The notes below the pieces were generated by a model that made no database searches, was not told where the DNA came from, and was given only the letters and a program-made list of their open reading frames with translations. Shown here in pieces: positions 1 to 36,985 of a stretch of DNA of 36,985 nucleotides. The stretch is from Clostridiaceae bacterium. GTDB lineage: Bacteria; Bacillota; Clostridia; DSM-8532. Location: NCBI GenBank assembly GCA_012520615.1, contig JAAYNX010000111.1, positions 1-36,985 of the forward strand, written 5' to 3'. How positions within the stretch are numbered: the first letter of the stretch is position 1; every line of letters starts with the position of its first letter. The translations under genes were made by a program, and so were the position numbers.

Positions 1-275
1 AAAGGCGCTTGTTAGAGGGTGCGTCTTAGGGGTTTATAATCCCGGAAAAGTATCGGCATAGTTGGTTATTACCGGCTATGCAGAATACCATCGATGAAAC
101 CTAGATTCTCGCACCAAAGAAAGATACGGTGAGGAAGGTTTTAGCTATACCCTTGATTAGCGCCGCTTGCTATGATAAAATGTTATAACAAACCTACACG
201 AAGTAGGTTAAAGAACGCAGACGCGTTCCGGCTTTCGAGCTATGTGCAGTAATCTGTGTTGAATGTATGCTATTG
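1..275 (+). ncRNA. 3' part of a structured RNA of unknown class
   Basis: No ORF with a ribosome-binding site covers this stretch, but it is dense in helices. GGCGCT (4-9) pairs with AGCGCC (159-164) and closes a multibranch domain. GGTGCG (18-23) pairs with CGCACC (110-115). An 11-bp hairpin with two G-U pairs lies at 56-66/71-81 around the loop TATT, extended by GTAT/ATAC (50-53/85-88). AAACCT (97-102) pairs with AGGTTT (136-141). Simple hairpins follow at 191-197/203-209, 213-218/223-228 and a UUCG loop at 231-240. A strong terminator follows directly. The 5' end is probably outside the window. I did not recognise a known class: no RNase P, tmRNA, SRP, T-box or common riboswitch core motif is visible. 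It could be a free-standing large RNA or the leader of the downstream operon. Confidence 0.6.
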
Positions 276-317
276 AAGGCATACGGTTTTTCTGAAGAAG
301 AACCGTATGCCTTTTTT
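276..317 (+). terminator. Rho-independent terminator of the structured RNA
   Basis: A perfect 13-bp stem (276-288 with 301-313) with a 12-nt loop is followed by a T-run. The left arm also contains GCATAC (279-284), which can pair with GTATGC at 265-270 in a mutually exclusive 6-bp hairpin. Conditional termination is therefore possible but not shown. Confidence 0.85.
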
Positions 318-388
318 GTCGTTTATGAGCAGGATTAATGGCATATTCGGTATGATTGCTGCGCAAGATTAATAATTATTACAACAGA

Positions 389-509
389 TGTGCGAAAACT
401 GTTTAAACGCAGTTTTTAATATTCTATAGTGCAATTGAATTTAAGCGGCGTAGCTGCAACTAACAGCCGCTATGCTTGCTAAAACAATGCTCAAGAGAAT
501 ATTCGCACA
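389..509. repeat. Palindromic intergenic element, copy 1
   Basis: The element is bounded by perfect 8-bp inverted ends, TGTGCGAA (389-396) and TTCGCACA (502-509), followed by GTCT. It holds an internal inverted repeat AGCGGC...GCCGCT (444-470) and the string TGCTTGCTAAAAC. Related ends and cores occur at 7038-7123, 20446-20855 and 27999-28011. It sits directly before the ribosome-binding site of the next gene, so it lies in that gene's leader. No protein is encoded. 318-388 holds nothing I recognise. Confidence 0.6.
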
Positions 510-530
510 GTCTCACAAGGAGGATTTTTT

Positions 531-941
531 ATGGCATGTTTACTTGTACCTGTTGCAGAGGCCGTTTTGACGACCGTTATCACAAAAGCAGCAAAATCTA
601 AAGAAAGTGAATTGGCAGCTTTGAAGGTTACTAGCGATAAAGGCTGCTTCGAGATGGAGAGCAGAATACCGTTTTCCAGAAAGCTGAAATGGCTCACTAA
701 TATTCTTTGGGGTGGTTCTGCCCTGCTCGCCTTTGAGCATGTCTGGCACGGCGAGATAGTACCGTGGTTCCCATTCCTCACAGCGGCATCAGATCCAGCA
801 GAGGCGGCATTGATGCTCTCCGAGATGGCGACTGTCGGTGTGTCAATGGCCGTGCTCATAACCGCGGTTTGGGGCGGTATGCTGCTAGTAGCGAATGGGA
901 TGGAGAAGAAGACTCTCCAAACGCAACCCGCTTCAAAATAA
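531..941 (+). CDS. Uncharacterised small membrane protein, first gene of lar cluster
   Basis: This 136-residue protein matches no family I can name. The start is fixed by AAGGAGG at 518-524, six bases before the ATG. The N-terminus (MACLLVPVAEAVLTTVITKA) is hydrophobic. A basic stretch around residues 45-53 leads into a hydrophobic helix at about 53-68 that ends near the motif FEHVWHG. A second membrane helix lies at about 100-122, and the C-terminal tail is charged. The next gene starts 12 bp after its stop behind another perfect Shine-Dalgarno site, and larE, larB and larC follow on the same strand. A role linked to nickel-pincer cofactor synthesis or its substrate is inferred from position only. 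Confidence 0.75.
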   Translation: MACLLVPVAEAVLTTVITKAAKSKESELAALKVTSDKGCFEMESRIPFSRKLKWLTNILWGGSALLAFEHVWHGEIVPWFPFLTAASDPAEAALMLSEMATVGVSMAVLITAVWGGMLLVANGMEKKTLQTQPASK

Positions 942-953
942 GGAGGGCTGTAC

Positions 954-1268
954 ATGACTCTGCTTACCACCGTTTTTGCGGCGATTATTTGCACCGTTAT
1001 CTGGTATAAAAACGCTCCCGATAGCGAAATGAAGGTCGGCATTCTCTGCTGGATGTATTGGGGCGCTTCGCTGATGTGGCTGGTGGACGCGATTTTCGAG
1101 TACGCTGAGCTTCAAGCCGAATATTTCACTCCCACACCGGTTGATATGCTCAATGATTTTTATCTGGGGCTATCCGTTGTTGCTCTGGGGCTGATTATCT
1201 GGCTTGTGATTCTACTTATCAAAGACCCCAAGGGCGTAATCAAGTCAGCGTTGTTCAAGAATAAATAA
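954..1268 (+). CDS. Uncharacterised small membrane protein, second gene of lar cluster
   Basis: This 104-residue protein has three likely membrane segments: about 2-18, 28-46 (rich in Trp and Met) and 70-90. It ends in a basic tail, KDPKGVIKSALFKNK. The start follows AGGAGGG (941-947) by 6 bases. It is almost certainly translated with the preceding gene. Acidic residues flank helix 2 (WLVDAIFEYAEL). I do not recognise the family. The membrane topology and the pairing with the upstream protein suggest a two-component membrane complex, but transport, a scaffold or another role cannot be told apart from sequence. A GC-rich hairpin separates it from larE. Confidence 0.75.
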   Translation: MTLLTTVFAAIICTVIWYKNAPDSEMKVGILCWMYWGASLMWLVDAIFEYAELQAEYFTPTPVDMLNDFYLGLSVVALGLIIWLVILLIKDPKGVIKSALFKNK

Positions 1269-1272
1269 AACT

Positions 1273-1318
1273 AAACAAAGGGGAGGCCCTGCTTTTACCT
1301 TGCGGGGCCGCTCTGTTT
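1273..1318 (+). promoter_or_regulatory. GC-rich hairpin between membrane-protein pair and larE
   Basis: GGCCCTGC (1285-1292) pairs with GCGGGGCC (1302-1309) with one G-U pair and a 9-nt loop. AAACA (1273-1277) can extend the stem with TGTTT (1314-1318) across internal mismatches. No clean T-run follows, so it may be a weak terminator, a processing site or a stabiliser that uncouples expression of the membrane proteins from larEBC. Confidence 0.45.
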
Positions 1319-1370
1319 AAAAACGAATTTAACCGTGACAAAGGTCACATTATCTTATATGAGGTGCAAC

Positions 1371-2120
1371 ATGGAGCTAAACCATTATTTCAAACTACAT
1401 CCTCATGTCGCAATAGCCTTTTCGGGAGGGGTTGATTCTGCATACCTGTTGTATGCGGCAACCAAATTTGCGGAAAAGGTTCATGCATATTATGTTAAAT
1501 CAGCTTTTCAGCCGCAGTTTGAGCTAGACGAGGCAAAACGTATGGCAAAACAGCTTCGCGTGGATATGACTGTTATTGAAGTTGATGTGCTGCAATGCTC
1601 TGAAGTTACCGCAAACCCGGCAGACCGTTGTTATTTCTGCAAGAAACACATTTTCACAAATATAGCGGAACAGGCTCACAAGGATGGATACAACACCTTG
1701 CTTGACGGAACAAACGCTTCCGACGATGCAGACGATCGTCCGGGCATGAAGGCCCTTAAAGAGTTATCAGTTCTCTCTCCGCTTCGGGAGTGCGGTCTTA
1801 CAAAAGAGGAAATTCGCCGCCAATCAAAGGAGGCAGGGCTTTTCACATGGGATAAGCCTGCTTATGCCTGCCTTGCCACCAGAATCCCAACGGGAGAACC
1901 GATAACAAAGGAAAAGTTGGAATGCACGGAACGTGCGGAGGATTTTTTATTTTCTCTTGGTTTTACAGATTTCCGTGTACGAATGCCCGGAACTGCAGCC
2001 AAACTACAAACTCCGGCTTCCCAAATTGAAAAGGTTATAGAAAATAGAACAGCTATCGTACAAGAGCTGAAACGATATTACAGCGCGGTGACGCTTGATT
2101 TGGAGGGGCGAAATGAATAA
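1371..2120 (+). CDS. larE: LarE, ATP-dependent sulfur transferase for nickel-pincer cofactor
   Basis: LarE adenylates P2CMN, the LarB product, and inserts sulfur to give the dithio form that LarC then metallates. The 249-residue product has the PP-loop SGGVDS at about residues 18-23. Cysteines occur in a CxxC motif (RCYFCK, about 87 and 90) and in KPAYACLATRIPTG (about 167). The last corresponds in position to the sacrificial cysteine of LarE; having all three could instead indicate the iron-sulfur-cluster variant described in some LarE proteins. I chose ATG 1371 because GAGG lies 6 bases upstream and the family begins near MELNxxFK; an in-frame GTG at 1335 lacks this support. It overlaps larB by 8 bp, indicating translational coupling. 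Confidence 0.93.
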   Translation: MELNHYFKLHPHVAIAFSGGVDSAYLLYAATKFAEKVHAYYVKSAFQPQFELDEAKRMAKQLRVDMTVIEVDVLQCSEVTANPADRCYFCKKHIFTNIAEQAHKDGYNTLLDGTNASDDADDRPGMKALKELSVLSPLRECGLTKEEIRRQSKEAGLFTWDKPAYACLATRIPTGEPITKEKLECTERAEDFLFSLGFTDFRVRMPGTAAKLQTPASQIEKVIENRTAIVQELKRYYSAVTLDLEGRNE

Positions 2121-2877
2121 TTCTGTGAAGGATATACTTAAAGCTGTACAAAACGGCAGCATATCCGTTGAAGATGCTGCCCTGAAGCTTAAAACCGCAC
2201 CATTTGAAGATATCCGATTTGCAAAAGTCGACCTGCACCGGGGGTTACGGCAAGGCGTTGCCGAGGTCATATACGGTGCAGGCAAAACACCGGAGCAGAT
2301 TATCGGTATCGTTGATGTAATGCGCAGAAATGAACAAAGCACCATACTCATTACAAGACTTTCTGCCGAAGCTGTAGATACAATTAAGAATCGCGTAACA
2401 TATGAACTTGATTACCATGCCGATGCAAAAATCGCCATTATAGGCACAATGCCGAAACCAGACGGCATTGGGAAGATTGTCGTTGCCACAGGAGGCACCA
2501 GCGATATTTCTGTAGCCGAGGAAGCGGCGCTTACCGCTGAGGCTCTTGGCAATGAGGTCACGCGGATTTATGACGTGGGAGTCGCAGGATTACACCGGCT
2601 GCTTGCCCATTTGGACGAAATTATGAGCGCCAGTGTTTTAATCGCTATCGCAGGAATGGAGGGGGCGCTTGCCAGCGTTATCGGGGGCCTTGCGGACTGT
2701 CCGGTTATCGCAGTGCCTACAAGCGTCGGCTACGGGGCATCCTTCGGCGGAATATCAGCGCTGCTGTCTATGCTCAATTCCTGTGCAAGCGGTGTGTCTG
2801 TGGTCAATATAGACAATGGCTTCGGAGCTGGGTATATGGCAAGCATGATTAATCATATGGAGGCAAAGGTGAAATGA
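2113..2877 (+). CDS. larB: LarB, nicotinate adenine dinucleotide carboxylase/hydrolase
   Basis: LarB carboxylates the pyridinium ring of nicotinic acid adenine dinucleotide and releases AMP, giving the first intermediate (P2CMN) of the nickel-pincer nucleotide. The 254-residue protein carries a C-terminal PurE/AIR-carboxylase-like domain. Visible landmarks are VATGGTSDISVAEEAA at about residues 120-135, GVAGLHRLL near 155, and glycine-rich AGMEGALASVIGGL and PTSVGYGASFGG, typical of the family. GGAGGGG lies four bases before ATG 2113, which makes the upstream in-frame ATG 2095 less likely. It overlaps larE at its start and larC at its end (ATGA), so the three genes form one coupled block. Confidence 0.93.
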   Translation: MNNSVKDILKAVQNGSISVEDAALKLKTAPFEDIRFAKVDLHRGLRQGVAEVIYGAGKTPEQIIGIVDVMRRNEQSTILITRLSAEAVDTIKNRVTYELDYHADAKIAIIGTMPKPDGIGKIVVATGGTSDISVAEEAALTAEALGNEVTRIYDVGVAGLHRLLAHLDEIMSASVLIAIAGMEGALASVIGGLADCPVIAVPTSVGYGASFGGISALLSMLNSCASGVSVVNIDNGFGAGYMASMINHMEAKVK

Positions 2878-4181
2878 AAACACTGTATTTTGATTGCAGC
2901 ATGGGTGCTGCGGGAGATATGCTGACAGCAGCCTTGCTGGAACTTCTGCCCGATCAGGAGGCTTTCCTTGCCGAACTGAACGGTCTAGGTATTCCGGGCG
3001 TTAAAATAAAAAAAGAAATATCTACAAAATGCGGCATCAGCGGCTCACATATCATCGTAACTGTTGGCGGCGAAGAGGAAGAAGCCGGGGGTTTACACGG
3101 GCATGAACACCATCACGGCCATAAACATGAACATGAGCGCGAACACATCCACGAACACATCCATGAACATGAGCGCGAACACACCCACGAACACATCCAT
3201 GACCATGAACATGAGCACACGCAGAATGCTATGTATGCGCATCATCATAGCGGTATGCATGAAATTGAGCATATAATAAAGAAACTGAAACTTTCGCCCA
3301 AGGTAAAAGCGGATGTTTTGGCAGTCTATGCACTTATCGCCGAGGCGGAAAGCCATGCCCATGGCGTTCCCGTTACCGATATCCACTTCCATGAAGTCGG
3401 CACAATGGATGCCATTGCTGACATTACGGCTGTCTGTCTGCTTATGGATAAGATCGCTCCGCAGCAGGTCATCGTTTCACCTGTTCATGTGGGAAGCGGT
3501 CATATACGTTGCGCTCACGGCATTCTTCCGATTCCCGCACCGGCCACAGCATATATACTGCGCGATGTACCTATTTATAGCGGTGGAATAAAAGGAGAGC
3601 TCTGCACGCCCACCGGCGCTGCATTGCTGAAGTATTTTGCAACATCCTTCGGTGATATGCCTGCTATAAAGACAAAAAATATCGGCTATGGCATGGGCAA
3701 GAAAGATTTTGAAGCGGCAAACTGTGTTCGGGTTTTCCTTGGTGAAACAGCAGATAATTGTGACCGGATACTTGAGCTCAACTGCAATGTAGACGATATG
3801 ACCGCAGAGGAAATCAGCTTTGCCATGGACAGGCTCTTTGACGCCGGGGCACTTGATGTATTTACCGTGCATGTTGGCATGAAAAAATCCCGTCCGGGAA
3901 CGCTTATTTGCATACTGTGTCGTGAGCGGGATAAGGAAACTGTCCTAAGAGCTGTATTTAAGTACACTACAACTATCGGAATTCGGGAAGTCGTTTGCAA
4001 TCGATATGTGCTGGAACGCAGTATAGCGACCATACAAACACCATACGGTGAAGTGCGGCGCAAGGATTCCTTTGGATACGGTGTGAGTCGCTCCAAGTAC
4101 GAGTATGACGATCTTTCAGGAATTGCAAAGAAAAAAGGCGTCAGCATTGCGGAAGCAATTCGGCTGATCGAGGATCAGTAA
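2874..4181 (+). CDS. larC: LarC, nickel-inserting enzyme with a His-rich loop
   Basis: LarC inserts nickel into the dithiolated pincer nucleotide in a CTP-dependent reaction, completing the cofactor used by lactate racemase and other LarA-type enzymes. The 435-residue protein starts with the family signature YFDCSMGAAGDM and later has FHEVGTMDAIADI, ELCTPTGAALLKYF and ELNCNVDDMTAEEI. Residues 75-125 contain 23 histidines alternating with Glu, Asp and Arg, a likely nickel reservoir or chaperone segment. Lactobacillus plantarum makes LarC from two ORFs by programmed frameshifting; here it is one continuous frame. It is the last gene of the lar block, and no larA follows. Confidence 0.95.
   Translation: MKTLYFDCSMGAAGDMLTAALLELLPDQEAFLAELNGLGIPGVKIKKEISTKCGISGSHIIVTVGGEEEEAGGLHGHEHHHGHKHEHEREHIHEHIHEHEREHTHEHIHDHEHEHTQNAMYAHHHSGMHEIEHIIKKLKLSPKVKADVLAVYALIAEAESHAHGVPVTDIHFHEVGTMDAIADITAVCLLMDKIAPQQVIVSPVHVGSGHIRCAHGILPIPAPATAYILRDVPIYSGGIKGELCTPTGAALLKYFATSFGDMPAIKTKNIGYGMGKKDFEAANCVRVFLGETADNCDRILELNCNVDDMTAEEISFAMDRLFDAGALDVFTVHVGMKKSRPGTLICILCRERDKETVLRAVFKYTTTIGIREVVCNRYVLERSIATIQTPYGEVRRKDSFGYGVSRSKYEYDDLSGIAKKKGVSIAEAIRLIEDQ
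3129..3200 (+). repeat. Two tandem 36-bp repeats coding the LarC His-rich loop
   Basis: 3129-3164 and 3165-3200 are 36-bp direct repeats that differ at one base seen by eye (ACATCC against ACACCC). Each encodes 12 residues of an H-x-H-E type pattern. A partial third unit follows (3201 onward). Such a repeat can expand or contract by slippage, changing the number of metal-binding histidines without breaking the frame. Confidence 0.85.
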
Positions 4182-4184
4182 TAT

Positions 4185-4562
4185 TTATTCAAGGCTTTTG
4201 TAGAAAGTTATTTGATCTCCCATATTCAAAAATGCCGAGGCGTGTAATGAGGATGGGAACTCTAAAACCTTGGTGGCTTCTCGGACAGACGGTACCACTG
4301 AAAAAGGCTTAATAAATCTTTTTATTGCCACGATGGTATTATGCTCATCCAAAAAAATTGCATCCAAATTATATCTCATAAAAAATGTATGAATCGAGTT
4401 GCAAGGAGAAAGCAAAAGCCCGTAATTTCCTTCTTGCTAACCCATTAAGCCCCAAAATCTACTACTAAAAGTCTTAGCAATATAAATTGGTATATCCTTA
4501 CCTGTTTGTGTTAAATAGTGTAGTAAGCTAGAATTTTTCACACAATCACCCAAAATTATCAT
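4185..4562 (-). pseudogene. DUF192 family protein interrupted by one in-frame TAG
   Basis: Read on the minus strand from ATG 4562, the frame gives about 41 residues ending SSRFWGLMG, then TAG (4439-4437), then QEGNYGLLLSPCNSIHTFFM and 65 further residues to the stop at 4185. The pieces together match the DUF192 pattern: RxxGLMG, Gxxl-Pc-sIHTffMr, iDaiFLD, VREATKVLEFPSS and a final GD. The frame is otherwise intact, so a single substitution explains the break. AAGG lies 13 bases before the ATG. TAG is an ordinary stop for neighbouring genes (HPr, uvrC, gpr), so read-through is unlikely. A TTG start just after the stop could still give a 76-residue fragment. 4563-4768 holds nothing recognised. 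Confidence 0.8.
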
Positions 4563-4768
4563 AACTTTTTTTGAACCTTAGTGAAATAGGACATTTGCCC
4601 TAAAACCGATAGGACAGGCGAGCTATTTTAACTTAGTACTTATTTACGCTTCTAATAAAACCTTATAATATTTTTATAAGCCAAGCAAAAAGTTAATGCA
4701 AACTGACGAATAACTAAAAACAACTTTTAATTTTGGGATTCCTATTGTATAATATGAGTGCCTATTAT

Positions 4769-4797
4769 TTGATGGTTATTAAAAAATAATATATAAT
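4769..4797 (+). promoter_or_regulatory. Sigma-A promoter of the HPr-like gene
   Basis: TTGATG (4769-4774), a 17-bp spacer and TATAAT (4792-4797) match the vegetative consensus, placing the transcript start near 4804 and giving a leader of about 38 nt with AGGAGG at 4826-4831. Another TATAAT at 4748-4753 lacks a good -35. Confidence 0.6.
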
Positions 4798-4841
4798 TAA
4801 TACATGGCTATGCTTGGTAAGAGCCAGGAGGAAATACAATT

Positions 4842-5105
4842 ATGATATCAAAGGAAGTTACAATCTTCAGCAAAACAGGTCTTGAATCAAAAATGGCGGC
4901 ACGATTAATACAAAAGGCTTCAAGCTATGAAGCAAACATTTGGATTCAAAAAGGTGAACGCAAAGCTAACGCCAAAAGTTTACTTGGGCTTTTGTCATTA
5001 GGAATCAGTCCCGGAGATAATATTACGATTATTACCGAAGGCAGGGATGAGTCAACAGCATTGAGCGAACTCGAAACCTTTGCTAATAACGGGATGGTGG
5101 ATTAG
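4842..5105 (+). CDS. Crh-like HPr protein without the catalytic histidine
   Basis: This 87-residue protein has the HPr fold pattern: TGLxxKMAARLIQKAS, then NAKSLLGLLSLGI, then GxxITIxxEGRDExxAL. The phosphoenolpyruvate-accepting His15 of HPr is replaced by Glu15 (KTGLESK), while Ser46, the HPr kinase site, is in place (NAKS). Loss of His15 with retention of Ser46 is what defines Bacillus subtilis Crh, where position 15 is Gln. The protein is therefore probably regulatory, a CcpA co-effector or another Ser46-dependent partner, not a sugar phosphocarrier. It has its own promoter and a strong terminator, so it is monocistronic. The name Crh is a functional analogy; orthology is not established. 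Confidence 0.88.
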   Translation: MISKEVTIFSKTGLESKMAARLIQKASSYEANIWIQKGERKANAKSLLGLLSLGISPGDNITIITEGRDESTALSELETFANNGMVD

Positions 5106-5121
5106 TATTAGTCTATATCAC

Positions 5122-5148
5122 AGCCGGCTTACAGCCGGCTTTTTTTTT
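5122..5148 (+). terminator. Terminator after the HPr-like gene
   Basis: Two copies of AGCCGGCT, which is self-complementary, flank a 3-nt loop and are followed by nine T residues. This is a strong intrinsic terminator 17 bp after the stop codon. Confidence 0.93.
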
Positions 5149-5201
5149 CAATAATAATGTATATTTTTTAGAAGCTCTTAGGCTTTAAGGAGTTGAGAAA
5201 A

Positions 5202-7028
5202 ATGGCTTCAGTAGAGGAAACATTGAAGAATCTTCCCGAATTACCGGGAGTTTATATAATGCGTGACATTGAAGATACAATAATATATGTCGGCAAGGCA
5301 AAAATACTAAAAAATCGGGTAAAGTCATATTTTCAGCACCGAGAGGATAGGGATTCAAAAACCTCAATGCTGGTATCAAATGTTGAATCCCTTGAGTATA
5401 TTGTTACCAATACCGAGGAAGAGGCTTTAATACTTGAGAACACTCTGATTAAAAGGCATAAACCAAAGTATAATATTCTTTTAAAGGATGACAAAACCTA
5501 TCCTCATATTAAAATCACGGTTCAAGATGAATTTCCCAGAGTTGAGATAACACGCAGGGTTGAAAAAGACGGTGCAAAGTATTTTGGTACTTTTGTTAAA
5601 ATGTCAGCGGTTAAGGATTCCATAGAGGTATTAAGAAGACTATTTCCTATAAGGACATGTAAGAGAAATATAACAAATGAAAAAAAGCAAAGGCCGTGCC
5701 TTTACTATCACATCGGCTTGTGCTCTGCTCCCTGTTCCGGGAATGTATCCCGTGACGAGTATGGGGAAATTGTTAAAAATGCTGTGGCATTTTTAGACGG
5801 ACGGCATGATGATGTAATTAATATGCTTGAAAGTGAAATGCACAGGCTATCTGAACAAATGAAATTTGAAAAGGCAGCCGTTATAAGAGATAGAATTAAT
5901 AGTATTAAAGAGTTATATAAAAAGCAGTCTGTTTACTCAACAAAAATGGAGGAGCGGGATGTTATCGCCCTATATGCCGACAACTGGCATTACGCTGCAA
6001 GTGTGCTTGCAATAAGGAGTGGCAGGCTTATCGGTAAAAGGGCCTATGTTCTTGAAGGTATGGGCGCAGCACCTCCAAGCGAGGCGATTGTGTCATTTAT
6101 TATTCAATATTACGAAGCAAATCCTGAGATTCCAAAGGAAATAGCACTTCAATTTGAACCGGAATCAAAGGATGCTTTAGTTGAATTGCTTTCAAAAAAA
6201 CGTGGTAATAAAGTTCGTCTTATTGTTCCACAAAGAGGGGTCAAGGCAGAGCTTATAAATATGGCAGAGCAGAATGCAAAGGAAGAATTGGAACTATACC
6301 AAAGAAATGTCTTGGCCACGCAAGCTAAATCCATAGAGGTGATAAAAAAACTTCAGGAAACCCTTAAATTAAAAAAAATGCCAAGGACGATAGAAGCATA
6401 CGATATATCAAATACGGGAAACACAGAAATAGTGGCTTCCATGGTAGTTTTTCGTGATGGACAGGCTGACAACCAAAGCTACCGTCGATTTAAAATGAAG
6501 GTAATAACAGAACAAAACGATTACGGTAGTATGCAGGAAACCTTGTTGCGACGATTTAACCGATATCTTTCTGGAGCGAAAGACAAAGCTTTTGGCGATT
6601 TACCCGACCTTATACTGGTAGATGGCGGGGCTCAGCATGTAAGTGTGGCTAAAGAGGTATTGACCGATTTAGGCATAACTGTTCCTGTCTGGGGTATGGC
6701 TAAGGATGACAGACACAGGTCCCATCGTTTGGTAAATGGGGTTACCGGTATTGAGCTAAGTAAAGACAACGATATACTTCGATTTGTGGCATCTATTCAA
6801 AATGAAGCCCATCGATATGCACTCCAATACAATAAAAATCTTAGAAAAAAGCGCATAGAAAAATCAGTGCTGGACGAGCTTGAAGGAGTTGGGCCTGTTC
6901 GAAAAAAAGAACTTTTAAAAACGTTTGGCTCGGTTAAAAAGCTAAAAGAAGCCAGCGTGGAAGAAATTGCAAAGGTTAAGGGTATTGGTATCCAACTGGC
7001 AGAAAAAATAAAAACCCAGCTAAGCTAG
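5202..7028 (+). CDS. uvrC: UvrC, excinuclease ABC subunit C
   Basis: UvrC makes both incisions beside a DNA lesion during nucleotide excision repair with UvrA and UvrB. The 608-residue product has the GIY-YIG nuclease near residues 12-90 (LPGVYIM, IYVGKAKILKNR), a cysteine cluster CLYYHIGLCSAPC, a UVR helix pair near 205-235 that contacts UvrB, the RNase H-like second nuclease (YDISNTGNTE, LILVDGGAQH) and a C-terminal helix-hairpin-helix pair (LEGVGPVRKKELL, VKGIGIQLAEKI). ATG 5202 is preceded by AAGGAG with 9-nt spacing; the in-frame TTG 5193 touches the Shine-Dalgarno and is not the start. It lies downstream of a terminator, so it needs its own promoter, which I could not place. Confidence 0.97.
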   Translation: MASVEETLKNLPELPGVYIMRDIEDTIIYVGKAKILKNRVKSYFQHREDRDSKTSMLVSNVESLEYIVTNTEEEALILENTLIKRHKPKYNILLKDDKTYPHIKITVQDEFPRVEITRRVEKDGAKYFGTFVKMSAVKDSIEVLRRLFPIRTCKRNITNEKKQRPCLYYHIGLCSAPCSGNVSRDEYGEIVKNAVAFLDGRHDDVINMLESEMHRLSEQMKFEKAAVIRDRINSIKELYKKQSVYSTKMEERDVIALYADNWHYAASVLAIRSGRLIGKRAYVLEGMGAAPPSEAIVSFIIQYYEANPEIPKEIALQFEPESKDALVELLSKKRGNKVRLIVPQRGVKAELINMAEQNAKEELELYQRNVLATQAKSIEVIKKLQETLKLKKMPRTIEAYDISNTGNTEIVASMVVFRDGQADNQSYRRFKMKVITEQNDYGSMQETLLRRFNRYLSGAKDKAFGDLPDLILVDGGAQHVSVAKEVLTDLGITVPVWGMAKDDRHRSHRLVNGVTGIELSKDNDILRFVASIQNEAHRYALQYNKNLRKKRIEKSVLDELEGVGPVRKKELLKTFGSVKKLKEASVEEIAKVKGIGIQLAEKIKTQLS

Positions 7029-7037
7029 GAGGAAGGC

Positions 7038-7123
7038 AGACTGCGCGAAAACTATCAATAGTATTAAATCTATGCAAGTATAGCGGCTGTAGCTTGCATG
7101 CTAAAACGGTTTTCGTACAGTCT
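7038..7123. repeat. Palindromic intergenic element, copy 2
   Basis: AGACTGCGCGAAAAC (7038-7052) and GTTTTCGTACAGTCT (7109-7123) are inverted ends differing at two positions. The core TATAGCGGCTGTAGCTTGC resembles copy 1 and the 20485 arms. The element begins 10 bp after the uvrC stop. A further A/T/C-rich stretch at 7150-7185 contains short repeats of ATCTAAC/ATCTAC whose origin I cannot assign. Confidence 0.65.
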
Positions 7124-7250
7124 GACTAACGCTTCTAAGCACTTTCTGCGTCTGAGATCTAACATCTACATCTAATTTCTAACTTCCAGATGGAATGAAA
7201 CCTTCGGTTTTGTCAATAATAGGAGTTGATTAAATCATAGGAGGTTTATA

Positions 7251-8252
7251 ATGGATAAATTCACACGCGTTATAAGAACAGATATGGCTGATGAGTCAAG
7301 GGTTGTCGGAGCCGGCACACAGGCCAGAACCGAGACCAGTGGCCTTGGTGAAGGAATTAGAATAGAAAAAGATGGTGATGGAGATGTGGCAATTACCAGA
7401 GTTCATGTGGACACACAAGAGGGAGAGCAAAAGGTAGGAAAACCAATTGGAAGTTATATAACGATGGATATACCCAAGGTGCATGAAAAGAGCAGGGATC
7501 TTTATGAGAAATCCTGCAGAATGCTGGCAAGGGAGTTGGAGCGCCTTATTCATTTGAATAAAAATGAAACTGTCTTAATTGTGGGGCTTGGCAATTGGAA
7601 TGTAACGGCTGACGCTCTTGGCCCAAAAGTGGCACAGTCTGTTCTGGTAACAAGGCACATATATGAGTATCTTCCGAAAGAGGTTGATGAAACGGAACGA
7701 CCGGTCTGTGCCATATCCCCCGGCGTACTCGGTATAACCGGGATAGAAACAGGTCATATCATCAAAGGAATAGTCGATAATGTAAAACCTTCGCTGGTGA
7801 TTGCGGTAGATGCGCTAGCCTCTAGAAGTATGAGCAGAGTCAACTCATCAATACAATTGGCGAATACGGGGATTGCCCCTGGATCCGGTGTCGGCAATAA
7901 AAGATTGGCGCTTAACAAAGAATCCCTTGGGGTGCCGGTTATAGCAATTGGCATACCTACTGTGGTAGATGCAGCGACTATGGCAAGCGATGTCCTTGAC
8001 CTTGTAATGGATAATATGATGGAGCAGGCGGGCCAAGGCAGTGAGTTCTACAAGATGCTGATGGGAATTGACAGGGACGAAAAGTATCGTATGATAATTG
8101 AACTTCTTGAACCCTATTCGGGAAATCTTGTTGTGACGCCCAAAGATACCGATGATATAGTTGATTATTTGTCAAAGCTTGTTGCTAACGGTATTAATAT
8201 GGCTTTACATGAAAACATTGGTCCAGACGACGTAGATAGGTTTATTCAGTAG
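7251..8252 (+). CDS. gpr: GPR, germination protease for small acid-soluble spore proteins
   Basis: GPR is the spore protease that cleaves alpha/beta and gamma SASPs early in germination. It is made in the forespore as a zymogen that loses a short N-terminal propeptide. The 333-residue protein shows the N-terminal motif RTDMADE, resembling the family's autoprocessing site, then VLIVGLGNWNVTADALGPKV, AISPGVLGITGIET, VDALASRS and NTGIAPGSGVGNKR, all diagnostic of the family. AGGAGG lies 7 bases before the ATG. A weak sigma-G-like pair (GAATG near 7193, CAATAATA at 7214-7221, 16-bp spacer) lies upstream but falls short of the usual spacing. A substrate class gene, a SASP, is at the right edge of the window. 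Confidence 0.96.
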   Translation: MDKFTRVIRTDMADESRVVGAGTQARTETSGLGEGIRIEKDGDGDVAITRVHVDTQEGEQKVGKPIGSYITMDIPKVHEKSRDLYEKSCRMLARELERLIHLNKNETVLIVGLGNWNVTADALGPKVAQSVLVTRHIYEYLPKEVDETERPVCAISPGVLGITGIETGHIIKGIVDNVKPSLVIAVDALASRSMSRVNSSIQLANTGIAPGSGVGNKRLALNKESLGVPVIAIGIPTVVDAATMASDVLDLVMDNMMEQAGQGSEFYKMLMGIDRDEKYRMIIELLEPYSGNLVVTPKDTDDIVDYLSKLVANGINMALHENIGPDDVDRFIQ

Positions 8253-8353
8253 GCATCATTTGTAAGAGAGTTGCTGTTGTTCGATTTCCACTATTATTTG
8301 AGTGCAAGTTAGTGTATTATATGTAATACAGTAATTAATGGAGTGGTTGACTG

Positions 8354-11267
<2,914 letters not shown>

Positions 11268-11280
11268 CTCTTAAGCTGGG

Positions 11281-11328
11281 CCCCAGAAATTTCGATATTA
11301 TTAGAGAGACTAATGATAAAAACTGGGG
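11281..11328 (+). promoter_or_regulatory. Long hairpin in the leader of the HD-GYP gene
   Basis: CCCCAG (11281-11286) pairs with CTGGGG (11323-11328), and inside it ATTATTAG (11297-11304) pairs with CTAATGAT (11310-11317) around a 5-nt loop. No T-run follows and GGAGG comes five bases later, so it is more likely an RNA-stability or translation-control element than a terminator. It does not match the c-di-GMP riboswitch cores I know. Confidence 0.45.
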
Positions 11329-11346
11329 GACTGGAGGCTGTATGGC

Positions 11347-12405
11347 ATGGTAACTAAAAAGATGCTATTACCCATTGAATTGGTAAATCCGGGTATGAAA
11401 ACAGCAGAGGTCGTGTTTAACAAGCAAGGAAATGTAATGTTGTGGGACGGAGTTGCATTGGATGGTAATACAATTCAACGCCTTAAAAATGTAGGAGTTG
11501 ATGAAATATACGTCCAGCTTGATGAACCGCAGGAAATGAGCGGGTTTGATTATAGCCAAGATTCCCCGGAGCATTTCAAAATCGAGTATGAACATGATCT
11601 TAATTCCACAAAGCAATTGTTCCAAGCTATATCATCCGGTAGGAACATTGATGTGGAGGCCGCCAATACCATAGTAGGCTCAATTGTACATAAGTCCGAG
11701 AGCAACCGCAATATTATCGATACCATAACACAAGTTAGAAGCATAGATGAATATACGTATTACCATAGTGTTAATGTTTCTTTGCTCAGTATGATTATTG
11801 GGAAATGGCTGAGACTGGACGAATACCACATTAGAAATTTGACTCAGGCTGCACTGCTTCATGACGTAGGAAAGACAAGAATACCGTTGCAAATACTTAA
11901 TAAGCCCGGCAAACTTACAGAGAGTGAATTTAATGAAATGAAAAGGCACTCTGAGTATGGATATAGTATTGTCAAAAATTCAGCCGAGATTTCTCCGGAA
12001 GTAGCCAAGGCAATCCTTACGCACCATGAGAAAGAAGATGGAAGCGGTTATCCTATGGGAATTACGGGAAATAAAATAAATCTGTACTCTAAAATTATTA
12101 CAGTGGCAGACATATTTGATGCAATGACAGCCAACCGCTCATATAAAAGTAAAGATACACCCTTTAAGGTATTCGAATTGATGCAGCATGGAAGTTTTGG
12201 AATACTGGACCCCATAGTATTAAAAGTATTTTTAGATAACATAACTACCTATTATATTGGCTCCAAAGTATTGCTTAATACAGGAGAGCAGGGAAATGTA
12301 GTATTTATGAATAAATCTAACCTATCCCGCCCCGTAGTACAAGTCGACGATAGGTACATTGACACCTCGGTATCAAAAATAGTGAGGATTAAAGAATTCC
12401 TCTGA
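11347..12405 (+). CDS. HD-GYP domain protein, probable cyclic-di-GMP phosphodiesterase
   Basis: HD-GYP proteins hydrolyse cyclic di-GMP. The 352-residue protein has an N-terminal region of about 125 residues with no recognised sensor (MLLPIELVNPGMKTAEVVFN, resembling other HD-GYP N-termini). The catalytic domain shows His140, the HD pair 172-173 (LLHDVGKTRIP), His201, His226-His227, the GYP triplet at 234-236 (HHEKEDGSGYP) and Asp255 (VADIFDAMTANRSY). All metal-binding motifs are present, so activity is expected. About 40 C-terminal residues beyond the domain carry a PilZ-like-sized beta segment of unclear role. GGAGG sits 9 bases before ATG 11347. It has no membrane segment, so it is likely cytosolic. 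Two DUF881 genes follow closely. Confidence 0.92.
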   Translation: MVTKKMLLPIELVNPGMKTAEVVFNKQGNVMLWDGVALDGNTIQRLKNVGVDEIYVQLDEPQEMSGFDYSQDSPEHFKIEYEHDLNSTKQLFQAISSGRNIDVEAANTIVGSIVHKSESNRNIIDTITQVRSIDEYTYYHSVNVSLLSMIIGKWLRLDEYHIRNLTQAALLHDVGKTRIPLQILNKPGKLTESEFNEMKRHSEYGYSIVKNSAEISPEVAKAILTHHEKEDGSGYPMGITGNKINLYSKIITVADIFDAMTANRSYKSKDTPFKVFELMQHGSFGILDPIVLKVFLDNITTYYIGSKVLLNTGEQGNVVFMNKSNLSRPVVQVDDRYIDTSVSKIVRIKEFL

Positions 12406-12429
12406 TCATAAGAGAAAGGCAGGATTTAA

Positions 12430-13146
12430 ATGAGTAAAGGCCATAGTGCCATGATATTTATATTGTTTGTTATGTTTGGAATGCTAATAAATCTCCAAGT
12501 CAAAGGTGTTATTATGGAAGAGCCTCAGACTGGAGTATCGGCTAAGGAACTTGCAGCACAACTTGAAATGGAGATTAATGAGAATAAAAAGCTTATGGAG
12601 CAATTGTCAGCCATAGAAGCTGAGCGTGATGTGCTCTGGAAAAACATAGGGAATAATTTAAACAACCAAGAGATAAATGAATTACTAAAACAGAGAGATT
12701 ATGAGTATCTCAGGGCAGGGCTGGTTTCCGTTACGGGAGACGGAGTAGTAATCACAATGGAAGATGCGCCTGCAAAGGGTGATCTCGACATAGAAGAATA
12801 TATTATACATGATAGAAATGTAAATGACATATTAGATGAGTTGAAGGCAAACGGTGCCCAAGCAATTTCGGTAAACGGTGAGAGAGTAGTACTAAACACA
12901 AAACCAGTTTGCGCAGGCCCAACAATTATAGTCAATGAAAGCAGGTATCCACCTCCATATGTAATAAAGGCAATCGGGGATCCGGATATTCTATATGATG
13001 CAATCGAAAGTATGACGCAGGTTGCTTTTATGCGGTTGGTTAATATTCGCATTGATGTTGAAAAGCAGGAGGATATTACTATTAACAGATATCGGATGTA
13101 TAGTCCATTGGAAAACTCACTAGACGGTTTGGAGGTGGTTAAATAG
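12430..13146 (+). CDS. DUF881 family membrane protein, first of a pair
   Basis: This 238-residue protein has one N-terminal membrane helix (about 5-24), a predicted coiled coil (about 35-85, rich in Glu/Lys/Leu) and the DUF881 extracytoplasmic domain, seen as GLVSVTGDGVVITMEDAP, ILDELKANGAQAISVNGERVV and PPYVIKAIGDPDIL. Family members (such as YlxW/YlxX types in Bacillus) are often linked to division or sporulation loci, but no biochemical activity is established. The start follows AGGCAGG by 7 bases. The stop codon shares its last base with the GTG of the next gene, so the pair is translationally coupled. Confidence 0.88.
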   Translation: MSKGHSAMIFILFVMFGMLINLQVKGVIMEEPQTGVSAKELAAQLEMEINENKKLMEQLSAIEAERDVLWKNIGNNLNNQEINELLKQRDYEYLRAGLVSVTGDGVVITMEDAPAKGDLDIEEYIIHDRNVNDILDELKANGAQAISVNGERVVLNTKPVCAGPTIIVNESRYPPPYVIKAIGDPDILYDAIESMTQVAFMRLVNIRIDVEKQEDITINRYRMYSPLENSLDGLEVVK

Positions 13147-13838
13147 TGAAAACTTTTAAGACGATATCCCTTACAGCCGTATGTCTTATTTTAGGTATTA
13201 TTATGGCTTGGCAGTATCGAAGTGTGAAGCTGAACCAAGTTTTAGCCCAATATGAGAAGAAAAGCGTAAACGAGATAATAGATGAGCTTTTAATAGAAAA
13301 AAATAATAACGAAAACTTAAAGCAGCGGCTTCAGGAACTCCAGAAAGAAGTTGATACTCTCAAAGCAGGTGAAACAGGCGTAAAAGAAAACGTGGAAGCT
13401 CTGGAGCAATCTGTACTGATAGCCCGCATGAAGGCGGGGTTGGAAACAGTCAAGGGGTCGGGCTTGATAATTACAATAGAGGCAAGCGGGCTCAAATCAG
13501 TGGAAGACCGTCATATTGAGGAACTGATTAACGAGCTTAAAGCCAGTGATGTTCAGGCTATTTCTGTAAATGATGAAAGAGTTGTTGCAATGAGTGAGAT
13601 AAGAAAAGCCGGAAACTATATCATGGTAAACGGGAACCAACTTGTTCCGCCTTACACAATAAAGGCTATAGGAAATGCGGATAATATGGAAAGGTCCCTG
13701 AAGCTTTTAGGCGGTGTTCTGGAGAAGTATCAATACTATGAGTTTAAAACAAGTTTAAAAAAAGAGGAGAATATTGTTATTCCTGCAGTTCGGGAGGAAT
13801 ATATAAAGATTGATAAGCTTACACCAGTAGTACAGTAG
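13146..13838 (+). CDS. DUF881 family membrane protein, second of a pair
   Basis: This 230-residue paralogue of the preceding protein has the same order: membrane helix (about 5-23), coiled coil (about 35-85), then the DUF881 domain (GLIITIEASG, LINELKASDVQAISVNDERVV, PPYTIKAIGNADNM). The GTG start is preceded by GGAGGTGG and overlaps the previous stop. The two proteins are similar in domain order but clearly diverged at sequence level, consistent with an old duplication and perhaps a heteromeric complex through the coiled coils. A terminator follows at 13913-13944. Function unknown. Confidence 0.87.
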   Translation: MKTFKTISLTAVCLILGIIMAWQYRSVKLNQVLAQYEKKSVNEIIDELLIEKNNNENLKQRLQELQKEVDTLKAGETGVKENVEALEQSVLIARMKAGLETVKGSGLIITIEASGLKSVEDRHIEELINELKASDVQAISVNDERVVAMSEIRKAGNYIMVNGNQLVPPYTIKAIGNADNMERSLKLLGGVLEKYQYYEFKTSLKKEENIVIPAVREEYIKIDKLTPVVQ

Positions 13839-13912
13839 AGATTCACCAGACTGCTTTTGTACACTTTAGTAATTTTAGCCTGTCCGTGCGGAATATAATG
13901 TTGTTAGGAGAT

Positions 13913-13944
13913 AAGAGTCATTCATTAGTAATGGCTCTTTTTTA
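13913..13944 (+). terminator. Terminator between the DUF881 pair and pdaA
   Basis: AAGAGTCATT (13913-13922) pairs with AATGGCTCTT (13930-13939) with one G-U pair, followed by a T-run. It ends the HD-GYP/DUF881 unit only 16 bp before pdaA, so the pdaA operon start must lie inside or upstream of the hairpin, or depend on read-through. Confidence 0.8.
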
Positions 13945-13959
13945 TTTCGGTGGTGTAAA

Positions 13960-14865
13960 GTGGAAAAGATCTATAAATATTTTAGTTTTACTATTCTGGG
14001 AATATTGGCTGTAATAACGGTATACATGCTTATTATCCCTGAAATACCTGCTATTTCGGCATTGACCTATTCGGAGGAATTAACGGGGTCTTTGTCTGAA
14101 GGGGATGCCGGCATTGAAGAAAATCACCAATTTTATGCATCGGGAGTTAATGACAAGTACAATGGCCTAAAAAGCTGGGGAATTGCCAGAGGCAAGAATG
14201 GTGAACTTCCCAGGGCAGATCCCGGAGCCCCTGAAATACTTTCAAAATATAATTCCATATATTTGGGGGACACGGAAAAAAAGACTATATATCTGACTTT
14301 TGATGAGGGTTATGAAAATGGGTATACCGCTAAAATTTTAGATGTACTCTTTGAAAACAAGGTTAAGGCAATATTCTTTATTACCGGACCATATTTGGAT
14401 AAGGAAGACGAGCTGGTTCGCCGGATGCTGGATGAGGGGCATGCAGTTGGGAATCACACCATTAACCACAAAAGCCTGCCTATGTTGGATAATAAGGAGA
14501 TTGAAGAAGAAGTTGTAGGATTGGATAGACGTTTTTATCAGAAGTATGGAAAAAATATGATTTTCTTAAGGCCACCAAAAGGGGAGTATAGTGAAAGATC
14601 CCTTGAAGTAACATCAAAATTGGGATACGTCAATGTTTTCTGGAGCTTTGCTTATGATGATTGGGCTGTAGACCGCCAAAGAGGATCGAAATATGCATTT
14701 GAAAAGGTAACACAGAATCTTCACAATGGTGAAATAATGCTCCTTCACGCAGTCTCCAAAGACAATTGCGAGGCACTTAACTCAATTATTGAACATGTAA
14801 GATCTGTCGGATACGAATTCGGAGATGTATTTGACCTTGAAAAGCTTGCAAGAGGTGAGGGTTGA
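13960..14865 (+). CDS. pdaA: PdaA-like polysaccharide deacetylase (delta-lactam forming)
   Basis: PdaA removes the acetyl group from muramic acid in spore cortex and closes the delta-lactam needed for cortex lysis at germination. The 301-residue protein has an N-terminal membrane helix (about 6-27), the characteristic KSWGIARGKNGELPRADPG leader to the domain, and NodB motifs TFDEGYENG (about 112; the usual second Asp is Glu, as in PdaA proteins), HTINHKSLP (metal His pair, about 165) and RPPKGEYS. The GTG start follows GGTGGT. It overlaps yqfC (TGATG), so sporulation-specific expression with yqfC/yqfD is likely. The amidase at 8354 would supply the substrate if it is CwlD-like. Confidence 0.93.
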   Translation: MEKIYKYFSFTILGILAVITVYMLIIPEIPAISALTYSEELTGSLSEGDAGIEENHQFYASGVNDKYNGLKSWGIARGKNGELPRADPGAPEILSKYNSIYLGDTEKKTIYLTFDEGYENGYTAKILDVLFENKVKAIFFITGPYLDKEDELVRRMLDEGHAVGNHTINHKSLPMLDNKEIEEEVVGLDRRFYQKYGKNMIFLRPPKGEYSERSLEVTSKLGYVNVFWSFAYDDWAVDRQRGSKYAFEKVTQNLHNGEIMLLHAVSKDNCEALNSIIEHVRSVGYEFGDVFDLEKLARGEG

Positions 14866-15185
14866 TGAAAAGAGGTATTTATAGATTGAAAGGAGCTAAA
14901 AAGGATAAAAAGGAGCCTGGGGAAAGCCTAGGCGAGAGACTTGCGCGGCTGTTTGAAATACCGGGAGATGTTTACGGCAATCGCCCCAAGGTCACTGCTA
15001 TTGGCAGAGGCGAGGTCCTGGTTGAAAATTTCAGAGGGATAATGGATTTTCAAAACGGTATTATAAGAATTAATACAAATAACGGAATAATAAAAGTTAC
15101 TGGAGACGACCTGACTATAAGAGAGATAACCAATGAAGAAATCATTATAGGAGGTAAGATTTCAAATATTGATTATGATGCCTAA
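14865..15185 (+). CDS. yqfC: Sporulation protein YqfC
   Basis: YqfC is a small conserved protein of spore formers, sigma-E controlled in Bacillus, of unknown biochemical function. The product is 106 residues: a basic N-terminus (KGAKKDKKEPGES), then the conserved segment LARLFEIPGDVYGNRPKVTAIGRGEVLVENFRGIMDF and a beta-rich end (GIIKVTGDDLTIREI). ATG 14865 overlaps the pdaA stop and lies 4 bases after GGTGAGG; the in-frame TTG one codon earlier is the alternative. yqfD follows after 18 bp, the standard order in spore formers. Confidence 0.93.
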   Translation: MKRGIYRLKGAKKDKKEPGESLGERLARLFEIPGDVYGNRPKVTAIGRGEVLVENFRGIMDFQNGIIRINTNNGIIKVTGDDLTIREITNEEIIIGGKISNIDYDA

Positions 15186-15203
15186 AAGAGAGTTGGTTAG
15201 ATT

Positions 15204-16397
15204 ATGTTTCTTGTTCATTTATGGAATTATATTAGGGGATATGTTATCATAATAGTTACTGGCAAAAGTGTAGAGCGCTTTATAAACATTTGTTCAAAGC
15301 GCCAGATTCTTTTGTGGGATATAGTTAGAGTTGATGCAGAATCAGCCACTATGAAGGCAAGCCTTCGGGGATTTCGGCTAATGAGGCCGGCGGCAAAAAA
15401 ATCCGGATGCAGAGTCCATATAAAAGAAAAGTGCGGGTTGCCATTTTTTCTGTATCGCTTTAAAAGAAGAAAAGGATTCAAGCTGGGGTTACTCATTTTT
15501 GCAGCCTTGTTAATACTTTCCGCATCTATTATCTGGGACATTGAGATAATTGGTTGTAAGCCGGAAATGATTCCACAGGTTATGAATGTCTTAAATGTGG
15601 ATAATATAGGGAGAGGAAGCTTTAAAATGAGGCTGAATCCGAAAAATATAGCAACCAAACTGGCTCTGAACATTGACGGAATAGCCTGGGCAGGAGTGGA
15701 AATTAAGGGTGTCAAACTTTTTATAACAATTAAGGATAGCATAGACGCCCCGGTTTTGATAAAAAATAATGAATCATTTAATATTGTTGCCGAAAGAGAT
15801 GGCTTAATTAAAAGCATGGAAATATATGCAGGCAATCCACTGGCTAAAGAAGGGGAAACCGTAAAAAAGGGGCAAGTACTCGTATCAGGCAGGCTTGAAA
15901 GTAAAAATCCGGAATTCGGTTCACGTGACATACATGCCCTAGGAAAGATTATTGCAAGAACATGGTACGAGAATTCGCAGCCTGTTTCTATGGTACACAC
16001 CAAGAGGCTGAAAACAGGAGAGATTCATGAAACCGTTTATTTAAGATTTCTAGACAGCAGGCTTAAGATATCCGGGGGAGATGTGCCCTATGAAATGTTT
16101 GAGACTGTTACTGTTGAAAAGCCTATTACAGGCCCGTTCGGGCTGAAACTGCCTGTTGGGTTGACTGTTGAAAAAAACTCTGAAATAATTGAAAAACAAG
16201 TGGATCTGACATTGGAGGAAGCTCTGGCAGTAACCACAGAAACCATAAAAAATGATTTAATGAAGATGCTTCCTAAGGATTGCCGTATTGTTGACGAGAT
16301 AGTTAAACAATATAATGGAGATAATGATAAAGTATATATACAAGTAGTTTTTGAATGCGAGGAAGATATAGCAGGTCTTGTGCCTGTATTACAGTGA
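15204..16397 (+). CDS. yqfD: Sporulation protein YqfD
   Basis: YqfD (SpoIV-like stage membrane protein) occurs throughout endospore formers and is needed for efficient sporulation; its mechanism is unknown. The 397-residue protein has an amphipathic N-terminus, a basic region (KRRKGFKLG) just before a membrane helix at about 93-112, then a long extracytoplasmic part with WDIEIIGC, GIAWAGVEIKG and VAERDGLIKSMEIYAGNPLAKEGETVKKGQVLVSG, the last resembling a short lipoyl/hybrid-motif hairpin. The C-terminus ends 31 bp before the preferred phoH start, or overlaps it by 20 bp if the upstream TTG is used. The Shine-Dalgarno is weak, consistent with coupling to yqfC. Confidence 0.93.
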   Translation: MFLVHLWNYIRGYVIIIVTGKSVERFINICSKRQILLWDIVRVDAESATMKASLRGFRLMRPAAKKSGCRVHIKEKCGLPFFLYRFKRRKGFKLGLLIFAALLILSASIIWDIEIIGCKPEMIPQVMNVLNVDNIGRGSFKMRLNPKNIATKLALNIDGIAWAGVEIKGVKLFITIKDSIDAPVLIKNNESFNIVAERDGLIKSMEIYAGNPLAKEGETVKKGQVLVSGRLESKNPEFGSRDIHALGKIIARTWYENSQPVSMVHTKRLKTGEIHETVYLRFLDSRLKISGGDVPYEMFETVTVEKPITGPFGLKLPVGLTVEKNSEIIEKQVDLTLEEALAVTTETIKNDLMKMLPKDCRIVDEIVKQYNGDNDKVYIQVVFECEEDIAGLVPVLQ

Positions 16398-16428
16398 AAA
16401 CTTAATTGAGAGAAAGGCAGAAAAAGCT

Positions 16429-17394
16429 TTGGATACTGTTGTTGAAAGGCATGTAGAATTACCTGAACCGAGTTTGGCACTAAACCTGTTCGGTGCAAAT
16501 GATAAAAATATAAAAATGATTGAAGATAGATTGGATGTTAAAATCACGGCCAGAAACGATGAGTTGCATATAGCTGGTTTCGAGAGCCGTGCAGATATTG
16601 CCGCTGATATCCTGAAAAAGCTGATGGAAATAGCTAAAAGTGGAGACAGCATTACAGAACAAAATGTCCGCTATCTTCTAGAACTTACTGAAGAAGAGCG
16701 GATTATCGATAATAATATATTATTGGATCAGATATGTGTAACATACAGGGGAAAGCCCATCAAGTCAAAAACTCTAGGACAGAAGAAATATGTAGAGGCT
16801 ATGCGTAAAAGTCCTATCGTTTTTGGGGTAGGGCCTGCCGGCACTGGTAAAACCTTTCTTGCTGTTGCGCTTGCCGTGATGGCATTCAGAAAAAAGATAG
16901 TCAGCCGTATTATTTTGACACGTCCTGCAGTCGAAGCCGGTGAACGGTTGGGATTTCTCCCCGGTGACCTTCAAAACAAGGTAGATCCATATCTACGCCC
17001 TTTATATGATGCCCTTTATCAGATAATGGGCCCCGAAACCTATCAGAGCAACCTGGAAAAAGGCATTATTGAGGTTGCTCCTCTTGCGTATATGAGGGGA
17101 AGAACTCTTGATGATGCATTTATTATTTTAGATGAGGCACAAAACACGACACCGGAGCAAATGAAAATGTTTCTTACACGAATGGGAATAGGCTCTAGGA
17201 TGGTTATAACTGGTGATATAACACAGATTGACCTTCCGGGAGGCAAATCCGGCCTTGTTGAGGCCAGAAGAATTCTCAAGAACGTGGATGGGCTGGAATT
17301 TGTTTATTTAACGGAACGTGATGTGGTAAGGCACGAGCTTGTCCAACGGATTGTGAAAGCGTATGAATATGACGCGAAAGGTAGGGGCTTGTAA
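16429..17394 (+). CDS. phoH: PhoH-family ATPase
   Basis: PhoH-type proteins are cytosolic P-loop ATPases, linked to RNA metabolism by their conserved neighbourhood with ybeY. The product is about 321 residues from TTG 16429, which follows AAAGG, and begins LDTVVERHVELPEPSL; an in-frame TTG at 16378 would overlap yqfD and is the alternative. An N-terminal KH-like region (DRLDVKITARNDELHIAG) precedes the Walker A motif GPAGTGKT (about 134), TRPAVEAGERLGFLPGD, Walker B IILDEAQN (about 232) and TGDITQIDLPGGKSGL. Its stop overlaps the ATG of pgpH. The phoH-pgpH-ybeY-dgkA order is conserved in Firmicutes. Confidence 0.94.
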   Translation: MDTVVERHVELPEPSLALNLFGANDKNIKMIEDRLDVKITARNDELHIAGFESRADIAADILKKLMEIAKSGDSITEQNVRYLLELTEEERIIDNNILLDQICVTYRGKPIKSKTLGQKKYVEAMRKSPIVFGVGPAGTGKTFLAVALAVMAFRKKIVSRIILTRPAVEAGERLGFLPGDLQNKVDPYLRPLYDALYQIMGPETYQSNLEKGIIEVAPLAYMRGRTLDDAFIILDEAQNTTPEQMKMFLTRMGIGSRMVITGDITQIDLPGGKSGLVEARRILKNVDGLEFVYLTERDVVRHELVQRIVKAYEYDAKGRGL

Positions 17395-19652
17395 TGACAA
17401 AAAAGAAAAAGAAAAACAAAGAGATGAAATTTTTTAAGCTGGTAAAAAGCACATCATTTCAAAGACTACTCGTAATTGTTGTTACCTGGCTGATACTGTC
17501 GACAGTGGTTGCGTATGAAGCGGCTCCTGTAAAGTATAAATTAGGGAAAGGTGATATCTCTCCATATGACATTCAAGCTCCCAGAGATATTGAGAACTCC
17601 ATAAGAACAAGGCAGAACGCTGAGGAGAAGGCCTCCAAACTGCCTCCCGTTGTTATAAACATTGACAATGCTAACAATGATATGTTAAATGGGGCATACG
17701 AATACTTTGAAGGCCTTAATAAGCTTATTGTTAAAATATACGAAGATAATAAGTATAGAACCCTAGATGAGAAAATTCAAAACTTTGATGAGCAAGGAGC
17801 ATATGAGGTTCTTTATGATTTAAAAGAGCCGGCATTAGCTCTATTAATCGCAGACCAGGGAGGAGAAAACTTTCAAACTCTTAAAAGTATAGTTATAAAA
17901 GAAATTATTCCCGAATTAACCAAGAAGAATTTGATGGAAGATAACCTAGCTATTGAGATAGCAAGAGGCCTTGAGACTATAAGGGAAGGCAGCGCAATCG
18001 AGCCTTTGAAACCAATAGCTGTAGATGTTCTGCAAAAGGTAATCAAGCCCAACAGCCGTCTTGACGAAGAAGCCACAAATGCGAAGAGAGAAGCCTATAT
18101 CGAAAGCTACATTAAAGAAAATCCCGTTATTATTTATAAAGACGAGCGGATAATAAGTAAAGATGATGTGGTAACAGAGGATAAGTATGAGGTTTTAAAA
18201 GAGATTAATTACATAGATAGTGAAGGCAAGCCTGATTACCTGCTTTATATGGCCGTTTTCATTATAATTCTTCTTCTGTTCATAAGTGCTTTTCTATATT
18301 TGAGAAATTTCCACCCGAAGGTGTACTATGACCGTAATTCCATATTTCTGATTTGCGTATCCATACTTATTACCAGTTTTTTTGCTTGGGCTATCCGAGA
18401 ATTCATACCGGATTTGTCCTACTTTATTATTCCTGTATTTATAGCACCGGTACTGATTGCGATTTTTTTGGGTATAGAGGCGGCAATTACTATAAATATA
18501 CTTCTTACCTTCAGTTTTGCGCTCATGGTTGGAAGAAATTTTGAATTTATGATTATGTCGATATTAGGCGGCACATTTGCTACATTTTTTACCGCAAATG
18601 CCACACAGAGAAGGAAAATATCGATGACCGGCTTTATGCTAGGCTGTTTAAACGCCTTAGTCATAGTATTGATGGGTTTGATTGAGAAAAGAAGTTTGGA
18701 TAACTTCTTAAATGACGGTGGTCTGGCATTTATAAACGGGCTATTATCTATTGTTCTGGCAATAGGTCTTTTGCCGTTTTTGGAAACTACATTTAATGTA
18801 GTAACACCGTTAAAGCTTCTTGAGTTAGCAGACCCTAATCATCCACTTCTAAAACGCCTTCTAATGGAGGCACCGGGCACATATCACCACAGCCTTATGG
18901 TGGGAAATCTGGCCGAGGTGGCAACCCGCGAAATCGGAGGCAATGCCCTTTTAGCTAGGGTAGGTGCATATTTCCATGATGTGGGGAAACTTAAACGCCC
19001 ATACTTTTTTAAAGAAAATCAATTATCGGACAACCCCCATGATAAGCTTACTCCAAATCTGAGTACCCTTGTAATCACTTCTCATACCAAGGATGGGGAA
19101 GAATTTGCCGCAAAATATCGTTTACCAAAAATAATAAGGGATATTATAACCCAGCACCACGGCAATACTTTGGTTGCTTATTTCTATCACAAGGCCACTC
19201 AAACTGATAAAACCGATGAGTTGAATGAAGATAATTTTCGCTATGAAGGTCCTGTACCAGATACCAGAGAAGCCGCTGTTGTTATGCTGGCCGATTCGGT
19301 AGAAGCAGCAGTTAGGTCTTTGCCGGAAAAAACTCCGGGAAAGACAGAAGGGCTGGTTAGAAAAATAATTAAGGACAAGCTTGACGATGATCAACTGAGC
19401 CGTTGTGATCTTACTCTGAAAGATCTTAGCATTATAGCTGACAGTTTTACTCAGGTGCTAAGCGGGGTTTATCACGAACGCCCCGAATATCCCGAGCTGG
19501 AAAAGAAAAAAAGTTTATCTGAGCTTGATAACAGTATATATAATACTCCTAAGAGTAATAAAGGCCATAGGAGGGATGTAGATAATGAAGCTAGCAGTGT
19601 ACAACCGCCAGAAGAAAATGGAGGTATCAAAAGATACCCAGAAACTAATTGA
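17394..19652 (+). CDS. pgpH: PgpH-like 7TM-HD protein, cyclic-di-AMP phosphodiesterase
   Basis: PgpH hydrolyses cyclic di-AMP and helps set its level. The 752-residue protein has an N-terminal helix (about 22-40), a large extracytoplasmic 7TMR-HDED domain (about 45-280), seven membrane helices (about 283-470) and a cytosolic HD domain from about 497 (YHHSLMVGNLAEVA, FHDVGKLKRP, TSHTKDG, QHHGN, ADSVEAAVRSL). All metal ligands are visible. The last ~23 codons are also read in another frame as the start of ybeY: the 68-bp overlap gives this protein a polar tail (NEASSVQPPEENGGIKRYPE) outside the family core. It starts at the phoH stop (TAATG). Confidence 0.94.
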   Translation: MTKKKKKNKEMKFFKLVKSTSFQRLLVIVVTWLILSTVVAYEAAPVKYKLGKGDISPYDIQAPRDIENSIRTRQNAEEKASKLPPVVINIDNANNDMLNGAYEYFEGLNKLIVKIYEDNKYRTLDEKIQNFDEQGAYEVLYDLKEPALALLIADQGGENFQTLKSIVIKEIIPELTKKNLMEDNLAIEIARGLETIREGSAIEPLKPIAVDVLQKVIKPNSRLDEEATNAKREAYIESYIKENPVIIYKDERIISKDDVVTEDKYEVLKEINYIDSEGKPDYLLYMAVFIIILLLFISAFLYLRNFHPKVYYDRNSIFLICVSILITSFFAWAIREFIPDLSYFIIPVFIAPVLIAIFLGIEAAITINILLTFSFALMVGRNFEFMIMSILGGTFATFFTANATQRRKISMTGFMLGCLNALVIVLMGLIEKRSLDNFLNDGGLAFINGLLSIVLAIGLLPFLETTFNVVTPLKLLELADPNHPLLKRLLMEAPGTYHHSLMVGNLAEVATREIGGNALLARVGAYFHDVGKLKRPYFFKENQLSDNPHDKLTPNLSTLVITSHTKDGEEFAAKYRLPKIIRDIITQHHGNTLVAYFYHKATQTDKTDELNEDNFRYEGPVPDTREAAVVMLADSVEAAVRSLPEKTPGKTEGLVRKIIKDKLDDDQLSRCDLTLKDLSIIADSFTQVLSGVYHERPEYPELEKKKSLSELDNSIYNTPKSNKGHRRDVDNEASSVQPPEENGGIKRYPETN

Positions 19653-20073
19653 AAAGGCAATTAAGCTGGGTGTTAAAAAGGAAAAGTTCTCATACCCTTG
19701 TGAGGCTTCTGTGACATTAACAGATAATGAGACTATTCAAAATTTGAACAAGGAGCACCGCGGAATTGATAAGCCAACAGATGTACTTTCATTTCCGCTT
19801 ATTGAATATATTAATAGCGAACCCCAAATTCAACCCGGCGATATAGACCCCGATACCGGAACAGTGTTTTTAGGAGATATAGTTATTTCGGTAGAAAAAG
19901 CTTATGAGCAGGCTCAAAGCTATGGCCATTCGTTTGAGAGAGAATTATCTTTTCTGGCTGTTCACGGGATATTGCACCTTTTGGGATACGACCACGAAAA
20001 CGAGGATGATGAAAAGCAGATGTTTTCTTTACAGGAAGATATATTAAACGAAATGGGGCTTTTCAGAAAATGA
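19585..20073 (+). CDS. ybeY: YbeY, endoribonuclease for 16S rRNA maturation
   Basis: YbeY is a zinc-dependent endoribonuclease in 16S rRNA 3'-end maturation and ribosome quality control. The 162-residue protein has the conserved TDVLSFPL near residue 66 and the zinc motif HGILHLLGYDHENEDDEKQM near 132-151. The N-terminus MKLAVYNRQKK fits the family start, and AGGAGGG lies upstream, so the 68-bp overlap with pgpH appears genuine. The stop TGA overlaps the ATG of dgkA. Confidence 0.96.
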   Translation: MKLAVYNRQKKMEVSKDTQKLIEKAIKLGVKKEKFSYPCEASVTLTDNETIQNLNKEHRGIDKPTDVLSFPLIEYINSEPQIQPGDIDPDTGTVFLGDIVISVEKAYEQAQSYGHSFERELSFLAVHGILHLLGYDHENEDDEKQMFSLQEDILNEMGLFRK

Positions 20074-20435
20074 AAAACAAAAGTCTTGCTCAAAGCTTCA
20101 AGAATGCCTTTAATGGGCTTTGTCAGGCTATTGTCATGGAACGCAATATGAAAATCCATACCTGCGTGGCAATAATGGCTATTGTTCTGGGAATGCTATT
20201 AAAGCTTGATGCTTCACGTTGGTTAGCTGTTATATTGGTAATTGGCCTGGTTTTTGTATGTGAGATGATTAATACAGCAATTGAAACACTCACTGATATG
20301 GTGACTTCAGAATATTCAGAACAAGCCAAAAGGGTAAAAGATATCAGTGCTGCGGCAGTATTGGTGAGTTCTTTTATCTCTGTTATAATAGGAATATTGG
20401 TTTTTGTCGACCCAATAATAAATTTGATAAAATAA
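20070..20435 (+). CDS. dgkA: DgkA-type diacylglycerol/undecaprenol kinase
   Basis: DgkA-family kinases are small membrane enzymes; in Firmicutes the usual substrate is undecaprenol. The 121-residue protein starts with FKNAFNGLCQAIVMERNMKIH (the conserved Glu and Asn), then membrane helices at about 30-45 and 48-68, the active-site stretch CEMINTAIETLTDMV, and a final helix at about 95-118. It overlaps ybeY by 4 bp and is the last gene of the operon. No terminator of standard form follows; the next 465 bp is the repeat-rich region. Confidence 0.94.
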   Translation: MKNKSLAQSFKNAFNGLCQAIVMERNMKIHTCVAIMAIVLGMLLKLDASRWLAVILVIGLVFVCEMINTAIETLTDMVTSEYSEQAKRVKDISAAAVLVSSFISVIIGILVFVDPIINLIK

Positions 20436-20900
20436 ATTACGATAGCCTGTGCAAGTATTATCTATAACAAAAAAATGATGTAGTTTTAGCGGCTATTGCC
20501 TGCAACGATTTAGCGCTCCGGGCCAACATCCGGTTTCTAGTCGCTTCGCAGTAGCTTGCAACCAATCAGACTTCGTCTTCTTGGGCAAGCCTTGCATGGG
20601 TGCTACTGCTGTTTACTTAAGTCGCTTGCGCTCCTTGTAAACAGTGTAGCGACCTTCAGCTACGCAATACATGCTCCGCTTTAAATCGTTACAGGCATGC
20701 CGCTTAGTTAAGATAACAAAAACACGGGATGACGAGATAGATAGGATAAATATGGATTTTTCTTTAGAAAATATTTTAATGATGACACCGATACGCGTAG
20801 CAGGCAATAGCCGCTAAACCTGCATAATCTTATACCATTTTAATTTCACACAGTCTAAAAGCGAAGCCATTATATTAAGACAAGGATATTTGAAGACTTT
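20436..20900. repeat. Compound palindromic intergenic region, element copy 3
   Basis: No gene lies here. TTTAGCGGCTATTGCCTGC (20485-20503) is perfectly complementary to 20800-20818, a 19-bp inverted repeat enclosing about 296 bp. A second, nested arm pairs GCCTGCAACGATTTAGCG (20498-20515) with 20671-20697 apart from small gaps. Inside are further inverted pairs: CTGTTTAC/GTAAACAG (about 20608-20643) and GCAGTAGC/GCTACTGC. The outer edges, AGCCTGTGCAA (about 20444) and TTTCACACAGTCT (20844-20856), resemble the ends of copies 1 and 2. The pattern looks like one element inserted in another, or a degraded larger element. It separates the pdaA-dgkA operon from mfd and probably supplies the mfd leader. 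Confidence 0.65.
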
Positions 20901-23900
20901 ATGAAACTTATCACCAGTGCAATTAAAAACTCTCAACAGATAAAACGTCTTTTAAAATTGGTTCAGACAGAAACAGATGCTGCTGTTCATGGTGTTTCTG
21001 ATTCTCAAAAACGGCATTTAGCCAATACTGTAACTGAATTGTCAGGATTAAAAGGTTTGTATGTGGCATGGAACGAAATGCAGGCACGGCAGGCTTATCT
21101 TGATTTATCCTACCTGACAAATAACAAGACCGTTTATTTATCAAACCGTGAAATAATGCTATATGATGTAGAAGCAAGAAGCTTTGAGCAGACACAGGAC
21201 AGGATTTCGGCACTAGCTCGTATTCTCAATGGCGACTACAACTTCATAGTAACATCTGCAGAAGCACTCATGCATTTTATCATGGACCCGGAAGTTTTTG
21301 CAAAAAAGCTTATCAATCTTAAACCCGGTGATACTGTAGATTGGAATAATTTTGAGGAAAAGCTTCTGGAGTTAGGCTATAACAGAGAAGAAAAGGTAGA
21401 AGGCCGAGGACAGTATTCAAAACGAGGAGGGATACTGGATATATATCCTGTCAATTGTGATATGCCCTGCCGAATTGAATTCTTTGATATTGAAATCGAT
21501 TCAATGCGATGGTTTTCTGAAGAAACTCAGCGCTCAGTAGACCAGTGCGATGAGCTAAATATATATCCTGCAAGGGAAATTGTATATGACAGATCTGAAA
21601 TTGGAGCTATTGCGGGCAGAATAAGGGAAGCTTTGGCCCAAACCCTGCCTCATATTTCTTCAGAGCTACGTCCGCTTCTGACAAAAAATATAGAAAGATA
21701 TGTAGAGAAGCTGCATGACAGTCATTATTTTACTGGTGTTGATAAATTCATACCATATCTGATAGAGAAAAAAGCCAGTCTTTTTGACTATTTAAACGGA
21801 AAACACCTAGTTTTTTTTGAGGAGTCACAAAGAACCCGGGAGCGCATGGAAAACGAGCAGGAAACATTAGGTAGCCTGTGTGAAACTCTTATGGAAAAAG
21901 GGATGGTATTAAAGGATACTTTCTCCATGCTCTTTGATTTAGAGACACTTATGGAAAGAACCGGGGATAATATTATTGTCACACTCGAATCCTTAGATGA
22001 GAATCTTTCGTGGACGAGTAGGCAAACAGAAAGAATCGATATTAGGGGCTCAGGTGTCAGCCCCTATAACGGCAAACTGGATTTACTAAGTGATGATATA
22101 ATAGCTTGGTTAAAAGATGGCTTCAGAGTTGCTTTCATGTGTTCATCCAAGGACAGAGTAGATAGATTTGCGGAAGAATTAAGAGAAAAGGGTGTTAAAG
22201 CAAGCAAGGTTGATGAAGAAGCAACATGGCCTGAGGGTGTTTCTGTAGTAGTTGTTTATGGACACCTCCAAACTGGATTTGTATATAAAGATGAGAAACT
22301 TGTTATTTTAGCCGAAAGCGATATATCGGGTATAAAATCCGGGCAAACAAAAAGAAGATTCGGAGAAAAGGGAAAACGAATTTCCTCCTTTACGGATTTA
22401 AAGATAGGAGATTTCGTAGTTCACCAAGCTCACGGTATCGGAGTATATAACGGAATTGAACAATTAGTAGTTGAAGGGATAAGAAAGGACTATCTTAAAA
22501 TAAGCTATAAGGATGGAGGTACCCTTTTTATTCCTACAACAAACATGGATCTTATCCAAAAATATATTGGTGCCGAAGGCCGGGAACCCAGATTAAATAA
22601 ACTAGGCGGCACTGAGTGGACAAAAGCAAAAGCAAGGGTCAAAGAATCATTAAGAGCTCTGGCTGATGATTTAATCAGATTGCAGGCTGAACGCAGGAAT
22701 ACCAAAGGTTATGCATTTTCTCCCGATACGGTATGGCAAAAACAATTTGAAGATATGTTTGCCTTTGAGGAGACTCCCGACCAGTTAAGATGTGTTGCAG
22801 AAATTAAAGCCGATATGGAGTCGGAGCTTATTATGGATCGCCTCTTGTGCGGAGATGTGGGGTATGGCAAGACGGAGGTGGCTATACGTGCAGCTTTCAA
22901 GGCCGTGATGGATGGAAAGCAAGTTGCATTTTTAGTTCCGACTACAGTTTTAGCCGCCCAGCATTTTGAAACTTTTAAAAAAAGGTTTTCGGGATTCCCT
23001 ATCAAGGTTGAAATGCTGAGCAGATTTAGATCGGATGCTGAGCAAAAGGCCATTATAAAGGATTTAAAAAGCGGGAGAATGGATATTGTTGTCGGAACTC
23101 ATATGATACTGGGAGAGTCGGTCAAGTTTAAGGATTTGGGGCTTTTAATAATAGATGAGGAACAGCGTTTTGGTGTTGAGCATAAGGAAACTATCAAACT
23201 GCGTCATCCGAAGGTTGATATACTTACCCTTTCAGCTACGCCCATTCCAAGGACTCTCAATATGTCTCTTTCGGGTATAAGGGATATTAGCACACTGGAA
23301 GATCCTCCAGAACATAGATATCCGGTGCAGACCTATGTTGTTGAGCATAGAGATGATATTATTCAAAACGCAATAAACCGTGAACTAGCCCGGGGCGGTC
23401 AGGTGTTTTATCTCTTTAATAGGGTGAGAGGTATTCTTGGTAAGATGTCGCAAATACAGGCCTTAGTACCTGAAGCCCGAATTGGGTACGCCCACGGGCA
23501 AATGGGGGAAAGGGAACTGGAGCGAGTAATACAATCCTTTTTAGATAAAGATTTTGATGTGTTAGTGTGTACTACTATTATTGAATCGGGCATTGATATG
23601 CCGAATGTAAACACAATTATTGTAGAGGATTCCGACAGATTAGGACTTGCCCAATTATATCAACTTCGAGGAAGAGTTGGAAGGTCAAACCGTTTGGCGT
23701 ACGCATACTTAACCTATAAACGGGACAAGGTTTTAAGTGAAATTGCAGAAAAGCGATTGAGAGCCATTAGAGAATTTACCGAATTTGGGTCGGGCTTTAA
23801 AATAGCAATGAGAGATTTGCAAATAAGGGGCGCGGGCAATATACTTGGAGCCGAGCAGCACGGGCACATGGAATCAGTCGGATATGATATGTATTTAAAG

Positions 23901-24413
23901 CTGTTGGATGAAACGGTTACCGAGCTTAAGGGAGAGGCTGTTACAAACAGAGCTGTGGATACCGCAGTGGAGCTATTAACCAGTGCATATATTGACGCTT
24001 CCTATATTAAAGATGAAGAACAAAGAATTGATATGTACAGAACCATAGCTACAATTGAAACTGAAGAAGATATATTAGACATTAAAGATGAACTTATTGA
24101 CCGATATGGCGATATCCCCGCAGAAACCAATCAGCTTATCGAGATAGCATATATAAAGAATCTTGCTTCACATCTAGGCTTTTCCTCAGTTAAGCAGAAA
24201 GAGGAAATGGTGCTGTTTAATTTTGCCGAACAAGCCGGGTTGCCGCTGGAAAGAATTGGAGAGATAATGAGCAAGTGGAAGGGAAAAATATTATTTAGCG
24301 CAGGAAAACAACCTTATTTATCTCTAAGGTCGAAGAATGAAAAATCCGATGAAGTTATTGAAAATATTAAGATTCTATTACAAGAGCTGCAAAAATTGCA
24401 GTTAAAGCCTTGA
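20901..24413 (+). CDS. mfd: Mfd, transcription-repair coupling factor
   Basis: Mfd removes RNA polymerase stalled at lesions and recruits UvrA. The 1170-residue protein is of full family length: a UvrB-like N-terminal module, the polymerase-interacting CarD-like domain from about 499 (IGDFVVHQAHGIGVYNGIEQL), the RecG-like translocase with Walker A GDVGYGKTE (about 650), DEEQ box (about 751), SATPIPRTLNMSLSGIRD and RGRVGRSNRLAYAYLTY, followed by FGSGFKIAMRDLQIRGAGNILG, and the C-terminal autoinhibitory domain. In Bacillus mfd is also linked to sporulation-phase mutagenesis. The start has only a weak AAGGATAT upstream. uvrC at 5202 is a functional partner. Confidence 0.97.
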   Translation: MKLITSAIKNSQQIKRLLKLVQTETDAAVHGVSDSQKRHLANTVTELSGLKGLYVAWNEMQARQAYLDLSYLTNNKTVYLSNREIMLYDVEARSFEQTQDRISALARILNGDYNFIVTSAEALMHFIMDPEVFAKKLINLKPGDTVDWNNFEEKLLELGYNREEKVEGRGQYSKRGGILDIYPVNCDMPCRIEFFDIEIDSMRWFSEETQRSVDQCDELNIYPAREIVYDRSEIGAIAGRIREALAQTLPHISSELRPLLTKNIERYVEKLHDSHYFTGVDKFIPYLIEKKASLFDYLNGKHLVFFEESQRTRERMENEQETLGSLCETLMEKGMVLKDTFSMLFDLETLMERTGDNIIVTLESLDENLSWTSRQTERIDIRGSGVSPYNGKLDLLSDDIIAWLKDGFRVAFMCSSKDRVDRFAEELREKGVKASKVDEEATWPEGVSVVVVYGHLQTGFVYKDEKLVILAESDISGIKSGQTKRRFGEKGKRISSFTDLKIGDFVVHQAHGIGVYNGIEQLVVEGIRKDYLKISYKDGGTLFIPTTNMDLIQKYIGAEGREPRLNKLGGTEWTKAKARVKESLRALADDLIRLQAERRNTKGYAFSPDTVWQKQFEDMFAFEETPDQLRCVAEIKADMESELIMDRLLCGDVGYGKTEVAIRAAFKAVMDGKQVAFLVPTTVLAAQHFETFKKRFSGFPIKVEMLSRFRSDAEQKAIIKDLKSGRMDIVVGTHMILGESVKFKDLGLLIIDEEQRFGVEHKETIKLRHPKVDILTLSATPIPRTLNMSLSGIRDISTLEDPPEHRYPVQTYVVEHRDDIIQNAINRELARGGQVFYLFNRVRGILGKMSQIQALVPEARIGYAHGQMGERELERVIQSFLDKDFDVLVCTTIIESGIDMPNVNTIIVEDSDRLGLAQLYQLRGRVGRSNRLAYAYLTYKRDKVLSEIAEKRLRAIREFTEFGSGFKIAMRDLQIRGAGNILGAEQHGHMESVGYDMYLKLLDETVTELKGEAVTNRAVDTAVELLTSAYIDASYIKDEEQRIDMYRTIATIETEEDILDIKDELIDRYGDIPAETNQLIEIAYIKNLASHLGFSSVKQKEEMVLFNFAEQAGLPLERIGEIMSKWKGKILFSAGKQPYLSLRSKNEKSDEVIENIKILLQELQKLQLKP

Positions 24414-24508
24414 AGAATTATAATAAATGTATATTGCCATCTATATTGGCAAAGTAGATGACCTTAAAATGTCTGAAATCTATTTTTATACAAAAAGGAT
24501 GGAACATC

Positions 24509-25648
24509 ATGGATAAAAAAGATTTGATAAACAAGAGTAAAGCGCCGAAAAAGAAAAAACTGATTAGAACCGAACGTGAAAAAAACATAACAAAGATTAT
24601 TGTTACTGCTGTTTTTGTGTTGGTTGCCGTAATAATATACTATTTGATTGATTCCGGAAGCTATGTGGCAAAAGTAGATGGGCAAAGAATTTCAAAGCCC
24701 GTATATCAGTTTTTCTTACAGCAGCAGCTGACTGCTACCGAAACCGAAGAAGGGCTTATGACCCAAGAAGAAAAGGACAAATTTTGGACGACAACAGCAG
24801 ATGGGCAGGACCCTTATGAAGCAGCCAAGCGAGAAGCACTGAACTATTCAAAGGAATTTATGATTCAGTATATTAAGGCGCAGGAAGCCGGCATTAAAAT
24901 AGATTCGGATATAAAAAAACAGGTGGCATCAATAATGCCTTCAATCCAAGGGCAATTAACTGAAAAACAATTTAAGGAGAAATATAAAATTAGTGTTGCT
25001 GAGTTTCAGAGCATCTATGAAAAATTCAGTGCTATAGAAAAATATAAAAGAGAGTATTTAGATGAACATTTTAAACCGGAAACGTTCACTGAAGAGCAAC
25101 TAAAAACTGAGTACGAAGAAAATGCAAAAATTTATGATAGTATAGACATAAGCTATATAACCATTTATAAGTTTGATGAATTAGGAGCTACACTTTCTGA
25201 AGAAGAGACAGCAAAAAAGAAGGAAAAAGCTCAAGAGACTTTGGAAAAAATAAAGCAAGGCCAGCCTATGGATGAAGCCATAGCTGAATACACTGAGGAA
25301 AAGGCGGCACCTGCCCAAGATGACACCGAGTCAAAACCTCTGGGTAAAGCTAAAATCACATATAGCCAAAATTCCATGTATGATTACTATCTGGAATGGG
25401 ATTTTATAGAATGGGCTTTTGCTAATAAGCCGGGAGATATGGATATTATCGAAACCGACTACTTTATCTATGTGGCAAAGATTGATGACAGAACAGTATT
25501 TGATGATGTAAAAGAATCAGTTAAAAACGAAATGGAATATCAAGCCCGTGAAGAATTCTACAAAAACGCTATAGCCAGTTGGGGTTTGGAACCCAAATAT
25601 AATATCATAAAGAATGAGCGGGTATATGATTCTATTTCCTACAAGTAA
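24509..25648 (+). CDS. PrsA/SurA-like membrane-anchored foldase (parvulin type)
   Basis: The 379-residue protein has a strongly basic cytosolic N-terminus, one membrane helix (about 30-48), a SurA-N-like helical chaperone region (about 50-190) and a parvulin-like region (about 195-345, with LEKIKQGQPMDEAIAEY, LEWDFIEWAFANKPGDM and DYFIYVAKIDDR). It has no lipobox cysteine, so it is held by the helix; classical PrsA is a lipoprotein. Role: folding of exported proteins. ATG 24509 follows AAAGGATGG by 6 bases; the in-frame ATG 24458 lacks a site. Position after mfd matches many Clostridia. Enzymatic isomerase activity cannot be judged from sequence alone. Confidence 0.88.
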   Translation: MDKKDLINKSKAPKKKKLIRTEREKNITKIIVTAVFVLVAVIIYYLIDSGSYVAKVDGQRISKPVYQFFLQQQLTATETEEGLMTQEEKDKFWTTTADGQDPYEAAKREALNYSKEFMIQYIKAQEAGIKIDSDIKKQVASIMPSIQGQLTEKQFKEKYKISVAEFQSIYEKFSAIEKYKREYLDEHFKPETFTEEQLKTEYEENAKIYDSIDISYITIYKFDELGATLSEEETAKKKEKAQETLEKIKQGQPMDEAIAEYTEEKAAPAQDDTESKPLGKAKITYSQNSMYDYYLEWDFIEWAFANKPGDMDIIETDYFIYVAKIDDRTVFDDVKESVKNEMEYQAREEFYKNAIASWGLEPKYNIIKNERVYDSISYK

Positions 25649-25674
25649 ATAATTTTAAATTCCCTAAAATAAAT

Positions 25675-25720
25675 AAAAGAAGCCGAATTGAAGGTAATAC
25701 TTTCATTTCGGCTTCTTTTT
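25675..25720 (+). terminator. Terminator before the spoIIIA operon
   Basis: A perfect 13-bp stem (25675-25687 with 25707-25719) carries A-rich and T-rich flanks, so it can work on both strands. It isolates the sporulation operon from mfd/prsA transcription; the sigma-E -35 box begins one base after it. Confidence 0.92.
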
Positions 25721-25750
25721 GGTATATTGGCAGTTTTTGAGGCATACATT
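25721..25750 (+). promoter_or_regulatory. Sigma-E promoter of spoIIIA operon
   Basis: GGTATATT (25721-25728), a 14-bp spacer and CATACATT (25743-25750) match the sigma-E consensus (about GKCATATT, 13-15 bp, CATACAMT). Start of transcription near 25757 leaves about 30 nt before the GTG start with GGGAGG between. spoIIIA is sigma-E controlled in Bacillus. Confidence 0.85.
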
Positions 25751-25787
25751 TAAGCATGTCCGTATTATACGAGGGAGGTTTGTTATT

Positions 25788-26885
25788 GTGCAGGGAAAAG
25801 ACAGAATTGAAGGTTTTAATAAGCTGCTTTCGACATATCTTCCGGATAGGATAAAAAAGGCTGTCAGTGGAATAAAAGACGAATACATAAATGAACTTGA
25901 GGAAATAAGAGTACGAAGTGGCCTCCCTTTAATGGGTGTATTTTCCGGAGCAGATTATTTTATCGGAGCCGAAGGATATTTGTCTCAAAATCCGCAGTAT
26001 GCGTTGAATATAACTGAAAAAGAAGTAAATACATTATTTCTGCTTTTATGTGAGCAGTCAATATATGCTTATCAGGATGATATCATCCGAGGATTCGTTA
26101 CCTTGAAAGGCGGGCATAGAGCCGGAATATGCGGTACCGTAGTATATGAAGGTGACAATATAAAAGCCATAAAGGATATTTCGTCGATAAATATAAGATT
26201 TTCCAGACAGATAAAAGGTTGTGCTTGTAATGTGTTTCATCAGTTAATAAGAAATCGGCAAGATATTTATAATACTCTAATTTTATCGCCGCCCCGATGC
26301 GGGAAAACAACTGTGTTAAGAGATTTATGCCGCTTGATAAGCCAAGGAAATGACAGTAATAAATTCGAGGGATTAAGGACTGCGGTGGTAGATGAACGTT
26401 CTGAATTGGCAGCAAGCTTCAGAGGAGTGCCACAAAATGATTTGGGTCCTAGAACTGATGTGTTAGATGGATGCCGGAAAAGCCAAGGGATTGAGATGAT
26501 GCTAAGGGGGATGGCACCCCAGGTAATTATTGTAGATGAATTGGGGGCAACAGGGGATGTAGATGCTGTAAAAATGGCATGGAATGCTGGTGTAAGAATT
26601 ATTGCAACAGCTCATGCCTTTGGCCTTGAAGATTTTAAAAGAAGGTTGGGTGTTGGCCAACTAGCTGCTAAAGATGGTTTTGAGAGAATAGTTATTCTCG
26701 GAATGGACAACGGAAAAAGATGGGCAAAGGTGATGGATGAAAATGGCAATGAACTTAGCGTTTTGGCTCAAAATAATAGGATGTCTTATGGTCTTTATGG
26801 GGAGCGCAGCTACGGGAATCACTCTGTCAACCAGGCTCGCCGAGAGACAGCGTGCTATATCAAAGCTCATAGAAATCCTCCTTAA
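25788..26885 (+). CDS. spoIIIAA: SpoIIIAA, ATPase of the feeding-tube channel
   Basis: SpoIIIAA is a secretion-type ATPase on the mother-cell side of the SpoIIIA-SpoIIQ channel. The 365-residue product has Walker A PPRCGKTTVLRDL, Walker B QVIIVDELG, and EIRVRSGLPL near residue 38. GTG 25788 is preceded by GGGAGG with a 9-nt gap and lies downstream of the sigma-E start, so the longer frame from 25719 is excluded. The C-terminus is odd: after MDENGNEL, the usual end region, about 45 extra polar residues (to RRETACYIKAHRNPP) are encoded in a different frame over the first 143 bp of spoIIIAB. This tail is probably dispensable. Confidence 0.94.
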   Translation: MQGKDRIEGFNKLLSTYLPDRIKKAVSGIKDEYINELEEIRVRSGLPLMGVFSGADYFIGAEGYLSQNPQYALNITEKEVNTLFLLLCEQSIYAYQDDIIRGFVTLKGGHRAGICGTVVYEGDNIKAIKDISSINIRFSRQIKGCACNVFHQLIRNRQDIYNTLILSPPRCGKTTVLRDLCRLISQGNDSNKFEGLRTAVVDERSELAASFRGVPQNDLGPRTDVLDGCRKSQGIEMMLRGMAPQVIIVDELGATGDVDAVKMAWNAGVRIIATAHAFGLEDFKRRLGVGQLAAKDGFERIVILGMDNGKRWAKVMDENGNELSVLAQNNRMSYGLYGERSYGNHSVNQARRETACYIKAHRNPP

Positions 26886-27282
26886 TTTGAGAAACCAAAT
26901 CTGCAGCTTGGGGGTTCCACTTTTTGCGGCTTTTAAGAATATAGGAAAAGAGCGAATAGGCGGAATTTGGTCAGAGGTATTTATTGAATGCGGAAATGTT
27001 ATGAAAGAGCAGCATATAGATGCGGGGGAAGCTTGGAGAATGGCAATAGAAAGTAAAGGTGTAAACATTCCACTGAATGAATCGGATTGGCAGGAACTAT
27101 CTGATTTCGGAGAAATGCTTGGCAAATCGGATAGACATAATCAGGAATCGATATTGGATTTGGAAAAAGAAAACCTTGAAATGATGGAAAGTAAGGCCAA
27201 AGAAGCCATGAACACAAAAGGGAAACTTTACAAGAACTTAGGAGCCCTTAGCGGAGCTGCAGCGGTTATTTTATTGATATAA
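26743..27282 (+). CDS. spoIIIAB: SpoIIIAB
   Basis: SpoIIIAB is a membrane-anchored helical protein of the SpoIIIA complex, resembling type IV pilus/type II secretion F-like components. The product is about 179 residues: an N-terminal membrane helix (LAFWLKIIGCLMVFMGSAA), the conserved RLAERQRAISKLIEILLNLRNQI, GEAWRMAI, LGKSDRHNQ and a C-terminal helix (GALSGAAAVILLI). Three in-frame ATGs (26737, 26743, 26749) cluster after AAAGGTGATGG; 26743 gives good spacing. The family normally starts close to the WLKIIG helix, so the long overlap with spoIIIAA reflects a late spoIIIAA stop. Confidence 0.93.
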   Translation: MAMNLAFWLKIIGCLMVFMGSAATGITLSTRLAERQRAISKLIEILLNLRNQICSLGVPLFAAFKNIGKERIGGIWSEVFIECGNVMKEQHIDAGEAWRMAIESKGVNIPLNESDWQELSDFGEMLGKSDRHNQESILDLEKENLEMMESKAKEAMNTKGKLYKNLGALSGAAAVILLI

Positions 27283-27323
27283 GATAAAGCCTCATTAAAA
27301 TTTTGTTTTAAGGGGATACATAC

Positions 27324-27518
27324 ATGAATGTGGATTTGATTTTTAAAATTGCGGCCATAGGTATTCTGGTATCCATACTGAATGTTGTACTTACTAAATC
27401 AGGCCGTGAGGAAATGGCTATGATGACTACATTAGCCGCTGTAGTAGTGGTTTTATTAATGGTGGCAAAAGAAATTGTTAACCTTTTTGATACAGTCAAA
27501 GCCTTATTCGGGTTTTAA
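27324..27518 (+). CDS. spoIIIAC: SpoIIIAC
   Basis: This 64-residue two-helix membrane protein of the feeding-tube complex has helices at about 4-20 and 30-55 and is almost entirely hydrophobic. VLTKSGREEMA between the helices is the conserved loop. AAGGGGAT lies 6 bases before the start. Its length equals the usual family length. Confidence 0.94.
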   Translation: MNVDLIFKIAAIGILVSILNVVLTKSGREEMAMMTTLAAVVVVLLMVAKEIVNLFDTVKALFGF

Positions 27519-27533
27519 AAGGATAATAAATTT

Positions 27534-27923
27534 ATGGAAGCAGAGCTTATTCGTATAGCGATATTAGGGATAATAGCGGCCATTTTAGCTGTGGTGATAT
27601 CTGAAAAGAAGCCGGAGATGGGAATGCTGCTGGGGCTTGCTTTTGGGGTCATTGCACTCCTGATAGCTTTTGGTAAAGCCGGAACGATTATAAAGGCTAT
27701 TGAAGATACAATTAAAAGTGCAGGAATAGACGCAAAACTACTGGTGCCTGTGCTTAAAATTACGGGAATGGCATACATAACACAGTTTTCTGTAGATGTT
27801 TGCAAGGATGTGGGGCAACATGCCATAGCAGGTAAGATTGAGACTGTCGGTAAAATTATGATGCTGATTGTAGCAGTGCCTATTGTAACATCACTGGTAC
27901 AAATAATTTCCAGCATCATTTAG
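27534..27923 (+). CDS. spoIIIAD: SpoIIIAD
   Basis: This 129-residue membrane protein of the SpoIIIA complex is related to SpoIIIAC in its first half (IIAAILAVVISEKKPEMGMLLG) and adds two more helices, with the conserved IKITGMAYITQF-like stretch (here LKITGMAYITQFSVDVCKDVG). It starts 15 bp after spoIIIAC. Between its stop and spoIIIAE lies a 110-bp insertion with repeat-like sequence, where other spore formers usually keep the genes close. Confidence 0.95.
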   Translation: MEAELIRIAILGIIAAILAVVISEKKPEMGMLLGLAFGVIALLIAFGKAGTIIKAIEDTIKSAGIDAKLLVPVLKITGMAYITQFSVDVCKDVGQHAIAGKIETVGKIMMLIVAVPIVTSLVQIISSII

Positions 27924-28033
27924 CTGAAATATCCAAGTCGCGCTCAATACGCATCAGTAGCTCGCTGCCAAGTAACCTTTAAACTGTATACAAATAATAG
28001 TTTTCGCACAGCCAGAAGAAGGAGAGAAATACA
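27924..28033. repeat. Partial palindromic element inside the spoIIIA operon, copy 4
   Basis: AGTTTTCGCACAG (27999-28011) equals the right end of the element family, and AGTCGCGCTC...CAGTAGCTCGCTGC (27936-27968) resembles part of the 20530-20550 core. The left end is not recognisable, so this is a remnant or a diverged copy. The spoIIIAE Shine-Dalgarno (GGAGAG) follows directly. Confidence 0.5.
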
Positions 28034-29230
28034 ATGGGTTATATAAACAGAAATAAAATACTCTTTTCCGTCCTGATATTTCTTACTGTGCTATTCTCAA
28101 CAACAACCGTTGAAGCTTTCCAAAATACAGAAGCCGAGCCTGCAATTAATGAGGATCTTATTGAAGATAAGCTAAACAATAATGAATTAAAAACTATTAA
28201 GGATGCGATAGATAAAGCTCTTAGCAAGTCACAAATATCAAAGGCATATAAATTAAATCCGGAGGCAATTGTAAAGGATGCTATTAAAGGAAAACCCTTG
28301 GATAGTTTGAAAGGTCTTCCGAAAATAATTCTTGCGATCCTTGGAAAAGAAATAAAGATAACCCTTGTGCTAATCCTGCAATTACTTGCCATAATGCTGT
28401 TGGGAGCGGTTGTTCGAGGATTACAGCCTTTGGAGAACGGGATTCCCAACGAAGCTGCCAAGTTGGGTATAAATGGCGTAATGGTTATAGTAGCATCGGT
28501 GAGTTTTGGAAATGTGGTTGATATTGCGAGGACTACTATTGAAACCATGCAATACACGGCATCTCTGGCAATTCCGGCTCTTACTGCTCTGATGGCGGCA
28601 TCGGGAAGAATCGTTTCTGTTACGGCTATGCAGCCATTGATGCTTGTGGGCGTAAACATTGCATGTCAGATTTTTAAAACTGTTCTGTTGCCATTATCAG
28701 TTATGGCCGGTATTCTATTTCTGGTTAATGGCATATCTGAGCGGTTTAAGTTAAGCACGCTGGCCAAGCTCCTAAAAAGTTGTGCGGTTTGGATTACGGG
28801 AACCATCACCCTAGTGTTTTCTATTCTGATTTCCATACAAAAGATAGCAGGTTCTTCAATAGATGCAGTAACAATTAAGACAACCAGATTTGCTATCGGT
28901 ACTTTTATCCCAGTTGCCGGCAAGTATATGACAGATGCGGCTGAAACCATATTGCACTTAACTTCGGCAGTGAGCAATATCGCAGGCATTTTAACTATTA
29001 TAGGATTAGGCCTGGTTTTTGTAATACCGTTTATCAAAGTCTATGTCATAATGTTTGCTTTTCGTATTGCTGCAGCTTTCGGAGCACCGATTTGTGATGA
29101 AAGCATTTGTGATGCTTTAGAAGATTCGGCAGGATGTCTTTCGGTAATGCTTGGAATAATGGGTGCTTCATTGTTTGTGATAATTTTATTGACAGGTGCT
29201 TTGATGAGTTCAGCCGGAGCATTATCCTAG
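28034..29230 (+). CDS. spoIIIAE: SpoIIIAE
   Basis: SpoIIIAE is the largest membrane subunit of the SpoIIIA complex and a candidate permease. The 398-residue protein has an N-terminal signal-like helix (ILFSVLIFLTVLFSTTTVEA), an extracytoplasmic charged region (about 35-100), then about seven membrane segments from residue 108 to the C-terminus. Conserved points include MQYTASLAIPALTALMAASG, GTFIPVAGKYMTDAAETIL and APICDESICDALEDSAGCLSVM. The start is supported by GGAGAG upstream. It is separated from spoIIIAD by the repeat-like insertion but is surely in the same operon. Confidence 0.95.
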   Translation: MGYINRNKILFSVLIFLTVLFSTTTVEAFQNTEAEPAINEDLIEDKLNNNELKTIKDAIDKALSKSQISKAYKLNPEAIVKDAIKGKPLDSLKGLPKIILAILGKEIKITLVLILQLLAIMLLGAVVRGLQPLENGIPNEAAKLGINGVMVIVASVSFGNVVDIARTTIETMQYTASLAIPALTALMAASGRIVSVTAMQPLMLVGVNIACQIFKTVLLPLSVMAGILFLVNGISERFKLSTLAKLLKSCAVWITGTITLVFSILISIQKIAGSSIDAVTIKTTRFAIGTFIPVAGKYMTDAAETILHLTSAVSNIAGILTIIGLGLVFVIPFIKVYVIMFAFRIAAAFGAPICDESICDALEDSAGCLSVMLGIMGASLFVIILLTGALMSSAGALS

Positions 29231-29242
29231 GGAGAATTATTA

Positions 29243-29800
29243 ATGGATGCTTTGAGATCTTGGATTATTACTCTTGTATCAATAACGGTTGTATGTGCAA
29301 TTATAGAGAAATTTGCACCGCGGGGTAATCTTAGTAAGTATGTGAAACTTATTTGCGGCCTTGTTGTGACAGTGGTAATTGTTACGCCCGTAATCAGCCT
29401 ATTAAAGGGAGATTTCGCAATAGATAATATAGCATGGAGCCAATATGTGAAGATGTCCGAAACAGAGCTTAGAAGCAGGATAGAAAAGCTTCAGAATGAA
29501 GACAAAACCCAAATGCTTGAGATATATAGAACATCGCTTATTAACGATATTAAAGCACGTTTCAAAGGACATAAAGATTTTCTTGTAACCAATGCTGATG
29601 CTGTACTGTACGAAGATCCGGATGATAAAGATTTCGGATTGATAAGAAGACTTTATCTTAAGATTGAGCCGAATGTTGATAATAATATAAAAACTATAAG
29701 CAACCAAACAGTGGCTTATATAAAGAATCAGCTTATAACAACTTTTGGAATTAACGATAATCAAATAATAATTGACCTGAGTGCATTTAGTGGAGGATAA
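29243..29800 (+). CDS. spoIIIAF: SpoIIIAF
   Basis: SpoIIIAF (185 residues) has two N-terminal membrane helices (about 4-22 and 32-52) and a cytosolic or intermembrane alpha/beta domain (about 70-185), the ring-building-motif-like domain of this family. Visible conserved parts are LRSWIITLVSITVVCAIIEKFAP and YVKLICGLVVTVVIVTPVI. GGGAG precedes the start by about 8 bases. It is followed 4 bp later by spoIIIAG. Confidence 0.93.
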   Translation: MDALRSWIITLVSITVVCAIIEKFAPRGNLSKYVKLICGLVVTVVIVTPVISLLKGDFAIDNIAWSQYVKMSETELRSRIEKLQNEDKTQMLEIYRTSLINDIKARFKGHKDFLVTNADAVLYEDPDDKDFGLIRRLYLKIEPNVDNNIKTISNQTVAYIKNQLITTFGINDNQIIIDLSAFSGG

Positions 29801-29804
29801 GATT

Positions 29805-30404
29805 ATGTTTAAAGGGGTTACGGGCTTTTTTGTAAAGAAAAAAGAAAAGACAGGGAAGAGAAAGCTTTCCACAATAGAAAGCCTGATAGCAATAGTGATA
29901 CTTGGAGTTATCATTATTTTGGCAGGCAGTTATTTGGCTAATTCAAGTGATACCGAGGATACAATGAATGAAGCAAGTGGCCTGTCTAGCTCAAACAATC
30001 AGTTGCCGCAAACGAGCCAATCCATAGAAGGACAGGATGTTGTTGCTGATATAGAACGAAGGCTAGAAGAGCTTCTATCAAAGGTGGAGGGAGCCGGACA
30101 GGTCAGTGTCATGGTCTACGCAGATACAGGAAGCGAGCAAGTACCGGCCTATAATGATCAACAGGATACCAGAAACGATGAAAGAGCTGACGGAAAGTCA
30201 TCAGAAATCAGCGAAACTAGGCAACTTGCCTTATCGGGGTCAGATGAGCCCGTTATTCTAAAAGTGATTATTCCACAGATAAAGGGAGTTGTTGTTGTGG
30301 CTGAGGGGGCTGACGACATACTCATTAAAGCACAGCTTAATAATGCGGTCTGTACTCTTTTAGGAATTCCGGAGCACAGAGTTCAGATATTGAAGCATAA
30401 ATAG
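29805..30404 (+). CDS. spoIIIAG: SpoIIIAG
   Basis: SpoIIIAG forms a large ring in the intermembrane space as part of the feeding tube. The 199-residue product has a basic N-terminus (FVKKKEKTGKRK), a membrane helix at about 27-44, a variable Ser/Asn/Gln-rich linker, then the ring-building domain (DIERRLEELLSKVEGAGQVSVMVYAD ... PVILKVIIPQIKGVVVVAEGADD), with the typical insertion between strands (about 105-145). ATG 29805 follows GGAGG by 8 bases; the in-frame upstream ATG 29781 lies in spoIIIAF and has no site. Confidence 0.94.
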   Translation: MFKGVTGFFVKKKEKTGKRKLSTIESLIAIVILGVIIILAGSYLANSSDTEDTMNEASGLSSSNNQLPQTSQSIEGQDVVADIERRLEELLSKVEGAGQVSVMVYADTGSEQVPAYNDQQDTRNDERADGKSSEISETRQLALSGSDEPVILKVIIPQIKGVVVVAEGADDILIKAQLNNAVCTLLGIPEHRVQILKHK

Positions 30405-30505
30405 GGTAGCTATGTAAATATAATTCTATAGATGATTATTTTTAAAAAAATTTATTTTTAAGAAAGTAAGAAATGTCCTATAAACATTCGGTTGGAGGGA
30501 AAGGT

Positions 30506-31096
30506 ATGAGAAGAAAACAAATTGTTGTACTTGGTCTGGTGCTAGTGATAATTTCAGTGGGAATACTGCAGTACAACTACAATTCATCGGGAGAGTCAGC
30601 TAAATTATATGAAGATGACCTGGCCCTCGAACAAGGAATCGATCTTGAAGAGTTACCGGGAGCAGCTGTTTATGTGGAAAATAACGATGCGGCTGCGAAA
30701 GATGATGCAATTGCCCAGGTTCAGCAAACAGGAGGGTTCTTTGCAGAGGCTCGCATGGAAAGAGATAAAGCCAGAAGTAAACAAAAGGATGAACTGAAAG
30801 TTCTGGCTCAGGCTGCGGATGGGTCGGTAACAACCTCCACATCCATAAATTCCTTAGAAGCGCAAGAACAACTGCTTGCCATAATCAGGAGAGCAGATGC
30901 TGAAAGTACCATCGAAACCTTAGTAAAACAAAAGGGGTTTGAGGATGCACTGGCATATATGAGTGATACCGATAATGTGGATGTTATTGTTAAAGCTACA
31001 AGCCTTACTTCCCAAGACGTGGCACAAATCAGTGATATTGTGATACGTCATGCCGATGTGGCTATGGATAAAATTACAGTAAAAAATGTAGACTAA
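30506..31096 (+). CDS. spoIIIAH: SpoIIIAH
   Basis: SpoIIIAH binds forespore SpoIIQ across the two membranes, closing the channel. The 196-residue protein has a membrane helix at about 4-22 (KQIVVLGLVLVIISVGILQYNYN), an acidic linker, a basic helical stretch (FFAEARMERDKARSKQKDELKVL) and the YscJ/FliF-like domain (about 120-196). ATG 30506 is preceded by GGAGG; the upstream ATG 30473 is not supported. spoIIQ is not in the window. A bidirectional terminator follows. Confidence 0.95.
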   Translation: MRRKQIVVLGLVLVIISVGILQYNYNSSGESAKLYEDDLALEQGIDLEELPGAAVYVENNDAAAKDDAIAQVQQTGGFFAEARMERDKARSKQKDELKVLAQAADGSVTTSTSINSLEAQEQLLAIIRRADAESTIETLVKQKGFEDALAYMSDTDNVDVIVKATSLTSQDVAQISDIVIRHADVAMDKITVKNVD

Positions 31097-31141
31097 GCAA
31101 ATTCAAAACCCGGCGGATCAATTAAATGTTAAAGATGCAAA

Positions 31142-31164
31142 AAAACGTACCCTTGGTACGTTTT
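31142..31164. terminator. Bidirectional terminator between spoIIIAH and rpsT
   Basis: AAAACGTACC (31142-31151) and GGTACGTTTT (31155-31164) form a perfect 10-bp stem with loop CTT. A-rich and T-rich flanks let it serve the convergent spoIIIA and rpsT transcripts. Confidence 0.93.
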
Positions 31165-31189
31165 ATCTTTATGCGTAATTTATTCAATA

Positions 31190-31456
31190 TTATTTTGCAG
31201 ACATTGCATTATAAGCCTTTTGAAGCTGAGATTTTTTTCTGGAGGCGGCATTCTTATGAAGAAGATTCTTGGCAACAGCCTGATCCACCTTTTTTATAGA
31301 AACCTTTAGCATATCCTTAGCTTCGGGAGAATTTGCTTCAATAGCCTCGCGATAACTACGAAGAGTTGTTCTAAGCTCGGACCTCTTTATACGATTCTGC
31401 AAGTTTTTCGCTTCGGTAGTTTTAACACGTTTTATCGCCGATTTAATATTAGGCAT
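31190..31456 (-). CDS. rpsT: Ribosomal protein S20
   Basis: S20 binds 16S rRNA in the 30S body. The 88-residue protein begins MPNIKSAIKRVKTTEAKN, is Lys/Arg/Ala-rich and ends AYNAMSAK, all typical. ATG 31456 is used: GGAGG sits 7 bases upstream, and a GTG three codons earlier overlaps that site. It has its own promoter at 31493-31521. Its position beside spoIIIAH/gpr-type genes and rsgA is common in spore formers. Confidence 0.97.
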   Translation of the reverse strand: MPNIKSAIKRVKTTEAKNLQNRIKRSELRTTLRSYREAIEANSPEAKDMLKVSIKKVDQAVAKNLLHKNAASRKKSQLQKAYNAMSAK

Positions 31457-31492
31457 TATGTTCACCTCCTACTGGTTTGTGCAACACACAAT

Positions 31493-31521
31493 ATAATAAC
31501 ACGAAGTATACGCCTTTGCAA
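31493..31521 (-). promoter_or_regulatory. Sigma-A promoter of rpsT
   Basis: On the minus strand, TTGCAA (31521-31516), a 17-bp spacer and TATTAT (31498-31493) are close to the vegetative consensus. It lies in the rsgA-rpsT gap and gives a leader of about 30 nt. Confidence 0.7.
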
Positions 31522-31548
31522 GAATTTTTATAAATTTCTATACCCACT

Positions 31549-32604
31549 TTATCTATGCCTGCCTTTATACAATTCTTTTTGTAGTTTAGCAATCTGCTTG
31601 CCCCATTGTTTTTCAATTTGCCGTTGTTTACCTTCTTTTTTTGCCTCCAGATGATTTAATTCTTTTTGGAGCTTTTGCCAGCTATTCCACCTCTTTTGTT
31701 CCAATTCACCACTTTCAAGTGCTTTTATCACAGCACATCCCGGTTCGCTTTGATGCGTGCAGTCATGGAAGCGGCATAGATTAATCAATTCTTCTATATC
31801 TCCAAACATCATCTCCATACCAGTATCAGCTTCCCAGAGAGAAAGGGATCGCATTCCGGGAGTGTCTAAAATCAAGCCTCCCCCCGGTAGAAGAAAAAGC
31901 TCCCTGTGGGTTGTAGTGTGCCTGCCCCGGTTGTCATCCTCACGAATTTCCTGTGTTTTTAATATTTCTTTTCCTACCAGCGTATTAACAAGTGTTGACT
32001 TACCGACACCGGAAGAGCCTAGCAATGCAACAGTTTTGCCCGGAATTAAATACTTCCTGATATCATCTATTCCTTCTTGTGTTATGCAGCTTATTGAATA
32101 AATATCTACTCCGGGAGCGGTATTATACGCTTCGGCCATTTTTTCAGCTACATCATCACAGCAATCTGATTTGGTCAGCACCACTACAGGAGTTGCACCG
32201 CTTTCCCATGTTGATATAAGATACCGCTCCAGCCTTTTCATATTAAAATCTCTGTTTAAGGACTGAAGAATAAATACAGTATCTACATTAGCGGCAACGA
32301 TTTGTTCTTTTACCTCCATACCGGCTGCAGCCCTTGAAAACTTTGTTTTTCTGGGAAATGCCGTGTATATACTGTATGATTCTGGATTGGTTGATTGTTC
32401 TAGGGCTATCCAATCCCCGACAGCAAGCTGAATATTACTAATGGGTCTGTTTACAAGAAGCTCGCCCTTATCGGTTATAACTCTCAACATTTGTCCATAG
32501 TCTGCCAAAACTCTTGCCGGCAGTAAAGGTAAAAGGGTATCATTATCAATTTTTTGTAATTCGCGATTGAAATGTTCGTCCCAGCCATATTCTTTAATAA
32601 TCAT
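31549..32604 (-). CDS. rsgA: RsgA, ribosome small-subunit GTPase
   Basis: RsgA is a circularly permuted GTPase that checks late 30S assembly and is inhibited by (p)ppGpp in Firmicutes. The 351-residue product has an N-terminal OB domain, then G-motifs in permuted order: TKSD (144-147), P-loop GSSGVGKS (196-203), DTPGM (247-251), and a zinc site C-x4-C-x-H-x5-C (Cys277, Cys282, His284, Cys290) with a basic C-terminal helix. ATG 32604 follows AAAGGA by 11 bases; the in-frame ATG 32616 overlaps that site. Its first bases overlap the stop of the small basic ORF, so the two are coupled. The leader further upstream suggests attenuation control. Confidence 0.96.
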   Translation of the reverse strand: MIIKEYGWDEHFNRELQKIDNDTLLPLLPARVLADYGQMLRVITDKGELLVNRPISNIQLAVGDWIALEQSTNPESYSIYTAFPRKTKFSRAAAGMEVKEQIVAANVDTVFILQSLNRDFNMKRLERYLISTWESGATPVVVLTKSDCCDDVAEKMAEAYNTAPGVDIYSISCITQEGIDDIRKYLIPGKTVALLGSSGVGKSTLVNTLVGKEILKTQEIREDDNRGRHTTTHRELFLLPGGGLILDTPGMRSLSLWEADTGMEMMFGDIEELINLCRFHDCTHQSEPGCAVIKALESGELEQKRWNSWQKLQKELNHLEAKKEGKQRQIEKQWGKQIAKLQKELYKGRHR

Positions 32605-32755
32605 TGTTAAACCCATCCTTTAAAATTTTCTTTTCCTCTTGTCTTCTCTTCTTTTTGTTATTAATTTTATTTTCCTGTACTCTGGTTCTCGGGTTTATGA
32701 CCCAACTTCCTCTAAACTGTTTAATGTATTCATATGTGCTTTTCATTTTATTCAA
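32594..32755 (-). CDS. Small basic protein ORF upstream of rsgA
   Basis: A 53-residue reading frame begins at TTG 32755, with AGGAG exactly eight bases upstream; ATG 32746 is an alternative. The protein starts MNKMKSTYEYIKQFRGSWV, then INPRTRV, then an Asn/Lys/Arg/Glu-rich tail ending DGFNNDY. The WxINPxTRV core followed by a Lys-rich tail resembles small basic proteins I have seen annotated as hypothetical in other bacteria, but I cannot name a family. The stop lies 11 bases inside rsgA, so the gene is probably coupled to it. The charge suggests RNA or ribosome binding, which is inference. Many gene finders would miss it because of length and the TTG start. Confidence 0.68.
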   Translation of the reverse strand: MNKMKSTYEYIKQFRGSWVINPRTRVQENKINNKKKRRQEEKKILKDGFNNDY

Positions 32756-32815
32756 ATTTAACATCTCCTCATATTTGTGCTATTTCGCATAATCTAAGAA
32801 TGCAAAAAAGCATAT

Positions 32816-32846
32816 AAAAAGCCCGCAGATAACGACCACCTGCGGA
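32816..32846 (-). terminator. Second terminator of the rsgA leader
   Basis: On the minus strand, CCGCAG (32846-32841) pairs with CTGCGG (32829-32824) over an 11-nt loop and is followed by GCTTTTT. It lies 15 bases downstream of the first terminator's T-run and upstream of the small ORF. Confidence 0.8.
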
Positions 32847-32860
32847 CAAATTAGAAAACA

Positions 32861-32887
32861 AAAAAACACGCTACAACACGTGTCTTA
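32861..32887 (-). terminator. First terminator of the rsgA leader
   Basis: On the minus strand, AAGACACG (32887-32880) pairs with CGTGTTTT (32871-32864) with one G-U pair, followed by a T-run (to 32861). Upstream TTTAAGAC can instead pair with GTCTTAA inside the leader (about 32994-32988), so the stem has a competing partner. Confidence 0.75.
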
Positions 32888-33019
32888 AATTGTTTTATTT
32901 ACAATTCAAGGCTAACGCCGATACCGGCGATTACCTACTCCACTTGGTTGCTCGAAAGAAGCCGCACCGGAAAACTAAAGTTTAATTAAGACTTTACACT
33001 TCCCGTGCCAATATTATAT

Positions 33020-33052
33020 TAGCTTAAAACACACCTCAATATTTCCACCATT
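33020..33052 (-). CDS. Ten-codon upstream ORF in the rsgA leader
   Basis: ATG (33052-33050) follows AAAGGAG (33067-33061) by eight bases, an ideal spacing. The frame encodes MVEILRCVLS and ends at TAA (33022-33020). It lies about 40 nt into the predicted transcript and immediately before the first leader hairpin, the usual position of a regulatory leader peptide. Short ORFs occur by chance, so the call rests mainly on the strong ribosome-binding site. Confidence 0.5.
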
Positions 33053-33101
33053 AATGACACTCCTTTCGAAAACATATTGCCAATTTATATGACAATACTT
33101 A

Positions 33102-33130
33102 TTATATGAAGCCTTATTATTCTTGTCAAC
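33102..33130 (-). promoter_or_regulatory. Perfect-consensus sigma-A promoter of the rsgA leader
   Basis: On the minus strand TTGACA (33130-33125), a 17-bp spacer and TATAAT (33107-33102) match the vegetative consensus at all 12 positions. The transcript should start near 33095. Such a strong promoter ahead of two terminators suggests abundant RNA with controlled read-through. Confidence 0.9.
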
Positions 33131-33147
33131 GGATACTTAAATACGGT

Positions 33148-33175
33148 TGCAAAAAATTATAATAATATTATAGTT
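33148..33175 (+). promoter_or_regulatory. Probable sigma-A promoter of trpS operon
   Basis: TTGCAA (33148-33153), a 16-bp spacer and TATAGT (33170-33175) would start a transcript near 33182, about 155 nt before trpS. It is back-to-back with the promoter at 33102-33130. The leader lacks a T-box. It contains GAGGT next to ATG AAT AAT and a 9-codon frame from ATG 33210, neither convincing. Confidence 0.5.
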
Positions 33176-33337
33176 AGCCAATCGTGTCAGTAAAACTAAA
33201 GAGCGAAAAATGATTAAAATTATTCGGAGGTATGAATAATATAAGAATACATAAGTAAGGGATTCTTCCTCTGGACAATTTGGTGGTCTTTGTTATAACA
33301 TAAGATGAAACAGATTAAGTTTTTCAGGAGTGGAAGA

Positions 33338-34333
33338 ATGGAGAAAAAAGGTACAATTTTAAGCGGAATGCGCCCCACCGGAGCTCTGCATTTGGGTAAT
33401 TATTTCGGAGCTTTGGAAAACTGGGTGAGGCTTCAAAACGAATATGAATGTTTTTTCTTTGTCGCAGATTATCATGCCCTAACAACAGGTTATGAAAATA
33501 CTGATGATTTTAAGGATAATATCACGAGTCTTTTAGTAGATTGGTTGGCAGCCGGGCTTGATCCCGAGAAGTGCACCTTATTTCTCCAGAGCAGTATTAA
33601 GGAGCATGCCGAATTACACTTGCTATTTTCGATGAATCTGCCGCTATCATGGCTATACAGATGCCCGACATATAAAGACCAAATCAGTCAGATGAAGGAC
33701 AAGAACATTACAACCTATGGATTCTTGGGCTATCCATGTCTGATGGCAACAGATATCCTAGTGTATAAAGCGGATTTCGTACCGGTTGGAGAGGATCAGC
33801 TTCCTCATATTGAGATGACCAGAGAAATTGCTCGGCGCTTTAACTTCCTCTACAATACGGAAGTATTTCCGGAGCCACAGCCACTATTGACAAAAGCCAA
33901 GGTTCTGCCGGGGCTGGATGGTCGTAAAATGAGTAAGAGCTACAATAACACTATTGCTTTATCGGATAGCCCCGATGTTGTAAAGAAAAAGATTATGAGC
34001 ATGGTAACAGACCCAGCACGCATACACAAAACTGATCCGGGACATCCTGAGGTTTGCTCGGTTTTTGCTTACCATAAGCTTTTTTCCGAAAGCATAATTA
34101 ACGAGATTGAGCAAGATTGTAGAAAGGGAGAAATAGGTTGCGTAGCATGTAAGAAAAAACTGGCTGAGAATATTGCGCAGATGATGACACCTATCTATGA
34201 GAGAAGACTTGAGTGGTTAAAGAGGACGGATGATATACGAGATATCATCTTGGAAGGAAATAAAAGAGCCCGTGTAATTGCAGAGAGAACTATGGATGAA
34301 GTTCGAAAAGTTATGAAAATAGATTGGATTTAA
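33338..34333 (+). CDS. trpS: Tryptophanyl-tRNA synthetase
   Basis: TrpS charges tRNA-Trp. The 331-residue class I synthetase has the HIGH-like motif GALHLGNYFGAL, LPLSWLYRCPTYKDQ, TYGFLGYPCLMATDIL, PVGEDQLPHIE and the KMSKS motif (LDGRKMSKSYNN). ATG 33338 is preceded by AGGAGTGG; the in-frame ATG 33305 has no site. scpA follows nine bases after its stop, so the genes are likely cotranscribed. Confidence 0.96.
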   Translation: MEKKGTILSGMRPTGALHLGNYFGALENWVRLQNEYECFFFVADYHALTTGYENTDDFKDNITSLLVDWLAAGLDPEKCTLFLQSSIKEHAELHLLFSMNLPLSWLYRCPTYKDQISQMKDKNITTYGFLGYPCLMATDILVYKADFVPVGEDQLPHIEMTREIARRFNFLYNTEVFPEPQPLLTKAKVLPGLDGRKMSKSYNNTIALSDSPDVVKKKIMSMVTDPARIHKTDPGHPEVCSVFAYHKLFSESIINEIEQDCRKGEIGCVACKKKLAENIAQMMTPIYERRLEWLKRTDDIRDIILEGNKRARVIAERTMDEVRKVMKIDWI

Positions 34334-34342
34334 GGTGATACC

Positions 34343-35134
34343 ATGAAAAGTGCGCTAACGGATGCATGCACCTTAAAGCTTGAAAACTTTGAAGGCCCGT
34401 TTGATTTATTATTCTATCTTATTGAAAAGAATCAGATAGATATTTATGACATCCCTATTTTAGAGATTACCGAGCAGTATCTGGATTATCTTAGCGCTAT
34501 GCAGGAGTTGGATTTGGATATTGCTTCGGAGTTTTTGGTTATGGCGGCAACATTGCTACACATTAAATCCAGATTACTGTTACCGAATAAAGAACCTCAA
34601 TTGGAGGAAGATACAGTAGATCCCCGGGAAGAACTGATCATCAAACTTTTGGAATATAAAAAGTATAAGGAATATGCGAAAATACTGGCTGTCAGAGATG
34701 AAAAATGGAGGGGAGCTCACTACAAACTTCCAGAGGCTATACCTGATATAATCACAGAAAACGAGTTGGAGGTTTCTCCTGAAACTCTTAGAGCTTGTAT
34801 GATCGATGTATTACAAAGATATCGGGATAAAATGAATGATGTTTCAAAAAAAATGAAACGAATTTTGAATCATGAGAAGGTTTCACTAAGGTCTAAGGTT
34901 AAAGAACTTTTGGGGTTTTTAAAAAACGGAGTAAAATTGTGCTTCTCAAAAATATATAACAAAAGAAAAATGAGCCGGCTTGAAATAGCTACAGGTTTTC
35001 TGGCTACATTAGAAGTCGTGAGGATAGGACAAGCCTTAATCGATCAACCTGCAGCCTTCGGTGAAATATACCTGACTCCAAATAAGCATAAAAAAAATGA
35101 TACAGATCCAATGACATTAATAGAGGATGAATAG
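34343..35134 (+). CDS. scpA: ScpA, condensin kleisin subunit
   Basis: ScpA bridges the SMC heads with ScpB in the chromosome-condensing complex. The 263-residue protein has the family start LENFEGPFDLLFYLIEKNQIDIYDIPI, then AATLLHIKSRLLLP and a C-terminal winged-helix region (SRLEIATGFLATLEVVRIGQ). A basic insert lies at about 165-215 (KKMKRILNHEKVSLRSKVKEL). AAGGTGAT precedes the start. smc is not in the window. Confidence 0.96.
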   Translation: MKSALTDACTLKLENFEGPFDLLFYLIEKNQIDIYDIPILEITEQYLDYLSAMQELDLDIASEFLVMAATLLHIKSRLLLPNKEPQLEEDTVDPREELIIKLLEYKKYKEYAKILAVRDEKWRGAHYKLPEAIPDIITENELEVSPETLRACMIDVLQRYRDKMNDVSKKMKRILNHEKVSLRSKVKELLGFLKNGVKLCFSKIYNKRKMSRLEIATGFLATLEVVRIGQALIDQPAAFGEIYLTPNKHKKNDTDPMTLIEDE

Positions 35135-35137
35135 ACT

Positions 35138-35689
35138 ATGAGCTCCATAAATGATACCGAAGTAATAATTGAAGCGTTGCTTTTTGCCTCCGGCGATCCG
35201 GTTTCCTTAGAAAGGATCGCTGAGATAATCGGTCATGATAAAAAGACTACCAAAGTGATTATGACAAATCTTATATATAAATATCAAAATACTTCACGCG
35301 GCATTATGCTTAGGGAGATTGACAACGCATATCAACTTTGTACAAAACCTGAACTGGACGAGTATGTGCAGCAGTTGGGCACGGTTAGAAGAAAGCAAGG
35401 GCTTACTCCGCAGGCATATGAAACTTTGTCCATTGTGGCATATAATCAGCCTGTTACAAGAGCTTACATAGAACAAATAAGGGGGGTAAACAGCGACGGT
35501 GTTTTACTTAAGCTGGTAGAACGAAACCTTATTGAAGAGGTAGGTCGTGATGATACTCCTGGTAAACCAAAGTTGTATGCAACCACAGAGGAGTTTCTCC
35601 GTGTTTTTGGTTTTTCAAGCCTTAAAGAGCTTCCTCCGTTGGAAATGAATGAAATTCCCGAAGTGTATGAAAATGTTCCCCTAGATTAA
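35138..35689 (+). CDS. scpB: ScpB, condensin winged-helix subunit
   Basis: ScpB dimerises through winged-helix domains and binds ScpA. The 183-residue protein has EALLFASGDPVSLERIAEII at the N-terminus, RKQGLTPQAYETLSIVAYNQPVTRAYIEQIRGVNSDGVL in the second winged helix and GRDDTPGKPKLYATTEEFLRVFG near the end. The gap after scpA is three bases. Confidence 0.96.
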   Translation: MSSINDTEVIIEALLFASGDPVSLERIAEIIGHDKKTTKVIMTNLIYKYQNTSRGIMLREIDNAYQLCTKPELDEYVQQLGTVRRKQGLTPQAYETLSIVAYNQPVTRAYIEQIRGVNSDGVLLKLVERNLIEEVGRDDTPGKPKLYATTEEFLRVFGFSSLKELPPLEMNEIPEVYENVPLD

Positions 35690-35742
35690 AAATACTTGGC
35701 ATAAATTTCTATAAGCCGGAAAACATATAGTCGGAGGTTACT

Positions 35743-36330
35743 ATGGTTTTTCTGGCTATTTTTGTAGCTCTTATTTTACTTATTTTTATCATTACATTAT
35801 TGAAACTCTCATTTATGGTCTTGGTTTTTATCGATTCCAAAGGCTTTCACATGGAGATTAAGGTAATGTTCTACCGAATTTTCACGCTTTTTTCATGGAA
35901 TCTTGAGGAGGGCGGACTGAATTTTTTAGCAAAAAAGAAGAAGCAAGTTCCGAAAGAACAAAAGAAGGAAAAAGGAAGAGTTTCAGCAGTTCTAAAATTA
36001 ATTTTTTCAAAAGATACCTATACTCACCTTAAAAGAAATTTGGAGGTATTCATCTTTTCGATAAAAGGTCGTTTATCAACAAAGGATGCTGCTTTAACAG
36101 CAATGTTGTACGGAAGTATCTGGGGCATTGTTGGTTTGTTAATGTCATTTATTCCACAAAAAAATTTTGTTCTTGATTTTTATCCTGATTTTAAAGAAGA
36201 AACCCCCGATTTTCATATTTCCTGCATATTAAGAGTGCGAATCATCCATATTATAATTCTGACAGCTAATCATTTCGTAGGAAAAACGAAGGAAGGAGGA
36301 AATGAAAAATATGGGACAGCATCCAATTGA
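35743..36330 (+). CDS. ytfI: DUF2953 membrane protein (YtfI-like)
   Basis: The 195-residue protein has an N-terminal membrane helix (about 2-28), a basic segment (AKKKKQVPKEQKKEKG, about 65-80) and a DUF2953 domain with further hydrophobic stretches (TAMLYGSIWGIVGLLMSFI). The family is found in spore formers next to ytfJ, as here, and is often grouped with sporulation genes, but its function is unknown. CGGAGG lies 5-6 bases before the ATG. It overlaps ytfJ by 20 bp. Confidence 0.88.
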   Translation: MVFLAIFVALILLIFIITLLKLSFMVLVFIDSKGFHMEIKVMFYRIFTLFSWNLEEGGLNFLAKKKKQVPKEQKKEKGRVSAVLKLIFSKDTYTHLKRNLEVFIFSIKGRLSTKDAALTAMLYGSIWGIVGLLMSFIPQKNFVLDFYPDFKEETPDFHISCILRVRIIHIIILTANHFVGKTKEGGNEKYGTASN

Positions 36331-36799
36331 AGAACTTATGAAAACAGCTATGGAAAGCATAAAAGAAATGGTAGATGTAAATACCATTGTGGGTGATGCG
36401 GTTCAGACAGTTGACGGAACCGTCATTATACCCGTTTCCAAAGTGGCATTTGGGTTTGCTGCAGGTGGTGGAGAATATAGCAAAGACAGAAAATCAGAAA
36501 GCAGTATTTTTCCGTTTGCTGGGGGCAGCGGTGCAGGTGTTAGCATTAATCCGGTTGCTTTTATGGTAGTGGGTAGAAATAACACCATTAAAATGATTCC
36601 TGCTTCACCCCAAGCTGCGCTTGACAGAGCTTTGGACAACATACCCAATATTATTGAACAAGTAAAAAAAGCCTTTGAACCCGGTTGCAAGCATGATAAG
36701 GATCAAAAAAAACATGATAAGCCGGAGGATAAGGATAAGGCTGCCGCAGACTTTGAAACCGAAAATCTTCATCACAAGGATATTGACGAGAAAACCTAA
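36311..36799 (+). CDS. ytfJ: YtfJ/GerW family sporulation protein
   Basis: YtfJ (GerW) is a forespore protein needed for normal germination in Bacillus. The 162-residue product has the conserved IEELMKTAMESIKEMVDVNTIVGDAVQTVDGTVIIPVSKVAFGFAAGGGEY, then GAGVSINPVAFMVVG, and a Lys/Asp/His-rich tail (KHDKDQKKHDKPEDKDK). ATG 36311 matches the family start and lies 11 bases after GGAGG; ATG 36302 is only 2 bases away from it and less likely. Confidence 0.95.
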   Translation: MGQHPIEELMKTAMESIKEMVDVNTIVGDAVQTVDGTVIIPVSKVAFGFAAGGGEYSKDRKSESSIFPFAGGSGAGVSINPVAFMVVGRNNTIKMIPASPQAALDRALDNIPNIIEQVKKAFEPGCKHDKDQKKHDKPEDKDKAAADFETENLHHKDIDEKT

Positions 36800-36810
36800 T
36801 AAACACAAAT

Positions 36811-36853
36811 AAAAAAGGGGCCCCATCGATTTTCTCGATACAGCCCCTTTTAT
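36811..36853. terminator. Bidirectional terminator between ytfJ and the SASP gene
   Basis: AAAAGGGGC (36813-36821) pairs with GCCCCTTTT (36843-36851), and ATCGA pairs with TCGAT inside. A-rich and T-rich flanks serve both convergent transcripts. Confidence 0.93.
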
Positions 36854-36867
36854 GATACTAGATTCAA

Positions 36868-36985
36868 TTATTTGTTTTGTTGGTTGTTTGTATCATACTG
36901 AGGATACTGATTGCCGGTATAGGTCTGGAATACCTTTTTGACGATGTTACCGCCGATTGTTCCGGCTTCACGAGAAGTTAAATCA
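36868..36985 (-). CDS. Alpha/beta-type small acid-soluble spore protein, 3' end
   Basis: SASPs of this type coat and protect spore DNA and are digested by GPR on germination. The last 39 codons are visible: DLTSREAGTIGGNIVKKVF, which is the diagnostic C-terminal DNA-binding motif, followed by a short Gln/Asn/Tyr tail ending NNQQNK. The tail is longer and more polar than in common SASPs. The N-terminal half with the GPR cleavage site is outside the window. Confidence 0.93.
   Translation of the reverse strand, partial: DLTSREAGTIGGNIVKKVFQTYTGNQYPQYDTNNQQNK

Follow-up and report, generated by a model that had tools for sequence, protein, structure and literature searches.

A probable transcription-attenuation leader of nickel-pincer-nucleotide genes next to a mobile-element scar in a Clostridiaceae bacterium

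The window, a stretch of 36,985 nucleotides of Clostridiaceae DNA that starts at base 1 of its contig (JAAYNX010000111.1), opens with a mobile-element scar followed by a short conserved RNA leader. With a probability of about three in four, this leader (positions 188-317) controls the nickel-pincer-nucleotide (NPN, 'lar') gene set by transcription attenuation: it carries an intrinsic terminator together with a conserved, mutually exclusive helix. The best reading of its role is that of an orphan riboswitch candidate in the control of NPN supply. The original prediction had described one multi-helix RNA over 1-317, of which the core at ∼188-317 stands, while the remainder resolves into an element remnant (∼12-84) and a promoter (153-181).

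Left edge of the window

Positions 12-84 (no strand assigned), which lie outside the leader, represent what remains of the terminus of an element with a DUF4368-type large serine recombinase. In a search of 197 related genomes this segment was matched in many of them, with 83-87% identity to segments beside the recombinase C-terminus at ∼10 other loci and weaker matches of 75-82%. Among the better matches, most copies immediately adjoin the C-terminal end of the gene for a large serine recombinase with Resolvase, Recombinase, zinc-ribbon and DUF4368 domains (PF14287/PF07508/PF00239). Since no recombinase follows 12-84 in the window, the segment was classified as a remnant. The 11-bp hairpin previously counted as part of the RNA is indeed conserved, near 56-79, but belongs to the end of this element and not to the leader.

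In the same 197 genomes, positions 152-320 match a single locus, L005, with 87% identity that continues through the downstream genes, and the alignment of the window with this orthologue begins only at ∼152. As the search divides the proposed RNA in this way, the two long-range stems proposed earlier connect unrelated pieces and were not borne out: 4-9/159-164 joins the mobile-element flank to the promoter spacer, and both arms of 18-23/110-115 lie upstream of the promoter. The junction between the element end and the promoter (85-151, no strand assigned) has no match in its own genome, the 197 relatives, phages or plasmids; the DNA similarity search against phages and plasmids gave one match, ascribed to chance. 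When read on the minus strand, 85-151 ends with ...WYSA* where the stop of the element's recombinase would be. A tRNA/tmRNA scan of the window found none.

A free-standing, large structured RNA over the whole of 1-317, for which ROOL, GOLLD and raiA had been named as models, would agree with the folding energy of this region, which is below that of shuffles (z -7.6 for 1-317 as a whole and -5.7 for 188-317). Such an RNA is nevertheless extremely improbable, as 1-187 consists of the mobile-element end and the promoter, the long-range stems are missing in the orthologue, no Rfam family (including these three) was matched, and the leader is only ∼130 nt long.

Architecture of the leader

The forward-strand promoter at 153-181 consists of TTGATT, a 17-nt spacer (159-175) and TAAAAT, with TG before the -10 hexamer, and is conserved in L005 with identical hexamers and spacing. 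A consensus promoter with at least 9 of 12 matching positions was found near the leader in 51 of the 66 collected leaders, its -10 usually ending 1-6 nt before the start of the covariance model. In the window, the position of the promoter places the expected transcription start near 188, and the leader as a whole was therefore assigned to 188-317 on the forward strand (covariance-model match, 186-318).

Hairpin H1 (191-209), AACCTAC-ACGAA-GTAGGTT, pairs 191-197 with 203-209 in the predicted fold, and H2 (213-228), GAACGC-AGAC-GCGTTC, pairs 213-218 with 223-228. The latter is present in the centroid fold; a longer helix replaces it in the minimum-energy fold, but homologues back H2. The putative antiterminator H3 (265-284) is formed by GTATGC (265-270), a loop and GCATAC (279-284), and was predicted to fold in a transcript ending at 288, in which the 3' arm of the terminator is still to be made. 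It is followed by an intrinsic terminator (275-314) with 18 pairs, a TGAA loop and a subsequent U run, which has 279-284 in common with H3 and is the structure formed in the predicted fold of the full RNA (188-317). All four elements lie on the forward strand. An NGAA loop is common to H1, H2 and H3, and usually also to the terminator. The loops of H1 (ANGAA or NGAA) and H2 (NGAA or NGAC) are mostly 4-5 nt long, and those of H3 7-8 nt.

Conservation and covariation

A covariance model, R1, was built from ten leaders. It finds the leader at 42 of 80 loci with ORF1 homologues (see below), with E-values down to 1e-22, and matches 24 genomes in a sample of 391 from the class (two or three of which, including the scaffolds of G334, look spurious), most of them in gene contexts absent from model building. 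Two further leader genomes were found among close relatives. With the exception of the ECF-linked match, those in G334 (L125, L131-L133) were not counted, as they resemble G+C-rich terminator repeats, one of them adjoining a tRNA-like sequence; reverse-strand matches were dropped because the terminator is palindromic. The other 38 ORF1 loci show similar lar linkage without a recognised leader.

Alignment A3 drew on sequence alone. Substitutions on both sides were seen for 14 of its 26 pairs, and the number of such double-change cells is 43, compared to 13.8 in shuffles; these counts are inflated by the relatedness of the sequences. Overall, 91% of cells are paired, compared to 32-63% when slid. 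The values for H3 were 98% paired cells, a score of 0.49 versus 0.36 in shuffles, and 13 versus 3.6 double-change cells. In the sequences with a 4-nt loop, a one-column misalignment of H1 depresses its count. A count anchored on the hairpins gave several pair types at most positions, and is biased, as the hairpins were picked by pairing; in a control for this count, a four-hairpin descriptor fitted 46 of 66 leaders and 26 of 3300 dinucleotide shuffles. As judged from these alignments, all predicted leader helices covary and the 188-317 core is real, the mutually exclusive pairing of H3 and the terminator being conserved along with the helices. The 6-bp alternative pairing 265-270/279-284 and the terminator of the original prediction, the latter with 18 pairs in place of the 13 bp claimed, were both borne out in this way.

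An unregulated, plain terminator left behind the mobile-element scar, with the downstream genes read from another promoter, would be consistent with the strength of the terminator and with a second promoter-like match at 402-430. We consider this very unlikely, because the promoter, H1, H2 and H3 are conserved with covariation in many genera, before related genes, and a plain terminator needs none of them.

The leader family recurs in many gut and anaerobic bacteria. Its most divergent ECF-linked copies have weak scores (35-50 bits), and some are without a clear H2. Shorter or degenerate variants before ECF S genes (L181, L185, L187-L191 and L194) retain an (A)CCATGAAGGT-like core, often minus one hairpin.

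Genes following the leader

The first gene after the leader in the window, ORF1 (531-941), encodes a 136-aa membrane protein, and ORF2 (954-1268), always found beside it, a 104-aa membrane protein; neither belongs to a Pfam or NCBIfam family. They are followed on the same forward strand by larE (1335-2120, start maybe at 1371; sulfur transferase, TIGR00268, 266 bits), larB (2113-2877; NF033503, 292 bits) and larC (2874-4181; nickel insertion, PF01969, 448 bits). Nicotinic acid adenine dinucleotide is the compound from which LarB, LarE and LarC produce NPN (PMC9283937, PMC12611868). ORF1 and ORF2 occur together in all 80 loci fetched, and 43 of these encode LarC no more than about 5 kb away; this linkage is seen with or without the leader. 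The pair may take part in the transport of NPN or nickel. The LarC protein of the window contains a long His/Glu-rich stretch, HEHEREHIHEHIHEHEREHTHEHIHDHEHEH, likely a nickel store.

The distance of ∼200 nt to the first ribosome-binding site, as given earlier, is right for the window, with ∼130 nt of this gap missing in L005. The missing part, 384-516, which lies after the terminator and ahead of the ORF1 ribosome-binding site, is perhaps a small inserted element, with an imperfect inverted repeat at 418-433/488-503.

Besides the window, the leader precedes ORF1-ORF2 in G014, G099, G205, G371, G380 and G382. In independent genomes it also stands before larE-larB-larC (G084, and G346, where a CbiM-family importer gene follows), before larC alone (G009), before FecCD ABC genes and then larE-larB-larC (G308), before a methyltransferase-like gene and an ABC permease gene (G380), and before a family-5 substrate-binding gene (NikA-type, from a reading of the frame) in an operon that runs on into larE-larB (G186). 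In 12 genomes it is located before a gene for a ∼178-aa ECF S-component (PF12822), usually followed by one for a ∼350-aa kinase-like protein. Thus, most leaders stand before NPN or nickel genes, or before the ECF set. The proposal that the membrane-protein/lar genes have a conditional leader is supported by the terminator and its competing helix, and control by nickel or the pincer cofactor, offered originally as speculation, is strengthened by these gene associations.

A candidate salvage route

Among the 12 genomes with the leader before the ECF set, full-length LarC was found only in G251 (a partial weak match is present in G378), LarB above the cut-off is missing from 11, and a LarA homologue (E ≤ 1e-10) is present in 8. 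LarC occurs in 12 of 12 genomes in which the leader precedes other genes (the unassigned match in G077 excluded). The loss of LarC and LarB, with LarA mostly kept, suggests cofactor salvage.

The co-occurrence of LarA, LarC and relatives of the ECF S-component was surveyed in 382 genomes of the class (E ≤ 1e-50 for LarA, E ≤ 1e-20 for ECF S). Among LarA-positive genomes, 38 of the 46 that lack LarC have an ECF S relative, compared to 17 of 53 with LarC (odds ratio 10, p 6e-7, uncorrected for phylogeny). A similar but weaker trend was seen in genomes without LarA, which shows that the ECF profile lacks specificity. The ECF S gene directly adjoins that of LarA in three genomes (G083, G202 and G242; L184, L192 and L193). 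Loci encoding the ECF S-component and the kinase-like protein comprise L143-L154 and L176-L195.

The model fold of the ECF S-component resembles the vitamin S-components ThiT, RibU and PanT (TM 0.6-0.7), compared to a TM of 0.38 for CbiM. We infer that the ECF set imports and rephosphorylates the pincer nucleoside. These observations bear on a direct nickel riboswitch, in which Ni2+ would be the ligand and the cofactor would not be sensed. NikA-type, CbiM and FecCD importers do occur in leader operons, and the NiCo riboswitch is a precedent for a nickel-sensing RNA class (PMC7266159). However, the leader is found mostly before lar genes or before an S-component that folds like vitamin S-components and not like CbiM, and a kinase-like protein would suit an organic nucleoside rather than a metal, which makes the metal an unlikely sole ligand.

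Comparison with known RNA classes

No Rfam 15 family reached threshold on the window in strict and lax, whole and local scans, or at the leader of 12 other leader loci, in agreement with the lack of a match to any known class in the original prediction. No paper describing the leader RNA was found in the literature searched, which left subscription journals mostly outside.

The ANTAR target RNAs (EutV, NasR, AmiR) also consist of repeated hairpins with conserved loops, the last of which overlaps an intrinsic terminator. Their loops are hexanucleotides with A1 and G4 (PMC3369931), and an ANTAR target was rejected because the H1 and H2 loops are mostly 4-5 nt NGAA sequences, with no A1/G4 hexanucleotides. 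In addition, 14 of 25 leader genomes, the window's own among them, encode no ANTAR-domain protein. The NiCo (czcD) riboswitch, RF02683, is likewise a nickel-linked cis-regulatory RNA, which activates exporters at high metal levels (PMC7266159), whereas the leader stands before importers and cofactor synthesis genes; the RF02683 covariance model gave no match. Guanidine-II (mini-ykkC) has a similarly simple architecture of two near-identical stem-loops, and its Rfam model gave no match either. The loops of Guanidine-II are ACGR; the leader differs in its NGAA loops, its associated genes and its third hairpin, which overlaps the terminator. Moco-type riboswitch candidates control the synthesis of a cofactor together with the uptake of its metal; their function is alike, but the structure is unrelated (no Rfam match) and the cofactor is another one. 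On the basis of these comparisons the leader would constitute a new family of the transcription attenuator type, with the status of a riboswitch candidate.

DUF3842 as a possible partner of the leader

A conserved ∼135-aa Rossmann-like protein, DUF3842, is encoded upstream of the leader at L051, L031, L146 and other loci. Of the 25 leader genomes, 24 encode it, compared to 18 of 45 others (p 2e-6, uncorrected for relatedness), and it is found at 25 of 42 ORF1 loci with the leader compared to 2 of 38 without it. In 24 of the 25 linked ORF1 loci, the upstream DUF3842 gene ends 43-135 nt before the leader; the window's genome encodes DUF3842 unlinked to the leader. These associations, and several identical loops that would fit a protein dimer, are consistent with antitermination by a new protein in the manner of ANTAR or BglG, with DUF3842 binding the repeated NGAA hairpins and stabilising H3. 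On the other hand, G205 has the leader and no DUF3842, and the fold of this protein shows a weak likeness to nucleotide-binding Rossmann proteins and to no RNA-binding fold; a comparison with solved structures gave no sequence relative and only weak Rossmann matches. DUF3842 genes also occur close to ECF S genes that have no recognised leader (e.g., G051, G073), so the protein may be a pathway enzyme. No literature on DUF3842 was found in the papers searched, again with subscription journals mostly outside. We regard a sensor protein acting in trans as less likely than not, with DUF3842 as the foremost candidate.

Proposed mechanism

In an attenuation leader of this type, RNA polymerase would start at the promoter (153-181) and make H1, H2 and then H3. 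Persistence of H3 (265-270/279-284) would block the terminator, and the membrane-protein/lar genes would be read. If H3 opened, the terminator (275-314), predicted to be far more stable than H3 without a bound factor, would form and transcription would stop. Because H3 is the weaker helix, expression of the genes would require that something holds it in place; this could be a signal of cofactor or nickel need that acts via the repeated NGAA-loop hairpins. From the expected folding kinetics, we infer a default OFF state.

We see roughly even odds that the sensor is the RNA itself, with Ni2+, NPN or an NPN precursor as the ligand. It should be noted that the H2-H3 linker is variable, which is unusual for a compact aptamer. 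In a more far-reaching and tentative interpretation, against which we would place the odds, the leader may be the first known RNA sensor of NPN or its precursor, governing both cofactor synthesis (larB, larE, larC and nickel import) and salvage, the latter by an uncharacterised ECF transporter and kinase in genomes that have kept LarA and lost the synthesis genes.

Neither Rfam nor the searched papers yielded any RNA control of nickel-pincer cofactor metabolism. The leader flags genes of the pathway, including the family-less membrane-protein pair and the salvage-like ECF S-component and kinase. If true, such salvage would explain how the cofactor is supplied to LarA in genomes without LarB and LarC.
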